Origin: Collimonas fungivorans Ter331
GTDB taxonomy: Bacteria; Pseudomonadota; Gammaproteobacteria; Burkholderiales; Burkholderiaceae_D
Assembly: GCF_000221045.1 (NCBI RefSeq)
Contig: NC_015856.1
Location: forward strand, 992,001-1,056,000
Length of the DNA stretch: 64,000 bases
Direction of reading: 5' to 3'
The translations under genes and the position numbers were made by a program. Each line of letters opens with the position of its first letter. Position 1 is the first letter of the stretch. This document shows, one piece after another, positions 1-64,000 of this stretch. Under the pieces are notes generated by a model, which was not told the DNA's origin, ran no database searches, and saw only the letters and a program-made list of their open reading frames with translations.

Positions 1-580
1 CCGAAGTACGGGTAATGATCTGCGCCGACATCACCGGCGCTTCACCCAGGATGGCGACAATCCGGCCGCCGACATTGAGCTGCTTGAGGAAGGCGTCAGG
101 CAGCGTCGACAGCGAGCCGGAAATCACGATCACGTCGTAGGTCTTGCTTGCGCCTTGGTCCCAGCCCTGGGCGCCGTTGCCAAGCACTACCTCGACATTG
201 GTGATGCCGTAGGCCGCCAGATTCTTTTCGGCCAGCGCTTTCAGCTCGGGATCGATTTCTACCGTTGTCACATGCCTTGCCTTGTAGCACAACAAAGCCG
301 CCATGTAGCCGGAACCGGCGCCGATTTCCAGCACCTGCTCATGTTTTTTCACGGCAGCTTGCTGCAGCAGGCGCGCTTCGACCTTGGGCGCCAGCATGCT
401 TTCGCCGTTCGGGCCAGGCAGCGGGATTTCGGTATCGGAAAACGCCAGGCTCTTGTAAGCGGCAGGGACGAATTCCTCGCGCCGTACTACCGTCAGCAAT
501 TCCAGCACGTCCAGTTCCAGCACGTTCCAAGGGCGAATTTGCTGTTCGATCATGTTGAAGCGGGCTTGTTCGATATTCAT
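1..580 (-). CDS. pcm: Protein-L-isoaspartate O-methyltransferase, 3' end cut by window
   Basis: Repairs damaged proteins by transferring a methyl group from S-adenosylmethionine to L-isoaspartyl residues in the cytoplasm. Reading the minus strand from the ATG at 580 gives 193 codons, open to the window edge. The protein begins MNIEQARFNMIEQQIRPWNV and carries the SAM-binding motif EIGAGSGY at residues 85-92, followed by an acidic VEID segment typical of class I methyltransferases. About 20-30 C-terminal residues should lie outside the window, judging from the usual 215-220 residue length. The TetR gene lies 68 bp upstream on the same strand, so the two may be co-transcribed. In related Burkholderiales this gene precedes a rhodanese and a TolC gene; that cannot be checked here. 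Confidence 0.9.
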   Translation of the reverse strand, partial: MNIEQARFNMIEQQIRPWNVLELDVLELLTVVRREEFVPAAYKSLAFSDTEIPLPGPNGESMLAPKVEARLLQQAAVKKHEQVLEIGAGSGYMAALLCYKARHVTTVEIDPELKALAEKNLAAYGITNVEVVLGNGAQGWDQGASKTYDVIVISGSLSTLPDAFLKQLNVGGRIVAILGEAPVMSAQIITRTS

Positions 581-648
581 GGTTAAGGCTCGGTAGTGAA
601 AATAAAGGGCTCATTCTATCAAAGGCCACCCTCAAAACCTATTGCACG

Positions 649-1287
649 CTACGCTTTGCTGAGCAGGCCGTGCAGGCAAAGATCGATAAAACTGTCCAGG
701 TAACTGCCGGCATCCACCGGCTCCACATGGCAGGGGTTGAGCGGCTGTTGCCACATCATCAGCATGATCACCGGCGCGATCAGCACGTTGGCGGTCTGCC
801 GCACGTCGATCGCGCGAAACTCGCCGCGCTCTATGCCACGCTGCAGCAGGCGCACGATCATGGCTTCGCTGCGTTCGCTGACTTCTTCGCGATGAAAGGC
901 CGCCAGCTCCGGGAAATTGCCCGACTCGGCCATCAGCAGCTTGGTGATGCCGGACAGCTTGGTGGCGCCGATCTGCTCCCACCAGCCCAGCAGGATTTCG
1001 CGGAACAGGTCGGCGCTAGGGCCCTGGTAGCCGTCGATGATATCTTCCGCTTCAGCCAGCGCCGGCAGTATGTTTTCGCGCACCACCGCCTTGAACAAAT
1101 CTTCCTTGCTCTCGAAATACAGGTACAAGGTGCCCTTGGAGACGCCGGCCAGGGCTGCGACGTCGCCCAGCCTGGTGGCGGCAAATCCGCGTTCGACGAA
1201 CAGGTCCAGCGCAGCCGCCAGCAGTTCCTGCGGGCGCGCTTCCTTGCGTCTTGCCCAGCGGGGTTTGGAGCTGAAAGGGCAGTTCAT
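649..1287 (-). CDS. TetR/AcrR family transcriptional regulator
   Basis: A 212-residue one-component repressor. The N-terminal helix-turn-helix (residues about 18-65) is clear: LLAAALDLFVERGFAATRL, then VAALAGVSKGTLYLYF and KEDLF, which is the classic TetR_N recognition helix. The C-terminal ligand and dimerisation half is poorly conserved, as is normal for the family, so the inducer cannot be named. It lies upstream of pcm on the same strand. A short palindrome sits 24 bp before its start and may be its own operator. Genes of this type beside pcm and tolC often control efflux in relatives, but that is inference. Confidence 0.9.
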   Translation of the reverse strand: MNCPFSSKPRWARRKEARPQELLAAALDLFVERGFAATRLGDVAALAGVSKGTLYLYFESKEDLFKAVVRENILPALAEAEDIIDGYQGPSADLFREILLGWWEQIGATKLSGITKLLMAESGNFPELAAFHREEVSERSEAMIVRLLQRGIERGEFRAIDVRQTANVLIAPVIMLMMWQQPLNPCHVEPVDAGSYLDSFIDLCLHGLLSKA

Positions 1288-1310
1288 GAATACTGAGCAT
1301 CTTTAATTAA

Positions 1311-1324
1311 TGACTTGAGAGTCA
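1311..1324. promoter_or_regulatory. Candidate TetR-type operator palindrome
   Basis: Arms TGACT and AGTCA flank a 4-bp spacer (TGAG), 24 bp upstream of the tetR start codon. The position and size suit autoregulation. The arms are only 5 bp, so chance occurrence is possible. Confidence 0.35.
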
Positions 1325-1488
1325 GTAATGTAAGCGGCAACCGCGGGAGTGTCAAGAAAGGTTGGCGTGCGCGCTGGAACTTTGGGGTAGGCGCGGCGAT
1401 TGCCGGTAGAATCTGGCCTTCGTTTAAACCGGTGTTGTCACAGGCTGCAGATGTTTTCAAAAAAACCATTAATTGGCGGGGGCTTGGC

Positions 1489-1758
1489 ATGAGCGCGCAG
1501 GGCGTCGCTTGCCGCCCGGATTGCGGCGCCTGCTGCACGGCGCCGTCGATCTCGTCGCCTATCCCTGGCATGCCTGACGGTAAGCCGGCGGGTGTGCGCT
1601 GCATCCAGCTGGACCAGGCCAACCTCTGCCGGATTTTCGGCAGTCCCGACCGTCCCGCGGTATGCGCCAGCCTGCAGCCGGCGCCGGACATGTGCGGCAA
1701 TTCCCGCGCACATGCCATGCATTATCTGGCGACGCTGGAACGATTGACTGCCATGTAA
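1489..1758 (+). CDS. YkgJ-family cysteine cluster protein
   Basis: A small 89-residue cytoplasmic protein. The ATG at 1489 is preferred because it follows a G-rich stretch (GGCGGGGGC) and gives the expected start [16 protein letters not shown]; the frame is open further upstream but lacks conservation-like sequence. The N-terminal cysteine cluster C-x3-C-x2-CC, with later cysteines in VRCIQL, NLCRIF, AVCASL and DMCGN, matches the YkgJ/UPF0153 group, which probably binds zinc or an Fe-S cluster. The molecular function of the family is not established. It lies 33 bp upstream of the DUF1439 lipoprotein gene, so co-transcription is plausible. Confidence 0.8.
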
Positions 1759-1791
1759 GGTCTGTCTGCAGACAGAATAAGGAAAATCCGA

Positions 1792-2364
1792 ATGCAAATG
1801 AAAAATTACGTGCCTGTTACGAAAACGCCGGTGCTGCTGGTTTTGCTGGCGACGCTGCTGCTATCTTCCTGTGCGGCCCTGATCGGACCGCGCGATGTTG
1901 AATTCCCATTGACCAAGCTGCAGCAATCGGTAGACAAGCGCTTGCCGTTTTCCCAGCGTTATCTGGGCCTGTTTGAAATAACTGCGAACAAGGCTCAGCT
2001 CAGTTTGCCTCCTGAACAGAACCGCCTGGCCATGACAACCGACGTGATCCTGACCATGCCGCTGCTGGGCAAGTCGTGGAGCGGCAAGATGGCGATCTCG
2101 GGCGTGCTGTTCCTGGACAATCCGCATAACGCGGTGACCTTGCAGGAGCCGAAGCTGGACAGCCTGGTGCTTGACGGGCTGGATAACACCTACGCTGCGC
2201 AAGTCACGCAGATCGGCAATCTGCTGACGCATCAGCTGCTGACCAACCTGCCGCTGTATACCTTCAAACCTGAAGACCTGCGTTATGCCGGCGTCGCTTT
2301 CATGCCGACAAAAATCGGCACCCGGGCGGAAAATCTGGTGGTCACGTTTGAACCGGTAAAATAG
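1792..2364 (+). CDS. DUF1439 (YceB-like) lipoprotein
   Basis: A 190-residue predicted lipoprotein. The N-terminus has a basic start, a hydrophobic run (VLLVLLATLLL) and the lipobox LSSC, so the mature protein should begin at the cysteine near residue 27 and be anchored in an envelope membrane. The body (FPLTKLQQSVDKRLPF, LPPEQNRLAMTTDV) matches the DUF1439 family, represented by E. coli YceB, whose role is unknown but whose fold is thought to bind lipids. An AAGGAA ribosome site lies 7 bp before the ATG at 1792; a second in-frame ATG at 1798 is an alternative start. Confidence 0.8.
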   Translation: MQMKNYVPVTKTPVLLVLLATLLLSSCAALIGPRDVEFPLTKLQQSVDKRLPFSQRYLGLFEITANKAQLSLPPEQNRLAMTTDVILTMPLLGKSWSGKMAISGVLFLDNPHNAVTLQEPKLDSLVLDGLDNTYAAQVTQIGNLLTHQLLTNLPLYTFKPEDLRYAGVAFMPTKIGTRAENLVVTFEPVK

Positions 2365-2463
2365 CCGGCAGGTTTTAAGAAAACACTCGCAACAATACGA
2401 TTGCCAGGGCGGTATCATTCGCCCCGGCGCTTGATTTCCTTTCTCTTACTACTCCCACACTAC

Positions 2464-3309
2464 ATGGATATTATTCTCGCGTTAAAAGTGCTCATCATGG
2501 GCCTGGTCGAGGGATTCACCGAATTCCTGCCTATCTCGTCAACCGGCCACCTGATCCTGGCCGGCAGCTTGCTGGATTTCACCGCTGACATCACGCGGGA
2601 AAAAGCGGAAGTGTTCGAGATTGCCATCCAGGCCGGCGCGATTTTCGCAGTGTGCTGGGAATACCGGGCCCGCATCGGCGCGGTGTTGCGCGGCCTGACC
2701 AGCGATCCCAAGGCTCGCAAGCTGGTTGTCAACCTGGTCATCGCCTTTGTGCCGGCTGCGCTGCTGGGACTTTTTTTCAGCAAGATGATCAAGGAAAAAC
2801 TGTTTGCACCGTTGCCGGTGGCGATCGCGCTGATCGTCGGCGGTTTCATCATCCTCTGGGTCGAGCGCCGCAACAAGGGCGGCGACCGTGTCGCCCGGGT
2901 CGAGTCGGTGGACGACATGAGTGCGCTCGACGCCCTGAAGATCGGCATTGCCCAGGCGTTTGCGCTGATTCCCGGCACCAGCCGTTCGGGCGCCACGATC
3001 ATCGGCGGCATGATGTTTGGCCTGTCGCGCAAGGCGGCTACCGAGTTTTCGTTTTTCCTGGCGATTCCCACCTTGTTTGCCGCCACCATCTATTCGCTGT
3101 ACAAGGACCGCGCGCTGCTGTCGGCCGCCGACATCCCGCTGTTTTCGATCGGCACCATCGCCGCCTTCGTGTCAGCGTTCCTGTGCGTGCGCTGGTTGCT
3201 GCGTTATATCAGCAGTCATGATTTCACTGCATTTGCCTGGTACCGGATCGTGTTCGGCCTGGTGGTGATCGTGACCGGCTACACCGGCTGGGTCAACTGG
3301 ACGCATTGA
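2464..3309 (+). CDS. uppP: Undecaprenyl-diphosphate phosphatase
   Basis: An integral membrane enzyme that dephosphorylates undecaprenyl diphosphate, recycling the lipid carrier for peptidoglycan and other surface polymers; overexpression gives bacitracin resistance in many species. The ATG at 2464 gives 281 residues, the usual family length; an upstream in-frame TTG would add an unneeded 21 residues. Both catalytic signature regions are intact: [14 protein letters not shown] near residues 16-29 and PGTSRSGAT near residues 170-178. About eight hydrophobic segments are visible. A second paralogue follows after 71 bp, which is unusual. Confidence 0.95.
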
Positions 3310-3380
3310 GCCGGAGGGTTGTCCACGCGAATTGCCCGCGTTTTAAACGATAGTTGTCTCACCCTGAACAGGAGAATGTT

Positions 3381-4253
3381 GTGGCAGGTGTATGTTCCGC
3401 TGGTACCGATATCGGGTTTGCATCGCTGGATTACGTGCAGGTCGCGATCCTTGGCGTAATTCAGGGCATCTCTGAGCTATTGCCGATTTCTTCCACTGCG
3501 CACATGCGCATCGTCCCGGCCATACTGGGCTGGCACGATCCCGGCTCGGCGTTTTCGGCGGCGATGCAGCTGGCGGCGCTGGCGGCCGTGGTCAGCTACT
3601 TCTGGCGCGATGTGCGCGAGGTGACCGTCGGCAGCATCAACGCGGTACGCGAGCGCAATTTCAGCAGCCCGTCATTCCGCCTAGGGATGGCGATCATCCT
3701 GGCGACGATTCCGATCGGGATCGCCGGGCTGGCGCTGGCGCCGGTGCTGAACGCCTGCGGCTCGCCGCTGCGCAGCCTGAGCGTGATCGGCTATGCCTGC
3801 ATCGCCATGGGAGTGTTGCTGGCGATTGCCGAATTGAGTTGCCGCCATCGCCGCACGGTCGGCGAGATGCGCTTGCGTGACGCGTTGATAGTCGGCCTGG
3901 CGCAGGTAGGGGCGCTGATTCCGGGCGTGTCGCGTTCCGGTTCGACCCTGACTGCCGCCTTGTTCCTCAACTTCAAGCGTGAAGAAGCGGCGCGCTTCTC
4001 TTTCCTGCTCGGCTTGCCGGCGATCGCCTTGGCCGGCTTGAAAGAGCTGCTGGTGCTGTTCCATCTGCATATGCCGCTGGAGACCTGGATGCTGCTGATT
4101 TTCGGCCTGGTGGTCGCCAGCGTGTCGGCGTTCGGCGCGATCTGGGGATTGATGAAGTTCCTGGAGAAATTCTCCACCTGGCCGTTTATCGTGTATCGCA
4201 TCGCCTTGGGGATTTTCCTTCTGGTGGCTGTGCACAACGGGTTCCTTAGCTAA
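3381..4253 (+). CDS. Second, divergent UppP/BacA-family phosphatase
   Basis: A 290-residue membrane protein of the same family as the preceding gene. The start is taken as GTG 3381 because AGGAG at 3370-3374 lies 6 bp upstream; an in-frame TTG at 3354 lacks such a site. The active-site motifs are recognisable but altered: [17 protein letters not shown] in place of the usual [14 protein letters not shown], and an intact [10 protein letters not shown]. The core serines, the glutamate of SELLP and the arginine of SRSG remain, so catalysis is plausible. It may act on the same lipid in another context, or on a different isoprenyl or lipid phosphate. It is probably co-transcribed with uppP and perhaps with recQ, 11 bp downstream. 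Confidence 0.85.
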
Positions 4254-4264
4254 ATAAATATTTG

Positions 4265-6109
4265 ATGTCACACTCGCCACATCCAGACGTATCCGCCGGT
4301 TCCGACCCGCAAGCACTCCACATACTGCAAACGGTATTCGGTTATCCCTCTTTCCGTGGCCAGCAGGCTGAGATTGTCAGCCACGTAGCCAACGGCGGCG
4401 ATGCGCTGGTATTGATGCCGACCGGCGGCGGCAAATCGCTGTGCTACCAGATCCCGGCCTTGCTGCGGGATGGCGTCGGCGTGGTGGTGTCGCCGCTGAT
4501 CGCGCTGATGCAGGACCAGGTCGATGCGCTGGCCGAAGTCGGCGTGCGCGCTGCCTTCCTGAATTCAACGCAGACCTACGAAGAAGCGTCGCAGATCGAA
4601 CGCCGCGTGCGCAGCGGCGATCTCGACCTGGTGTATGTGGCGCCGGAGCGCCTGCTGACGCCGCGTTGCCTGGACTTGCTGGAATCGTCCAAGATCGCCC
4701 TGTTCGCGATCGACGAGGCGCACTGCGTTTCACAATGGGGCCATGATTTCCGGCCCGAATACATCAAGCTGTCGATCTTGCACGAGCGTTTCCCGCAAGT
4801 GCCGCGGATTGCGCTGACGGCGACCGCCGACCAGCAGACCCGCGAGGAAATCGCGCTGCGTCTGCAGCTGGAGCAGGGCGCGCGTTTCGTTTCCTCTTTT
4901 GACCGCCCCAATATCCGCTACCAGATTGTCGAGAAGGCCAACGGTCGCAAGCAGCTGCTCGACTTCATCCAGAGCGAGCACGCGGGCGACGCCGGCATCG
5001 TGTATTGCTTGTCGCGCAAGAAGGTTGAAGAGACCGCCGAATTCCTGGAGCAGCAGGGGATCCAGGCCTTGCCTTACCACGCCGGCATGGACTATGCGCA
5101 GCGGACCAGGAACCAGGGCCGTTTCCTGCGCGAAGACGGCATCGTGATGGTGGCTACCATCGCTTTCGGCATGGGAATCGACAAGCCGGACGTGCGTTTT
5201 GTCGCCCACTTGGACCTGCCGAAAAGCATAGAGGGCTATTACCAGGAAACCGGCCGTGCAGGCCGCGACGGCGGGCCCGCCAATGCCTGGATGGCGTATG
5301 GCTTGCAGGACGTGGTGCAGCAGCGACGCATGATCGACGAATCGGAAGCCGGCGAAGTCTTCAAGCGGGTGCTGGGCGTCAAGCTCGATGCGATGCTCGG
5401 CCTGTGCGAAACCTTGCATTGCCGGCGTGTGCGTTTGCTGGACTATTTCGGCCAGGGTTCGGAGCGTTGCGGCAATTGCGATACCTGCATGAGCCCGCCG
5501 GTGTCGTTCGACGCCACGGTGGTGGTGCAAAAGCTGCTATCGACGATCTACCGGGTCGACCAGCGTTTCGGCGCGATGCATGTGATGGATGTCCTGCGCG
5601 GCATCGATTCCGACAAGATCAAGCAATGGCGCCACGATCAGCTTTCCACCTTTGGCATCGGCAGCGATCGCAGCGAAGCGGAATGGCGGGCCATCTTGCG
5701 GCAGTCGATTGCGTTGGGCTTGATCACGGTCGACCATGAAGCGTACAGCGCGCTCAAGCTGACCGACGCCGCACGCCCGGTGCTGCGCGGCGAACAGCCG
5801 GTGCAGTTGCGGCAGTACCAGAAACCGGTCAAGCAGAAACGCAGCGGCAGCAAGCCCAAGGGTTATGTCGAAACCGACCTGTCGACGCTGGAGCAGGCGA
5901 TTTTCGAGAAGCTGCGCTGGTGGCGGGTCGAGACTGCGCGCAAGCACAACGTACCGGCTTACGTCATCTTCCACGACGCCACCATGCGCGAAATCGCCAA
6001 GGCGCAACCGGCGTCACTGGGCGATCTACGCGGCGTCAGCGGCGTTGGCGAGAAGAAGCTGGAGACCTACGGCGCTGAAATTGTCGAGCTGATTGCCGAA
6101 TTCACCTGA
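4265..6109 (+). CDS. recQ: ATP-dependent DNA helicase RecQ
   Basis: A 614-residue 3'-5' DNA helicase acting in recombination and stalled-fork repair. Motif I is [14 protein letters not shown] (Walker A near residues 54-58), motif II is DEAH in [18 protein letters not shown], and motif VI is [11 protein letters not shown] zinc-binding subdomain follows (C in [12 protein letters not shown], then CGNCDTC), then the RQC winged helix and a C-terminal HRDC domain from about residue 537 ([17 protein letters not shown] to [13 protein letters not shown]). Size and domain order are those of E. coli RecQ. The ATG at 4265 is chosen over an in-frame TTG one codon earlier. No good ribosome site is seen, suggesting coupling to the upstream gene. 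Confidence 0.97.
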
Positions 6110-6147
6110 CGTCTCGGCGGCGCTCGGCAGCAGCGCCGCCAAGCTAT

Positions 6148-7326
6148 TTAAGCGGTAGTGCCCAAGGCCGCCATCAGGGCCTGCCTGATTTTCGCTTCTT
6201 GCGGCGCTACCCCAAAACCCACCATCACCCCCTGCGCATCAAAGAAGCGGCAGACGGTAGTCGCGCCATCCACTTCAGTTTCCCAGCGTCCGGCCGCCAC
6301 CGCATGTGACGGCGGCGGCACCAGCGCCAGCGGGTAGCTCGGGGTCTTGACGATCACCGGTGAATGTTTCAGGTCGATCGCAGTATCTTCGCCCGTCAGG
6401 GTCTTGGCAATCGCACGTGCGGCGGTAAGGATAGGCGCGATGTATGGCAAGGGGCTGGTGCGGCCTTCGCTGTCGACGCGGTACTCGGCGCAGTCGCCCA
6501 GCGCATAGACATCTGGAGCGCTGGTGCGGCCATGGCTGTCAATCATGATGCCGCGGCCGGTAGCCAATTTGGCTGCCTGCGCCAGCGCCAGGTCAGGACG
6601 CAGGCCGACCGCGGACAGGACCACATCGGCGATCACTGTTTCGCCGTTCGACAAGGTGAGCTTGATTGCGCCGTCGGCACGATCGATGCTGGCGGCGGCG
6701 GTTCCGAGCTGGAGGCCGATGCCGCGAGCAGTCAGCGCTGCCTGCAAGCCTTGCGACAAAGCCGGCGCCGCCAGCGCTGCCAAAGGCAGGGAATTGGGAT
6801 CGATCAGCGTCACCGTGTGGCCATGCGCCGCCAGGTCGTCGGCAAACTCGCAACCGATCAGGCCGGCGCCCAGGATTGCTACCCGCGCCGTTGCCTGTTG
6901 ATCCGGCAGCAGCTTGGCGCGGAAGGTGGCGTAGTCTTCGATGTGATTGACCGACAGCACACGGTCGGCGGCGTCGCCGGCGATGTTCAGGCGGATAGGC
7001 TGGGCGCCGACGGCAATCACCAGCTGCGCATATTCGAAAGCGCCGCTGCTGGTGTCGACCACCTTGGCCGCGGTGTCGATGCCCTTGACCCGGGTCTTGG
7101 TCATGATGCTGGCGCCGATCTGTTCCGCCATCTGCACCGCGCTTTGCGAGATCAGCTGCGCCGCCAGTTTCTTTTGCGCGAAAGCATTGGACAGCATCGG
7201 CTTGGAATAGAAGCCGCCATCGTCGGCAGTAATGACCAGCAGCGCAGCTGTCTTGTCCAGCTTGCGCACCTCGCGCGCCAGAGAATATGCAGCCATGCCG
7301 GCGCCGATGATGATGATGGGTTTCAT
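6148..7326 (-). CDS. Rubredoxin reductase-like FAD/NAD(P) oxidoreductase
   Basis: A 392-residue two-dinucleotide-binding-domain flavoprotein. The start at 7326 (MKPIIIIGAGMAAYSLAREV) places the FAD-binding GxGxxA motif at the extreme N-terminus, as in the family; longer in-frame starts lack this logic. A second Rossmann motif, ILGAGLIGCEFADDL, binds NAD(P)H, and the closing FAD motif is DVYALGDCAEY. The segments LVITADDGGFYSKPMLSNAF and SAVGLRPDLALA closely resemble rubredoxin-NAD reductases of Pseudomonas. Such enzymes pass electrons from NADH to rubredoxin for alkane hydroxylases or oxidative-stress defence. No rubredoxin is encoded nearby, so the partner is elsewhere or differs. Confidence 0.85.
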   Translation of the reverse strand: MKPIIIIGAGMAAYSLAREVRKLDKTAALLVITADDGGFYSKPMLSNAFAQKKLAAQLISQSAVQMAEQIGASIMTKTRVKGIDTAAKVVDTSSGAFEYAQLVIAVGAQPIRLNIAGDAADRVLSVNHIEDYATFRAKLLPDQQATARVAILGAGLIGCEFADDLAAHGHTVTLIDPNSLPLAALAAPALSQGLQAALTARGIGLQLGTAAASIDRADGAIKLTLSNGETVIADVVLSAVGLRPDLALAQAAKLATGRGIMIDSHGRTSAPDVYALGDCAEYRVDSEGRTSPLPYIAPILTAARAIAKTLTGEDTAIDLKHSPVIVKTPSYPLALVPPPSHAVAAGRWETEVDGATTVCRFFDAQGVMVGFGVAPQEAKIRQALMAALGTTA

Positions 7327-7675
7327 GAATGTCCTGAAGGATGGTTGGCGGTAGCGAGGAACGCGATGTGTGGCATGTTCGCCGCGGCAATATTTAAGGC
7401 GGCTAATTTTACAACAAGCGCTCGGATCCCCAATCATTTCAAAATCAGGCCCGGCGGCGTAATGCCGTTCAGTTAAGGCGGAAATAACTTCCGTCTAGGC
7501 GACCCGGGGCTTCTGCATAGGGATAATAGTTTTTAAGATTTAATTTCTGAAATTCAATAGTTTTTATAGATCGACCTATGAAATAGCTATTCACCATGCG
7601 AAATTCACATAGTTGGCCGCGACCAGTCTGATAAAATCAAAGACTTTCACTTGTTACGCTTGGGGACAGACGCAT
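7327..7675. other. Divergent intergenic region before maeB
   Basis: About 350 bp between the flavoprotein gene (minus) and maeB (plus). The part around 7520-7610 is clearly AT-richer than its surroundings and should hold the promoters of both genes. I see short palindromes such as AATAGCTATT near 7582 but no convincing -35/-10 pair, and no small ORF with support. Confidence 0.4.
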
Positions 7676-9988
7676 ATGGATTCGATGATCGATAAAAAAG
7701 AAGAACTTCGTCAACAATTGCGTCAGGCGGCGCTTGAGTACCACGAGTTTCCGACCCCGGGGAAAATCAGCGTCACCCCGACCAAATTACTGACTAACCA
7801 GCGCGACCTGGCGCTGGCGTATTCGCCAGGCGTAGCTGCCGCCTGTGAAGAAATCGTGGCCGATCCGGCCAATGCCTTCCGCTACACGGCGCGCGGCAAC
7901 CTGGTCGCCGTCATCACCAACGGCACCGCCGTGCTGGGCCTGGGCAACATCGGGCCGCTGGCGTCGAAGCCGGTGATGGAAGGCAAGGGCGTGCTGTTCA
8001 AGAAATTCGCCGGCATCGATGTTTTCGATATCGAAATCAACGAAACCGATCCGGCAAAGCTGTGCGATATCATCGCCTCGCTCGAGCCGACCTTCGGCGG
8101 CATCAACCTGGAAGACATCAAGGCGCCGGAATGCTTCGAGATTGAGCGCAAGCTGCGCGACCGCATGAAGATCCCGGTATTCCATGACGACCAGCACGGC
8201 ACTGCGATCATCGTCGGCGCCGCGATCTTGAACGGCCTGAAAGTGGTCGGCAAAGACATCAAGAGCTGCAAGCTGGTGGTGTCCGGCGCCGGCGCCGCGG
8301 CGCTGGCCTGCCTTGACCTGATTGTCGACCTCGGTTTCCCGATCGAAAATATTTTCGTCACCGACCTGGCCGGTGTGGTCTACAAGGGCCGGGTCGAACT
8401 GATGGATCCGGACAAGGAACGTTTTGCCCGCGAGACCGATGCACGCACCTTGGCCGAGCTGATTCCCGGCGCCGATATTTTCCTCGGCCTGTCGGCCGGC
8501 GGCGTGCTCAAGCAAGACATGGTCAAGGCGATGGGTCCGCGGCCGCTGGTGCTGGCGCTGGCCAATCCGACTCCTGAAATCCTGCCGGAAGACGTCAAGG
8601 CTGTGCGCGACGACGCTGTCATGGCGACCGGCCGTTCGGATTATCCGAACCAGGTCAACAACGTGCTGTGCTTCCCCTACATTTTCCGTGGCGCCCTCGA
8701 TTGCGGCGCCACTACCATCACGCGCGAGATGGAAATCGCGGTGGTGCATGCGATCGCCGAGCTGGCGCAAGCCGAGCAGTCGGACATCGTCGCCACTACC
8801 TACGGCATCACCAATTTGTCGTTCGGCCCTGAGTACATCATTCCAAAGCCGTTCGATCCGCGCCTGATGATCAAGATCGCGCCGGCAGTCGCCAAGGCCG
8901 CCGAAGCGTCCGGCGTCGCCAGCCGTCCGATCAAGGACATGGAAGCCTACATCGACAAGCTGCAGCAGTTCGTTTACCGCAGCGGCACGTTCATGCGGCC
9001 GCTGTTCCAGATCGCCAAGAAGACGGCAACGGAGAAGAAACGGATCGTGTACGCCGAAGGCGAAGAAGAACGCGTACTGCGCGCAGTACAGGTGGTGGTT
9101 GACGAAAACCTGGCGCGTCCGATCCTGGTCGGCCGGCCGGCGGTGCTGCAGCAGCGCATCGAGCGCTTCGGCCTGCGCCTGAAAGCCGATGTCGATTTTG
9201 AAGTCATCAACCCCGATTTCGACGAACGCTACCGCGATTACTGGCAGACTTTCCTGGCGATGACCAAGCGCCAGGGCGTGACCGAACAGTACGCAAAGCT
9301 GGAAATGCGCCGCCGCCATACGCTGATCGGTTCGATGGCGATCCACAAGGGCCATGCCGACGGCATGATCTGCGGCACCTACGGCACTACCAGCCTGCAT
9401 TTAAACTATATCGACAAGGTGCTGGGCCGGCGCGACGGCGTCAACGTCTACGCCGCGATGAATGCGCTGATCCTGCCGAGCCGGCAGCTGGTGCTGGTCG
9501 ATACCCATGTCAATGAAGATCCGACCGCCGAACAGCTGGCGGAAATCACGATCCTGGCTGCGGAAGAAATGCTGCGTTTCGGCATCAAGCCGCGTGCAGC
9601 CTTGCTCTCCCATTCCAATTTCGGCACCAGCAACAGCGCTTCGGCGCAAAAAATGCGCAATGCCCTGGCCATCATCAAGGAGCATGCGCCGGACCTGGAA
9701 GTCGACGGCGAAATGCACGGCGATACCGCGCTGGACACCGAACTGCTGCGGAAAGTGATGCCGGATTCGTCCCTGAAAGGCGACGCCAACCTGCTGGTGA
9801 TGCCTAACATCGACGCTGCCAACATTGCCTACAACCTGCTCAAGAATACTTGCGGCAACGGCGTTGCGGTGGGCCCTATCCTGCTGGGCTGCGCCAAGCC
9901 GGTCCATATCCTGACGCCGTCGGCTACCGTGCGTCGCATCGTCAACATGACTGCGCTGTGCGTAGTGGATGCGATTTCGGCACGCTAA
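7676..9988 (+). CDS. maeB: NADP-dependent malic enzyme, MaeB type
   Basis: Oxidatively decarboxylates malate to pyruvate with reduction of NADP, linking the TCA cycle to gluconeogenesis and NADPH supply. The ATG at 7676 gives 770 residues; GGGGA lies 9 bp upstream, and an in-frame extension to 7613 is not needed. The N-terminal half is the malic enzyme ([35 protein letters not shown], and the nucleotide-binding [15 protein letters not shown]). The C-terminal half from about residue 435 ([19 protein letters not shown]) is a phosphotransacetylase-like domain, which in MaeB-type proteins is regulatory and inactive as an acetyltransferase. Length and order match E. coli MaeB. A strong terminator follows. 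Confidence 0.97.
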
Positions 9989-10025
9989 GACGGAAACAGC
10001 AGTAACAGACAAGTAGCAATAGAAG

Positions 10026-10075
10026 GACCCAGCTTTACCGCCAAGTGACCGGCGGCAAAGCTGGGTCTTTTTTTT
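10026..10075 (+). terminator. Rho-independent terminator of maeB
   Basis: Long inverted repeat with arms GACCCAGCTTT (with CCGCC) and (CGGCGG with) AAAGCTGGGTC around a short loop, followed directly by eight T residues, 38 bp after the maeB stop. Confidence 0.95.
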
Positions 10076-10150
10076 GCGGCGGACATCTGCGGCGCGGATA
10101 AAACGTGTAAATTGCATTAAAAAAGAGGTATTACAACTTCAGGAGATGCG

Positions 10151-11803
10151 ATGTCCCACTATCCCAAGAGCCCGCTGATGGGGCAGATGATGAGCCAGCC
10201 ATTGCTCATCTCCAGCATTATCCAGCACGCCGACCGCTATTTCGGCCGCAATGAAATCGTGTCACGGCGGGTCGAGGGCGATCTGCACCGCTATACCTAC
10301 AGCGATTGCCACCGGCGTGCACGCAAGCTCGCCAATGCCCTGGGGGCGCTAGGCGTGGGCATGGGCGAGCGGGTCGCTACGTTGGCCTGGAACGGCTACC
10401 GGCACATGGAGGCGTATTACGCCGTGTCCGGTTCCGGGGCGGTGCTGCATACCATCAATCCGCGCCTGCATCCGGAGCTGATCGCTTATATCGCCAACCA
10501 CGCCGAAGACCAATACCTGCTGTTCGATATCTGCTTCCTGCCGCTGGTCGAGGCGGTAGCGCCGCTGGCCAAGACCATCAAGGGCTACATTGCCCTGTGT
10601 GATCCCGAACTGATGCCGCCAGACAGCAAGCTGCCGAACCTGCTGTGCTACGAAGCGCTGCTGGAGCACAGTCCGGATGACTATAGCTGGCCCTTGTTTG
10701 ACGAGAATTCCGCCTCCAGCCTGTGTTATACCTCGGGCACCACCGGCAATCCCAAGGGCGCCTTGTATTCGCACCGATCGACCGTATTGCATTCGCTGGC
10801 CTCGATCATGCCCGACACCATGAACATATCGGGGCGCGACGCGGTGTTGCCGGTAGTGCCGATGTTCCATGTCAATGCCTGGGGTTTGCCGTACGCGGTG
10901 CCGATTACAGGCGCGAAGATGGTATTTCCGGGGCCGGCGCTGGACGGCAAATCCGTGTATGAATTATTTGAACAGGAACAGGTCACCATCTCCGCCGGCG
11001 TGCCGACTGTCTGGCTCGGTTTGCTGAATTACATGGAGCAGAACCAGCTGAAATTTTCCAGTTTCAAGCGCACCATCATCGGCGGTTCCGCCTGTCCGCC
11101 GGCCATGATGCAGGCTTTGCGCCATCGTTACGGAGTCGAGGTAGTGCATGCCTGGGGCATGACCGAGATGTCGCCGCTGGGCACATCTTGCTGCCTGCAG
11201 ACCAGGCATCTGTCGTTGCCGGCCGAGCAGCAGGAATTGCTGCTGCAAAAGCAGGGCCATGTAATCTACGGCGTCGACATGAAGATTGTCGACGACGCCG
11301 GCGAGGAGTTGCCGTGGGATGGCGAAACCTACGGCAACCTGCTGGTCAAGGGACCCTGGGTTATCGATACCTATTTCAAGAATGAAGGCGGGGTGGTGTT
11401 GCAGGACGGCTGGTTTGCTACCGGCGATGTGGCGACCATCGATGCCGACGGCTACATGCAGATCACCGACCGCAGCAAGGATGTAATCAAGTCAGGCGGC
11501 GAATGGATCAGCAGCATCGACCTGGAAAACATCGTGATGGCGCACCCGGCCGTGCAGATGGCGGCCTGCATCGGCATCTTTCATCCGAAGTGGGATGAGC
11601 GGCCGTTGCTGGTGGTGGTCCGGAAGCCGGGCATGGAGGTGGACAGCGCGCAGCTGATCAAATTCTTCGAAGGCAAGGTCGCCAAATGGTGGACACCGGA
11701 TGATGTGACGTTTGTCGACGCCTTGCCGCTTGGCGCCACCGGCAAGCTGCTGAAAAACAAACTGCGGGAACAGTTCAAGGAATATGTCTTGCCGACCGCA
11801 TGA
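10151..11803 (+). CDS. AMP-binding fatty acyl-CoA ligase
   Basis: A 550-residue member of the ANL adenylating superfamily that activates a carboxylic acid with ATP and CoA. The AMP-binding signature [17 protein letters not shown] is near residues 195-211, the adenine motif [11 protein letters not shown] is near 335, and the core hinge [33 protein letters not shown] is split across motifs near 420-455. The C-terminal catalytic lysine region is [14 protein letters not shown]. The sequence resembles medium/long-chain and methylthiopropionate-type ligases, so the chain length of the substrate cannot be settled. CAGGAG lies just before the ATG. It stands alone between the maeB terminator and a convergent gene. 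Confidence 0.88.
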
Positions 11804-11821
11804 GGCCATGCGCCAGCCGGC

Positions 11822-12736
11822 TCATTCAAATTCGCCCGATTGTTTCCACGGCACGCGCCCGGTTTGTACTTTGCCGGCGGCGCGGTCGCAATGATCGGGA
11901 TGGTCGTCAAAAAACATGTGCGGCTTGAAGGCCGCCAGCACATCCGACTTGACGATGCCGCCCATGAAAAAGGTTTCGTCGATGGCGACATTCCAGGCGC
12001 GCAGGGTACGGATCACACGCTCATGGGCCGGCGAGGAGCGCGCCGTAACCAGCGCGGTGCGGATAGGCGCCGCATGCCCGTCCGGATTCTTGAAGTTGTT
12101 CTGGATGTAGGACAGCGCCAGCAGCAGCCGTGCAAACGGACCTTGCGGCAATGGCAGCAGGGCGTTTTCGCGCTCGTGTTTTTCAAAGGCTTCAATCCCC
12201 TCGGTCTGGTAGATTTTTTCCGACTCATCCGAAAAAATCACAGCGTCGCCGTCAAAGGCGATGCGGATCTGTTCCAGCTCTTCCAGGGCATTCTCCGGTT
12301 TCTGGTACAGCAGCGCCGCTGCCACGCCGGAATTGACCGCGGCCTGGACGTCATCCTCATGCAAGGATAAAAACAGGCTGACATTGAAGGCATGCAGGTA
12401 AGGCGCCAGCGACGAGCCGCCTGACAATACCGCGCGGGTGATGTCGAGGCCATAGTGCTTGATCGAATTGAAGATGCGCATCGAGGTCTCGCTGGAATTG
12501 CGCGACATCACGACCACTTCGACGAAACGCTGGCCGGTCAGGCGATTCAGCTTCAGCAGCGCTTTCACCAAGGCGAAGCCGGCTCCCGGCTTGAGGATTT
12601 CATTTTCATTGCGCAGCTGGTGGCCGCGATATTCTTCCAGGCCATGCTGGCGAAAGATTGCCTCTTCGGTTTCCAGGTCAAATAGCGCACGGGATGAAAT
12701 CCCGATCACCAGCAAATTATCTAAGGATTGCGGCAT
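11822..12736 (-). CDS. 5'-nucleotidase (PF06189-like)
   Basis: A 304-residue cytoplasmic protein resembling the cytosolic 5'-nucleotidase I family (PF06189), which hydrolyses nucleoside monophosphates. Conserved-looking segments are LVIGISSRALFDLETEEAIF at the start, VEVVVMSRNSSETSMRIFNSI, AFDGDAVIFSDESE, with acidic residues suited to metal binding, and FFMGGIVKSDVLAAFKPHMFFDDHPDHC near the end, which looks like HAD motif IV. It converges on the acyl-CoA ligase gene with only 18 bp between stops. The family call rests on motif memory. Confidence 0.75.
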   Translation of the reverse strand: MPQSLDNLLVIGISSRALFDLETEEAIFRQHGLEEYRGHQLRNENEILKPGAGFALVKALLKLNRLTGQRFVEVVVMSRNSSETSMRIFNSIKHYGLDITRAVLSGGSSLAPYLHAFNVSLFLSLHEDDVQAAVNSGVAAALLYQKPENALEELEQIRIAFDGDAVIFSDESEKIYQTEGIEAFEKHERENALLPLPQGPFARLLLALSYIQNNFKNPDGHAAPIRTALVTARSSPAHERVIRTLRAWNVAIDETFFMGGIVKSDVLAAFKPHMFFDDHPDHCDRAAGKVQTGRVPWKQSGEFE

Positions 12737-12876
12737 GGACGGCGGCCTTAAGGGCGGTAGCGAGAGCGCTCATTATAGGCGCTTGCGTGGGCCTCGACCG
12801 ACTGCCGGGCAGTGCATTAATGATGCCGTTTTGCAACAATTATTGAAGCGTTGAAGGCGACTTGTTCCCTGCTGTT

Positions 12877-12892
12877 ACGTTACATGTTACGT
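12877..12892. promoter_or_regulatory. Candidate upstream activator site for the sigma-54 promoter
   Basis: An imperfect 16-bp palindrome, ACGTTACATGTTACGT, centred on ACATGT, which also contains TGTTACGT twice with 12-bp spacing (12873-12880 and 12885-12892). It lies about 145 bp upstream of the -24 element at 13035, the usual distance for an enhancer-binding protein. The activator is unknown; the VpsR-like protein at 28.7 kb is a guess. Confidence 0.4.
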
Positions 12893-13034
12893 GTCAAGGG
12901 CCGTTGCTGAGTACCTGGCTGTCTTGTCGCTGGGTCATTCAAAATTGGTGTTAGTTATTGATTTTAATGGTTTTTCTTCTCGATTTATAAAAATGGATGT
13001 GGATCCGGAAGCACTGTTTCGAGAGCGTTTCTGG

Positions 13035-13050
13035 TTGGCACGCTCTTTGC
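13035..13050 (+). promoter_or_regulatory. Sigma-54 (RpoN) promoter
   Basis: TTGGCACG, four bases, then TTGC: the consensus -24/-12 element with GG and GC exactly 12 bp apart. It lies 53 bp upstream of the start codon of the lipoprotein gene at 13103, which leaves room for a start site near 13062 and an untranslated leader ending in AAAGGGAG. Transcription would require an AAA+ activator. Confidence 0.8.
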
Positions 13051-13102
13051 GAAAAGACAGTAGGCAAAGCTTTATCCGATTCATCCAAAAGGGAGATAGA
13101 CC

Positions 13103-14491
13103 ATGAAAGCATCGAAAAAGAACGGCTTGCTGGCGGCATCGGTATTGCTGACGGCATTACTCGCAGGTTGCGGCAGCGGCGGCAGTTTGCTTAGCCATAC
13201 TGGCGGCGCCGGCGGCACGACGACAACCGCCCCTACCACCCCAACCACTCCAACTACGCCAACCACACCGGACACCCCGACGACGCCTACTGCCAGTTCA
13301 TCCAACCTGGTTTCGAACCTGGGCACCACCGTATCGAGTGTCGGCACGGCGGTTGACGGTATCGGCAACACGCTGATCAACCAGCTGCCGCTGGTAACGC
13401 CCGGCACCAAGACCGCATTGAATGGCGTGGTCGACAATGCCAGCGGCATCGTCACCGTGCTCGGCGGCGGTTTGACTAACGGCCTGGGCCAAATCGGCAC
13501 GGCGCAGAATCCGGTCGGCATCACTGTCGGCACTGCCGGCGGAGTGGTGGCCCAGGTCGGTGCTACCGTCAACAGCGCCGGCCAGGTGGTGACCAGCCTC
13601 GGCGCCAGCGGCCCGCTTAGCGCCCTGGCGCCTGTAACAGCGCCGGTCGGCGGCCTGGTCAGCACCATCGGCAATACTATCTCTGGCACCGTGGCGCCGA
13701 CGCTGACCACAGCGTTGACCACAGGCCCAGTACAGCAAGTAACGCAAACGGTGAGCACTGCGATCGTGCCTTTGACCAATACTGCAGCAACCTTGCTCCA
13801 GACCGTCGGCAATGTCACTGCGCTGAACCAGCCGGCTAATCTGTTGCTGGCCGTGGCCGGCGGCACTGTCGCTAGCGTCGGCAGCGGCCTGACCAGATCG
13901 GGTGTGCCTGTCGTCAGCAATATCGGTCCGGTGGTGAGCAATACCGGCAACCTGGTGGGCGGCCTGGCAGTCAACGGCTTGACCACCACTGGCCAGCCAT
14001 TGCTGGGAAACCGGACCGGCGGCATCTTGCAACCGGTTGACAATGTGCTGATTGGCGCCCTTGCAGGGCCATTAGCGCCAGTGGTCGGTGTCGTCAACGG
14101 CTTGACCGGCAGCCTGAGCGGCGCAGCCGCCGGCAGCGGGGCCCTGGCTCCTGTCACTGGCCTGCTGGGCAGCTTGACTGGCGCTGTGGGCGGCGCCAGC
14201 GGTGGCAGCAATCCCTTGACTCCGATAACCGGTTTGCTGGGCAGCGTGGGTGGTGCGGCTGGCGCCGGCGGTACTGGCAACCTGCTGGCTCCTGTCACTG
14301 GCCTGTTGGGCAGCCTGAGCGGTACGGTAACTTCAGGTGCCGGCGGCAGCGCAAGCAATCCGCTGGCTCCGGTGACCAACCTGATCGCCGGCCTGACCAC
14401 TACGGTTTCCTCTGGCACTACCGGCAGTACAGGCAGCGGGCAAACTACCGGCTTGCTTGGCGGCTTGCTGGGCGGCCTAGGCAAAAAATAG
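13103..14491 (+). CDS. Low-complexity Gly/Thr/Val-rich predicted lipoprotein
   Basis: A 462-residue protein with a signal peptide ending in the lipobox LLAGC (cysteine near residue 22), so it is expected on the outer membrane or exported. Residues about 38-62 are a Thr/Pro linker (repeats of TTP). The rest is made of loosely repeated hydrophobic and glycine-rich units such as LAPVTGLLGSL and VGxTVxSxGxVV, ending LLGGLLGGLGKK. Databases often label similar proteins as collagen-like triple-helix repeat proteins, but I do not see a regular Gly-X-Y register. GGGAG precedes the ATG. The gene is driven by a sigma-54 promoter and followed by a terminator, so it is a single-gene unit. Function unknown; a surface or adhesin-like role is inference. 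Confidence 0.75.
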   Translation: MKASKKNGLLAASVLLTALLAGCGSGGSLLSHTGGAGGTTTTAPTTPTTPTTPTTPDTPTTPTASSSNLVSNLGTTVSSVGTAVDGIGNTLINQLPLVTPGTKTALNGVVDNASGIVTVLGGGLTNGLGQIGTAQNPVGITVGTAGGVVAQVGATVNSAGQVVTSLGASGPLSALAPVTAPVGGLVSTIGNTISGTVAPTLTTALTTGPVQQVTQTVSTAIVPLTNTAATLLQTVGNVTALNQPANLLLAVAGGTVASVGSGLTRSGVPVVSNIGPVVSNTGNLVGGLAVNGLTTTGQPLLGNRTGGILQPVDNVLIGALAGPLAPVVGVVNGLTGSLSGAAAGSGALAPVTGLLGSLTGAVGGASGGSNPLTPITGLLGSVGGAAGAGGTGNLLAPVTGLLGSLSGTVTSGAGGSASNPLAPVTNLIAGLTTTVSSGTTGSTGSGQTTGLLGGLLGGLGKK

Positions 14492-14510
14492 GCGGCAGCA
14501 GCGGTTTGCA

Positions 14511-14542
14511 AAAAGCCCTGGTTTTTACCGGGGCTTTTTTTC
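14511..14542 (+). terminator. Rho-independent terminator
   Basis: Arms AAAGCCCTGG and CCGGGGCTTT (one wobble pair) around TTTTTA, followed by a T run, 20 bp after the lipoprotein stop codon. Confidence 0.9.
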
Positions 14543-14717
14543 GCGTACGGCAAAACAGTCAAGTTGCTCAGAGGCGAAATGACAACGCCTGCAACAACAA
14601 AATAGTTGCATCAGATGAATTATTGCCGTAATTTAACAGTGACTTCAGGTCGCCGAATTTTAGGTCCCGACTAATAAACTGGTTTTGCCGTCGATAACGA
14701 ACGAGAGCCGTAGCCGC

Positions 14718-16436
14718 ATGCAATTATCCACATCGAAGTGCTACCGCCGCGCCGCGGTAATCATGATCAGCGGTGTTTATTGGCTCACCATGTCGTACCC
14801 TTTGCTGGCACATGCCGATGCGCGCAGTCCGGTGCAAGGCAACCCGGTCGACACCTTGCCTAAAGCCGAAGCGCCGCCAAGCGCGCCGGTGACCATCAAT
14901 ATCCAGACCCAGGCAGTCGATCCCGCGCTGCAAAACCTGCTGGCCAGCCATCTGACGCCGTCGCGTTTCCAGATCGCCGGCGTCAAGACCCTGCCGTTCG
15001 AGCAAGTGGCCGCGCTGTTCGCGCCGCTGGCCAACCGCGATACCACCGTCGCCGAATTGCTGGCTGCCGCCAACAAGGTCACGCAGATGTATCAGGACCA
15101 AGGGTATCCGCTTTCCTTTGCCTTCATCCCGGCCCAGAGTTTCGAGAACAACGTGGTGGTGGTCACGGTGGTCGAGGGTTACGTCAAGAATGTCAAGATC
15201 GAAGGCAATCCCGGCGGCAGCGAAGAGCGCCTGAAGCGGGTCGCGGAACAGCTGCAGCAGGAACGGCCGTTGCGGCGCGCCACGTTTGAACGGGTGGCCG
15301 GCATCCTCAGTCTGCAGCCGGGCGTCAAGATTGTCGCCAACGTGGCGCCGCCGACCACGACCGACGGCGCGGCCGACATGGTGCTGACGGTGACGCGGCG
15401 GCCGATTACGGCTGGAGTCGGCGTCGACTACCGGCAGCCCGGTATCCGCGGTTTGCTGACCGCCAGCACCAACGGCTTGACGCCGCTGGGCGAGCAGGTG
15501 ACGGTCAGCACATTGCAGCCGAGCGGGCCGCAGGATGAAAAATATTATGCGATCAATTATGTCCAGCCGATCGGCACCGATGGCATGCTGGCCAGGCTGA
15601 ACTGGTCTGACTATCGCGCCAAGCCGGAAAATTCGGCGTTGGAAAGTCAGCACTTTGAAGAGCAATATCAAACTAAAACAGTACGCACCGGCGGTTCCCT
15701 CAGTTATCCCGTGATCCTGGATAACACACATAATCTGACGGTTACAGGCGGCGCTTATGCTGCCGAAAATACTCAGGTCTTTACGCCTGCCGCTCCGTAT
15801 GTGCCAACCCCCATCAAACTTAGTTCTCAAGTGAGGGTACTAAGCGCGGAAGCGGCCTGGACAGATGTCAAAACAAGTCCGGAAAAATTGCAGCAGACGC
15901 GCCAGCTGAATGTCGGCATATATAAAGGCGTAGACGCACTCGGCGCCAAACGCGAGAACAGCAATGTCGATCTCGGCTTCACCAGGGTCACGGTGCAAGC
16001 CTCGCAATCGAACCAGCTGCCAGGCGGCTTCGGCATGGCGGTGGCGGTCGGCACGCAGTACAGCAGAAATATCCTGCCGACCTCCGAGCAGATCGGCTTC
16101 GGCGGCAAGCTGTTTGGCCTTGCTTATCCGGCTGGCGAACTGGCAGGGGATAAAGGGTGGGGCATATCGGCAGAAATCAACCGAATGTTCCCGATGAGTT
16201 ATACCTATCTGAAGTCGGTGCAGCCGTATTTTCTGGTGGATCACTCGCGTATCTACTCGAATGCGGGTCCTTTGATCCACGACACCTTGGGTTCTGTTGC
16301 GCTGGGGGTACGCTTTTCAGATGGCCGTTATTACACCCTGGACCTGTCGCTGGCGAAGCCGGTAGCGGACATTCCTGTCAATTCCAGCTCACGATCGCCG
16401 CGCGTGAATGCGAGCTATTCGTATCAGCTGGATTAA
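14718..16436 (+). CDS. TpsB-type outer-membrane transporter (ShlB/FhaC family)
   Basis: A 572-residue two-partner-secretion translocator. The ATG at 14718 is followed by a basic stretch and a hydrophobic signal (AAVIMISGVYWLTMSYPLLAHA). A POTRA domain of the ShlB type spans about residues 70-150 (FQIAGVKTLPFEQVAALFAPL to GYPLSFAFIPAQSFENNVVVVTVVEGYV), and the remaining approximately 380 residues are a beta-barrel with alternating aromatic strands, ending SPRVNASYSYQLD with a terminal aromatic-rich strand. Such proteins thread a TpsA exoprotein across the outer membrane. No TpsA (large, with a haemagglutinin-type N-terminal domain) lies in the window, so the transporter looks orphan. Confidence 0.85.
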   Translation: MQLSTSKCYRRAAVIMISGVYWLTMSYPLLAHADARSPVQGNPVDTLPKAEAPPSAPVTINIQTQAVDPALQNLLASHLTPSRFQIAGVKTLPFEQVAALFAPLANRDTTVAELLAAANKVTQMYQDQGYPLSFAFIPAQSFENNVVVVTVVEGYVKNVKIEGNPGGSEERLKRVAEQLQQERPLRRATFERVAGILSLQPGVKIVANVAPPTTTDGAADMVLTVTRRPITAGVGVDYRQPGIRGLLTASTNGLTPLGEQVTVSTLQPSGPQDEKYYAINYVQPIGTDGMLARLNWSDYRAKPENSALESQHFEEQYQTKTVRTGGSLSYPVILDNTHNLTVTGGAYAAENTQVFTPAAPYVPTPIKLSSQVRVLSAEAAWTDVKTSPEKLQQTRQLNVGIYKGVDALGAKRENSNVDLGFTRVTVQASQSNQLPGGFGMAVAVGTQYSRNILPTSEQIGFGGKLFGLAYPAGELAGDKGWGISAEINRMFPMSYTYLKSVQPYFLVDHSRIYSNAGPLIHDTLGSVALGVRFSDGRYYTLDLSLAKPVADIPVNSSSRSPRVNASYSYQLD

Positions 16437-16987
16437 ATTTCACGCCGTCTCGGCTGGATTGATTTTCGGATTGCATACCAGTGCCGGGTTTTTTGTCCGC
16501 TCCGAACGATTTTCTGTGCACCTCCGTACCGACTCCAACGTTAAGGAAGTATCGCGCATCTGCCGCTAAAAACGGTTGTCCATGCGTGCATCTGTGATGT
16601 CGGGCGATGTGTAAAACAGTAAGACCAGTCTGCATTTTTATGATGAATAAAACTATGGAAAGTGCATGTCGATAGTTGAAATTTTGTTTTGCCTAAAAGT
16701 AACTATTGCTTGCTTTGATGTAACTATTTTTTTCGCGATGCAAAATGCTATTTCAGGGTAAATCCATATTTCTCCTATGAAGAGCTAACTAGAGGAATCT
16801 CTCTAATAATGTGTTTCTTAAAGGAAAAATTTATCTTGAGGTAATTTTTAATCGGGGCTATGCTGATACCGCGTAGTCCGAATTCAGGGGGCTTGATTCA
16901 CGGCTGAATGTGGAGTCGTTCGACCGGGGATTGTTGCGCAAAAAGGCTGCAGATTTAATGAGGTATGTGCTTTTTCAGGAGATCACA
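16437..16987. other. AT-rich intergenic region ahead of the Tad locus
   Basis: About 550 bp without a supportable gene between tpsB and flp. The stretch 16600-16860 is markedly AT-richer than either flank. Apart from one sigma-70-like promoter candidate (16836-16864) I see no repeats, tRNA or conserved ORF. A leader or small RNA cannot be excluded. Confidence 0.5.
16836..16864 (+). promoter_or_regulatory. Candidate sigma-70 promoter for the flp-tad operon
   Basis: TTGAGG and TATGCT separated by exactly 17 bp, each matching four of six consensus positions, about 120 bp upstream of flp. It would give a leader of roughly 115 bases. Confidence 0.4.
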
Positions 16988-17161
16988 ATGAACGCCAAAT
17001 TAATGAAATTTCTTCGGGATGAAGATGGGGTTACCGCTATCGAATATGGCCTGATTGCGGGATTAATCGCGGTAGCCATTATCGTTGCGGTTACGCTCGT
17101 GGGCACTGATTTGGCAGCCTTGTTCAACAAGATAGCCGGGAAACTGCCCACCGGTACGTAA
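16988..17161 (+). CDS. flp: Flp/Fap-type pilin (prepilin)
   Basis: A 57-residue class IVb pilin, the major subunit of the Tad pilus. The ATG at 16988 has AGGAG 7 bp upstream; an in-frame ATG at 16910 has no such site. The leader MNAKLMKFLRDEDG is followed by VTAIEYGLIAGLIAVAIIVAV, containing the conserved Glu-Tyr pair five and six residues after the processing glycine, and a hydrophobic helix. Cleavage should occur after the glycine at residue 14 by the peptidase encoded next. It is the first gene of the locus. Confidence 0.95.
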   Translation: MNAKLMKFLRDEDGVTAIEYGLIAGLIAVAIIVAVTLVGTDLAALFNKIAGKLPTGT

Positions 17162-17175
17162 CGCAAGCCAGACGC

Positions 17176-17718
17176 ATGCCGGATACAAGCCTTATCTTGC
17201 CTCAGCTGTTTCTGCTGTTTTGCGTTGCAATCTTTTTATACGATTATTTGTTTCGCCGCGTCCCTAACAAATTTTTGCTGATTGCAATGGTTGTGCAGCT
17301 GGGATGTTTGCTGTGGCTTGGCAAAGGCCTGAACGAGATAGGCTGGCTGAATGCGTTATCCGGTTTTGCAGTTGGTCTGGCGTTTTTTTTGCCGCTATAT
17401 GCATTGCGGGCGATGGCGGCAGGTGATGTCAAGTTTTTTGCTGTGCTGGGGTTTCTGCTTGGACCAGGTGCGCTTTTGCCGGCTTTCTTGATAGCTTCTT
17501 TGATTGCCGCGGTCCATGCAATAGTGATGTATGTCTCGCGTTTGGGAATGGTGCCTGGCTTGCAGTTGATTTCAATGCGCATCATGCGCTGGCCATTGTG
17601 CCAACGGGTATTGGAAAAACGCGGCAAGCGTGTAGGAATTCCTTATGCAGCCTACCTGGCATTGGCCGGGGCCTGGATAGGAATGCATGGCGCTGGGATA
17701 GTGCCAGGTTTTACCTGA
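17176..17718 (+). CDS. cpaA: Prepilin peptidase (CpaA/TadV, A24 family)
   Basis: A 180-residue membrane aspartic protease that removes the Flp leader. The two catalytic aspartates are visible: D23 in YDYLFRRVPN and D84 in AGDVKFF, each at a membrane boundary. Five or six hydrophobic segments span the protein. It lacks the N-terminal methylase domain of PilD-type enzymes, as expected for TadV. It starts 14 bp after flp and is surely co-transcribed. Confidence 0.93.
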   Translation: MPDTSLILPQLFLLFCVAIFLYDYLFRRVPNKFLLIAMVVQLGCLLWLGKGLNEIGWLNALSGFAVGLAFFLPLYALRAMAAGDVKFFAVLGFLLGPGALLPAFLIASLIAAVHAIVMYVSRLGMVPGLQLISMRIMRWPLCQRVLEKRGKRVGIPYAAYLALAGAWIGMHGAGIVPGFT

Positions 17719-17799
17719 GTTCTTGTTTGCATCATGCATGCCGGCATGACAGATGCCAGCATGCACTGATCGTATCAGCGGTAAAGATCGGGAGCAGGG

Positions 17800-18285
17800 A
17801 TGTATAACAAATATAAAGATACGGCCCGTCCCGGGAGGGCATCGGGAGTACGACACACCGCTCAGGGTGGTGTTGCAGCGATAGAATTTGCTTTGGTCTT
17901 TCCAGTGCTTTTTGTACTGTTGTACGGAATCATTACCTATGTGCTGATTTTCCTGGCCCAGCAATCTTTGGCGCTGGCGGCGGAAGAAGGCGCGCGCGCT
18001 GCGTTGCGCTACACCACTGCGGATCGCGGCACGATTGCCTGCAACACCGCGACTCAACTTGTTAAATGGCTAGGCAGCAATGGCAATGGCAATCCGATTG
18101 CCACCTGCGTTCCGACCGGACCCGTCGCGTGTGCGTTCCCCGCGGGTACCAGTGCGCAATGCATCACGGTCAAGGTTACATACCCATATAGCACTCAGCC
18201 TCTGGTGCCGCTGCTGCTGGGATCACTAATGAATGTCGCGATACCCGCCACGCTGGCGAGCTCCGCCACGGTGCAAATTAATTGA
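17800..18285 (+). CDS. tadE: TadE-like pseudopilin
   Basis: A 161-residue minor pseudopilin. After a polar N-terminus comes QGGVAAIEFALVFPVLFVLLYGIITYVLIF, a prepilin-like cleavage region with the conserved glutamate (AAIEFALVFP), then an extracytoplasmic domain with cysteines at ACNT, ATCVP, VACAF and QCITV that could form two disulfides. It should be processed by CpaA and incorporated in the Tad machine. GCAGGG precedes the ATG. It is placed before cpaB here, not at the distal end as in some tad loci. Confidence 0.88.
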   Translation: MYNKYKDTARPGRASGVRHTAQGGVAAIEFALVFPVLFVLLYGIITYVLIFLAQQSLALAAEEGARAALRYTTADRGTIACNTATQLVKWLGSNGNGNPIATCVPTGPVACAFPAGTSAQCITVKVTYPYSTQPLVPLLLGSLMNVAIPATLASSATVQIN

Positions 18286-18365
18286 GAAGGCCTTTGACCA
18301 GGACCATTTATTTGCTGCGCATCCTGTCGGTATTGAATCAATGGGTGGCTAACCCGGCCTTCTCA
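18283..18365 (+). repeat. Inverted repeat in the tadE-cpaB gap
   Basis: TGAGAAGGCC at the end of tadE and GGCCTTCTCA at 18356-18365 are perfect complements separated by 63 bp. Within the operon this could form an mRNA stem that modulates downstream expression or processing. There is no T run, so it is not a simple terminator. Confidence 0.4.
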
Positions 18366-18438
18366 TTGATTTGAGCCTGATATGGCATGAAACCACTTTG
18401 AACGATCTCTCTGTTCGGATAGGCATCGAATACACGCT

Positions 18439-19437
18439 ATGAATAACCTCACAAAAATTGTTGCAGCAATATTGGTGGTGGCTGCCCTCGGTCTGGCGTT
18501 TGTAGCGTGGTGGCTGGGCAGCCGTCCGCCGCCGACGATTTCCGCGGTGCCGGCGCCGATCACCAAGAACGCCAGCCAGTACGAGGTGGTGGTGGCGGCG
18601 CGGGCGCTGGTTGCGGGCAAGGCGATCGCCACCGACGACATCAGCCTGGTGGCGCTGCCGATCAATCCGGCCGGCGCTTATAGCCAGGCCAGCTCGGTGG
18701 TCGGTAAGATTCCTTTGATTGATATCGGCGCTGGCACGCCGATCACCGAAAGCGGCCTGGCCAGCGGCCTGGCGGTAAAACTTGCGGATGGCGAGCGGGC
18801 GGTAGCGATCCCTGTCGATGAAATTGTCGGCGCCGGCAACCGCGTCCAGGCGGGTGACTACGTCGACGTTTTTTTCACTCTCAAGCAAGGCCAGGATAGC
18901 GAAAAGACGCAGTCGCGTTTGTTGATGTCGCGCCTGCATGTACTGTCTTACGGGGCGGCGGTGATTGGTGCTGCTCCCGCGGGCAGCAGCGGCGGAGTAG
19001 TGCCGTCTCAGCAAGCCTCGCAGCCAAGCCAGCCGGCGCAGCCGTCGCAGCAGGCTCAGCCAATTGCCCGCACCGCGGTGCTGGCGACGCCGGTCGCGGA
19101 TGTAAACCGGCTGCTGCTGGCAACCCAGAACGGCAAGCTGATGCTGGCGCTGCGCAATCCCAGTGACGAAGCAATTCCGGATCTGGCGCTGTTTCCAACG
19201 CCGGCTACCGTACTTGCCGGTAAAAGAGACTTGACGCGCGACCAGCAAGAAGCACTGAAACAACCGGATAACCAGGCGTTTGCCGGCATGGAAATGAACG
19301 GGCTGGCTGGCGATTCCAGGTCGTCGGCGAGCTATAAACCGGCCGCCGCGCCAAGAGCAGCGACCGGACATAGCGCCAATAACCCTGGCACAGTTGAGGT
19401 AATCCGCGGCACTCAGCGGGAATCGGTAGCTTTCTGA
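18439..19437 (+). CDS. cpaB: Flp pilus assembly protein CpaB (RcpC)
   Basis: A 332-residue periplasmic or inner-membrane-anchored protein. One N-terminal transmembrane helix (LTKIVAAILVVAALGLAFVAW) is followed by an SAF-type domain (YEVVVAARALVAGKAIATDD, with VGKIPLIDIGAGTPI) and the RcpC/CpaB domain (GERAVAIPVDEIVGAGNRVQAGDYVDVFFTL). A Pro/Gln/Ser-rich insert (residues about 185-210, SQQASQPSQPAQPSQQ) is a flexible linker. The family supports the secretin and may interact with peptidoglycan. It is followed by the secretin gene after 55 bp. Confidence 0.93.
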   Translation: MNNLTKIVAAILVVAALGLAFVAWWLGSRPPPTISAVPAPITKNASQYEVVVAARALVAGKAIATDDISLVALPINPAGAYSQASSVVGKIPLIDIGAGTPITESGLASGLAVKLADGERAVAIPVDEIVGAGNRVQAGDYVDVFFTLKQGQDSEKTQSRLLMSRLHVLSYGAAVIGAAPAGSSGGVVPSQQASQPSQPAQPSQQAQPIARTAVLATPVADVNRLLLATQNGKLMLALRNPSDEAIPDLALFPTPATVLAGKRDLTRDQQEALKQPDNQAFAGMEMNGLAGDSRSSASYKPAAAPRAATGHSANNPGTVEVIRGTQRESVAF

Positions 19438-19492
19438 CGCGAGAAGTTTTTCAATGACGGGTTTATATCAATAACGGGATTGACCGCAACTC

Positions 19493-20800
19493 ATGAAAAT
19501 TCACGACCTAGCCCTGCCATTGCTGCTCAGCGCAAGCGCAATTCCAGTCTTTTCCATGGCCGCCGCCGCGGATATCACGCTCGCCATGCACGAACAGCAA
19601 AACCTGCCGGTTGCGGGGACGCTGGAGCGCATTGCCGTGGCCGATCCGGAAGTGGCGGATGTGTTGATGGTGCGTGGTTCCGGCGGCAAGAATGGCAGCG
19701 TGATCCTGGTCGGGAAAAAGGCCGGCGTCACTACCGTGACAGCCTGGGCCAAGGGCATGCCGGCCAATACCTGGCGGGTGACCGTGCAAGGCGACTTGCA
19801 GGCGGCCGTGGCAGGGCAGGGAGGGGCCGACGTCAAAGTGCGTGGCGCCGCCAGTGTGATCAGCGGGCAGGCGCCGTCATTGCTGGACCATACAAAAAGC
19901 AGCGCTGCCGCTGTAGACGCGGCGGGCAAGGGCAAGGTGCTGGATATCTCGACTATCGATGGCGGCAACGTGGTGCAGATCGATGTCAAGATCGTCGAAT
20001 TCAGCAAATCGATATTGAAGGAAGTCGGTTTCGATTTCGGGCTGTTGGTGAACCGCGGCAATTTCAGTTTTAATCTGGGCAGCAATCTCGCTTCCAACGG
20101 CGGCTTAACGTCGGCATCATCGGCATTCGGTTTGTTGACCAAGTTCAGCCGGGGCAGCTACAGCTTGAGCAGCAACTTGCGTCTGATTGAAGGCAACGGC
20201 ATGGCGCGCGTGCTGGCGGAGCCATCGTTGACCGCGCTTTCCGGCCAGAGTGCGAGTTTCCTGGCCGGCGGCGAACTGCCTGTCCCGCAGTCCGGCGGCC
20301 TCGGCACCACCACTATCGTCTACAAACCGTTTGGCATAGGCCTGACCGTTTCGCCGACCATCCTGGCAAAAAACAGGATTGCCTTGAAAGTAGCGCCGGA
20401 AGCTAGCGATGTCGACTATACCAAGGTTGTCGTCGCGGACGGCATATCGGTGCCTTCGATTAGCACCCGGCGTGCTGATACGACGGTCGAGTTGGGCGAC
20501 GGCGAAAGCTTCATCATCGGCGGCCTGGTTTCACGCACGACGATATCGAACGTCAAAAAAATTCCCCTGCTGGGAGATCTGCCCATTATCGGCAGTTTCT
20601 TCCGCAACATGAGTTATACCCAGGACGACAAGGAACTGGTGATCATTGTCACCCCCCACATAGTCCAGCCTATCGCAAAAAATGTGCCGCTGCCGTTGCC
20701 GGGCGAAACCGAGGAACGTCGCAATACCGCTGGCACCGCATGGGGAAGTTATCTGCTGGGAGGAGTGAGTCGCGACGAATTGCCGGGATTTTCAAAGTAA
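19493..20800 (+). CDS. cpaC: Tad secretin CpaC (RcpA)
   Basis: A 435-residue outer-membrane secretin for the Flp pilus. Signal peptide at residues 1-23 (LPLLLSASAIPVFSMAAAA), then the pilus-assembly N-terminal domain (ITLAMHEQQNLPVAGTLERI, VGKKAGVTTVTAWAKG) and, from about residue 160, the secretin core (VQIDVKIVEFSKSILKEVGF, ARVLAEPSLTALSGQSASFLAGGELPVP, VELGDGESFIIGGLVSR, KKIPLLGDLPIIGSFFR, ELVIIVTPHIV). All hallmark secretin motifs are intact and the length is normal. Confidence 0.95.
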   Translation: MKIHDLALPLLLSASAIPVFSMAAAADITLAMHEQQNLPVAGTLERIAVADPEVADVLMVRGSGGKNGSVILVGKKAGVTTVTAWAKGMPANTWRVTVQGDLQAAVAGQGGADVKVRGAASVISGQAPSLLDHTKSSAAAVDAAGKGKVLDISTIDGGNVVQIDVKIVEFSKSILKEVGFDFGLLVNRGNFSFNLGSNLASNGGLTSASSAFGLLTKFSRGSYSLSSNLRLIEGNGMARVLAEPSLTALSGQSASFLAGGELPVPQSGGLGTTTIVYKPFGIGLTVSPTILAKNRIALKVAPEASDVDYTKVVVADGISVPSISTRRADTTVELGDGESFIIGGLVSRTTISNVKKIPLLGDLPIIGSFFRNMSYTQDDKELVIIVTPHIVQPIAKNVPLPLPGETEERRNTAGTAWGSYLLGGVSRDELPGFSK

Positions 20801-20821
20801 GCGCCCAATTTTCTGGATCAC

Positions 20822-22126
20822 ATGATGAATGCTCGTAACAAGGCTTTGAATGAACTGACGGCGCTCAGCCGTTTCGTCTTCTGTTCGCGTAACAGCACGC
20901 AAGCAGAATGGCTGGGCGCTGCCCTTGGCAAATGGGGCACACTGCTGCAGGAAAAAGCCGATGTAGCCGACTTGTTGTCACGCATAGTAGAACTGAATCC
21001 CTTGCTGGTGTTGCTGGATTTTTCCGGCATCGAACACGCCAGCGACCAGGCCGGCGTCCTGGCAATCGATTCTCTTGGCACTACCGCGCATGCAACCGAA
21101 CTGGCGCGCGCCCTGAGTAAAACATTGCCGGCCTTGCCTTTGGTGGCAGTCGGTTCCATGGCTTTTCCCGAAGGTACGATTGCAGCATTGCGCGCAGGCG
21201 TCAGCGATTTCATCGACGTCAGCGCTTCGGAAGACGAAGCGCGCGATGTAGTGCAACGGGTTCTGGCCAAGGCCGCGGCGCGAGCCCCGGCGCCGGTCAA
21301 GCGCGGCCAGCTGGTGACCTTGCTCGGCGTGCGTTCAGGCATCGGCACCAGCACGCTTGCCGCACACCTGGCCGACATGATCCAGCAACGCAACACCAGC
21401 CACGGAGGTAAACGCAACGCTGCGGACAGCCGGGTGGCGCTGCTCGATCTCGGCCTGCCGGCCGGCGACGGCAAGCTGTACCTGAGCGCCAACGGCAATT
21501 TCGATTTCGCCGAAGCCGTGCGCAACCTGCGCCGTTTTGACGAAACCCTGGTGCATACGGCGCTGCCGCGCAGTCCCGGCGGTGTCACCGTGATTTCCCT
21601 GCCGCACAGCCTGAGCGAGATGCGCACGGTGTCGCACCACGATGCGCTGGCTTTGCTGGATCGCCTGCGTTTGTACTTTGACGTGCTGATCGCCGATCTC
21701 GGCGGTTTCACCAATCATGAATTCATCGCCAACCTGACAGGCGCTGCCGACCAGGTATGGCTGGTGACTGACCAAAGCGTCGGCGCCCTGGTCTCCCTGG
21801 CGGGCACCTTGCAGGAACTGAACGGCCGCCATCCTGACGATGGCAAGCGGCACCTTGTGGTGAACCGTTACGACGACCGTTTCGGCATGGCGGCAAGCCA
21901 GATCGCCGAGCGTTTCAAATTGCCCTTGCTGGCGACTTTGCCCGAACGCACGCTGAAACTGACTTCCAGCGCCAACCGCGGCAAGCTGCTGCACGAAGTT
22001 GCTCCGCACGATACGTATGTCAAGGCGGTGGACGGCCTGATTGATGGCTTGCTCAGCCATGACGAGACGGCAGCGCACAAGCATGGAGTGGGACGCTGGT
22101 TACCAAAAATGTTATTGCGAAAGTAA
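20822..22126 (+). CDS. cpaE: CpaE/TadZ pilus localisation ATPase-like protein
   Basis: A 434-residue protein with an N-terminal receiver-like domain (residues about 15-150; LNPLLVLLDFSG, LPLVAVGSMAFPEGTIAALRAGVSDFID) and a C-terminal ParA/MinD-like domain. The Walker A region is LLGVRSGIGTSTLAAHLAD, so the signature lysines of the deviant P-loop are replaced (R for the first, T for the second). This degenerate loop is reported for TadZ proteins and suggests weak or no ATP hydrolysis. The protein usually marks the pole for Tad assembly. Two adjacent ATG codons (20822, 20825) are possible starts. Confidence 0.9.
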   Translation: MMNARNKALNELTALSRFVFCSRNSTQAEWLGAALGKWGTLLQEKADVADLLSRIVELNPLLVLLDFSGIEHASDQAGVLAIDSLGTTAHATELARALSKTLPALPLVAVGSMAFPEGTIAALRAGVSDFIDVSASEDEARDVVQRVLAKAAARAPAPVKRGQLVTLLGVRSGIGTSTLAAHLADMIQQRNTSHGGKRNAADSRVALLDLGLPAGDGKLYLSANGNFDFAEAVRNLRRFDETLVHTALPRSPGGVTVISLPHSLSEMRTVSHHDALALLDRLRLYFDVLIADLGGFTNHEFIANLTGAADQVWLVTDQSVGALVSLAGTLQELNGRHPDDGKRHLVVNRYDDRFGMAASQIAERFKLPLLATLPERTLKLTSSANRGKLLHEVAPHDTYVKAVDGLIDGLLSHDETAAHKHGVGRWLPKMLLRK

Positions 22127-22235
22127 GTAAACAAATAGGCAAGCAGATTTAGGCATGATGCACGCCGCTGTCTCAGAACCTGTCCACGAAAAGACGGGAA
22201 AAAGCGGCCCCTGATGAAAGACGGGAGAAACGAAC

Positions 22236-23594
22236 GTGAGTAACCAGATTGAATTTGCCGACGACGATCAAGCGTTTACGAACACCCAGGAATTCCAGGA
22301 TATCAAGACGGCGGCCTACGATCATCTGCTGACGCGGATTGAAGAACTGGGGGCGGAGTTCGGCCGCTGGTCGCGCAGCGCGATCCAGCAATTCGTCAAT
22401 CTGGACGTCGACGGTTTTGTCCGCCTGCAGCGCATCCCCCTGAACGAAGCCGAAGTACGGCAGATTGCCGACGCCTTGACCAAGGAGTTGGCGGGCCTGG
22501 GACCGCTGGAAGATCTGCTGGCCGATATGACGGTCGAAGATATCCTGATCAACGGCTATAACGACGTGTTTGTTTCGCGCCACGGCATATTGCAGCGTGA
22601 AACCCTGCGCTTCACTGACAACGCCCATCTGTTGCGCATCGTCAGGCGTATCCTGGCGCCGCTAGGACGCCGGCTGGATGAGTCGAATCCGATGGTCGAT
22701 GCGCGCTTGCCGGATGGCGGCCGGCTCAACGTGGTGATCGAGCCGCTGTCGGTAGACGGACCGATGGTGTCGATCCGGAAATTCCGCAAGGAACCGCTGA
22801 AGCCTACCGACCTGCTCAATCTCGGCACCATGAATGAGGAGATCTATTCGCTTCTGGATAACGCGGTCAAGGCCCGCTGCAATATCCTGGTCTCGGGCGG
22901 CACCAGTTCAGGTAAAACGTCTTTGTTGAATGCGCTGGCGTTTTTTATCCCGGAGAATGAGCGCGTAGTGACAGTGGAGGATACCGCCGAACTGTCGCTT
23001 AACCATCCGCACGTAGTGCGCCTGGAATCACGCCTGGGCGGCTTCGAAGGCAGCGGCGCGGTCAGTATCCGCGACCTGATCCGCAACAGCCTGCGGATGC
23101 GGCCGGACCGGATTATTGTCGGCGAGGTGCGCGGCGCCGAAGTACTGGAAATGCTGCAAGCCATGAATACCGGCCATGACGGATCGATGGGCACGATCCA
23201 CGCCAATACGCCGCGCGAATGTCTGTACCGGATCGAAATGCTGGCCGGATTTGCCGGCTTCCAAGGCAGCGAAAGCAGCCTCCGGCGGCAGATCGCCGGC
23301 GCGCTCGATTTCATCGTGCAGATCGGCCGGCTTTCCAATGGCCGCCGCCGCATCGTCTCGATTACGGAAGTGACCGGCATGGGCGACAACATCATCACCC
23401 TGCAGGAGCTGTATCGGCATGAAAGTTTTATCGGACCGGATGGCGAAGAAGCCGATCGCTGGATATCGCTAGGCATCTTCCCGCATGCACCCAAATTGCA
23501 ACGCCAACGCCAGCTGGGGCAGCAAAGCACCGGCAGTGCGAATACCGGTGGCCTCGGTCATGCTTCGACGGGCGGCCAGGCGGGGAGGCGCTAG
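22236..23594 (+). CDS. cpaF: Tad secretion ATPase CpaF (TadA)
   Basis: A 452-residue cytoplasmic ATPase that powers Flp pilus assembly. The GTG start at 22236 follows GGGAG. The N-terminal domain ends at LGPLEDLLADMTVEDILING, then Walker A ILVSGGTSSGKTSLLNAL (about residues 217-234), the Asp box VVTVEDTAELSL, Walker B RMRPDRIIVGEVRG and the His box MNTGHDGSMGTIHANTPREC. All elements of type II/IV secretion ATPases are intact. The gap of 109 bp from cpaE holds no obvious terminator. Confidence 0.96.
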   Translation: MSNQIEFADDDQAFTNTQEFQDIKTAAYDHLLTRIEELGAEFGRWSRSAIQQFVNLDVDGFVRLQRIPLNEAEVRQIADALTKELAGLGPLEDLLADMTVEDILINGYNDVFVSRHGILQRETLRFTDNAHLLRIVRRILAPLGRRLDESNPMVDARLPDGGRLNVVIEPLSVDGPMVSIRKFRKEPLKPTDLLNLGTMNEEIYSLLDNAVKARCNILVSGGTSSGKTSLLNALAFFIPENERVVTVEDTAELSLNHPHVVRLESRLGGFEGSGAVSIRDLIRNSLRMRPDRIIVGEVRGAEVLEMLQAMNTGHDGSMGTIHANTPRECLYRIEMLAGFAGFQGSESSLRRQIAGALDFIVQIGRLSNGRRRIVSITEVTGMGDNIITLQELYRHESFIGPDGEEADRWISLGIFPHAPKLQRQRQLGQQSTGSANTGGLGHASTGGQAGRR

Positions 23595-23596
23595 CC

Positions 23597-24526
23597 ATGC
23601 ATATCGCTCTCTGGCTGCTTGCTGCGGCACTGCTATTGACCGGCACCGGTCTTTGGCTGTGGCAGCGCGCGCAACAGCGTTCTCAGCAGGATGTCAGCGC
23701 CGCATTCGTGAACCGGCAGCTGCAAGGGATGCAGCAGGCCCAGAAAGAGCCGCAGGACACGAACCAGGTTGCACCCCAGTTGCAAGTGTCGATAGAAGCA
23801 TTGCGCCATTTCTTCCTGCGCGCAGGGATTCAACATCCAAGCGGCAAGCTGTATTTGCAGTTGCTGCTGCCCGGGATTGGCCTGACGCTGCTGGCATTGA
23901 TATTGGGCGGCGGATTGTCGGCTATCGGAACGCTGCTGTTGTACACGATGCTGGTGTATTTTTATTTCTGGCTGCGGATCGCCAAATTGCAGCGGACCAT
24001 GCTGCGGCAACTTCCGGGATTCCTCGATACCCTGGTGCGCCTGGTCACGATAGGCAACAGCATCGGCTCGGCCTTTCAGACCGGCATCTTGAGCACCGAG
24101 GGGCCGTTGCGGATGGTCCTGGACCGCGCAAACCGACAAGTGCAGGCCGGCGTTGAGCTGGAACATGCGCTGCGCTTGCAGGCAGCGATTTACCGATTCA
24201 AGGAGCTGGATCTTGTGGCTGCGGTGATTGGCGTTTCATCTCGCTTCGGCGGCCGCTCCGATCTTGTCCTGGAGCGCATGGCAGCTTTCATGCGCGACCT
24301 GGAGCATGCGCAGAATGAATTGGCTTCGTTGTCCGCAGAAATTCGTTTGTCAGCCTGGATCATGGGCATTTTGCCTATCGCTATCGGTATTTTCCTGATC
24401 ATCTTTAATAACAATATGTTTGCAAACATGTGGCAAGACCCGGTTGGGAAAAACATGCTGATTGGTGCGGTTGTGCTGGAAGTAGTCGGCAGCTACGGCT
24501 TATATCGGCTGGCAAAAACGGTGTAG
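23597..24526 (+). CDS. tadB: Tad pilus inner-membrane platform protein TadB
   Basis: A 309-residue type II secretion F-domain protein. One N-terminal helix, a cytoplasmic stretch, two adjacent hydrophobic segments (LLLPGIGLTLLALILGGGLSAIGTLLLYTMLVYFYFW) and a C-terminal pair (SAWIMGILPIAIGIFLIIFN, MLIGAVVLEVVGSYGLYRL) give the usual topology. The T2SSF core is LRQLPGFLDTLVRLVTIGNSIGSAFQTG. Two bases separate it from the cpaF stop, so translation is probably coupled. It pairs with TadC to form the membrane platform. Confidence 0.92.
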   Translation: MHIALWLLAAALLLTGTGLWLWQRAQQRSQQDVSAAFVNRQLQGMQQAQKEPQDTNQVAPQLQVSIEALRHFFLRAGIQHPSGKLYLQLLLPGIGLTLLALILGGGLSAIGTLLLYTMLVYFYFWLRIAKLQRTMLRQLPGFLDTLVRLVTIGNSIGSAFQTGILSTEGPLRMVLDRANRQVQAGVELEHALRLQAAIYRFKELDLVAAVIGVSSRFGGRSDLVLERMAAFMRDLEHAQNELASLSAEIRLSAWIMGILPIAIGIFLIIFNNNMFANMWQDPVGKNMLIGAVVLEVVGSYGLYRLAKTV

Positions 24527-24566
24527 CAAACAATGGATTCCAAGCGTTACATGAAGCGGGGATAAA

Positions 24567-25523
24567 GTGAATTCGACACAACATACGTTGATCATCCTGG
24601 CGGTCCTGCTGCTGGCCAGCGCTTTGCTGCTGATGGGCGGAGCGTTGCTGGCGAGAGCCTGGCGGCTGAAACGCAACCTGGCCACCATTGATGAAAAGAT
24701 CGCATCCCATGACCGCCCGGCTGCTACCGCCAATATCAGCGCCAAGCCGACATCCTGGCGCGACCAGTTGGTAGCGGCTGGCGCCGGTTGGCTTGATACG
24801 CCTTTAGGGCGTCAGCTGGTTGCGGAAGAAGATCGCCATCTGCTGGATCAATGCAATGTCAATGACATGCGCGGCAGATCTCTGTTTTTCCTGGCGCGAG
24901 TAGTGCTTGCCGTCAGTTTGCCCCTGCTTGGTTTTTTATTGTTTGATCGCGGAGGATGGCTTTCGCTACTGCTGATTCTTTTTTTCGGCATCGCCCTGGG
25001 ATACATGCTGCCGAAATGGATCATGCGGAGCGTCGCGCACAAGCGCCAGCGGCTGGCGGCCGAGGAACTGCCTTTACTGATCGACTTGCTGCGCCTGTTG
25101 CAAGGCGTGGGTTTATCGGTCGACCAGAGCCTGCATGTGATTGAAAACGAATTCGGAAATGTGCTGACGGTGCTGGGCGAAGAACTGGCGATCGCCAGCC
25201 GCCAGTACAGTACAGGACGCAGCCGGGAACAATCGATGCGGCGATTTTCCACGGTATTCGATAATGAGGACTTGCATGCGGTTTCGCGCCTGCTGGTGCA
25301 GGTGGAGCACCACGGCGGCGCGGTGCAGGAACCGCTCAAGCAGTTTAGCGAACGGATCCGCGAGCAGCGCAAGCTAGACATGAGAGAAAAGATCGGAAAA
25401 CTAACCGTGAAGATGACAGGGGTCATGGTGTTGACCTTGCTGCCGGGACTGCTGGTGATTACCGGCGGCGTAGGTTTCCTGGCGGTGATCAGGGCCCTGT
25501 CAAGAATGGGAGCAAGTGCATGA
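24567..25523 (+). CDS. tadC: Tad pilus inner-membrane platform protein TadC
   Basis: A 318-residue type II secretion F-domain protein, starting at GTG 24567 after a GGGG-containing site. It has an N-terminal helix (LIILAVLLLASALLLMGGALLA), a central hydrophobic pair near residues 105-145, the F-domain core ELPLLIDLLRLLQGVGLSVDQSLHVI and a C-terminal helix (MTGVMVLTLLPGLLVITGGVGFLAVI). Its stop overlaps the tadD start by 4 bp. Confidence 0.92.
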   Translation: MNSTQHTLIILAVLLLASALLLMGGALLARAWRLKRNLATIDEKIASHDRPAATANISAKPTSWRDQLVAAGAGWLDTPLGRQLVAEEDRHLLDQCNVNDMRGRSLFFLARVVLAVSLPLLGFLLFDRGGWLSLLLILFFGIALGYMLPKWIMRSVAHKRQRLAAEELPLLIDLLRLLQGVGLSVDQSLHVIENEFGNVLTVLGEELAIASRQYSTGRSREQSMRRFSTVFDNEDLHAVSRLLVQVEHHGGAVQEPLKQFSERIREQRKLDMREKIGKLTVKMTGVMVLTLLPGLLVITGGVGFLAVIRALSRMGASA

Positions 25524-26416
25524 AGATTTTTGATATGCGCCCGAACACGGGTAGCCACAAGGCACGACACCGGGCCTGGTTCTCGTTGTCAGCCATCGCA
25601 TTGGCCTCGGTGCTGGCGGCCGGTTGTGCAAGCAATTCGGCCAAGTTGTACGCGCAACAGAATGAAGCGGCACAGCTGCGGCAGCAGGCGGAAGAGAAGG
25701 CGCCTACACCCGACAACAAAGGCATGTATCTGGGTTTGATCCGGCAGATGCAGGAACAGGGCATGTATTTTGCGTCGCTGGCGCATATTGACGCCTACGA
25801 GCAGCAAAACGGCAGCACGCCGGAAGTCCAGCGTTTGCGCGCCGACGCTTTGCGCGAAACCAGGCAGGCAGCGGCAGCGGATGCGGCGTATCGCAAGCTG
25901 CTCAATTCGACTGAAGCGGGTGCAGCCTGGCACGGACTGGGTCTGCTGGCGGCGCAGAGCGGCGATTACAGGAATGCGGTTACATCGCTGCGGGAAGCGG
26001 TAAAACGCGAGCCGACCAATCCCGTGATGCTGAGCGATCTTGGTTATGCAATGCTGCGCAGCGGCGATGTCGCCAGCGCCCGCGTGCCATTGGCGCAAGC
26101 TGCGGAACTGGCGCCGGACAATCGCAAGATGATAGGTAACCTGGCGCTGTTGCTGCTGGTTTCCGGCGATGCAGAAAGGGCGCGTGCCGTGATGGACAAG
26201 GCAGCCCTGTCTGCGGACAGCCGCGCCGCAATCTATCGCCTGTCCGCGGAAATCGGCCAGCAGCAGCCTGTGGTGGTGGCGGTAAATGGTTCTGCCGACG
26301 GGACAAAAACCTTCAGCAGCGGATCTGCGGTTACACCCGTTAAAAAAACCAATCCGGCGCTGCCTCCTGCGACACCGTTCCAGTCGATGCTGGATCGATT
26401 TGGCAATGGCGGCTGA
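25520..26416 (+). CDS. tadD: TPR lipoprotein TadD
   Basis: A 298-residue predicted outer-membrane lipoprotein (lipobox LAAGC after FSLSAIALASV) needed in other species for secretin assembly. Tetratricopeptide-type helices run from about residue 70 to 235: AGAAWHGLGLLAAQSGDYRNAVTSLREAV, NPVMLSDLGYAMLRSGDVASARVPLAQAAEL and NRKMIGNLALLLLVSGDAERARAVMDKA are three successive units. It overlaps tadC by ATGA, so the two are translationally coupled. Confidence 0.9.
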   Translation: MKIFDMRPNTGSHKARHRAWFSLSAIALASVLAAGCASNSAKLYAQQNEAAQLRQQAEEKAPTPDNKGMYLGLIRQMQEQGMYFASLAHIDAYEQQNGSTPEVQRLRADALRETRQAAAADAAYRKLLNSTEAGAAWHGLGLLAAQSGDYRNAVTSLREAVKREPTNPVMLSDLGYAMLRSGDVASARVPLAQAAELAPDNRKMIGNLALLLLVSGDAERARAVMDKAALSADSRAAIYRLSAEIGQQQPVVVAVNGSADGTKTFSSGSAVTPVKKTNPALPPATPFQSMLDRFGNGG

Positions 26417-26454
26417 ACGTCATGCAATTCAATTTTTGCCCAAGAGGTCGACAA

Positions 26455-26913
26455 ATGAAAGCGCAAGGAATCTTCGGTCCATACATCCTGTTGCTGGTCG
26501 GCTCTGCATTGTTTGCAGGTGCTGGGATCGTGCATGCGCAGAATATGGCGCCGCTCACCGGCAAACTGCTGCAAGAGCCCGGCGTTGCCGCCAACACTGC
26601 ACCGGCACCAGCGGCGCAGCCTGCAGTGGTCAGCGCGCCAGCAACGGTTCAACCGCCTGTTGCCGCGGCCCAGGCCGTTGCACCCGTACAGCCGTCGCAA
26701 ACCTCGGCGCAGGCCGGCCCGGAAACCAGAATACGCATAGGCGATGTCACCCATACTTTATTGCAGGCGCAGGCCGACGGCCGTGTCGCAGGCCCCCGCC
26801 TGCCGATGCTGGGGGCGACAGCGGATGTCAGCTGGCAGCGTTACCTGGATAGCTTCAGGTATCCGCTGCCCGAATTCTTTAAAAAATCGGTATCGAAGGA
26901 AGGTTCAAATTGA
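26455..26913 (+). CDS. DUF3613 domain protein of the Tad locus
   Basis: A 152-residue exported protein. The ATG at 26455 has AGAGG upstream and gives a clean signal peptide (IFGPYILLLVGSALFAGAGIVHAQ). The middle is Ala/Pro/Val-rich and probably disordered, and the C-terminal 50 residues (RIRIGDVTHTLLQAQADGRV, RLPMLGATADVSWQRYLDSF) match the DUF3613 pattern seen at this position in other betaproteobacterial tad clusters. The role is unknown. It lies between tadD and tadG. Confidence 0.75.
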   Translation: MKAQGIFGPYILLLVGSALFAGAGIVHAQNMAPLTGKLLQEPGVAANTAPAPAAQPAVVSAPATVQPPVAAAQAVAPVQPSQTSAQAGPETRIRIGDVTHTLLQAQADGRVAGPRLPMLGATADVSWQRYLDSFRYPLPEFFKKSVSKEGSN

Positions 26914-26956
26914 ACACTTCCATACGGATAACCATGACAAAGCAACGCTAACCCGC

Positions 26957-28645
26957 ATGAATGCATTTCTTGCCACCATGGTTGATTATTCCTCAGCTGC
27001 GCTTCCGCGGCAGCGCGAGGTGCGTCGCCATGGCGGTTCGATAATAGTGATGGTGGCGATATTTTTATCCATTGTCTTCATTTTGGCATCGTCGATCGAC
27101 ATCGGCTATGTGTTTTACATGAAGCGCGATTTGCAAAAAACAGCCGACCTGGCGGCGCTGGCCGGAGCGCTGCAGCTGGCCACTACACCCCCGCTGGGCA
27201 ATCCGGCAACATGTGTATCGACCGATAAGGCGGTGCTGGCGGCCATAGGCAACGCTCAGGCCAATGGCTTTGCGACAACCGCTCCTAACCAGATGTCAAA
27301 TGCCATCACGGTAACCTGCGGCCGCTGGGATCCGGTCGCCAATGCGGCCCAGGCGCCAAACTATTTTGCTGCTCCGGTTGCCGGGACCAGCCTGAATGCG
27401 GTGAAGGTAGTGGTTGCACAGACCGTGCCTGCATTTTTTGGTTTGGGTTCACGCACCATCAGCGGCCAGGCGATTGCTTCCGGCAGCAATCCAACAGCGG
27501 CATTTTCTCTGGGGACAGGGCTGCTCTCTCTATGTACTCCTGACGGTTCGTTATCTGCGCTTCTGCTCAACGGTCTTCTAGGCAGCAATATCTGTTTGTC
27601 TTTGGTTTCGTACAACGGATTGCTTGGAGCGCAGGTTTCGTTATTGCAAGTGCTGGCAAACCTCAATGTGGATGTCGGCACGATTGATCAAGTGGCAAAC
27701 GCCCAAGTAACCTTGGCGCAACTCGTCAATGCAACCATACAGGCTCTTTCGCCAACCCAGATAGGGAATATAGATTTGGCTGCTTTGCAGACGGAATTGC
27801 TGAAATTGACAACTGGAACATTAGGTAATGCGAAACTGACCATCGGTAGTATTTTGAACTTGGTTGCGGCTAATGGAGTTGCTGCATTGGATACGCAAAT
27901 TAATGTTTTGGATTTGTTGAGTGTTGGCACTTTGCAGGTCGCCAACAAGAATAATTTTCTTGATTTAGGGGCAAGCATACCTGGAGTCGCTGGGCTGAGA
28001 TTAAAATTGATTGAGCCGCCGCAGATGGCTATCGGTGGCAAAGGTGCGGTAGCAACTTCGGCCCAGTTGCGACTGAATCTCAACCTCAGTGTACCGGGAT
28101 TGCTTAATCTCCCGCTTTACGTTGATCTTGCTCCGGGCAAAGCCACACTCAACAGTTTGCAGTGTAGTGCACCTCAAAGCGCTACATTTGATGTACAGAC
28201 GGGTCTGGCCGAAGTTTGTTTGGCGAACGGGCAGACTGACACTAGTGTGCCATTAACGTCTTGTCCTGACGTATCTAAACCGGCAAATCAGGTCAACGTA
28301 ATTAGTATTCTTGGTATTCCGACGGTGAGCCTCGGAATCAACGCTTCCTTGTCCAATTCCAGTACGCCGGTGACATTGAATGCGCCGTTTCCGAGTAGCA
28401 AAACTGTGAATTCTTCCTTGAGTAGCATATTAGGGGGAGTTCTCAAGCCTGGGAACTTTGTTTTTGGAGGACTCCTCAGTTTATTGAATCCGATTTTAAG
28501 CGCTCTGGATATTCTATTAAATCCTATTTTGTCCCTTGTTGGCGGCATTCTTGATTCGCTGTTCTCGTCATTGGGACTCGGCGTTGGGCAAAGCACACTC
28601 AAAGTCTCTTCTATCAGCTGCGGTAACGTGAAACTGGTTTATTGA
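26957..28645 (+). CDS. tadG: TadG-like pilus assembly protein
   Basis: A 562-residue protein. The ATG at 26957 is chosen because the membrane anchor follows shortly: GGSIIVMVAIFLSIVFILASSIDIGYVFYMKRDLQKTADLAALAGALQLA is the TadE/TadG-like N-terminus, split here by the hydrophobic helix at about residues 30-55. A longer in-frame reading overlaps the preceding gene and is unlikely. The periplasmic part is a long Leu/Asn/Val-rich repeat-like region (VLANLNVDVGTIDQV, LVNATIQALSPTQIGNIDL) ending with paired cysteines. From about 27500 on, codon choice is AT-richer than in the neighbouring genes, so this part may evolve fast or be acquired. Confidence 0.82.
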   Translation: MNAFLATMVDYSSAALPRQREVRRHGGSIIVMVAIFLSIVFILASSIDIGYVFYMKRDLQKTADLAALAGALQLATTPPLGNPATCVSTDKAVLAAIGNAQANGFATTAPNQMSNAITVTCGRWDPVANAAQAPNYFAAPVAGTSLNAVKVVVAQTVPAFFGLGSRTISGQAIASGSNPTAAFSLGTGLLSLCTPDGSLSALLLNGLLGSNICLSLVSYNGLLGAQVSLLQVLANLNVDVGTIDQVANAQVTLAQLVNATIQALSPTQIGNIDLAALQTELLKLTTGTLGNAKLTIGSILNLVAANGVAALDTQINVLDLLSVGTLQVANKNNFLDLGASIPGVAGLRLKLIEPPQMAIGGKGAVATSAQLRLNLNLSVPGLLNLPLYVDLAPGKATLNSLQCSAPQSATFDVQTGLAEVCLANGQTDTSVPLTSCPDVSKPANQVNVISILGIPTVSLGINASLSNSSTPVTLNAPFPSSKTVNSSLSSILGGVLKPGNFVFGGLLSLLNPILSALDILLNPILSLVGGILDSLFSSLGLGVGQSTLKVSSISCGNVKLVY

Positions 28646-28741
28646 ATTGTATGATGAGAATGCTGTGATAACAAAATCGATGTATGTCAGATCGTCCTGC
28701 CTACGCGAATTTTGAGCGATAAAGACAGAAAAGAAATAACC

Positions 28742-30109
28742 ATGCAAAACAAACCTTTGCAAGAAAGTCTCGATATATACATCTGGGAAGGCAAGTCCGA
28801 TATTGCCGACCGGATTTCGCAATGCCTGGCGAGTTTCGATATCGAGGTGATCCGTGCCGACGGCATGGCGGTGACGCGCGACCAAGTAGCGTCGCGGCCG
28901 TCGCTGGCGGTGATTTCGGTGACGGTGATCGAGCAGGCCGAGTTTTCCGCAGACGCCTGGCAAAAATCGCATGGCATGCCGGTGATCTGGGTGGCTGAAG
29001 TAGGGCGCGCCGCCAATCCGCGCGTGTATCCGGTCGAGTATTCGCACATCCTGATGCTTGACTTTACCTGCGCCGAATTGCGCAAGCTGGTGTTCCGCCT
29101 GGCTTCCGAGCTGCATGCTAGCACCGGCGCCGATCGCGCGCCGCAGCCGCTGATCGCGCAATCGGAAAGCATGCAGGCCCTGGTGGCCGAGGCCGAGGCC
29201 TTTGCCGATTGTGAATCAAGCGTGCTGATCATTGGCGAGACCGGCGTCGGCAAGGAACGCATCGCCCAGCTTTTGCACCAGCGGCACGGCCGCTACCGCC
29301 ATGGGCCGTTTGTCGCCGTCAACTGCGGCGCCATTCCGGACGGCTTGTTCGAGTCGCTGTTTTTCGGCCATGCCAAGGGCGCATTCACCGGCGCCTTGCT
29401 GGCGCACAAGGGCTATTTCGAGCAGGCCGACGGCGGCACCTTGTTCCTTGATGAAATCGGCGACTTGCCCTTGTACCAGCAGGTCAAGCTGTTGCGTGTG
29501 CTGGAACAGAGCACCGTCACCCGGCTCGGTTCGCAAACCGAGGTCAAGCTGGATTTCCGGCTGGTGGCGGCGACCAATCGCAACCTGCGCGAACAGGTGC
29601 AGCAAGACATGTTCCGCGCCGACCTGTATTACCGGCTGGCGGTGATCGAACTGCGCGTGCCTAACCTGGAAGAGCGCGGCAGGGTCGACAAGATTGCGAT
29701 TTTCAGTACCTTGCTGGCGCAGACCTACGAGCAGATCCCGCAACCGCCGGACTGGCTATTGGAACTGGTGGCGGCGGCCAAGTTCGCGGGCAACGTGCGT
29801 GAACTGCGCAATGTGGCGGAGCGGGTCGGCATCATCTACCGTCAGCTGGGCGTCTGGGACCGGGTCCGCATCGACCGAGTGTTCGACAAGCTGGGCACCC
29901 TGGAGCGCGTCAACGAGGGCAGCGACCTGACGGCGGTGCGCAAGAAATGGGACCTGGCCGAGCGCAGCCGGATTCTCTCGGTGCTGGACGCCAACGGCTG
30001 GCGGCGCCAGGATACCGCACATGCGCTGGGCATCAGCCGCAAGGTGTTGTGGGAGAAGATGCGCAAGTTCCAGATTGCCGATACGGAGGCAGTGGGCGAG
30101 GCTGAGTAA
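28742..30109 (+). CDS. VpsR-like sigma-54-dependent transcriptional activator
   Basis: A 455-residue enhancer-binding protein. N-terminal domain (residues about 1-130; [47 protein letters not shown]) is receiver-like but without the phosphorylation aspartate pattern, resembling the VpsR type. The AAA+ domain has Walker [11 protein letters not shown] near residue 164, the sigma-54 contact loop GAFTGA near residue 212, and Walker [16 protein letters not shown]-terminal Fis-type helix-turn-helix ([23 protein letters not shown]) binds DNA. It follows the tad genes, so regulation of the pilus or matrix is plausible; VpsR homologues respond to c-di-GMP. The target sites are not known. Confidence 0.88.
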
Positions 30110-30257
30110 TCACAATAAGTACACAAATAGATGTGATAAATTGACAACGATGGTGGTTTAGGTAAAAACAATGCCCAGTAACAACAGGATTGCAGATAAA
30201 ATTGCCTACATGCTGTCTAATATCGACTAAATTAATGTTAGCGAAGGGAATCAGGGG

Positions 30258-30941
30258 ATGAATGTAAATGTACGCAATGCAGTCCGCGGTTTGGGGCTGG
30301 GGATGCTCATTGCCGGTTTATCGGTCAACGCCTTGGCGCAGCCGGCGCCCGCCAGTTCCGCGCCGACCGCCGTTTCACCTACTCCGCCCACTGCCCCTCA
30401 GCCTGCGGCCAACAGCACCATCAGCGAATTGCAGCAATTGATGCAGAGTCAAAGCATCAGCGAGATGCGCACTACCTACAACGGCAATTACGGCGCCAGC
30501 CTGCTGTTCAAGCCGGAGAGCCGTACTTATTATGTCGCCCTGTTCCAGCAAAAGAATTTCTGGCGTGTCGTAAAAACCCAGTCGGATGGGCAAGCCGAGC
30601 AGATCTACAAGAGTTTTGTCGGCCAGACCGAAAAGCTGGCCGAGGTGGATATCCGCCGCATCAAGCTGGAAGCGGAGAAGACCTACACCGAACAGCTGAT
30701 TGCAGCCCAGGAAACCCGCCTCAACGCCTTGCAAAACGATCTCGTGGTGCAGCAGCAGCAGGAACAGAACGTTAGCGTCCAGCAGGACCAGGCGCGCCAG
30801 CAAGCGCAGCTGCTGAGCAACAAGCAACAAGCGGCTCGCAACGAGTTGCGCGGCTTGCAAAACCGTATCCGCACGCTGGAAGCCCAGCAGACCATACTGG
30901 ATAACAGCAATTACGGCGACGCCAAGACCAGCAAGAAATAA
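30258..30941 (+). CDS. DUF2968 exported coiled-coil protein
   Basis: A 227-residue secreted or periplasmic protein. Signal peptide ends near ALAQ (residue 28), followed by a Pro/Ala/Thr linker (PAPASSAPTAVSPTPPTA) and a short globular part (SISEMRTTYNGNYGASLLFK, YYVALFQQKNFWRVVKTQ). Residues about 120-210 are a heptad-like coiled coil rich in Gln/Glu/Arg. This layout matches DUF2968, known mainly from Burkholderiales. The gene follows the VpsR-like activator after 148 bp, a linkage that suggests joint function, but no role is established. Confidence 0.75.
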   Translation: MNVNVRNAVRGLGLGMLIAGLSVNALAQPAPASSAPTAVSPTPPTAPQPAANSTISELQQLMQSQSISEMRTTYNGNYGASLLFKPESRTYYVALFQQKNFWRVVKTQSDGQAEQIYKSFVGQTEKLAEVDIRRIKLEAEKTYTEQLIAAQETRLNALQNDLVVQQQQEQNVSVQQDQARQQAQLLSNKQQAARNELRGLQNRIRTLEAQQTILDNSNYGDAKTSKK

Positions 30942-30972
30942 TCCGGCGGCGCATGCCGCGGCAGGAAATACA

Positions 30973-31010
30973 TCGGGACGCGAACATTGGACGCATCCCG
31001 ATTTTTTTTT
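30973..31010 (+). terminator. Rho-independent terminator after the DUF2968 gene
   Basis: Arms TCGGGACGCG and CGCATCCCGA around a short loop, with nine T residues following, 31 bp after the stop codon. Confidence 0.9.
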
Positions 31011-31187
31011 GCCTGGCAGTTCTGTCTTCTTCCATCAGGCGCCCGGCGCGCATGGATTTGCGTTTGTCGTGTCTTTTATATTTCACGTCGCCTGCCTACA
31101 ATCCGCGTCAAATCATCAATCCCACAATGCCTTGCCGACTCCGGTACGTCTTCGGACACGAATGCAGATCATTTGAGGGGGAATGGT

Positions 31188-32252
31188 ATGGCGAACAACA
31201 AGGCAAGAATGTGGTGGGCTGGTCTTACACTATGCGCGGCGTCCTGCCTCGCTCAGGCGGAAATCGTACTGGACCACTGGCCCGCGGCAGCGGCCGAGAA
31301 ACTCAAGACGGCCATCACAGCTAACGCCAACCAGGGCGCGTTCGCCGTGTTCGATATGGACAACACCAGCTATCGCTACGACCTGGAAGAGTCGCTGCTG
31401 CCCTTCATGGAAATGAAGGGCTTGATAACGCGAAACAAGCTGCCGGCGTCGCTCAGGCTGATTCCATTCAAGGACACGCCGCAGTTCAAGGAAAGCCTCT
31501 ACAGCTACTACCAGCGCCTGTGCGAGATCGACGATCAGGTTTGCTACCCGTGGGTGGCGCAGGTGTTCGCGGGCTTCACATTGCGCGAACTGAAAGTGCA
31601 AGTCGACCAGCTGATGGCATATGGCAAACCGATCCCTGTCAGGTATTACGAAGGCGCCGAGCTCAAGTCGAGCGAGGTGAAAGCGCCCCGGCTGTTCACC
31701 GGCATGCGCGAGCTGTACCAGGCCTTGATGCAGAGCGGGATTGAGGTCTACGTGATCAGCGCCGCCAGCGAGGACCTGGCGCGCATGCTGCTGGCCGATC
31801 CCAAATACGGCTATAACGTCAAGCCGCAGAATGTGATCGGCGTCAGCATGCTGCTGAAGAATCGCAAGACGGCTGAAGTCACCACGGTGCGCAAGCTGGT
31901 GACCCAGGGAAAATACCAGCCCGATGCGCTGCTCGATTACGAGCTGACTCCGGCCTTGTGGGCGCCGCTCACCTGGTTCCAGGGCAAGCCGGCAGCGATC
32001 AGCACCTATATCGATGAATGGAAACGTCCGATCCTGGTGGCCGGCGACACGCCGGTCAGCGACGGTCCGATGCTGTTCCACAAGACCGATGTCGAGAAGG
32101 GTGGGGTAAGGGTCTGGGTCAACCGCAAGGACAAATACATGCAGCAGCTGAACGGCATGCAGCAGCAGAATGCCGCACGCCAGAAAGAGCTCGGCCTGCC
32201 GGTCACGGCCGACAAGAACTGGATCGTCGTCACCCCCGACGCCATTCAATAA
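31188..32252 (+). CDS. Secreted HAD-superfamily phosphatase (phosphorylcholine phosphatase-like)
   Basis: A 354-residue exported hydrolase. The ATG at 31188 has GAGGGGG upstream and begins a signal peptide ([17 protein letters not shown]); the open frame extends further 5' but without a start of this quality. HAD motif I is [12 protein letters not shown] with nucleophile and acid/base aspartates, motif II is VYVISAAS and motif IV is [15 protein letters not shown]. The cap region is large. The layout resembles the periplasmic phosphorylcholine phosphatase of Pseudomonas, so a choline- or phosphoester-scavenging role is likely but unproven. The porin gene 18 bp downstream is probably co-transcribed and may supply the substrate. 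Confidence 0.75.
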
Positions 32253-32270
32253 ATCCATCCCGGAGAACAC

Positions 32271-33317
32271 ATGAAACTACGCTTCCTGTTGGGCGGCTGC
32301 GTCGCCGCCCTGGCCAGCCAGACGACCTGCGCCCAGTCGTCGGTCACCTTTTACGGCCGTATCGATACCGCCATCCGTTACAGCACCAACCAGAATATCG
32401 CCGGCGATAAATTGCTCGAACTGACGTCCGGCGGCGCCAGCGGCAGCCGATGGGGCGTGAAGGGCAGCGAGGACCTGGGCGGCGGGATGAAGGCGGTTTT
32501 CACGCTGGAGAACGGCTTCGAGCCGGATACCGGCAAAGCTGCCCAGAGCGGGCGCCTGTTCGGCCGCCAGGCCTGGGTCGGCTTGTCGGGCAAGCTGGGG
32601 ACATTGACCGTCGGGCGCCATTACAGTCCGGTGTATAACGTCGAGTTTGCCAATGAACCGTTCGGCTGGGCCAATGTCTACGAATCGGGTTTCATCTACG
32701 ACAATTACACGGGCGGCAACCGCTGGGACAATTCGCTGTTTTACCAGTACAAGGTGGGGCCGGTGTCGGGTTCGCTGATGTACGGTTTCGGCGAACAGGC
32801 CGGCAGCAACCGCAACGGCAACAAGCTGGGCGGCAGCCTTGCCTATGAGTTCGGGCAGGCTGCCGTCAGCGCCGCCTACCAGCAGACCCACGATGCCCAG
32901 GGCGTGGCCGATCACAAGGTATGGACCGCCGGCGGTTATTATCCGATCGGTGCGTTGAAGCTGTTTCTCAGTTACCTGAACCACCGCAGCGACCTGACGC
33001 CGCAAAAGAACGATGTCTGGGCGACCGGCGCTTCATATGCGATGACGCCGGCGGTGGAGCTGTACGGGGGCTTTTATTACGATCGCCAGCGCGAGCAGGA
33101 CGGCAATAAACGTACTGTGGTGGGCATGTTCAACTACAAGTTATCGAAGCGCACCAATGTCTACCTGCAGGCCGATTACAGCAAGGTCGACGCAGGCTAT
33201 GCCAGCAATGTGTTTGACGTCTATGCTTTTCCAACGACCAAGGACGCCAGCGGCGCCGTCACCGATTTCATCAAGTCGCGCGCTAGTGTGATGGCGGGTG
33301 TGCGTCACCAGTTCTGA
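32271..33317 (+). CDS. General porin (porin_4 type)
   Basis: A 348-residue outer-membrane porin. Signal peptide LRFLLGGCVAALASQTTCAQ, then SSVTFYGRIDTAIRYST, the typical first strand of betaproteobacterial trimeric porins. The conserved SRWGVKGSEDLGGGMKAVFTLENGF and FGRQAWVGLSGKLGTLTVGRHYSPVY segments follow, and the protein ends in a C-terminal phenylalanine (AGVRHQF) needed for Bam recognition. It is in a probable two-gene operon with the HAD phosphatase. Substrate selectivity cannot be read from the sequence. Confidence 0.95.
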   Translation: MKLRFLLGGCVAALASQTTCAQSSVTFYGRIDTAIRYSTNQNIAGDKLLELTSGGASGSRWGVKGSEDLGGGMKAVFTLENGFEPDTGKAAQSGRLFGRQAWVGLSGKLGTLTVGRHYSPVYNVEFANEPFGWANVYESGFIYDNYTGGNRWDNSLFYQYKVGPVSGSLMYGFGEQAGSNRNGNKLGGSLAYEFGQAAVSAAYQQTHDAQGVADHKVWTAGGYYPIGALKLFLSYLNHRSDLTPQKNDVWATGASYAMTPAVELYGGFYYDRQREQDGNKRTVVGMFNYKLSKRTNVYLQADYSKVDAGYASNVFDVYAFPTTKDASGAVTDFIKSRASVMAGVRHQF

Positions 33318-33330
33318 CGATATTGTTGAC

Positions 33331-33429
33331 GCAAAACAAAAAGGCCTCCATTTCTGGAAGCCTTATGTCTGTTGGTGCAGAGAACCGGAATCGAACCGGC
33401 ACGCTGTCTCCAGTGCGGGATTTTGAGTC
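33331..33429. repeat. Left 99-bp direct repeat (attL-like)
   Basis: Matches 36230-36328 at 95 of 99 positions with no gap. It includes a terminator hairpin (arms AAGGCTTCCA and TGGAGGCCTT on the minus strand) and the 3' 57 bp of tRNA-Leu. Identity stops abruptly after GAGTC, inside the anticodon stem. Confidence 0.9.
33373..33429 (-). pseudogene. Truncated tRNA-Leu 3' fragment
   Basis: Contains the CCA end, acceptor 3' strand, T arm, variable arm and anticodon loop of tRNA-Leu, but lacks the D arm and 5' acceptor strand. Three of the four repeat differences fall here and disrupt acceptor and variable-arm pairing, so it is not functional. Confidence 0.9.
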
Positions 33430-33442
33430 TATAGTTTCAACA

Positions 33443-33645
33443 TTAATAATCAAAGGGTTGCGCTAAATATTGTTCCGCAATTTTAGATATATTGTCCTTC
33501 GAATAGCCAACATTGACGCGGGTGTTGATGGAATTGCGGAGCAATATATTCGCGTAAACGACTTGCGAAATATTTCGTTTCTTTTATTTATCGAAGCGTC
33601 ATCCACTCCCTCATAATAGCTACTGATTGAGCCAAAGTGTTGCAC
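33443..33645 (-). pseudogene. Possible decayed ORF at the island's left end
   Basis: On the minus strand one frame reads a protein-like VQHFGSISSYYEGVDDASIN and KRNEIFRK, then becomes implausible, while the adjacent frame continues with NSINTRVNVGYSKDNISKIA and EQYLAQPFDY before a TAA at 33445-33443. A single frameshift near 33570 would join them into one C-terminal fragment. It ends beside the tRNA fragment, where an integrase gene would be expected, but I recognise no integrase motif and cannot name the family. Confidence 0.3.
33467..33547. repeat. 16-bp inverted repeat near left island end
   Basis: ATATTGTTCCGCAATT (33467-33482) and AATTGCGGAGCAATAT (33532-33547) are inverted copies with one mismatch and a 49-bp spacer. 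Their core, TTGCGGARCAA, recurs twice at the right end. Possible recombinase arm sites or operator. Confidence 0.6.
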
Positions 33646-33671
33646 TAGACAATCGGGATATGAGGCTAAAG

Positions 33672-34472
33672 ATGAGCGAACTCGAGCAGAATGGTGGCGC
33701 AGCTAGGAACCCAGTAAAGTGTCGGCTATGTCTCGGCAACGTTTGCGATGTTGGTCCGTTGCGCCAATCTCACATCATTCCGCGTTTTATTTTCCTCAAA
33801 TCTAAATCACCGAAAGGAAGAATGATTGTCCACGATGGTGGAGCGGATCCGGCCTATCAGTCACAGGAGGATTGGAAAGAACCGATGCTTTGTGCCAGCT
33901 GCGAACATAGAATAAAAATAAACTTCGAGGACTATTTAAAAGATATTTTATATCCCAGAAAGAAGAATTCAATTCTCGTCGATGGACCAGATTCGATCCG
34001 AATTGCGGCCAAGGCTGATCAATTAGCCCTTTCCCTTCTGAGTATTTTCTGGAGAGCAGTGGTGTCAACCCTACCCGAATTTACGTGGGCCGTCGTGCCG
34101 CACTACATTGAGGAGGGTCTTCGATTATGGATTTTTGGAAATACAATACCTGCCAATTGGCAAAAACTAGTATTGGTTAAAGTCGTACAAATTAAAGCCG
34201 ACAATGATCAGGTCATTGCTTTTTTGATGAGACCATTTTCTCGTAAAAAGAATGATCAGACTTTTGATTTCGTCTATATTTGTGGCGGCTACTGCGTAGT
34301 TTTCACTATCCCGCCTCCACTAAATCACACTTTTCATCGGAGCGACGCGTTGCGGCCGGGATCCCGGATAGTCCGAATTCGGAAAGTTTCTTACAAGATG
34401 ATCCCCGAACTGAAGAAGGCAGTTGACGAGATGCTTAAAGCCGGACTCCGAGGAAGCGTCTCAGTCGAGTGA
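33672..34472 (+). CDS. HNH-like zinc-finger protein of the mini-island
   Basis: A 266-residue protein of unknown function. ATG 33672 is preferred: GAGG lies 6 bp upstream; two longer in-frame starts (33627 TTG, 33660 ATG) lack a site. Residues 17-20 (CRLC), SHIIP at 33-37 and CASCEH at 74-79 form a C-x2-C...H...C-x2-C arrangement like treble-clef HNH endonuclease domains, though the canonical N-H pair is not evident, so catalysis is uncertain. The rest is mixed alpha/beta (LSLLSIFWRAVVSTLPEFTW, LVLVKVVQIKADND) with no recognised domain. Codon use is AT-richer than the chromosome around it. It is followed after 52 bp by the SEC-C nuclease-like gene; a paired action is inferred. Confidence 0.7.
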   Translation: MSELEQNGGAARNPVKCRLCLGNVCDVGPLRQSHIIPRFIFLKSKSPKGRMIVHDGGADPAYQSQEDWKEPMLCASCEHRIKINFEDYLKDILYPRKKNSILVDGPDSIRIAAKADQLALSLLSIFWRAVVSTLPEFTWAVVPHYIEEGLRLWIFGNTIPANWQKLVLVKVVQIKADNDQVIAFLMRPFSRKKNDQTFDFVYICGGYCVVFTIPPPLNHTFHRSDALRPGSRIVRIRKVSYKMIPELKKAVDEMLKAGLRGSVSVE

Positions 34473-34492
34473 GATGATCAGTGAGATGATCA
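34469..34492 (+). repeat. Tandem 12-bp duplication at the gene junction
   Basis: GTGAGATGATCA occurs twice head to tail across the stop codon of the HNH-like gene. Probably a replication-slippage duplication; it spaces the two island genes. Confidence 0.8.
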
Positions 34493-34524
34493 ATTGAATA
34501 GTGACGAAAATTGAAGGATGTTAA

Positions 34525-36147
34525 ATGGCGAAAATCGGGCGTAATGATCCCTGCCCATGCAAGAGCGGGGAAAAGTACAAAAAATGCCATGGTTCCGTTG
34601 AACATCTTGATCGTATTGCCCGTGTGATGGAAAGTGTGCCTCACGTTCTGGCGCAAGCGGATGCTGCAAAGGTTCAACGGGAGCGTCAGCAGGGATTTGG
34701 CGCCCCCATCATATCGGCTGAATTGAATGGGACACGTATGGTGGCTGTGAGAAACCGGCTATTTCAGTCGAGAAACTGGAACACTTTTCATGATTTTTTA
34801 ATTGAATACATCAAAGCAACAATGTCCCCTGATTGGTGGAAGGGGGAGGTCACAAAACCGTTAGAACAGCGGCACCCTATAACCCATTGGTACCAGAAGG
34901 TTTATGAGCATTCGCGAAAATTCATCACTGAACCTGGGAAGGTGTCTAGCGGCCCGTTGACCGGAGCTTACGCGGCCTTTTTACAGCTTGCATATGATCT
35001 CTATGCACTTGATCATAACGTCGAGCTTCAGGAGAAACTTTTAGGCCGTTTGAAGAACCTCGATAATTTCGAGGGTGCCAGATATGAGGTATCCGTCGCG
35101 GGAATGTTAATACGAGCTGGATTCCTGTTGGAGTTTGAGAACGAAGATGACCGTAGCTCAACACACTGCGAGTTTACGGCTACGTACAAGAAAACCGGTA
35201 AGAAATTCTCGGTCGAGGCGAAACGAAGAGGGGCGGAGATTCGACCCCGTTTGATTCGATTGCTACAAGGCGCGTTAAGAAAAAAGGCAAACTATCAACG
35301 GATTGTCTTCATTGATATCAATATGCCGGATGATGCAAGGGATGAATCCCTGCCCGCGTTTATGGCAAGCGCCCGCGACCGTCTGCGAATGTACGAACGA
35401 ACCGATCCGGCATCGAAATTGCTTCCATCAGCGTATATCCTGGTTACGAATTCTCCTTTTCAGCATCATCTAGATCAAGATGCTCCACGGTCAATTGTGT
35501 TAACTACCTCGTTTCACATACCTGAACTAAGTGAAGGTTGGAAATTTGATACATTGCGCCAGGCGATTACCGTCAGGGACGCACACGTTGAAATGCTCGA
35601 TTTGATTCAGTCAATGCAGGATCATTCAGAAATCCCCGCAACCTTTGATGGAGAAATCCCCGAATTTGCATTTGGAGAAAACAAGCACAGATTGATAGTT
35701 GGTGAGCGGTACGAATTGCCAAACAACGACGGAGGTCTTATTGTTGGAACTTTGTCTTCGGCTGAGGTGATCGAACAGGAAAAGACCGCGATGTGTGTGA
35801 TGACTCTTGAAGAAGGCAGCGTTGCGCTCTGTAAAATGCCATTGTCAGATTTGGAGATGGCAGCGTGGCGCAGGCATCCGGATACCTTTTTTGGAGTTGT
35901 CGGACAGCGCAATACAAGAGTAAATAATGCGCTTGAGATGTATGATTTTTTATTCAGAACCTATCAAAAAACGTCAAAGGACAAGTTGATTGAATTCATG
36001 GCGCCTGTCATGGATAAGGCGATGCTGGTTGATTTAGATCAGCCGACGTTGGCAAGCATGTATTGCGAGCGAATGGCGATTTCAGCGATGGCAAACGTGT
36101 CCCAGCGCGAGTCGACAGTGAGTAATCGTGATGATGTCGTCTTATAA
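34525..36147 (+). CDS. SEC-C motif protein with PD-(D/E)XK nuclease-like core
   Basis: A 540-residue protein, ATG preceded by AAGGA. Residues 5-23 (GRNDPCPCKSGEKYKKCHG) are a textbook SEC-C zinc motif with C10, C12, C21 and H22. Residues about 184-235 show a restriction-endonuclease-like pattern: a helix with E188 (GARYEVSVAGMLIRAG), an acidic strand residue E216 (HCEFTA) and E231-A-K233 in KKFSVEAKRRG, which is the E-x-K half of a PD-(D/E)XK active site. The C-terminal 300 residues are unassigned. The arrangement suggests a nucleic-acid-cleaving effector, perhaps anti-phage, working with the upstream HNH-like protein. SEC-C is seen; the nuclease is motif-based inference. Confidence 0.7.
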   Translation: MAKIGRNDPCPCKSGEKYKKCHGSVEHLDRIARVMESVPHVLAQADAAKVQRERQQGFGAPIISAELNGTRMVAVRNRLFQSRNWNTFHDFLIEYIKATMSPDWWKGEVTKPLEQRHPITHWYQKVYEHSRKFITEPGKVSSGPLTGAYAAFLQLAYDLYALDHNVELQEKLLGRLKNLDNFEGARYEVSVAGMLIRAGFLLEFENEDDRSSTHCEFTATYKKTGKKFSVEAKRRGAEIRPRLIRLLQGALRKKANYQRIVFIDINMPDDARDESLPAFMASARDRLRMYERTDPASKLLPSAYILVTNSPFQHHLDQDAPRSIVLTTSFHIPELSEGWKFDTLRQAITVRDAHVEMLDLIQSMQDHSEIPATFDGEIPEFAFGENKHRLIVGERYELPNNDGGLIVGTLSSAEVIEQEKTAMCVMTLEEGSVALCKMPLSDLEMAAWRRHPDTFFGVVGQRNTRVNNALEMYDFLFRTYQKTSKDKLIEFMAPVMDKAMLVDLDQPTLASMYCERMAISAMANVSQRESTVSNRDDVVL

Positions 36148-36203
36148 GGCGATGGCTCTTAAGTTCGAATTACGAAGTCTAGGCGCATATGACAACATGC
36201 AAA

Positions 36204-36233
36204 TTGCGGAGCAAGCGCTGATTTGCGGAGCAA
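36204..36233. repeat. Paired TTGCGGAGCAA motifs at right island end
   Basis: Two direct copies of the 11-mer TTGCGGAGCAA at 36204-36214 and 36223-36233, 19 bp apart; the second abuts the right 99-bp repeat. The same core occurs twice at the left end in opposite orientations. Confidence 0.65.
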
Positions 36234-36328
36234 AACAAAAAGGCCTCCATTTCTGAAAGCCTTATGTCTGTTGGTGCCGAGAGCCGGAATCGAACCGGCA
36301 CGCTGTCTCCAGCGCGGGATTTTGAGTC
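36230..36328. repeat. Right 99-bp direct repeat (attR-like)
   Basis: Partner of 33331-33429. It contains the terminator and 3' part of the intact tRNA-Leu gene, so the element's insertion preserved a functional tRNA. Confidence 0.9.
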
Positions 36329-36358
36329 CCGTGCGTCTACCTATTCCGCCATCTCGGC
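36272..36358 (-). tRNA. tRNA-Leu (anticodon CAA)
   Basis: 87 nt including an encoded CCA. Acceptor GCCGAGA pairs with TCTCGGC, the anticodon stem CGGGA/TCCCG encloses CTCAAAA with anticodon CAA, a long class II variable arm (GCTGGAGACAGC) and T arm GCCGGTTCGATTCCGGC are present. It reads UUG codons. A terminator lies just downstream (36240-36262). Confidence 0.96.
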
Positions 36359-36370
36359 AACGCGTCCGCT

Positions 36371-36399
36371 ATTATGACTGGTTTCCGCGGTCCGATCAA
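36371..36399 (-). promoter_or_regulatory. Sigma-70 promoter of tRNA-Leu
   Basis: On the minus strand TTGATC, 17 bp, CATAAT, ending 12 bp before the tRNA 5' end, followed by a GC-rich start region (GCGGACGCG) typical of stringently controlled stable-RNA promoters. Confidence 0.7.
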
Positions 36400-36445
36400 T
36401 AGTTGCATCAATCAATTTTCCCGCAGGCAGGCTGTTGGGCGGGGA

Positions 36446-38164
36446 CTAGTTGCTGACCCGCTGGTACAGGCGGAACCGCTCATCACGGTCCGATGGCCGG
36501 CGGCCGGTCCACAGCAGTTTCCAGTTGCCCTGGAATTCACGCCAGATCGCATCGTCCGATTTGACCGAGATATTGTCCTGGTACAGCAGGAAATCGCAGT
36601 GCGGCTGGCCGTATTCGCCGAACGGGATGTCGCCGAAATAGGCGAACGATGCGCGCTGCGCCGGGCCGACGTTGGTATCCACGCATTGCTTGACGGCCGG
36701 CAGGTGCTCGTCGATCTGGGCCGCCACGCCGGCGTAGCTCTTGCTGTAGTTGATCCATGGCAGCCACAAGGTGGTGAGCAGCAGCCAGCACAGGATCACG
36801 CCGCCCGAAGATAGCACCACCGCGCGCCACAGGACCGCCGGCCGGCGCGACAGGCGCCAGTTCACCAGCAGGATCCAGAACACCGAACCGAGCAGGGCGA
36901 TCGCCAGCGCGATCAGGTTGAATTCCGGTTTAAAGCCGGGCGCCAGCTTGTAGACATTCTTGGCGATTTGCGCCGGCCAGCCGCTTTCCTTGGCGATCCA
37001 GGCCAGCCAGATGAATGCTGCGCAGGCGGTCAGGGTCATCACCGAGAACCAGTCCACGGCGTTGATGGCGCCGCGTTTCATGGTCGGCAGGCCGAATGCG
37101 GCCAGGATCACCAGCGGCGGCAGCAGCGGCAGCAGGATGCCTTCTTCCGGATGCGGATTGAGCAGCAGTATGATCGTCAGGCTGATGAAAAACGCCAGCG
37201 GCAAGGCGATATGCAAGGTCGAGCGCTGCTGGCGCCAGGCATACACCGCCCAGCCGGCAAACGGCCAGGCCGGCCAGGCGAACCAGATGCCGTATTTAAA
37301 GTAATACGATAAGGCGGTCCAGGTCGGCCAGCTCAGCTGGCGCAGGTTGATGACTTCCCAAACGGCGAAGCGGGCCGACGCGCCTGGCAGCAGCGCCCAG
37401 CTGACGATGAACCAGAGCGCAGCAACCAGCAGCGTGACCGGCACGGTCGCCAGCAGCATGTCGCGGGCGATGGCTTTTTCTCGCATCAGCGCCAGCGTCA
37501 GCAAGCCGCACAGCATGGCTAGCGGCAGCAGCCAGCCGCGGGTCAGGATCAGCAGGCCGAAGCTGAGCCCGAGCACGGCAGCGCTGCGCAGGCTGCGCGC
37601 TTCGAACAGGCGCACCGCAACATAGATTGAAAAGGCGACCAGCGCGACCTGCAAGCTCTTGGCGGTAGGTTCGTGGCTCTGCAGCAGCAGGCCCAGGCTG
37701 CCGAGATAAATCAGGAAAGCGCCGTCGGCCAGGGTGCGACCGAAATCCTGGGGTTCAGGCTGGCCGCCGAAGGCCAGGCGCAGCGGTTGTGCTTCGCTGC
37801 GGCGCCCCAGCAGGTAGGTGGCGTACCAGACCGACAGCGAGCCGACCAGGAAGAAGCCCACGGCCGGCAGGCGGCCTGCCAGCGGATCGCCCAGCAGCCA
37901 GCCGAACAGCTTGATGAAAACGGCGCCGATCCAGTAAGTCAGCGGACTTTCGCCGGGCATCGGCAAACCGACGATATTCGGCATCAGCCAGTCGGCGATG
38001 CTGCCGTGGGCCATGGTCCAGGCGATGCCGAAGCTCGAGGCATCTTCATTTTTCCACGGATCGCGACCGATCAGGCCGGGCAGTATGTATAGCAATCCCA
38101 GCGCCCACAGGCCCCAGCGTGGCAGTGCGCTGGTGGCGGAGGCGGGAAGGCGGACGGGCTTCAT
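36446..38164 (-). CDS. GT39/ArnT-like membrane glycosyltransferase
   Basis: A 572-residue polytopic membrane protein with about twelve hydrophobic segments. The first periplasmic loop contains GLIGRDPWKNEDASSFGIAW, an acidic pair like that of PMT/ArnT glycosyltransferases, which transfer sugars from undecaprenyl-phosphate donors to lipid A, proteins or glycans. GLPMPGESPLTYWIGAVFIKLFG and GRLPAVGFFLVG are further family-like segments. The C-terminal periplasmic domain (residues about 480-572; CVDTNVGPAQRASFAYFGDIPFGEYG) resembles that of ArnT. The start is set at ATG 38164. Acceptor and donor are unknown. No arn genes lie nearby, so it need not act in polymyxin resistance. Confidence 0.8.
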   Translation of the reverse strand: MKPVRLPASATSALPRWGLWALGLLYILPGLIGRDPWKNEDASSFGIAWTMAHGSIADWLMPNIVGLPMPGESPLTYWIGAVFIKLFGWLLGDPLAGRLPAVGFFLVGSLSVWYATYLLGRRSEAQPLRLAFGGQPEPQDFGRTLADGAFLIYLGSLGLLLQSHEPTAKSLQVALVAFSIYVAVRLFEARSLRSAAVLGLSFGLLILTRGWLLPLAMLCGLLTLALMREKAIARDMLLATVPVTLLVAALWFIVSWALLPGASARFAVWEVINLRQLSWPTWTALSYYFKYGIWFAWPAWPFAGWAVYAWRQQRSTLHIALPLAFFISLTIILLLNPHPEEGILLPLLPPLVILAAFGLPTMKRGAINAVDWFSVMTLTACAAFIWLAWIAKESGWPAQIAKNVYKLAPGFKPEFNLIALAIALLGSVFWILLVNWRLSRRPAVLWRAVVLSSGGVILCWLLLTTLWLPWINYSKSYAGVAAQIDEHLPAVKQCVDTNVGPAQRASFAYFGDIPFGEYGQPHCDFLLYQDNISVKSDDAIWREFQGNWKLLWTGRRPSDRDERFRLYQRVSN

Positions 38165-38354
38165 CACAATGGCGTCTGATCAATGTTGAATTGCTGGGTA
38201 TTGTGCCGGATAGCGGATTACTGCGCTATTACTGAGCGTAGTTTTTGTTCTTGCTGTTCTCAAGAAGACATACACTTCTTTACGATTTCTTCAAGAGTTA
38301 GCTGCAGTGCAGCAGGCGGCGTCGACTCTTGCCCTCTTGCCTGTCTCGATAAAC

Positions 38355-38382
38355 AAAAAAAGGCAGCCGCAGCTGCCTTTTT
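38355..38382 (-). terminator. Terminator of rpmE2
   Basis: Arms AAAGGCAGC and GCTGCCTTT with a 4-bp loop and A/T runs on both sides, 16 bp beyond the rpmE2 stop. Confidence 0.88.
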
Positions 38383-38397
38383 GAACAAGCGATCGAA

Positions 38398-38667
38398 TTA
38401 AGTATTTGCGATCGAAGTCTTGGAACCGACAGCGCCGAATTTCTTGCGGAACTTGTCAACACGGCCAGCGGTGTCGACGATTTTGTGTTGACCGGTGTAG
38501 AACGGGTGCGATTCCGACGAAACTTCAATCTTCACCAAAGGATATTCTTTACCTTCGTGAGTGATGTTTTCGCGAGTCTGGATAGTCGAACGGGTAACGA
38601 ACTTGAAATCGTTCGAAACGTCGTGGAACAGGACTTCGCGGTAATTTGGGTGAATGCCGTCTTTCAT
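38398..38667 (-). CDS. rpmE2: 50S ribosomal protein L31 type B
   Basis: An 89-residue ribosomal protein. Start at 38667 gives [20 protein letters not shown], the type B N-terminus. The zinc-binding cysteines of type A L31 are absent and the longer C-terminal tail ([10 protein letters not shown]) is present, as expected for the zinc-independent form. Type B paralogues are often induced under zinc limitation by Zur derepression, but in many Burkholderiales it is the only L31; no Zur box was recognised upstream. Confidence 0.95.
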
Positions 38668-38898
38668 AATTGCCTCAATTGTGTGGTAGCCAATCAATCA
38701 CTTCGTCGGTCGTCTTGCTTCTTGACCCGATTGTCGATCACTTGCCGGGGGTGGAAAACCGCAGATTATACAATAAATCCAGGCGCGGACTGGAAAAAAT
38801 GAATGAAATCAGTGCCTTGGGGACAATTGGCGGCTATTCTGAAGTATTGTCTCTTTGGTATTTATCCTGGGCGAACATGGCGTCCGCCCAAGGCGGCC

Positions 38899-40191
38899 TT
38901 AGTTTTTGACAGCGGCAGGGGTCTGGTTGCCGTTTTTGCGATACAAATACAATGTTGCAAACAAGCCACATATCGCTGCGGCAGTCATCCACATGCCAGG
39001 CGCGCCCTTGTCGCCGGTGTATTCGATCAGGCCGGTTGCAATTGCCGGGGTAAAGCCGCCGAAAATCGCGGTCGCCAGGCTGTAGGCCAGGGAAAAGCCG
39101 GCGGTGCGCACTTCAACCGGCATGACTTCGGTCAGCGCCACCACCATCGCGCCGTTGTAGCTGGCGTACAGGAAAGACAGCCACAATTCGACCATCAGCA
39201 TCTTCTGGAAGGTCGGGTCGGCCACCAGCCACGACAGGGCCGGATAGGCGGTGAGGATGGTCAGGACGGTGAACACCAGCAGCAGCGGCTTGCGGCCGAT
39301 GCGGTCGGACAGGGCGCCCATCACCGGCAGCCAGATGAAATTCGAAATGCCGACGCAGAAGGTCACGACCAGCGCGTCGATGGTGGTCAGCTTGAGCACG
39401 CTCTTGCCGAAAGTCGGCGTGTAGACCGTGATCAGGTAAAACGAAACGGTGGTCATCGACACCAGCATCATGCCGGCCACCACCAGGCCCCAGTTGTCGA
39501 CCATGGAGCGCAGGATCTCGCGCATGGCGGGTTTGTGCTTGCGCGCCATGAACTCCTCGGTTTCCTGCAGCGAGCGGCGGATCACGAACAGCACCGGCAC
39601 GATCATGCAGCCGACAAAGAACGGGATGCGCCAGCCCCAGTCAGCGATTTGCGCCGGCTGCAGCCACACTTGCAGGCCGAAGCCGAGGGCCGCGGCGACG
39701 ATGATCGCTACTTGCTGGCTGGCCGACTGCCAGCTGACGTAAAAGCCCTTGTGGCCCGGGGTTGCCATTTCAGACAGGTAAACCGAGACGCCGCCCAGTT
39801 CGACGCCAGCCGAGAATCCTTGCAGCAGGCGGCCGATCAGCACCAGCAGTGGCGCTGCATAGCCGATGCTGGCGTAGCCGGGCACGAAGGCGATCAGCAT
39901 GGTGCCGAGCGCCATCAGCGCCAGGGTGGTGATCAGGCCCTTGCGGCGGCCGACCCGGTCGACATAGGCGCCGAGGATGATGGCGCCCAGCGGACGCATC
40001 AGAAAGCCGGCGCCGAAAGTCATGAAGGTCAGCATCAGCGAAGCAAATTCGTCGCCGGCCGGGAAAAAGGTCTTGGAGATGTAGGTTGCGTAGAAGCCGA
40101 ACAGGAAGAAATCGAACATCTCCATGAAGTTACCGCTGGTAACCCGCAGGACTGTGCCGAATTTCGATTGGCTGGATTGAGTTGTCGCCAT
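38899..40191 (-). CDS. Citrate/proton symporter, MHS family MFS
   Basis: A 430-residue twelve-helix transporter. Start at ATG 40191 ([20 protein letters not shown]) matches homologues; the longer frame upstream is not supported. The family signatures are [19 protein letters not shown] in helix 1, [10 protein letters not shown] in loop 2-3 and [15 protein letters not shown], which closely follow the citrate (CitA) and tricarballylate (TcuC) carriers. It imports a tricarboxylate with protons across the inner membrane. No tctABC- or tcu-type catabolic genes adjoin it, so the exact substrate stays open. Confidence 0.9.
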
Positions 40192-40386
40192 GATGTGCCG
40201 TTGCGAAATAGGAGGTTCGCAAGCATAGCATTTAGCGTGTTGTGGCGCTCTCCCTTGTAAATAAATTATAGTTTTCTTAATGCAACATTTTGCAGCCTCG
40301 GTTTGCCGCCTAAGTTCACGGATCAGCCGCTTCACATGGCAACGCCAGCTTTTGAGCGCCCGATCTTGGCCGCAGCCTGCATATGA

Positions 40387-40421
40387 AAAAAGCCTGGTCC
40401 ATTTGCATGGACCAGGCTTTT
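40387..40421 (-). terminator. Rho-independent terminator downstream of rho
   Basis: Perfect arms AAAAGCCTGGTCCA and TGGACCAGGCTTTT around TTTGCA, with the T run continuing on the minus strand, 18 bp after the rho stop. Confidence 0.95.
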
Positions 40422-40438
40422 ACGATGACTGATTCTGA

Positions 40439-41701
40439 TTAGCCGCCGCGGCGCATCATGTCGAAGAACTCGGCGTTGTTCTTGGTCGACTTCATCTTGT
40501 CGAGGATGAACTCCATCGCTTCGATTTCATCCATGCTGTACAGCAGCTTGCGCAGCACCCAGATCTTTTGCAGCTGGTCAGGCTTGATCAGCAATTCTTC
40601 ACGGCGGGTGCCGGACTTGTTCAGGTTGATCGACGGGTACACGCGTTTCTCGGCGAGGCGGCGTTCCAGGTGGACTTCCATGTTGCCGGTACCCTTGAAT
40701 TCTTCGTAGATCACGTCATCCATGCGGCTGCCGGTTTCGATCAGGGCAGTGGCGATGATGGTCAGCGAACCGCCTTCTTCGATGTTGCGGGCGGCGCCGA
40801 AGAAACGCTTCGGACGCTGCAGCGCATTGGCGTCGACACCACCGGTCAGCACCTTGCCGGAGGCAGGGATCACGGTATTGTAGGCGCGCGCCAGGCGGGT
40901 GATCGAGTCCAGCAGGATCACTACGTCTTTTTTCATTTCGACCAGGCGCTTGGCTTTTTCCAGCACCATTTCGGCGACTTGCACGTGGCGCGTGGCCGGT
41001 TCGTCGAAAGTGGAGGCAACCACTTCGCCGCGCACCGAGCGCTGCATTTCGGTCACTTCTTCCGGACGTTCGTCGATCAGCAGGACGATCATCACGGTGT
41101 CTGGATGGTTGGTGGTGATCGCATGCGCAATGTGCTGCAGCATGACCGATTTACCGGACTTTGGCGACGCTACCAGCAGGCCGCGCTGGCCCTTGCCGAT
41201 AGGCGCGATCATGTCGATGATGCGGCCGGTGATGTTTTCTTCGCCGCGCATGTCGCGTTCCAGCGGCAGCGGCTTGTTCGGGTGCAGCGGCGTCAGGTTT
41301 TCAAACAGGATGCGGTGCTTCGACGCTTCCGGCGATTCGCCGTTGACCTTGTCGACCTTGACCAGTGCGAAATAGCGCTCGCCGTCTTTCGGTGTCCGCA
41401 CTTCGCCTTCGATCGAATCGCCGGTGTGCAGGTTGAAGCGGCGGATCTGCGAAGGCGAGATATAAATGTCGTCGGTGGACGCCATGTAGCTGGCGTCGGG
41501 CGAGCGCAGGAAGCCAAAGCCGTCAGGCAGGACTTCGAGGGCGCCGTCGCCGAAAATCTGTTCTCCTGATTTCGCGCGCTTTTTCAGGATCGCGAACATC
41601 AGTTCTTGTTTGCGCAAACGCGCTGCGTTATCGATGTCGAGGCCGATTGCCATTTCTAGCAGGGCGGAGACATGTAACGCCTTTAATTCAGATAAATGCA
41701 T
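40439..41701 (-). CDS. rho: Transcription termination factor Rho
   Basis: A 420-residue hexameric RNA helicase. The N-terminal helical part ([18 protein letters not shown]) is followed by the cold-shock-like RNA-binding domain ([33 protein letters not shown]), then Walker [16 protein letters not shown] and Walker [18 protein letters not shown], the Q-loop [21 protein letters not shown] split around it, and the C-terminal [19 protein letters not shown]. Length and sequence are normal. It lies downstream of trxA on the same strand, a common pairing in betaproteobacteria. Confidence 0.98.
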
Positions 41702-41773
41702 AGGTATGAGTGTCCCGGGATGGGAAATATTGGGTGGGGGAGGGAACTGCGTGGTGTAGTTAGTAAAACACTA

Positions 41774-41797
41774 GTGGCGGTGCGGGCGCACCGCCAC
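41774..41797. terminator. Perfect GC-rich hairpin between trxA and rho
   Basis: Arms GTGGCGGTGCG and CGCACCGCCAC with a 2-base centre. It sits 9 bp past the trxA stop in minus orientation, followed by a weak TAGTGTTTT tract. It may terminate or attenuate read-through from trxA into rho. Confidence 0.6.
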
Positions 41798-41805
41798 GGT
41801 TCTTA

Positions 41806-42132
41806 TTATATATTCGAATCGATGAAGGAGGTCAACTGGCCCTTGGCCAGCGCGCCAACCTTCTGTGCCGCCGGAACGCCGTTCTTGAACAGGATCAAGG
41901 TCGGGATGCCGCGGATGCCGTGCTTGGCAGGCACTGCCTGGTTGGAATCGACGTCCAGCTTGACGATTTGCAGCTTGTCGCCGTATTCCTTGGCGACTTC
42001 TTCCAGGATCGGGGCGATCATCTTGCAAGGACCGCACCACTCAGCCCAGAAATCGACCAGGACCGGCTTGTCGGATTTGAGTACGTCTGCTTCAAAAGTT
42101 GCGTCGGAAGTATGTTTAATATGTTCGCTCAT
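41806..42132 (-). CDS. trxA: Thioredoxin 1
   Basis: A 108-residue cytoplasmic disulfide reductase. The redox motif WCGPCK is at residues 32-37 and the cis-proline loop is [11 protein letters not shown]. It lacks a signal peptide. Length equals the E. coli protein. It lies upstream of rho in the same direction. Confidence 0.97.
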
Positions 42133-42468
42133 GGTTTCCTCAGTGTGAGGGAAAAAGAATCAATGTGTGCCAAGACGACTTACCATTCCTGCTTGGTGGC
42201 TGCCATCGGCGTTCCCTATTCTATTGAATAAGTGGGGATGCCGTGCGCGAATTCAAGTTTTTGTGGGTGCGGTAAGAGGTATTGCGGCGGGATATTCGCT
42301 AAATCATAACCGATTTTATGAAAATGTGTGGCTTATGTAATTGATTATGTAATTATTTGAGGCTTGTTTTTCCGGAGGCTCGCATAAAATGATAGCTAAT
42401 TGTTGCAAAAATGCGAGAGCATCCATACTAGTAGCAAGGCGGCGCTGGCCGTCCTTTCAGTGAGCCAC
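42133..42468. other. Divergent intergenic region, trxA to addB-like
   Basis: About 335 bp, AT-rich between 42290 and 42400. It contains a perfect 10-bp direct repeat TTATGTAATT at 42333-42342 and 42345-42354 (12-bp period) that could be an operator. No clear -35/-10 pair or gene was found. Confidence 0.45.
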
Positions 42469-45204
42469 ATGCCCTTAGAATCCATAAAAACCGTGCCCTC
42501 CGCCAACTTCTGGCCGGATGCTGCACGTGCTCTGCTGGCAGCCTGCCGCCAGGCCAGCGGCGACCAGGGCCAGCGCGATTTCGCCCAATGGCGCGTGGTG
42601 CTGCCCACCTTTGCCCACGCCCAGCCGCTGAAAGCGGCCTTGAGCGCGCAGCTGGGCGGGACTTTCGTGCCGCCGCAATTCTTTACCCTGTCCGGCTGGC
42701 TGGCGACCTTGCCGCCGCTGCCCAATGTGCTGCCTGCCAGCGAGCGGCTGATGCGGCTATATGCCGAACTGCGCCAGCACGGCTGGCTGAAAAAATTATT
42801 TACAGCGCGCCGTAATACCGACCTGCTGCCGCTGGCGCAGACATTGTTAGCGTTATCAGACGAGCTTACGCAAGCCTTGCTGCCCGCTTTGCACATCGAT
42901 GCAGCAAACGATCCGGAGCAGCGCTGGCAACATGCGCTGGAACAGCTGTCGCCGGATGCGCGCAAGCTGCTGTCGGATGAAACGCAGCTGGTGTGGTCGA
43001 TCTGGAAAAGCCAGCTGGACGCCGACGATGCGATCGCCGCGCGTTTCGCGCAAATGCTGCAGATCGCGGAAAACGCCAGCCAGCCGATGGCCTGGATCAG
43101 TTCGGTAGCGCCGGAACCGCTGGAGCAGGCTTTTCTCGACGCCTACGCCAGGCGCCAGCAAGTGCTGACTATCACTCTCGACTGGCGCGCGCCAGCACTG
43201 CTGCCGACCTATGCCCAGGCTTGGCCGGAAATGGTGGAGGCGGCGGCAGACGAAGAAAATCCTGAGGGGAAAATCGGTGGCCATGCAGTGTCGGCCGCGC
43301 TGGCATTGTGCGCTGCGCGCAGCGTCGAAGATGAGGCGGTGCAAGGCGCACAGATGGTGATCGACTGGCTGCGGGAGGGTAAGTCTAGCGTGGCGATCGT
43401 GGCGCAGGATCGTGTCGTGGCGCGGCGCATCCGCGCCTTGCTGGAACGGGCGCAGATCCATGTGGCCGACGAAACCGGCTGGAAGCTGTCCACCACGCGC
43501 GCCGCATCCGCGATTTCAGCCTGGTTCGATGTCGTCACCGCACGCGGTGAAACCACTGCCTTGCTGGATTTGCTGAAATCGCCGTTTGTGCTGAATGAAG
43601 CGCCCAGCGGCCTGCTGCACGATGCGCAGGATGGCGTCGCCAACAAGTCGGCGCTGGTGATGAAGATAGAGTTGCTGCTGCGGCGCGCCAACGTGCTCGG
43701 CGAGTGGCGCGCGGTGATCAATGCCTTGACCGCAGCGCCGGCGGAACAAAAGACGGTAGCTTTGCTGGCGCAGCAAGCCGCATTGTTCAGCGGCCGCAAG
43801 AATCTGCGCGACTGGATAGCTGCTACCGCAGCGGCGCTCGACGCCCTGGGCATCTCAGCGGCGCTCAGCGCGGATTCGGCCGGCCAGCAGATCTTGCAGC
43901 TGCTGCAGAACATTGCTCCGCCGGGGAACGATTTTGCGGCTCTGTTTTCCTTTCCCGAATGGCGTGCGCTGGTCAACCTGCAGCTCGACGACACCAGCTT
44001 CATCAGCGCCATCAATGACCGCCGGGTGGTGATGCTGCCGCTGAACGGCGCCCGCCTGCGTACCTTCGACGCCGTGCTGGTGGTGGGCGCCGACGCCGAT
44101 CACCTGCCGTCGCAGCCGCAGGAGACGCTGTTTTTTGCCAATACCGTACGGCGCGAGCTGGGCCTGGCGACACGCGAAAGCCGGCAGCGCCAGCAATTGC
44201 GCGACGTGGTCGAGCTGCTGGCGATGAATCCGCAAGTGGTGTTGTCGTGGCAGGCGCACAAGGACGGTGAACCGAATCCGGTCAGCCCCTGGATCCAGCG
44301 CCTGCAGCTGACCCTGGCGCGCAGCGAGGCGCCGGCGCTGCCTGAACGGCGGGCGGCGATTGCATCGCAAAGCTTGCTGGCCACGCCTACGACCATGCCG
44401 GCGCCGGCAGCGCCGCAGCTGACGCCGAGCCGACTGACGGCCAGCGCCTACAACAGCTTTATCGCCTGTCCATATCAATTTTTCGCCAGGCGCATGCTGG
44501 GCCTGGCATCGCTGGACGAGCTGTCCGACTTGCCGGAAAAACGCGACTACGGCGGCTGGCTGCATGAAATCCTGGAGACTTACCACGAAACCCTGCGCGA
44601 CCAGCCATGCCCGCTGGACCAGCGCGAATCCTTGCTGGTCGATATCTCAAAAAAACTGTTCGACAGCGTCATCGCCAAAAACGCAGCAGCCCTGGGTTAT
44701 TACTCGCGCTGGCAAAAAGTCATTTCGGCCTATGTCGTCTGGGCCAATGAGCATGAAGCGCAAGGCTGGTCTTTCGTATTTGGCGAGCAGGCCTATGAAA
44801 AACCGATGGCGCTGCCGGACCGCGAACTGATGCTGCACGGCCGGATTGACCGGGTCGACGAGAACGACGCCGGCGAGCGTGCGGTGCTGGATTACAAGAC
44901 CAACAACCTGGGCGTGCTGAATAAAAAACTGAAAGACCATGAAGATCATCAACTGGCGTTCTACGGCTTGCTGTCGGACCGTCCGGTTGCGGCGGCGCAC
45001 TACGTTGCGCTGGAAACCACTAAAGACAAGGTCGGCGATGTCAGCGCTCCCGACTATGACGAAGCGCAACGCGCTTTGGCCGCGCAGATTTCGGTCAATG
45101 TGCAGGCGATTGCGCGCGGCGTCGGCCTGCCGGCCAACGGCGTGGCATCGGTTTGCCAGTATTGCGATGTGCGCGGTTTGTGTCGCAAGGGAGCTTGGGA
45201 ATGA
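42469..45204 (+). CDS. AddB-like nuclease subunit of a helicase-nuclease
   Basis: A 911-residue protein (start ATG 42469; earlier in-frame starts are possible). The C-terminal 250 residues form a PD-(D/E)XK nuclease: TASAYNSFIACPYQFFARRM, then HGRIDRVDEN with the catalytic aspartate, AVLDYKTNN with the D-x-K pair, and CQYCDVRGLC. The cysteines in ACPYQF and CQYCDVRGLC would hold the 4Fe-4S cluster typical of AddB. The N-terminal part is a degenerate helicase. With the next gene it should process DNA double-strand ends for RecA-dependent repair, replacing RecBCD. Stop and next start overlap by 4 bp. Confidence 0.85.
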   Translation: MPLESIKTVPSANFWPDAARALLAACRQASGDQGQRDFAQWRVVLPTFAHAQPLKAALSAQLGGTFVPPQFFTLSGWLATLPPLPNVLPASERLMRLYAELRQHGWLKKLFTARRNTDLLPLAQTLLALSDELTQALLPALHIDAANDPEQRWQHALEQLSPDARKLLSDETQLVWSIWKSQLDADDAIAARFAQMLQIAENASQPMAWISSVAPEPLEQAFLDAYARRQQVLTITLDWRAPALLPTYAQAWPEMVEAAADEENPEGKIGGHAVSAALALCAARSVEDEAVQGAQMVIDWLREGKSSVAIVAQDRVVARRIRALLERAQIHVADETGWKLSTTRAASAISAWFDVVTARGETTALLDLLKSPFVLNEAPSGLLHDAQDGVANKSALVMKIELLLRRANVLGEWRAVINALTAAPAEQKTVALLAQQAALFSGRKNLRDWIAATAAALDALGISAALSADSAGQQILQLLQNIAPPGNDFAALFSFPEWRALVNLQLDDTSFISAINDRRVVMLPLNGARLRTFDAVLVVGADADHLPSQPQETLFFANTVRRELGLATRESRQRQQLRDVVELLAMNPQVVLSWQAHKDGEPNPVSPWIQRLQLTLARSEAPALPERRAAIASQSLLATPTTMPAPAAPQLTPSRLTASAYNSFIACPYQFFARRMLGLASLDELSDLPEKRDYGGWLHEILETYHETLRDQPCPLDQRESLLVDISKKLFDSVIAKNAAALGYYSRWQKVISAYVVWANEHEAQGWSFVFGEQAYEKPMALPDRELMLHGRIDRVDENDAGERAVLDYKTNNLGVLNKKLKDHEDHQLAFYGLLSDRPVAAAHYVALETTKDKVGDVSAPDYDEAQRALAAQISVNVQAIARGVGLPANGVASVCQYCDVRGLCRKGAWE

Positions 45205-48200
45205 GCGAATCTGTGCACGCTGAGCTGCCCAGCGCCTATCGAATGAACGGCGTAGTAGTCGCGGCCCAGGACTTCACCAATGCCGCCTGCGATCCGCAAC
45301 ATTCGGTGGTGGTGGAAGCCTGCGCCGGCAGCGGCAAGACCTGGCTGCTGGTGGCGCGCATGCTGCGGCTGCTGCTGGCCGGCGCCGCGCCGTCGGAACT
45401 GCTGGCGATCACCTTTACCCGCAAGGCCGCGCAGGAAATGCGCGAGCGTCTGCTGGAGCTGCTGCACGACCTGGCTTTGCAGCCGGACGCCAAGGTGCGC
45501 CAGCTGCTGCTGGAACGCGGCATCGCCCAGCACGACCTGGCGCAAGTGCTGCCTGCGGCGCGCGATCTGTATGAGCGCGTGCTGGCCAGTCCGCAAAGCC
45601 TGTCGATCGATACTTTCCACAGCTGGTTCGCGCGCTTGCTGCAAATTGCGCCGCTGGCGTCCGGCGTGCCGCATGGTTATGCCTTGACCGAGAAAACCGG
45701 TGAATTGCTGGCCGACGCTTACCTGCGTTTCATGCAGTCGCTGAACGATGAGGAAAACAGCCAGGTCAGGCAGGATCTGCTGGCGCTGTACCAGCTGGTG
45801 GGCGATTTCAGCACCAGGAAATTGCTGAACGCGTTCATCGATAAACGCGCCGAATGGTGGGCCGTGATCCAGCAGGGCGTGGATGCGCCGCTGCAGTGGC
45901 TGCGCGAGCTGTGCGGCGAAGATGCTGAAATCGATGCGCGCCTGTCATTATGGGACGACGAAAAACTCCTGTCGCAGGTCAAGCAGATTGCGTGGTTGCT
46001 GGGGCAGGGTTCTGCCACCAACCAGAAACGCGCTACCGCGATTGAAATGGCGCTGACGGCGGGCGCCGCAGTAGTGAATTTCGACGCCTTGTGCCACCAG
46101 TTTTTCGACGATGCCGGCAAGCCGCGCAGCAACGGCAAGGCCAAGGATTTGTTGAAGGCGCTGGAAAACAGCCTGGGCGGCAATGCCCTCGATGCTTTCG
46201 ATGCGCAATTCGACGCCACCGGCGACACTCTCAAGCTACTGCGCAAACGCAGCCACGAGCGCACTGTGCTCAGCTTGAACCAGCACCTGTTCAGCGTCGG
46301 CAACGCCTATCTGGAATGTTACCAGGCGCTGAAGGCGGAACAGCGGGTGTTCGATTTCGCCGACCTCGAATGGCAAGCCTACCGCTTGCTGACCAATCCG
46401 GAAAGCGCGGCTTACCTGCAAAGCCGGCTCGATACACGCTACAAGCACATCCTGCTGGACGAATTCCAGGACACCAACCCACTACAATGGAGCATCGTGC
46501 GCGCCTGGCTGAGCGCCTACGGCGAAGACGCCGGCCAGCCCAGCGTGTTTGTGGTCGGCGATCCAAAACAATCGATTTACCGTTTCCGCCGCGCCGAACC
46601 AAGGGTGTTCGAGGCCGCGCGCACGCTGTTGCAGCAGCAGGGCGCCACGGTATTGCAAGCCAACCAGACCCGGCGCAATGCTACGGCGATCGTGGATGTG
46701 CTGAACGCCAGTTTCTACGCCAATCCCCTGTTTTCGGCGCAAACCACGCTAGGCGAAGTCGGCGGCGAGGTCTGGCGGTTGCCCTTGATCCAGCAAGCGG
46801 ACGATGAGACGGAACAACAGCCGCAAGGCTTGCGCAATCCGCTGACAACCGCGCGCGAAGAATCGGAAGACGCGCGCCGCCGCGACGAGGGCAGGCAGCT
46901 GGCGCAAGCGCTGTGGCGCGCCAGGCAAGAACTGACGGTGCGCCAGGAGCACGGCGATCGTTCGCTGCGCTGGTCGGACGTGATGCTGCTGGTGAAAAAA
47001 CGCAGCCATCTGGGCGCCTACGAAAGCGCGCTGCGCGCGGCTGGCATACCGTTCATGTCGGACAAGCGTGGCGGCTTGCTGGAATCGCTGGAGATTTCCG
47101 ATCTGATCGCCTTGCTGACTTTCCTGATCACGCCGGACGATGCGCGCGCGCTCGGCCATGTGCTGAAATCGCCGATCTTCGGCGCCAGCGACGACGACCT
47201 GATCGCGCTGGCGCAGCGCGGCGAGCGCGGCTGGTGGGCGCGCCTGCGGGCTGCCTCGGCAAACGCGGACGCGGCGCCGGCGCTGCAGCGCGCCACCGCC
47301 TTGCTGGAACAATGGCTGCAGGCGGCGCCGCGTTTGCCGGTGCACGACCTGCTCGACGTGATTTTGCACCAGGGCCAATTGCTGGCGCGCTATGCGCAGG
47401 CGGCTTCGCCTTTATCGCGCAGCCAGGCCATAGGCAACATCGAAACCTTTGTCGAACTGGCGCTGAACATGGATGCCGGCCGTTATCCCAGCCTGCCGAA
47501 ATTCATCGATGCCCTGCGCGGCCTGCAAAACGCCGCCGGCGGCGATGCGCCTGATGAAGCCAGCATCGATGCCGCCACCGATGCCGTGCGCATCCTGACG
47601 GTGCACAGCGCCAAGGGACTGGAAGCGCCGGTAGTAGTGCTGCTGGACGCCAATCACAGCAAACCGGCGCGCGACGACTACGGCATCCTGTGCGACTGGC
47701 CGCAGGACGCGGAGGCGCCGCTGCATTTTTCCGCGTTCGGCAGCAGTGCCGAACGCGGTGCCGCGCGCGATCCGCTGTTTGCGGCGGAAGAGGGTTTCAA
47801 GACGCAGGAAGACTGGAACTTGCTGTACGTCGCCACCACCCGCGCCAAGCAGCTGCTGATCGTCAGCGGTGTCGCCGGCAGGAGCGGCGGCGTGACGGAG
47901 GACAGCTGGTATGCGCGGCTGGAACATGTACTTGAGACCAGTTTCGACGCCGTCGCGGAACACGCTTCGGCCACCGGCAGCGTACAAAGATTTGAGCAGG
48001 AAATATTCGATCCGCCGCAAATGCCGCCGGCCGAATCCGTCATCGCTGCCACCTTTGACAGCGAGGCAATCGCCGAGGGTATCGCTTTGCACGGTTTGCT
48101 GGAAAGAGTCACCCAGCACGGACATTGGCCGATAGTGCTGCCTGAGGCGGCAACGATTGCGCGCTGGCTGCCATGCCCTCCGGCGCTGGCAAAGCAGGTG

Positions 48201-48509
48201 CGGCGGCAGGCCCAGACCATCCTGGGACAAGCCGAGCTGGAGCATTTCTTTAATCCGGCCATGCACCTGCATGCGCGCAATGAAATGGAAATCATCGCCG
48301 ACAATGCCGTGCTGCGTTTCGACCGTGTGGTGATCTTCGAGGAAGAGGTATGGATCCTGGACTACAAGCGCAATCTGCTCGACAGCGAGCGCGCGGCGTA
48401 CGCAGCACAGTTGCGCAGCTACCGGCAGGCGGCGCAGGGAGTGTTCGGCGACAAGCGTTTGCGTACCGCCTTGCTGACTGTCGATGGACGTTTGTCGGAA
48501 ATCGACTAG
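45201..48509 (+). CDS. AddA-like UvrD-type helicase-nuclease
   Basis: A 1102-residue superfamily 1 helicase with a fused nuclease. ATG 45201 overlaps the upstream stop. Motif I is VVEACAGSGKTWLLV (about residues 37-51), motif Ia is LLAITFTRKAAQEMRERL, motif II is HILLDEFQDTNPLQW, motif III is VFVVGDPKQSIYRFRRAE, and motifs V/VI are RILTVHSAKGLEAPVVVL and NLLYVATTRAK. The C-terminus carries EEEVWILDYKRN, a D-x-K nuclease core. It partners the AddB-like protein. A bidirectional terminator follows. Confidence 0.92.
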   Translation: MSESVHAELPSAYRMNGVVVAAQDFTNAACDPQHSVVVEACAGSGKTWLLVARMLRLLLAGAAPSELLAITFTRKAAQEMRERLLELLHDLALQPDAKVRQLLLERGIAQHDLAQVLPAARDLYERVLASPQSLSIDTFHSWFARLLQIAPLASGVPHGYALTEKTGELLADAYLRFMQSLNDEENSQVRQDLLALYQLVGDFSTRKLLNAFIDKRAEWWAVIQQGVDAPLQWLRELCGEDAEIDARLSLWDDEKLLSQVKQIAWLLGQGSATNQKRATAIEMALTAGAAVVNFDALCHQFFDDAGKPRSNGKAKDLLKALENSLGGNALDAFDAQFDATGDTLKLLRKRSHERTVLSLNQHLFSVGNAYLECYQALKAEQRVFDFADLEWQAYRLLTNPESAAYLQSRLDTRYKHILLDEFQDTNPLQWSIVRAWLSAYGEDAGQPSVFVVGDPKQSIYRFRRAEPRVFEAARTLLQQQGATVLQANQTRRNATAIVDVLNASFYANPLFSAQTTLGEVGGEVWRLPLIQQADDETEQQPQGLRNPLTTAREESEDARRRDEGRQLAQALWRARQELTVRQEHGDRSLRWSDVMLLVKKRSHLGAYESALRAAGIPFMSDKRGGLLESLEISDLIALLTFLITPDDARALGHVLKSPIFGASDDDLIALAQRGERGWWARLRAASANADAAPALQRATALLEQWLQAAPRLPVHDLLDVILHQGQLLARYAQAASPLSRSQAIGNIETFVELALNMDAGRYPSLPKFIDALRGLQNAAGGDAPDEASIDAATDAVRILTVHSAKGLEAPVVVLLDANHSKPARDDYGILCDWPQDAEAPLHFSAFGSSAERGAARDPLFAAEEGFKTQEDWNLLYVATTRAKQLLIVSGVAGRSGGVTEDSWYARLEHVLETSFDAVAEHASATGSVQRFEQEIFDPPQMPPAESVIAATFDSEAIAEGIALHGLLERVTQHGHWPIVLPEAATIARWLPCPPALAKQVRRQAQTILGQAELEHFFNPAMHLHARNEMEIIADNAVLRFDRVVIFEEEVWILDYKRNLLDSERAAYAAQLRSYRQAAQGVFGDKRLRTALLTVDGRLSEID

Positions 48510-48514
48510 CCATT

Positions 48515-48552
48515 AAAAAACCCTTATTTTCGTTGAAAAAATAAGGGTTTTC
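48515..48552. terminator. Bidirectional terminator between convergent genes
   Basis: Arms AAAACCCTTATTTT and AAAATAAGGGTTTT with a short loop, A/T tracts on both sides, between the addA-like gene and the ABC permease gene. It can serve both. Confidence 0.92.
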
Positions 48553-48575
48553 CGAATCGGGCCGCCGGCTTGCAA

Positions 48576-49319
48576 TCAACGATGGTGAGGCGCCGCGTAT
48601 TTTCGTTCCAGCCGCCCAACCAGCGTCGCCAGTATCATGGTCATGGCGAAATAGACCACGGAAATCGTGATGTACGGTTCCCAATAACGCGAGTAGGCGC
48701 CGGCAACAGTCCTAGCCGCATAAGCCAGCTCGGCCAGGCCGATGGCCGATACCAGCGACGAATCCTTGAGCAGGGTGATGGCTTCATTGCCGAGCGGCGG
48801 CAGCATGCGGCGGAACGCCTGCGGCAGCACTACGTAGCGCATGGTCAGCTTGTAGCCCATGCCGAGGCTGGACGCCGCATAAGACTGGCCGCGGTCGATA
48901 GACTGGATGCCGGCCCGGAAAATCTCTGAAATATAAGCACCGGCATTGAGCGACAGGGCGACGATGCCGGAAATGAATGCGCCGTAGTCTTGCTTGATGG
49001 TGCGCGCCAGCTCGCCGGAGATCAGCAGGCCGTTGTCCTGGTGGATCAGCACCGGCATTACCGCAAAGTGGATCAGCAGGATCTGCACGAACAGCGGCGT
49101 GCCGCGGAAGAAGGCGACATAAAAGCTGGCCAGCCCTTTCAACAGGCGGAACGGCCATTTCCAGGGACCGTGCTTGACTTCGGCCAGACGCAGCATGCCC
49201 AGCAACAGACCGAGGATGGTGCCGATGATGATACTGATCACGGCGACCTGGACCGTCATGAAGAAGCCCTTGACGAATAGCGGCGCGTAGCCTTGTATGA
49301 TGCTCCAGCGAAAATCCAT
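48576..49319 (-). CDS. Polar amino-acid ABC transporter permease
   Basis: A 247-residue inner-membrane permease of the HisM/GlnP type. Five or so helices; the EAA loop contacting the ATPase is YAASSLGMGYKLTMRYVVLPQAFRRMLPPLGNE, recognisable by the conserved glycine and the LPQAFR segment. NAGAYISEIFRAGIQSIDRGQ is also characteristic. Three binding-protein genes lie upstream on the same strand, 163 bp away. The ATPase gene is not in the window, so the transporter must borrow one or have it elsewhere. Confidence 0.93.
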   Translation of the reverse strand: MDFRWSIIQGYAPLFVKGFFMTVQVAVISIIIGTILGLLLGMLRLAEVKHGPWKWPFRLLKGLASFYVAFFRGTPLFVQILLIHFAVMPVLIHQDNGLLISGELARTIKQDYGAFISGIVALSLNAGAYISEIFRAGIQSIDRGQSYAASSLGMGYKLTMRYVVLPQAFRRMLPPLGNEAITLLKDSSLVSAIGLAELAYAARTVAGAYSRYWEPYITISVVYFAMTMILATLVGRLERKYAAPHHR

Positions 49320-49482
49320 AAGTGTTATTGAGAAGAAACGGTGCGACGGGCTGAGAGGACGCGTAACCTGGCTGGCTGCTGATCCGGGCTAAACATGAAG
49401 ATAATAAAAAATTAGCGCAAAATTATACCGTAGATGCCGCAGACCGCCAAAAACAGCGGGTCTGCAGGCAGGCTACAGCTAA

Positions 49483-50277
49483 TTACTTACCGTTGCCGAA
49501 GTACTTTTCATTGATTTTTGCGAAACTGCCGTCTGCCTTGACATCAGCCAGGCCCTGGTTGATCTTGGCCAGCAGTTCGGTATTGCCTTTGCGTACCGCA
49601 ATGCCATAGTACTCTTTCGGAAAGCCGCCATCGGTGACGACATGGAAGCTGGCCGACGGATTGTTGGTAATGTAGTTCCTGACCACAGGGTCGTCCGCCA
49701 CCACGGCATCGACGCCGCCGCTTTCCAGTTCTTTCAGGGCCAGCGTGGTGGAGTCGAAGCGCTTGATGCTGGGGTTGTTCTTGCCTACCAGGTTTTGCAC
49801 CACTTCGTCGCCGGTAGTGGCGCTTTGGACGCCGATCTTCATGGTCTTCAGGTCATTGAACTGTTTCACTGAAGTATTGCCTTGCGGGACGGCGATCAGC
49901 TGGCTGGCTTCGAAATAAGGCTCGGAAAAATCGACCGTCTGCTTGCGCTCGTCGGTAATCGTGATGGCGGAAATCAGCAGGTCGCGGTCGCCCTGCGCCA
50001 GGAAGTTGAAGATGCCTTCGAATGGGGTCGGGATGAATTTCACTTCGATGCCGATTTTGGCAGCAATCGCCTTCATCAGGTCGATATCGAAGCCGACCAC
50101 TTCCTTCTTTTCGTTTTCGGCGGAAAATGGTGCGTAAGCCGATTCAACGCCGACCACGTACAGGGTTTGCTTGGCCGCTGCCGCCGGCGTTTCTTCTTTT
50201 TTGCTGCAGGCGCCCACTGCCAGCAGGCTCATGCTGAGAGCGCACAGCGGCAGGTAGCGGCTTAACATTTTTTTCAT
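49483..50277 (-). CDS. Amino-acid ABC transporter binding lipoprotein, copy 1
   Basis: A 264-residue SBP_bac_3 family protein. Signal peptide with lipobox SLLAVGACSKK, though the residue before the cysteine is alanine in a less typical context. Core motifs are VGVESAYAPFSAENEKKEVVG, FDIDLMKAIAAKIGIEVKFI, AQGDRDLLISAITITDERKQ and VDFSEPYFEASQL, typical of polar amino-acid receptors. It is one of three tandem paralogues and the closest to the permease. The ligand cannot be determined from sequence. Confidence 0.9.
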   Translation of the reverse strand: MKKMLSRYLPLCALSMSLLAVGACSKKEETPAAAAKQTLYVVGVESAYAPFSAENEKKEVVGFDIDLMKAIAAKIGIEVKFIPTPFEGIFNFLAQGDRDLLISAITITDERKQTVDFSEPYFEASQLIAVPQGNTSVKQFNDLKTMKIGVQSATTGDEVVQNLVGKNNPSIKRFDSTTLALKELESGGVDAVVADDPVVRNYITNNPSASFHVVTDGGFPKEYYGIAVRKGNTELLAKINQGLADVKADGSFAKINEKYFGNGK

Positions 50278-50303
50278 GGTGTTCTCGTAAAAACAAGTCG
50301 GAT

Positions 50304-51095
50304 TTATAACTTCTCGTCGGCGAAATATTTCTTGTAGATCCGGTCCTGCGTGCCATCGGCCTTGATCTGTTCCAAGCCATGGTTGAGCTTGGCCAGCAGT
50401 TCGGCGTTGCCCTTCTTGACCGCGATGCCGTAGTATTCCTTGGGGAAAGTCGGATCGTTGACGATGCGGAAGCTCTTGCCCGGATTGTTCTTGACGAAAT
50501 TGGTGACCACGCCGTTGTCGCCGATCACGGCATCGACGCCGCCGCCTTCCAGCTCCTGGAACGCCAGCGGCATCGATTCGAAGCGTTTGACGCTGGGACT
50601 GTTCTTGCCGACCAGGTTCTGTGCCGCTTCATCCGCGGTGGTGGCGCTCTGGACGCCGATCTTCAATGCTTTCAGGTCTTCGAACTTGGCTACTTTCGAG
50701 CTCGACGGCAGCACGATCAGCTGTTTCGCCACGAAATAGGGCTCCGAGAAATCCATGGTCTGGCGGCGCTGGTCGTTGATCGTGATGGTGGAAATCAGGA
50801 TATCGCGGTCGCCCTGGGCCAGGGCGTTGAACAGGCCGTCGAACGGAGTGTTGACGATCCTGATCTTGAGGCCGGCCTTGTCGGCCACGGCTTTCATGAT
50901 GTCGATATCGAAGCCGACCAGTTCCTTTTGTTCATTCTCGGAAGCGAAGGGCGCGTACGCGCCATCGGCGCCGACCACGTATTCGGTATTGGCGGCGGTC
51001 GCCGCCGGGTTGCTGTCCTTCTTGCCGCAGCCTGCCAGGACGGCCAGCGAACACAGCAATGCCAAGGTAAGAGCCGGCAGATATCGTTGTTTCAT
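50304..51095 (-). CDS. Amino-acid ABC transporter binding lipoprotein, copy 2
   Basis: A 263-residue paralogue of its neighbours, with lipobox LAGCGKK near residue 22. The binding-cleft region reads VGADGAYAPFASENEQKELVG and GDRDILISTITINDQRRQTM, so the arginine that holds the ligand carboxylate (in DRD..S.ITI..QR) is retained. VAKQLIVLPS replaces the EASQL or EANQL of the others, which may alter specificity. It is separated by 26 bp from copy 1 and 15 bp from copy 3, so all are co-transcribed. Confidence 0.9.
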   Translation of the reverse strand: MKQRYLPALTLALLCSLAVLAGCGKKDSNPAATAANTEYVVGADGAYAPFASENEQKELVGFDIDIMKAVADKAGLKIRIVNTPFDGLFNALAQGDRDILISTITINDQRRQTMDFSEPYFVAKQLIVLPSSSKVAKFEDLKALKIGVQSATTADEAAQNLVGKNSPSVKRFESMPLAFQELEGGGVDAVIGDNGVVTNFVKNNPGKSFRIVNDPTFPKEYYGIAVKKGNAELLAKLNHGLEQIKADGTQDRIYKKYFADEKL

Positions 51096-51110
51096 GTTTT
51101 TCCCCGGCGG

Positions 51111-51902
51111 TTATTTGGCAGAGTCGGTGGCAGAGTCGGCAAAATACTTGGCGTAGATCTTGTCGTAAGTGCCGTCAGCCCTGATTGCCGCCAGTCCTTT
51201 GTTGACCTTGGCCAGCAGCTCGGTATTGCCCTTCTTGACCGCGATGCCGTAATACTCTTTGGAGAAGGCAGGGTCGGAAATCAGGCGGAAGCCTTCGGAC
51301 GGATTGTTCTTGATATAGTTCTTGACCACGCCGTTGTCGGACACCACGGCTTCAACGCCGCCGCCTTCCAGCTCCTTCATGACCAAGGTCGCCGATTCCA
51401 GGCGCTTGATGTTGGGATTATTCTTGCCCAGTTCTTTTTGCACGATCTCGTCGCCAGTGGTAGCGCTTTGCACGCCCACTTTCATGTTCTTGAGGTCGGC
51501 GAATTTCGTCACCTTGGAATTCTTCGGCACCACGATCAGCTGGTTGGCTTCGAAGTAGGGCTCGGAAAAATCGACAGTCTGCTTGCGTTCGTCGGTAATC
51601 GTGATGGCCGAGGCCAGCAGGTCGCGGTCGCCCTGCGCCAGGAAATTGAAGATGCCTTCAAACGGCGTGTTGACGAACTTGATCTTGAAACCGCCCTTGT
51701 CGGCGATGGCGTTCATGACGTCGACGTCAAAGCCGACGATTTCCTTTTGTTCATTCTGGTATTCGAACGGCGCAAAAGTTGCTTCGGCGCCGACCAGGTA
51801 TTCGGTTGGCGCAGGCGCTGCCGCCGTTTTCGGTTCCTGCTTGCCGCAAGCCGCTAGCGACAGAGCGAGTACGCATAGGCCCAGGTTGAAAATGCGATTC
51901 AT
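51111..51902 (-). CDS. Amino-acid ABC transporter binding lipoprotein, copy 3
   Basis: A 263-residue paralogue, start at ATG 51902 with AGGAG upstream; the longer frame is unlikely. The signal peptide ends in SLAACGKQ. Core segments are VGAEATFAPFEYQNEQKEIVG, FDVDVMNAIADKGGFKIKFV and LASAITITDERKQTVDFSEP. It is first in the apparent operon, so the promoter should lie in 51903-52100, where the sequence becomes AT-rich. Confidence 0.9.
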   Translation of the reverse strand: MNRIFNLGLCVLALSLAACGKQEPKTAAAPAPTEYLVGAEATFAPFEYQNEQKEIVGFDVDVMNAIADKGGFKIKFVNTPFEGIFNFLAQGDRDLLASAITITDERKQTVDFSEPYFEANQLIVVPKNSKVTKFADLKNMKVGVQSATTGDEIVQKELGKNNPNIKRLESATLVMKELEGGGVEAVVSDNGVVKNYIKNNPSEGFRLISDPAFSKEYYGIAVKKGNTELLAKVNKGLAAIRADGTYDKIYAKYFADSATDSAK

Positions 51903-52108
51903 TGAGTAGCTCCTGTAAGGTCGGTAGAGTGTTCCAGCCACGAAATTGGCATATTAACAATATTGTCCAGAATAAGCCGCTATTTTAGATTCATCTATGC
52001 AAATAACAATGATTTATATAGAGAGATTGCAGATATGTGCGGCCGGCGAGGTGCGGCCGGCTAGGTGCGGCCGGCGGGTGCCGCTGGCTTGCTGCGCGCG
52101 GCGCAGCT

Positions 52109-53185
52109 TTATTGCAGGCTCTCGAATGCTTCCGCCAGCGACAGTATCTCGCCGGTGGCGCTGCCGTCGTAGCCGTTGAGCTGGTTGACTATGTCGCGGA
52201 AGGAGGCCGATTGCAGGATGGCGATGACCTGCTGCATCAGCGGGTCTTTCATGGCGGCGCTGGAGACGGCGAAAAAATAGCGCTCGCGCACCAGCGGGAT
52301 AAAATCGAGGCCGAAACGATGGGCGGCGGTCTGCACGCCGAAGCCGACGTCGGCCATGCCGCTGGCGATAAAAGCGGCAATCGCCGAGTGGGTGAATTCG
52401 GCGGTCTCGAAACCTTCGATGGCGGTCGGCGACAGCGCTTGCCGCGACAGCATCAGTTCCAGCAGCATGCGGGTGCCGGAACCGGTCTGGCGATTGACGA
52501 ACAGCACGCCCTCGCGGCTCAGGTCAGGCAGGCCGGCGATATTTTTCGGATTACCCGGCGCCACCATCAAGCCCTGGTTGCGGACCGCCAGGTGGATCAG
52601 GCAGTGCTTGTCTTTATCCAGCCAATGGCTATAGCTGGCCACCGACGCATCTTCAAATTCTCCCAAAGGCACGTGAAAACCGGCCAGGTCGCATTCTTGC
52701 CGCGCCAGCGCCGCCACGGCATCGGCGCTGTTGCGATAGCGCAGCTCTACCGGCAAGCGGCGGTCATTGAGCTGGTTCAGCAGCGCGGCGACGGCAAAAC
52801 CGTGGCTGGCGTTGAGCCGGATCACCTGCGGCTGGCCGCTCACCGTCTTGCTCAGCTCGCCTTCCAGTTCGGAGGCCAGGGTTTCCAGCGTCGGCGACAA
52901 ACGCGCGGCGATGCGGCGGTCAGCCCAGATCAGTTTTTCCGCCAGCGGCAGCAAGCGGCTGCCGCGGCCGCGGCCGGTGCTGATCAGCGGATGGCCGAAC
53001 ATCCGCTCGGCATCGCGCAGCAAGCCCCAGGCATGGCGATAGGAGCTGCCTGTCTGCTTGGCGGCATTGGCGATAGAACCGGTCTCCTGGATGGCGGTGA
53101 GCAGGGCCAGCAAGACGGCGGTATCCAGGGGCGGTTCGGCGTCGCGCGAGATTTCCCAGTGCGGTTTGATTTTGACTTTATACAT
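52109..53185 (-). CDS. ModE-like regulator with periplasmic-binding-protein-type domain (FdsR-like)
   Basis: A 358-residue transcription factor. The N-terminal winged helix (residues about 20-85) reads TAVLLALLTAIQETGSIANA, AKQTGSSYRHAWGLLRDAE and GRGRGSRLLPLAEKL, the ModE/LysR-like recognition pattern. The C-terminal 240 residues are a type 2 periplasmic-binding fold (LNASHGFAVAALLNQL, FVNRQTGSGTRMLLELML, DVGFGVQTAA) like PF12727, which may sense molybdate or a molybdopterin-related signal. It is divergent from the carrier and fds operon; a regulator named FdsR is known beside fds in Cupriavidus. Control of formate dehydrogenase is therefore likely. Confidence 0.82.
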   Translation of the reverse strand: MYKVKIKPHWEISRDAEPPLDTAVLLALLTAIQETGSIANAAKQTGSSYRHAWGLLRDAERMFGHPLISTGRGRGSRLLPLAEKLIWADRRIAARLSPTLETLASELEGELSKTVSGQPQVIRLNASHGFAVAALLNQLNDRRLPVELRYRNSADAVAALARQECDLAGFHVPLGEFEDASVASYSHWLDKDKHCLIHLAVRNQGLMVAPGNPKNIAGLPDLSREGVLFVNRQTGSGTRMLLELMLSRQALSPTAIEGFETAEFTHSAIAAFIASGMADVGFGVQTAAHRFGLDFIPLVRERYFFAVSSAAMKDPLMQQVIAILQSASFRDIVNQLNGYDGSATGEILSLAEAFESLQ

Positions 53186-53225
53186 TATGCAAAATATAGC
53201 CTATTGAGCGCCTTCGCTGCCAGTG

Positions 53226-53301
53226 ATATTTTTCATATATACAGATGAAAATATAGGGGAAAATACGCATAACAAAAATATTTTTCATATAAAACTATAT
53301 G
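53226..53301. promoter_or_regulatory. Paired TATA-rich operator candidates, regulator/carrier gap
   Basis: ATATTTTTCATATA occurs twice (53226-53239 and 53278-53291), 52 bp apart, about five helical turns. Each copy begins an inverted repeat: ATATTTTTCAT with ATGAAAATAT at the first, and CATATA with TATATG around AAAC at the second. The palindromic TATA arms resemble ModE boxes. This fits binding by the ModE-like protein encoded next to it. Confidence 0.6.
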
Positions 53302-53352
53302 TAAGTAATTACCTATGGTACATATAAGCCTTTTTAATTTCCGGGGGGAAAA

Positions 53353-54990
53353 GTGGGATTTTTAGATAAAGAGCGGACCATTGCAGGTCCCGGTTTCAAT
53401 CGTTGGCTGGTGCCGCCTGCGGCGCTGGCAATTCATCTGTGTATCGGCATGGCTTACGGCTTTTCCGTGTTCTGGCTGCCGCTGTCGAAGGCGATCGGAA
53501 TCAAGGAGTCGCTGGCCTGTTCCAAGGATATGAGTTTCTTTGCCGAAATATTTGCCAGTACCTGCGACTGGAAGATTTCGATGCTGGGCTGGATCTACAC
53601 CATGTTCTTTGTCCTGTTGGGAACATCGGCAGCGATCTGGGGCGGCTGGCTGGAACACGTCGGTCCGCGCAAGGCAGGTTTTGTGGCGGCCTTGTGCTGG
53701 TGCGGCGGTTTGCTGATTTCGGCATTCGGCGTCTACCACCACCAGATCTGGCTGATGTGGATAGGCTCCGGCCTGATCGGCGGTGTCGGCCTCGGGCTGG
53801 GTTATATCTCGCCGGTGTCGACCCTGATCAAGTGGTTCCCTGACCGCCGCGGCATGGCGACCGGCATGGCGATCATGGGCTTCGGCGGCGGTGCGCTGAT
53901 CGGCAGCCCGCTGGCGGACAAGCTGATGAAGTATTTCGCTTCCGATGTGTCGGTCGGCGTCTGGCAGACCTTCGTCGTCATGGCCCTGATCTACTTCGTG
54001 TTCATGATGGCTGGCGCTTTCGGCTACCGGATCCCGCCTAGCGGCTGGAAACCGGCCGGCTGGACGCCGCCTGCCGCCAACGGCAATGCGATGATCACCC
54101 AGCACCACGTGCACGTCAGCAAGGTGTGGGGCATCCCGCAGTTCTGGCTGGTTTGGCTGGTGCTGTGCCTGAACGTCTCGGCCGGCATCGGCGTGATCGG
54201 CATGGCTTCGCCTATGCTGCAGGAAGTGTTCGGCGGCCATCTGCTCGGCGTCGGCACCAAGTTTACCGAATTGTCGCTGGAGCAAAAAGGCGCGATTGCA
54301 GCGATTGCCGCCGGCTTTACCGGCCTGATCAGCCTGTTCAATATCGGCGGCCGTTTCGTCTGGGCTTCCTGCTCGGACTACATCGGACGCAAGATGACTT
54401 ATGTGGTGTTCTTTGTGCTCGGCTTCATCCTGTATGTGAGCCTGCCTTGGTCGGGTGCGGCCGGCAGCGTGGCCTTGTTCGTGACTGCGGTGTGCCTGAT
54501 CCTGTCGATGTATGGCGGCGGTTTCGCTACCGTGCCGGCCTACCTCGCTGACCTGTTCGGCACCCAGATGGTGGGCGCGATCCATGGCCGCCTGCTGACT
54601 GCATGGGCGACTGCCGGCATTCTCGGCCCGGTGGTGGTGAACTACATGCGTGAATACCAGATCTCGCTGGGCATGCCGCGCGAATCGGTCTACAACACCA
54701 CGATGTATATCCTGGCTGGCTTCCTGGTCGTCGGCTTGCTATGCAACCTGATGATCAAGCCGATTGCCGAAAAGCACTTCATGACGCCGGAAGAACTGGC
54801 GCGTGAAAAGAAACTGGCGCATGAACAGGCTTCGGCCAATCCGGATGTGACGGTTTCAGCCGAAGACATGGCGCGTATTGGCAGCGGCGGCAGCCCGCTG
54901 GTGTTATGGTTGTCGTGGGCGGCAGTGGTTATTCCGCTGGTATGGGGGATCTCGATCACCCTGCAGAAATCTGCAGTATTGTTTAAGTAA
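53353..54990 (+). CDS. Oxalate/formate-type MFS carrier (OFA family)
   Basis: A 545-residue twelve-helix transporter; GTG start after GGGGGG. Its N-terminal region (LVPPAALAIHLCIGMAYGFSVFW) and IGSGLIGGVGLGLGYISPVS, KWFPDRRGMATGMAIMGFG are OFA signatures. A longer than usual loop follows helix 1 (KDMSFFAEIFASTCDWKISM), and the C-terminus has a hydrophilic stretch (ELAREKKLAHEQASANPD) before a last helix. It stands between the regulator and fdsG, so it probably moves formate or oxalate for the dehydrogenase. Confidence 0.88.
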   Translation: MGFLDKERTIAGPGFNRWLVPPAALAIHLCIGMAYGFSVFWLPLSKAIGIKESLACSKDMSFFAEIFASTCDWKISMLGWIYTMFFVLLGTSAAIWGGWLEHVGPRKAGFVAALCWCGGLLISAFGVYHHQIWLMWIGSGLIGGVGLGLGYISPVSTLIKWFPDRRGMATGMAIMGFGGGALIGSPLADKLMKYFASDVSVGVWQTFVVMALIYFVFMMAGAFGYRIPPSGWKPAGWTPPAANGNAMITQHHVHVSKVWGIPQFWLVWLVLCLNVSAGIGVIGMASPMLQEVFGGHLLGVGTKFTELSLEQKGAIAAIAAGFTGLISLFNIGGRFVWASCSDYIGRKMTYVVFFVLGFILYVSLPWSGAAGSVALFVTAVCLILSMYGGGFATVPAYLADLFGTQMVGAIHGRLLTAWATAGILGPVVVNYMREYQISLGMPRESVYNTTMYILAGFLVVGLLCNLMIKPIAEKHFMTPEELAREKKLAHEQASANPDVTVSAEDMARIGSGGSPLVLWLSWAAVVIPLVWGISITLQKSAVLFK

Positions 54991-54999
54991 TGGAGTGAA

Positions 55000-55027
55000 G
55001 TAGGGTGGGCACGGATGCCCACCCTAC
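55000..55027. repeat. REP-like palindrome after the carrier gene
   Basis: Perfect 12-bp arms GTAGGGTGGGCA and TGCCCACCCTAC around CGGA, 9 bp after the carrier stop. The GTAGGGTGGGCA arm is a common bacterial repetitive extragenic palindrome type. Without a T run it is not a typical terminator but may block exonucleases or modulate read-through into fdsG. Confidence 0.7.
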
Positions 55028-55162
55028 GCAGCAAGACGTTTTAGAAAAAAGTAACAGAGATGCAGGACGCACCGTAGTGCGCCGATCAAGGTGCATGGTT
55101 TCATAACAAGAACATCCAATCTGCGCACCTTTTGTAGTACCGAATACCGGTAGGAGACTGTC

Positions 55163-55684
55163 GTGAAGATGCAAATCGAGCCAAGTTCCCAAATTTCAAA
55201 AGCAGTTCCGTCGGAACCGCGCGTCGACCTGGACCAGGTCAAATCCATTATCCAGAAATACCAGGCCTTGCCCGGTGCCATGCTGCCGGTCCTGCATGCC
55301 ATCCAGGATGCGCTCGGCTACGTACCGTCGTCGGCGGTGCCCTTGATCGCCGAGCAGTTGAACCTGTCGCGCGCCGAAGTGCATGGCGTGATCAGCTTTT
55401 ACCATCATTTCCGCCAGCAGCCGGCGGGGCGCCATGTCGTGCAGCTGTGCCGCGCCGAGGCCTGCCAGGCAGTCGGCGCGGACGCGCTGGCGGCGCACGC
55501 CAAGGCAGCCCTCGGCTGCGATTTCCACGGCACCAGCAGCGACGGCCAGTTCACGCTGGAGCCGGTGTACTGCCTGGGCCAGTGCGCCTGCGGCCCGAGC
55601 ATGCTGATCGACGACGACCTGCATGCGCGCGTCAGCAGCGATAAATTCAACAGGCTGGTGCGCGCCAAGCGAGGTGTGGCGTGA
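55163..55684 (+). CDS. fdsG: NAD-dependent formate dehydrogenase gamma subunit
   Basis: A 173-residue NuoE-like subunit carrying a 2Fe-2S cluster; C96, C101, C137 and C141 (QLCRAEACQ and CLGQCACGP) are the ligands. It passes electrons within the soluble formate dehydrogenase. The GTG start has AGGAG 6 bp upstream. Its stop overlaps the fdsB start by 4 bp. Confidence 0.95.
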   Translation: MKMQIEPSSQISKAVPSEPRVDLDQVKSIIQKYQALPGAMLPVLHAIQDALGYVPSSAVPLIAEQLNLSRAEVHGVISFYHHFRQQPAGRHVVQLCRAEACQAVGADALAAHAKAALGCDFHGTSSDGQFTLEPVYCLGQCACGPSMLIDDDLHARVSSDKFNRLVRAKRGVA

Positions 55685-57237
55685 GCATAACCATCTACGT
55701 ACCACGCGACTCCACTGCACTGGCCTTGGGCGCGAATGAGGTTGCTGCGGCAATCGTCGCCGAGGCGGCGAAGCGGGGCCAGGAAATCACCCTGGTGCGG
55801 AATGGTTCGCGCGGCATGTTCTGGCTGGAGCCGCTGGTCGAGGTAGCTACGGCCGCCGGCCGTGTCGGCTACGGGCCGGTCGAACCGGAGGATGTTGCGG
55901 GCTTGTTCGATGCCGATTTCATGGCTGGCGGCCAGCATCCCCTGGCTTTGGGGCTGGTCGACGAAATTCCCTATTTGAAGAAGCAGGAACGTCTGACTTT
56001 TGCGCGCGTCGGCATTACCGATCCGGTATCGCTGGACGATTACCTGGCGCATGAAGGCTACCAGGGCTTGCAAAAAGCCCTGGCCATGCAGAGCGCCGAT
56101 ATCGTGCAGGAAGTGCTGGATTCCGGCCTGCGCGGACGAGGCGGCGCGGCTTTCCCGACCGGCATCAAATGGAAGACGGTGCTGGGCGCCCAGAGCGCGC
56201 AGAAATACATAGTCTGCAACGCCGACGAAGGCGACTCCGGCACATTTTCCGACCGCATGATCATGGAAGACGATCCCTTCGTGCTGATCGAAGGCATGAC
56301 GATTGCGGCGCTGGCGGTTGGCGCGACCCGCGGTTATATCTATGTCCGCTCGGAATATCCGCATGCGATTGCGGCGCTGGATCAGGCGATCGTTACGGCG
56401 AACAGCTGCAATTACCTGGGCGAGAATATCCTCGGCTCGGGCCGCGCCTTCCATCTGGAAGTGCGCAAAGGCGCCGGCGCCTATATCTGCGGTGAAGAAA
56501 CCGCCCTGCTGGAGAGCCTGGAAGGCAAGCGCGGCGTGGTGCGCGCCAAGCCGCCGCTGCCGGCGATCGAAGGCCTGTTCGGCAAACCGACGGTCATCAA
56601 CAATGTGATCTCGCTGGCCTCGGTGCCGATCATCCTGGCGCGCGGCGCCGCCTTTTATAAAAATTACGGCATGGGACGTTCGCTCGGCACCTTGCCGATG
56701 CAGCTCGCTGGCAATATCCGCCATGGCGGCCTGGTTGAAAAAGCGTTTGGCGTCACCTTGCGTGAATTGCTGTTCGATTTCGGCGGCGGCACCGCCAGCG
56801 GCAAGCCGATACGCGCGGTGCAGGTCGGCGGTCCGCTAGGACCGTACCTGCCGGCATCGCTGTTCGACACCAAGCTCGATTACGAAGCCTTCGCCGCGGT
56901 CGGCGGCATGCTGGGCCACGGTGGCATCGTGGTGTTCGACGACAGCGTCGACATGGCGAAGCAGGCGCGTTACGCGATGGAGTTTTGCGCGGTCGAATCC
57001 TGCGGTAAATGCACGCCTTGCCGCATCGGCTCGACCCGCGGCGTGGAAGTGATCGACAAGATCGTCGCCGGCGCCGATACACGCAGCCAGCAGATTCATC
57101 TGCTGCGCGACCTGTGCGACACCATGGTCAACGGCTCACTGTGCGCGATGGGCAGCATGACGCCGCTGCCGGTGTTGTCGGCGCTCGATCATTTTCCCGA
57201 AGATTTCACCGGCGGCGCACTAGACAAGGCCGCCTGA
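55681..57237 (+). CDS. fdsB: NAD-dependent formate dehydrogenase beta subunit
   Basis: A 518-residue NuoF-like flavoprotein that reduces NAD with electrons from formate. An N-terminal thioredoxin-like domain without the usual cysteines precedes the FMN/NADH domain (GLRGRGGAAFPTGIKWK, CNADEGDSGTFSDR, GAGAYICGEETALLESLEG). The C-terminal 4Fe-4S site is ESCGKCTPCRIGSTRG with a later cysteine in NGSLCAMG. Starts at GTG 55681. Size matches FdsB of Cupriavidus and Rhodobacter. Confidence 0.96.
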   Translation: MSITIYVPRDSTALALGANEVAAAIVAEAAKRGQEITLVRNGSRGMFWLEPLVEVATAAGRVGYGPVEPEDVAGLFDADFMAGGQHPLALGLVDEIPYLKKQERLTFARVGITDPVSLDDYLAHEGYQGLQKALAMQSADIVQEVLDSGLRGRGGAAFPTGIKWKTVLGAQSAQKYIVCNADEGDSGTFSDRMIMEDDPFVLIEGMTIAALAVGATRGYIYVRSEYPHAIAALDQAIVTANSCNYLGENILGSGRAFHLEVRKGAGAYICGEETALLESLEGKRGVVRAKPPLPAIEGLFGKPTVINNVISLASVPIILARGAAFYKNYGMGRSLGTLPMQLAGNIRHGGLVEKAFGVTLRELLFDFGGGTASGKPIRAVQVGGPLGPYLPASLFDTKLDYEAFAAVGGMLGHGGIVVFDDSVDMAKQARYAMEFCAVESCGKCTPCRIGSTRGVEVIDKIVAGADTRSQQIHLLRDLCDTMVNGSLCAMGSMTPLPVLSALDHFPEDFTGGALDKAA

Positions 57238-57288
57238 CCGCCATTCAGATAAACACCACCCACGTTCCACCGGAACCAGGAGCATGTG

Positions 57289-60156
57289 ATGAATCAGCTT
57301 AATGACCTCGACTACGGCACGCCTGCCAAGCAATCCGAAAAATCGGTAACCCTGGAAATCGACGGCGTCAGCGTCGAAGTGGCCGCCGGCACCTCGGTGA
57401 TGCGCGCGGCAGTGGAAGCCGGCATCAACGTTCCCAAATTGTGCGCTACCGACAGCCTGGAGCCGTTCGGTTCCTGCCGCCTGTGCCTGGTCGAAATCGA
57501 CGGCAAGAAAGGTTATCCGGCGTCTTGCACCACGCCGTGCGAGCCGGGCATGAAAGTCAAGACGCAGACATCCAAGCTGGCCGACATCCGGCGCGGCGTG
57601 ATGGAGCTATACATTTCCGACCATCCGCTCGATTGCCTGACTTGCCCGACCAACGGCAATTGCGAACTGCAGGACATGGCAGGCGTGACCGGGTTGCGTG
57701 AAGTCCGCTACGGTTATGAAGGCGATAACCACCTGAAAATGAAGAAGGATGAATCGAATCCTTACTTCACCTACGATCCGTCCAAATGCATCGTCTGCAA
57801 TCGCTGCGTGCGCGCCTGCGAAGAAACACAGGGCACATTTGCGCTGACGATTGACGGCCGCGGTTTCGAATCGCGCGTGTCGGCCGGGCAGATGGACAGT
57901 TTCATGGAATCGGAATGCGTGTCCTGCGGCGCTTGCGTGCAAGCCTGCCCGACGGCGACGCTGACCGAAAAGACCGTGATCATGATGGGCCAGGCCGAGC
58001 ACAGCAAGATCACCACTTGCGCCTATTGCGGCGTCGGCTGCTCGTTCAAGGCCGAGATGAAGGGTAATGAAGTGGTGCGCATGGTGCCGCACAAGGATGG
58101 CAAGGCCAACCACGGTCACTCCTGCGTCAAGGGCCGTTTTGCCTGGGGTTACGCGACCCATAAGGACCGCATTACCAAGCCGATGATACGCAGCAAGATC
58201 ACCGATCCATGGCGCGAAGTGTCCTGGGATGAAGCGCTGACCTACGCCGCCAGCGAATTCCGCCGCATCCAGGCCAAGCATGGCAAGGATTCGATCGGCG
58301 GCATCACTTCCTCCCGCTGCACCAATGAAGAAACCTATCTGGTGCAAAAACTGGTGCGCGCCGCTTTCGGCAACAACAACGTTGATACCTGTGCGCGCGT
58401 CTGCCATTCGCCGACTGGCTACGGCTTGAAACAAACGCTGGGCGAATCGGCCGGCACCCAGACTTTCGATTCGGTCATGAAATCGGACGTGATCATGGTC
58501 ATCGGCGCCAATCCGGTCGCCGCGCATCCGGTGTTCGCTTCGCAGATGAAACGCCGCCTGCGCCAGGGCGCCAAGCTGATCGTGGTCGATCCGCGCACTA
58601 CCGAAATGGTGAAGTCGCCACACGTGCAAGCGGATTTCCACCTCAAGCTGCGCCCGGGCACCAATGTCGCCCTGATCACCGCGCTGGCGCATGTGATCCT
58701 GTCCGAAGGTTTGCAGAAAGAAGATTTTGTTGCCGAACGCTGTGACCAGAAGTCGTACGCGGACTGGAAGGAATTTGTCCTGCGGCCGGACAATTCGCCG
58801 GAGATGATGGCTGACGTCACCGGCGTGCCTGCCGAGCAATTGCGCGGCGCGGCGCGTTTGTTCGCCGCCGCCGGCAACGGCGCGATCTACTACGGCCTCG
58901 GCGTGACCGAACATGCGCAGGGTTCAACCATGGTGATCGGCATCGCCAACCTGGCCATGGCGACCGGCAATGTCGGCCGCGAAGGCGTCGGCGTCAATCC
59001 GCTGCGCGGACAGAACAATGTCCAGGGTTCTTGCGACATGGGTTCCTTCCCGCATGAATTGCCGGGTTACCGCCATGTCTCGGACAGCACCGTGCGTGGT
59101 GAATTCGAACAAGCCTGGGGTGTTACCCTGAGCCCGGAGCCGGGTTTGCGTATCCCCAACATGTTCGATGCCGCCATGGACGGCAGTTTCATGGGCCTGT
59201 ATTGCGAAGGCGAGGACATCGTGCAGTCCGATCCGAATACCCAGCACGTGACAGCGGCGCTATCGAACATGGAATGCATCGTGGTGCAGGATTTGTTCCT
59301 GAACGAGACCGCCAAATATGCCCACGTATTCCTGCCGGGTTCGTCGTTCCTGGAAAAGGACGGCACCTTCACCAATGCCGAGCGGCGGATTTCGCGTGTG
59401 CGCAAGGTAATGCCTGCCAAGGCCGGCCTGTCCGACTGGGAAGTCACGGTGGCCCTGGCCAAGGCGCTGGGTTACGACATGCCATATACGCACCCATCGG
59501 AAATCATGGATGAAATCGCGGCCTTGACGCCGACTTTCCATGGCGTCAGCTACGCCAAGCTGGAGCAGGCCGGCAGCCTGCAATGGCCGTGCAACGATGC
59601 GGCGCCGGACGGCACGCCTATCATGCACATCAAGGAATTCGTGCGCGGCAAGGGCAAGTTCATCAATACTCAGTATTTCGCCACCGATGAAAAGGTGACG
59701 CTGAAATTCCCGCTGATACTGACTACCGGCCGCATCCTGTCGCAATACAATGTCGGCGCCCAGACCCGGCGCACCGAGAATGTCGAATGGCATAGCGAGG
59801 ACCGGCTGGAAATCCATCCGCATGATGCCGAGGACCGCGGCATCAAGGATGACGACTGGGTCGGCATCGAGTCGCGTGCAGGACAGACGGTATTGCGGGC
59901 GACGGTGACGGAACGGGTGCAGCCGGGCGTGGTGTACACCACCTTCCATTTCCCGGAATCGGGCGCGAACGTGATCACCACCGATAATTCGGACTGGGCC
60001 ACCAACTGTCCGGAGTATAAAGTGACGGCGGTGCAGGTGATGCCGGTCAGCCAGCCGTCGACATGGCAGAAGCAGTTCAGCCGTTTCACCGAGCAGCAGC
60101 TGAAGCTGCTGCAGGGGCAGTCCGGGCATGCGGCTGAAACAGCGGTCAGTAAATAA
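57289..60156 (+). CDS. fdsA: NAD-dependent formate dehydrogenase alpha (catalytic) subunit
   Basis: A 955-residue molybdenum enzyme oxidising formate to CO2. ATG 57289 has AGGAG 6 bp upstream. The N-terminal NuoG-like part holds a 2Fe-2S ferredoxin domain (LCATDSLEPFGSCRLCLVEI), the HPLDCLTCPTNGNCELQD site and two 4Fe-4S motifs (CIVCNRCVRACEE and CVSCGACVQACP). CAYCGVGCSF begins the molybdopterin domain. The molybdenum ligand is Cys372 in CARVCHSPT, followed by His373, so it is a cysteine rather than selenocysteine enzyme. The C-terminal MGD-binding domain is complete. Neighbouring fdhD is needed for its sulfido ligand. Confidence 0.97.
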   Translation: MNQLNDLDYGTPAKQSEKSVTLEIDGVSVEVAAGTSVMRAAVEAGINVPKLCATDSLEPFGSCRLCLVEIDGKKGYPASCTTPCEPGMKVKTQTSKLADIRRGVMELYISDHPLDCLTCPTNGNCELQDMAGVTGLREVRYGYEGDNHLKMKKDESNPYFTYDPSKCIVCNRCVRACEETQGTFALTIDGRGFESRVSAGQMDSFMESECVSCGACVQACPTATLTEKTVIMMGQAEHSKITTCAYCGVGCSFKAEMKGNEVVRMVPHKDGKANHGHSCVKGRFAWGYATHKDRITKPMIRSKITDPWREVSWDEALTYAASEFRRIQAKHGKDSIGGITSSRCTNEETYLVQKLVRAAFGNNNVDTCARVCHSPTGYGLKQTLGESAGTQTFDSVMKSDVIMVIGANPVAAHPVFASQMKRRLRQGAKLIVVDPRTTEMVKSPHVQADFHLKLRPGTNVALITALAHVILSEGLQKEDFVAERCDQKSYADWKEFVLRPDNSPEMMADVTGVPAEQLRGAARLFAAAGNGAIYYGLGVTEHAQGSTMVIGIANLAMATGNVGREGVGVNPLRGQNNVQGSCDMGSFPHELPGYRHVSDSTVRGEFEQAWGVTLSPEPGLRIPNMFDAAMDGSFMGLYCEGEDIVQSDPNTQHVTAALSNMECIVVQDLFLNETAKYAHVFLPGSSFLEKDGTFTNAERRISRVRKVMPAKAGLSDWEVTVALAKALGYDMPYTHPSEIMDEIAALTPTFHGVSYAKLEQAGSLQWPCNDAAPDGTPIMHIKEFVRGKGKFINTQYFATDEKVTLKFPLILTTGRILSQYNVGAQTRRTENVEWHSEDRLEIHPHDAEDRGIKDDDWVGIESRAGQTVLRATVTERVQPGVVYTTFHFPESGANVITTDNSDWATNCPEYKVTAVQVMPVSQPSTWQKQFSRFTEQQLKLLQGQSGHAAETAVSK

Positions 60157-60173
60157 CGGTACAAAGGAAACGC

Positions 60174-60989
60174 ATGGTCTCACCCGAATACGCCAGCAGC
60201 ACCGAAGTCGAGGTAGAGCAGTGGCGTAACGGCGCTGTCGGCAAGAGTCGCGACGTGGTTGCGGAAGAGGTGCCGGTGGCGCTGGAATACAACGGCATTT
60301 CGCACGCCGTGATGATGGCGTCGCCTGCCGACCTGGAAGATTTTGCGCTGGGTTTTTCCTTGACCGAGGGCATCTTGCAGGATCGCAGCGAGCTGTTCGA
60401 TTGTGAAGTCGTCACGGCGGCCGACGGCATCCAGGTGCAGATGCAGATCGCCACCGAGCGTTTTGTCGCGCTCAAGGAAAAACGACGCAACTTGACCGGC
60501 CGCACCGGCTGCGGCTTATGCGGCGCGGAAACCTTGCAGCAGGCGGTGCGCAAGCCGGCGCCGGTGCTGTCCGCTGCGCGCTTTTCAGCGGCCGGCATTT
60601 ATGCAGCGATGGCCGAGATGCAACAGCAGCAGCATTTGCAGAAAGTGACTGGCGCTACCCATGCCGCCGCATGGCTGCAGGCGGACGGCAAGATCGCGCT
60701 GGTGCGAGAAGACGTGGGCCGGCATAACGCCCTCGATAAATTGATTGGAGCCCTGTCGCAAGAAAATCCGCGGCGGGATTTTTCCAGCGGCGCGGTGCTG
60801 ATCACCAGCCGTGCCAGTTATGAAATGGTGCAGAAGGCAGCCAGCATGAGCTGCGGTTTCATCGTCGCGGTGTCGGCGCCGACCGCGCTGGCGATCCGGC
60901 TGGCGGAGCAGGCTAACGTGACCTTGCTCGGTTTCGTGCGGCAGCCCGGACACGTGGTATACGCCCACCCGCAACGGCTATTGCCGTGA
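60174..60989 (+). CDS. fdhD: Formate dehydrogenase sulfurtransferase FdhD
   Basis: A 271-residue cytoplasmic protein that transfers sulfur from a cysteine desulfurase to the molybdenum cofactor of the dehydrogenase. The functional CxxC loop is GRTGCGLCGAE near residue 114. LALEYNGISHAVMMASPADLEDFALGF and VGRHNALDKLIGAL are family signatures. It starts 17 bp after fdsA, in the position usual for fds operons (fdsC equivalent). Confidence 0.96.
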   Translation: MVSPEYASSTEVEVEQWRNGAVGKSRDVVAEEVPVALEYNGISHAVMMASPADLEDFALGFSLTEGILQDRSELFDCEVVTAADGIQVQMQIATERFVALKEKRRNLTGRTGCGLCGAETLQQAVRKPAPVLSAARFSAAGIYAAMAEMQQQQHLQKVTGATHAAAWLQADGKIALVREDVGRHNALDKLIGALSQENPRRDFSSGAVLITSRASYEMVQKAASMSCGFIVAVSAPTALAIRLAEQANVTLLGFVRQPGHVVYAHPQRLLP

Positions 60990-61010
60990 ATGCAGCAGAA
61001 AGGTAGACAT

Positions 61011-61235
61011 ATGAATCTGGAACACCTGGTGAAGATGGCGAATCAGATCGGCGCCTTCTTCGAGACCATGCCCGACCGCTCGCAAGCCATGGCGGATTTC
61101 GCTAGCCACCTGAAGCGCAGCTGGGAGCCGCGCATGCGGCGCGAATTGCTGGCGTATATCGAAACGCAAGGCGGTCCGGAGCTCAATCCGATGGTGCTGG
61201 AGGCGGTGCGCCTGCACGCCGCCACCTTGCAATAA
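61011..61235 (+). CDS. fdsD: Formate dehydrogenase delta subunit
   Basis: A 74-residue protein starting MNLEHLVKMANQIGAFFETM, with ATG 61011 after AAAGGTAG; an upstream in-frame ATG (60990) is less likely. It is the small FdsD subunit found only in such operons and helps assembly or stability of the complex. It ends 12 bp from the convergent lactonase gene. Confidence 0.93.
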   Translation: MNLEHLVKMANQIGAFFETMPDRSQAMADFASHLKRSWEPRMRRELLAYIETQGGPELNPMVLEAVRLHAATLQ

Positions 61236-61247
61236 CCTTCAATCGCC

Positions 61248-62453
61248 TTAGGGCAGAAACACCATCTGCGAAGGGCTGCCCAGCCCGGTATACCTGTCGA
61301 TGAATTCCAGCTTGCCGCTGCGCTTGTCGATGGCGAACTGGGTGATATTGTCGCTGCGCTGGTTCAGTGCGTAGATATAGCGGCCTTGCGGCTCGATCAC
61401 GAGGCCGCGCGGATAGTCGCCGCGGGTCCAGGTTTCTCCTACCCAGCTCAGTTTTCCTTCGGCGCCGACGGCGAACTGGGCGATGCTGTTGTGCAGGCGG
61501 TTCGCGACGTACAGGAAGCGGCCGTCATGGCTCAAGGTCAAGCCCGAGGCAAAACTGGTGCCCTGATAATTTTCCGGCAGGCTTGAGATGGTTTGCTGTT
61601 CCTGCAAAGTTCCGCTGGCCTGGTCGAAGTGGTACAGCGTCAGCGTCGAGGCTTCCTCGTTGATCAGGTACACGTATTTACCGTTGGGGTGGAACACGAA
61701 ATGGCGCGGGCCGGCGCCTGCCGACGATGCCTTGATGAAGGGCGGCGTATTGGGCGTCAGGCTGCCGCTGCTTCGGTCAAAGCGCCATTGATAGATACGG
61801 TCCAGCCCGAGATCGGTCGAAAAGACAAACTTGCCACTGGGATCGCTGGCGATCATGTGGGCGTGCGGACCATTGTGGTCGCTGGCGGCAAAGCTGCCGA
61901 CGGTTGCGGCTTCCGGCCGCGCCGCTCCGGCCGGGCCGGTGCTTTGCTGGACCGACACCGCCGGCCGCAGGCTGCCGTCCTGGGCCAGCGGGAAGGCAGC
62001 CACCGAGCCGCTGCCGTAGTTGGCGGCGAGCAGGTAGTCCTGCTTTGGCGTCAGCGACACATATACCGGGTTCTTGCCTTGCGCATCGTGCTGGTTCAGC
62101 AGCGTCAGCGAACCATCGGTCCGGTTTATCGCATAGGCAGCAAGTACGCCGTGCTGGCTGTCGTTATAGTTGGCTACCTCGCTAGCTACATACAGCGTCT
62201 TGCCGGCGGCATCGAGATTGAGCTGGGCCGCATTCGGCAGCGTGCTGACTACTTTCACCCGGCTCAGCGCACCGGACCGGCCATCCACTTTAAACAGGTA
62301 AACGCCTTCGCCATTAGGGTTGTAAGTGCCGACATAGGCGAAAAGGGCGGGCGGCGGGGTTTCGGCTCTCAGGGGCATGCTGGTCATGGTAAGTAGTGCG
62401 ATGGAAAGCGCCATCCATTTGGAGCGGCGAATGAATGTTCTCTGATTTTGCAT
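61248..62453 (-). CDS. Exported lactonase-family beta-propeller
   Basis: A 401-residue protein with a signal peptide (residues about 1-30, KWMALSIALLTMTSMPLRA). The rest shows repeated propeller blades: FAYVGTYNPNGEGVYLFKVD, GKTLYVASEVANYNDSQHGV, DYLLAANYGSGSVAAFPL, GKFVFSTDLGLDRIYQW, GKYVYLINEEASTLTLYHF, GRFLYVANRLHNSIAQFAV and GRYIYALNQRSDNITQFAI, seven in all. This is the 6-phosphogluconolactonase (PF10282) fold. The export signal argues against the cytosolic pentose phosphate role, so a periplasmic sugar-lactone substrate is likely. GGAGA precedes the ATG. Confidence 0.88.
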   Translation of the reverse strand: MQNQRTFIRRSKWMALSIALLTMTSMPLRAETPPPALFAYVGTYNPNGEGVYLFKVDGRSGALSRVKVVSTLPNAAQLNLDAAGKTLYVASEVANYNDSQHGVLAAYAINRTDGSLTLLNQHDAQGKNPVYVSLTPKQDYLLAANYGSGSVAAFPLAQDGSLRPAVSVQQSTGPAGAARPEAATVGSFAASDHNGPHAHMIASDPSGKFVFSTDLGLDRIYQWRFDRSSGSLTPNTPPFIKASSAGAGPRHFVFHPNGKYVYLINEEASTLTLYHFDQASGTLQEQQTISSLPENYQGTSFASGLTLSHDGRFLYVANRLHNSIAQFAVGAEGKLSWVGETWTRGDYPRGLVIEPQGRYIYALNQRSDNITQFAIDKRSGKLEFIDRYTGLGSPSQMVFLP

Positions 62454-62516
62454 CTTTTCTCCAATACTACTAAAAATCAAAGCGGCCCCTGATTGGACCA
62501 GGCTGGCCGATGCAAG

Positions 62517-63140
62517 TCATTTTTGCATCACGGAATTGAACAACGACGATTCAAGGAGCAGGTCCAGCCAGGCTCTCAGGCTTTTGTATTCGCTGGCATG
62601 AAACCACTCTTTGTCAACGTGCGCGAATTGCCGTACGAAAGGAAAAATGGCCATGTCGGCCAGGCCCGGTTTTTCACCGCACAGGAATCCGTGCAGCGCA
62701 ATGCGGGCATCCAGCTGCGCCAGGACGGCTGCTCCCTGGGCGCGGTAATAGCTTGCAGGGTGTTCCGGAAAACGCTCGGCATACTTGTAGCGGTCCAGGT
62801 GGCCCTTGAATGGGCCGTCATTCTGCTGAATCAGTTCTTGCACCTGCTGCTGCACGGCAGGGTCCGGGCTTAGCCATTGTTCGGGATCGTGCTGCCGGAG
62901 CGCCCAGTGCATGATGTCCAGGCTTTGTTCAAGCGGCGCGCCGTGCGGCAGCTTCAAGACCGGAACCGTGCCCTTGGGCGAACAGTCCAGCATGGCTTGC
63001 GGTTTGTTCCTCAAGCTGACTTCAAACATGTCGACGTCGACGCCGCTGACCTTGATCGCAAGGCGGGCGCGGATTGCATACGGACAGCGGCGGAAGGTGA
63101 ATAAAATCGGTTTCAAGTTAGTGTATCTATAACAATTCAA
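62517..63140 (-). CDS. Glutathione S-transferase-like protein
   Basis: A 207-residue cytoplasmic protein. The N-terminal thioredoxin-like domain has PILFTFRRCPYAIRARLAI, with a C-P-x-A active-site-like motif as in stringent starvation/Omega-like GSTs, and KGTVPVLKLPHG with the cis-proline. The C-terminal half is alpha-helical (FLCGEKPGLADMAIFPFVRQFAH). The start is doubtful: the TTG at 63140 is used, but the TTG at 63116 (reading MKPILFTF) is more like homologues. No strong ribosome site is visible. Confidence 0.82.
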   Translation of the reverse strand: MNCYRYTNLKPILFTFRRCPYAIRARLAIKVSGVDVDMFEVSLRNKPQAMLDCSPKGTVPVLKLPHGAPLEQSLDIMHWALRQHDPEQWLSPDPAVQQQVQELIQQNDGPFKGHLDRYKYAERFPEHPASYYRAQGAAVLAQLDARIALHGFLCGEKPGLADMAIFPFVRQFAHVDKEWFHASEYKSLRAWLDLLLESSLFNSVMQK

Positions 63141-63357
63141 CGCTCATAAAATAGCAGAAATTCCGCTTCCCCGGCATTTTTGCCGGATTGCCGCGCGAGC
63201 AGGGCAGCATCGAAACCGGATCGCAATATGGGGATCCACAATGGCAAGCATCGAACCTTGGATGATGTCCGCTGTCAGAGCGCAGGGTACTGAAATCTCG
63301 GGGTACGCCATGTTCTCGGCTAAAATGGCGCTCGCATCGTGATTTTAAAAGGCCGGG

Positions 63358-63867
63358 ATGGACTTCCAATTCATTAGCCCCAGAAAAAACGCCCTGGTTT
63401 ACCTGATCAAGATCCTGACGGGCGCGTTGATCACCTGGTACGGATTGCGCGCCCTGGGTTTGCAAGAGCCGTATTGGGCCATGATTTCCCTGATTATCGT
63501 GACCGAGCCGGATGTCAACCTGGCCAAGGCGAATTTCCGGGCCCGTTTGATCAACACCCTGAACGGCTGCGTTGTTGCTTGCCTGGCGCTGGTGCTGTTC
63601 GGCCCGGGATTCCTGTCCTTGCTGGTCGCTTTGGCAACATCGGTGCTGGTGGCCATGCTGTTGCAGAACTATCCGGCCAACTGGCGTCTGGGGCCGGCGA
63701 CCGTGGTGATCCTGATGTCTGCCGCGATCGGCGGCAAGGGCCTGCACCAGGAGCTGGAGTATGCTTTGTTGCGGGTCGGGGAGGTGATTGCCGGCAGTAC
63801 CGTGGCATTATTGCAGTCGCTGGTCTATTCCTATGCGCTCAAACGCTTGGCGCCCAGCACGAATTGA
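63358..63867 (+). CDS. Small FUSC-like membrane protein
   Basis: A 169-residue protein with about four hydrophobic segments (LVYLIKILTGALITWYGLRA, YWAMISLIIVTEPD, LINTLNGCVVACLALVLFG, LLVALATSVLVAMLLQ). The order LGLQEPYWAMISLIIVTEPDVNLAK and GEVIAGSTVALL resembles one half of aromatic acid exporter or FUSC proteins, at half the usual length. It could be a homodimeric unit. Function unknown. Confidence 0.65.
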   Translation: MDFQFISPRKNALVYLIKILTGALITWYGLRALGLQEPYWAMISLIIVTEPDVNLAKANFRARLINTLNGCVVACLALVLFGPGFLSLLVALATSVLVAMLLQNYPANWRLGPATVVILMSAAIGGKGLHQELEYALLRVGEVIAGSTVALLQSLVYSYALKRLAPSTN

Positions 63868-63935
63868 TGGCCGGCCGCAAGATTCATTGGTCGAATCTAT
63901 TGACGTAATTTCCTTAGCAACACTATAGTGACAAA

Positions 63936-64000
63936 ATGATTTCAGAATTCCATCAATTATCAGAAAAAATCGGCCAGCTGGCTGAGTTGACGCACATCTT
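63936..64000 (+). CDS. Start of a small coiled-coil protein, cut by window
   Basis: The ATG at 63936 reads MISEFHQLSEKIGQLAELTH to the window end. The heptad-like Leu/Ile spacing resembles the short coiled-coil proteins encoded just before zapA in betaproteobacteria, which is only a guess from 21 residues. Confidence 0.5.
   Translation, partial: MISEFHQLSEKIGQLAELTHI

Follow-up and report, generated by a model that had tools for sequence, protein, structure and literature searches.

A tRNA-Leu(CAA) mini-island of Collimonas fungivorans Ter331 without its own integrase, carrying a predicted SEC-C/PD-(D/E)XK nuclease and a divergent HNH-like zinc protein

A low-GC island at tRNA-Leu(CAA)

The analysed window is a 64-kb stretch of the genome of Collimonas fungivorans Ter331 (GCF_000221045.1; NC_015856.1, 992,001-1,056,000, forward strand). 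It harbours a low-GC island of 2.9 kb between two 99-bp direct repeats, which are 96% identical (4 differences). The following features were located, with coordinates given within the window:

33331..33429, no strand assigned: distal repeat, attL-like; displaced tRNA-Leu 3' end and terminator-like region
33448..33460, + strand: putative IHF-consensus site AATCAAAGGGTTG, just inside the left repeat
33470..33480, - strand: arm-type-like site TTGCGGAACAA, 1 mismatch to the 11-mer
33534..33544, + strand: arm-type-like site TTGCGGAGCAA, exact 11-mer
33672..34472, + strand: ORF1, 266 aa, divergent HNH-like zinc protein of the phrog_19960 / phrog_7075 / phrog_26326 family
34525..36147, + strand: ORF2, 540 aa, N-terminal SEC-C zinc motif and predicted PD-(D/E)XK core
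36204..36214, + strand: arm-type-like site TTGCGGAGCAA, exact 11-mer
36223..36233, + strand: arm-type-like site TTGCGGAGCAA, exact 11-mer, overlapping the right repeat
36230..36328, no strand assigned: tRNA-proximal repeat, attR-like
36272..36358, - strand: intact tRNA-Leu(CAA), the integration target

The right repeat consists of the 3' 57 bp of tRNA-Leu(CAA) and 42 bp downstream. The GC content is 46% between the repeats versus 59% in the 3 kb on each side. The island contains two ORFs, both intact, on the same strand and in the same order, separated by 52 bp. Besides the tRNA, no RNA was detected in the island at Rfam gathering scores.

The site is cleanly empty in three of the 13 sister genomes read there (G004, G005, and G009). 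In these three genomes, which belong to the same genus, the two flanks meet at one copy of the repeat, so the insertion is more than chance. Relative to the one repeat copy of the unoccupied G004 site, the distal repeat differs at 3/99 positions and the tRNA-proximal repeat at 1/99. The island interior had no nucleotide match in the stretches around the tRNA of the 13 sister genomes, in which only the left ends are partly alike. The original prediction of an AT-rich mini-island between direct repeats at this tRNA, with empty sites in relatives, is thereby confirmed.

ORF2, a SEC-C protein with a predicted PD-(D/E)XK core

In Pfam, ORF2 scores above the cut-off for SEC-C (E 1.3e-8) and below the curated cut-off for Mrr_cat (PF04471; 17.5 bits vs 21, E 0.0046). 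All 75 aligned sequences carry the core residues E188, E216, E231, and K233 (E-E-EAK). The structure prediction is confident (pLDDT 92.3, pTM 0.89), and the modelled core comprises a helix (179-197) and three strands (200-204, 217-221, 227-234). Judged by these residues and the predicted secondary structure, ORF2 would belong to the PD-(D/E)XK nuclease superfamily, which agrees with the earlier description of a SEC-C protein with such a core.

No PDB chain matched the ORF2 fold at E <= 1e-3. Small SH3/Tudor-like PDB chains, at ranks 20 and 21, matched the model with probability 1.00 and E ~0.05; the match table gives no aligned range, and the match presumably corresponds to the strand-rich stretch 395-439. 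This stretch is gapped in three relatives (L044, L045, and L047). In PADLOC 2.0, ORF2 was matched only at N-terminal stretches within residues 2-55, and no catalogued anti-phage system was matched beyond the SEC-C motif. As a whole, the protein fits no described family. The search of open-access full text found no SEC-C nuclease in defence and no integrase-less defence islands.

ORF2 is present in five of 369 class genomes, including its own. A phage origin was rejected, as no relative was found in 50,697 phage records; an E. coli collection gave no DNA match. IMG/VR contains at least eight ORF2 relatives (L137-L144) among the 80 kept loci listed, the other 72 matching the N-terminal stretch only.

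ORF1, a divergent HNH-like zinc protein

ORF1 may start at ATG 33672 or TTG 33627; the former was picked by eye, with a GAGG ribosome-binding-like site. ORF1 itself matched no Pfam family and no PADLOC model. Six of the 15 members of the ORF1 alignment match HNH_5 (PF14279) weakly (best E 0.0053), and the predicted HNH-like zinc protein can be retained in this distant sense. The S-H and C-E motifs are found in 9/9 sequences of alignment A2 and in 15/15 of alignment A5, 14 of which were fetched by a DNA pattern requiring H-I-I-P and C-x2-C-E. Two further relatives (L256 and L258) carry A-H, one of them also C-D. The canonical HNH motif has the form D/E-H ... N ... H/N, with a catalytic D/E-H. 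From the aligned sequences, the ORF1 family does not appear to carry this catalytic motif. The ORF1 model was poor (pLDDT 57.9) and its fold was therefore not used; no PDB match was obtained at E <= 1e-3. ORF1 is present in six of 369 class genomes, including its own. Relatives of ORF1 were seen surrounded by phage genes, next to a TIR or an FRG gene, or in the vicinity of Gabija, with ORF2 absent.

Relatives of ORF2 in other islands and among defence genes

Relatives of ORF2 were found in three other islands with no PF00589 match inside. The first (L264, 3.6 kb) is located at the orthologous tRNA-Leu in a sister genus, the second (L123, 3.4 kb) at a tRNA-Ala beside an AbiE unit, and the third (L079, 8.0 kb) at a tRNA-Leu of a Pseudomonas. 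At L123, two neighbouring units possess a similar left end and different cargo. Most ORF2 relatives have no recognisable tRNA or repeat in the retrieved DNA, and some are next to a tRNA 3' end with a higher frequency than their neighbours.

ORF2 relatives often occur among defence genes, as the original prediction had anticipated. At E <= 1e-15, 142 near-neighbour proteins of ORF2 relatives matched 127 PADLOC families and 108 farther neighbours matched 107, versus eight for 142 control proteins; these counts refer to overlapping models, not proteins, and the control proteins come from 10 genomes, of which five belong to the same genus as the window, a narrower range than the ORF2 hosts.

Association of ORF1 and ORF2

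The two genes had been proposed to act as one system. ORF1 and ORF2 might form a dedicated two-component defence system, in which the HNH-like protein would sense or nick and the PD-(D/E)XK protein would execute. Their shared strand and order and their close spacing are consistent with this. An ORF1-family gene adjoins an ORF2 relative at only two other places seen, the rhizobial plasmids L045 and L047. There it lies directly upstream, overlapping by 17 bp in L045 and 6 bp apart in L047, and one of the two pairs is located just downstream of Gabija. Since both families are sparse, this repeated adjacency is unlikely by chance.

However, the ORF1 profile had no match in 80 genome-contig loci or eight listed viral-contig loci with a full ORF2 relative, within flanks of at most 6 kb and 5 kb, respectively. 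A conserved pair was also sought by eye around viral ORF1 relatives, and only L045 and L047 show it. At a Gabija-linked position, Sinorhizobium B11 has ORF1 but no ORF2, and in mini-islands elsewhere ORF2 relatives are accompanied by other partner genes. The gene arrangement hints faintly at a conserved, dedicated two-gene system, which we regard as doubtful.

Ends of the island and the missing integrase

The motif WATCAANNNNTTR, which we take to be the IHF consensus, has only two matches on both strands of the 64 kb, the second at 35293 within ORF2. In the window, in L264, in G008 (L220), and at one of the two att copies of G014 (L217), it begins 11-20 bp beyond the left repeat. It is missing at the other G014 copy and absent from L123, L079, and L119. 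Four arm-type-like sites, TTGCGGA(G/A)CAA, are present, two at each island end. The exact 11-mer was found three times versus ~0.03 expected in 64 kb, always at the island ends. Beside one G014 att copy, two-mismatch versions occur with the same 64-bp spacing. The L264 ends have no 9-11-mer common to both or repeated within them. By their motifs, the ends of the island look like attachment-site arms and may function as such. The element may be stranded, because its repeats differ at 4/99 positions.

The island has no integrase of its own. No PF00589 match was found in the island or anywhere in the window, tblastn with four integrase proteins as queries gave no trace in the island, and neither ORF matches integrase, relaxase, or conjugation families (Pfam, NCBIfam, PADLOC). 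In G008 and G003, integrase genes adjoin the same tRNA. The six PF00589 matches of the host are all outside this site. The possibility that the host encodes a close cognate integrase at another locus was rejected, because the best tblastn matches of these proteins to the G008 and G003 enzymes reach only 25-39% over pieces of 31-227 residues. The integrase would probably be supplied in trans.

Proposed origin and function

We propose, with a probability of about 0.6, that the locus is a CIME-like mini-island mobilised in trans, and that its main cargo is a stand-alone defence nuclease. A lambda-type tyrosine recombinase from elsewhere would have inserted the island at the tRNA-Leu(CAA) 3' end, an event that restored the tRNA and left the displaced 3' end beside a porin-like gene. 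The island keeps putative cis-acting sites, namely the core, the IHF site, and the arm-type sites, and with a matching integrase present it could excise or accrete, as CIMEs do. ORF2, with its predicted nuclease fold and residues, would most likely cut foreign or modified DNA in a type IV-restriction-like manner, a reading suggested by the lack of a methyltransferase in the island, or act as a phage-triggered nuclease. ORF1, the HNH-like zinc protein, would be separate or optional.

Alternatively, the island may be what is left of a larger ICE or prophage that decayed at tRNA-Leu, both genes being leftover cargo under weak selection. Integrase-bearing elements at the same tRNA in relatives and the 4% divergence of the repeats fit such a remnant, and CIMEs are described as decay products of larger elements (PMC7563491). 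Nonetheless, we consider this origin unlikely, given two intact ORFs, an island free of integrase traces, the occurrence of other integrase-less 3-4 kb islands that carry ORF2 relatives, and the two L123 units with like left ends and different cargo. A role of the nuclease in the service of the element and not of the cell, through exclusion of rival elements from the site or through homing, is very improbable: the frequent position of some relatives beside tRNA 3' ends would suit it, but for most relatives no att site could be recognised in the retrieved DNA, and neighbouring proteins match many anti-phage models.

Beyond this locus, the mini-island may tentatively be placed in a class of integrase-less 3-4 kb tRNA islands that retain their recombination sites, carry one or two exchangeable defence genes, and rely on integrases of other elements for mobilisation in trans. 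This generalisation, in which the SEC-C/PD-(D/E)XK protein would be a recurrent cargo and an undescribed anti-phage nuclease, is plausible rather than probable. If the ends work, single defence genes could move between tRNA sites without their own integrase, and tRNA 3'-end duplications would be a route to hidden defence genes. The nuclease family is nominated for testing, being uncharacterised, with a confident model and clear predicted catalytic residues.

Comparison with known systems

As in HNH_5 proteins (PF14279), a conserved histidine of ORF1 is flanked by two C-x2-C pairs. The usual HNH_5 motif is D/E-H, whereas ORF1 has S-H, with C-E at the end, and the window protein itself gave no HNH_5 match. 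ORF2 shares with Mrr and type IV restriction endonucleases (PF04471) a predicted PD-(D/E)XK core with E-x14-EAK, and likewise no methyltransferase gene accompanies it in the island. It differs by its score below the Pfam cut-off, its N-terminal SEC-C motif, and the absence of a PDB match at E <= 1e-3.

Similar to CIMEs, the island has att-like repeats at its flanks, few cargo genes, and no integrase, relaxase, or conjugation genes. Published classical CIMEs range from 1.2 to 13 kb (PMC7563491). Here, no parent ICE or IME was identified, the island stands alone and not in accretion, and small units like it carry other cargo in relatives. As in Islander-type tRNA islands, the tRNA is restored and a displaced 3' fragment lies at the far end. 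However, Islander demands an integrase within the island (PMC4383910), and therefore this island would be left out; small trans-mobilised defence carriers would likewise escape the lists of Islander-like finders.

Structure of the island at tRNA-Leu(CAA)

Re-examination of the window confirmed the 99-bp repeats, the tRNA gene and the two open reading frames of the original prediction, namely ORF1, a divergent HNH-like zinc protein, and ORF2, a SEC-C and PD-(D/E)XK protein.

33331-33429 and 36230-36328: repeat copies of 99 bp, 96% identical
36272-36358, minus strand: intact tRNA-Leu(CAA), overlapped by the right repeat copy

Because the right copy overlaps the tRNA gene, each copy comprises the 3' 57 bp of the tRNA and 42 bp of downstream DNA, the latter including a terminator-like hairpin. 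The GC content is 46% inside the repeats versus 59% in the flanking 3 kb on either side. The remaining ORFs listed inside the island are short (at most 96 aa) and mostly overlap ORF1 or ORF2. A short stretch of about 12 bp (AGTGAGATGATC) is duplicated in tandem at 34466-34492, from the end of ORF1 into the gap before ORF2.

The genus sample comprised 15 genomes, including that of the window, and the surroundings of tRNA-Leu were read in 13 of the 14 relatives, leaving out G010. Although assigned to the genus, this genome (L009, L041) is only 1.7 Mb in size, with a completeness of 99%, versus 4.5-5.9 Mb in the others. A clean empty site was present in G004, G005 and G009, consisting of the porin-like neighbour of the window island, then one repeat copy and the tRNA. 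The distal repeat copy of the island differs from the G004 site at three positions and the tRNA-proximal copy at one, so the island was not inserted very recently. An integrase gene (PF00589) adjoins tRNA-Leu in both G008 and G003, and G008 carries a 60-nt piece of the repeat on a different contig, near a gene resembling, by eye, the gene at 30258-30941 of the window. Genome G014 possesses additional fragments of the repeat, about 33 and 39 kb away from its tRNA-Leu, on a contig where PF00589 found no match. In the same genome, extra tRNA-Leu fragments and related arm-type motifs bound a segment of about 6 kb (L217:692-6857). The remaining sites read have different neighbours beside tRNA-Leu.

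ORF2 and ORF1 families

The Pfam search of ORF2 detected SEC-C above and Mrr_cat below the cut-off. Residues E188, E216, E231 and K233 are invariant in an alignment of 75 sequences, and the AlphaFold2 model (pLDDT 92.3, pTM 0.89) places them on helix and strand elements whose order is as anticipated for PD-(D/E)XK. Among solved structures ORF2 had no match at E <= 1e-3; in the sequence comparison, matches were confined to the N-terminal 35 positions and were mostly to SecA tails. A scan of genome_contigs yielded 112 matching stretches, of which 80 were kept, with titles naming Pseudomonadota, Nitrospira, Planctomycetota, Verrucomicrobia and others. ORF2 is infrequent, being present in five of 369 genomes of the class (its own included), four of 245 in the family and one of 15 in the genus. 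Other matches within the genus cover query positions 2-40, the SEC-C end, and are mostly frames of 900-940 aa, which we read as SecA.

The ORF1 family corresponds to phrog_19960 and its relatives, is sparse in phages and bacteria (nine of 340 class genomes), and has 16 members in the viral loci fetched by pattern. The motifs C-x2-C, S-H and C-x2-C-E are invariant in all nine proteins of alignment A2, and in 15 of 15 in alignment A5, where the search pattern itself partly imposes them; the proteins of L256 and L258 deviate from this set. HNH_5 gave a weak match in six out of 15 family proteins. Neighbours of the family are variable, including FRG and TIR genes in two bacteria and phage genes in phages. 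One member is located right behind a TIR-domain gene (L054:7959-9015), and another behind an FRG-domain gene (L053). Among the loci examined, ORF1 adjoins ORF2 only in the window and in two rhizobial plasmid loci (L045, L047).

Small islands with ORF2 relatives in other genomes

Relatives of ORF2 were also found between repeats in other genomes.

L264 (sister genus), 3286-6895: mini-island of 3.56 kb, imperfect 46-nt repeats (87%), orthologous tRNA-Leu(CAA)
L123 (gammaproteobacterial MAG), 433-7801: units at three copies of a 47-48-bp tRNA-Ala 3' end
L079 (Pseudomonas aylmerensis): 8.0 kb between 48-bp repeats, tRNA-Leu(CAA)
L119, 1-3137: contig of 3,137 nt, the ends repeating 111 nt of a CTP synthase gene end
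L084, 1027-1107 and 12190-12270: two 81-nt repeat copies at a distance of 11.2 kb, with an ORF2 relative between them

In L264 the right-hand neighbour of the window is conserved beside the tRNA (blastn 72-79%). Its cargo includes a 353-aa ORF2 relative without SEC-C, which shares 26% identity with ORF2 over 274 columns and keeps the catalytic residues, an unrelated 321-aa gene and a 101-aa ORF. PF00589 had no match inside this segment, which is an independent integrase-less mini-island. The first L123 unit (3.38 kb) encodes an ORF2 relative and a PDC-S23 protein, and the adjoining unit (3.94 kb) has four genes, AbiEi, AbiEii and two that we read as GNAT-like and class A beta-lactamase-like. 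On the left, 470 nt reaching across the att copy into the unit are 82% identical between both units, and their right ends are unlike except for 59 nt at 88%. The only PF00589 match of the contig is about 80 kb distant. The coordinates of one PF00589 match in the L079 genome would fall inside the island if the contig were shared; this match is on a different contig, since at that place L079 encodes ORF2 and no such frame. The L119 unit (3.0 kb) carries an ORF2 relative and one other gene, and could be a circle, an insertion in a second type of target gene, or the product of an assembly that broke off at a repeat. In L084 the first repeat copy lies inside a small SRP RNA gene.

Exact repeats of at least 18 nt formed 30 pairs in 93 loci, 13 of them spanning ORF2, with several within one locus. 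In six of 83 loci, ORF2 has a tRNA 3' end facing it within 1,100 nt, versus seven of the 579 ORFs in its neighbourhood (Fisher p 0.0027), and within 300 nt in three of 83 versus three of 579 (p 0.029), these control ORFs not being independent because they come from the same loci. At these two distances, facing tRNA 5' ends numbered zero of 83 for ORF2, versus 14 and 9 of 579 for neighbouring ORFs. The majority of ORF2 relatives showed no tRNA link.

Integrase genes and candidate recombination sites

No integrase was found inside the island. The six PF00589 matches of the host are all outside it, four near a tRNA-Lys, -Val, -Ser or -Met gene, and, compared with the integrases at tRNA-Leu in G008 and G003, their proteins show low identity (25-39%, in pieces of 31-227 residues). 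From their sequence, the island ends look like recombination arms. Three exact copies of TTGCGGAGCAA occur in the 64 kb, at 33534, 36204 and 36223, where base composition predicts about 0.03, and an inverted copy with one mismatch is at 33470. Allowing one mismatch gives five matches in the window, an unremarkable count (12 of 100 shuffles reach five), thus the exact matches and their placement are what is striking. Two-mismatch versions stand beside an att copy in G014, with a spacing of 64 bp as in the window. The motif WATCAANNNNTTR, which we take to be the IHF consensus, has two matches in the window, both strands counted, and one of these begins 19 bp beyond the left repeat. It is likewise located just beyond the left repeat in L264, one G014 copy and G008, being the sole match along the entire stretch in L264 and in L217. 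As evidence to the contrary, the consensus was absent from the second G014 copy, L123, L079 and L119, and no shared or repeated 9-11-mer was found in the L264 ends. At other places, the consensus matched twice in L229 and once each in L231 and L224.

Defence genes around ORF2 relatives

PADLOC (E <= 1e-15) was applied to the 142 proteins nearest ORF2, 108 farther proteins and 142 controls, drawn randomly from 185 proteins of 20 arbitrary regions in 10 genomes, five of them from the genus of the window. The scans matched 127, 107 and 8 families, respectively, counts that are an indication and not a rate, because many models match one protein and mad3 matched an ABC transporter in the near set. 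Among the matches listed (25 families per scan), the near set included LmuB, Avs1a, a phospholipase effector and type I methyltransferases, and the farther set GajA, GajB, pAgo, JetC, PD-T7-1, PD-T7-5 and type I subunits. Control matches were MzaA, mad2, mad3, HEC-05, LeoA and two PDC candidates. The ORF1-ORF2 pair is directly downstream of Gabija in Rhizobium CB3060, as is ORF1 without ORF2 in Sinorhizobium B11.

Proposed mechanism and comparison with known elements

The most likely origin of the minimal island at tRNA-Leu is placement by a trans-acting integrase. Beyond the insertion itself, we infer all of the mechanism: the island would retain core, IHF-like and arm-like sites, ORF2, lacking a methyltransferase, would most simply be a modification-dependent or phage-triggered nuclease, and ORF1 may be an optional component.

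The window island shows the testable structural features of a cis-mobilizable element (CIME) as defined in PMC7563491, apart from a demonstrable descent from an ICE or IME. According to PMC4383910, Islander leaves out islands without an integrase. Small integrase-less units recur with different cargo, and two of them have a left end in common; this recurrence goes beyond simple decay and is what is new.
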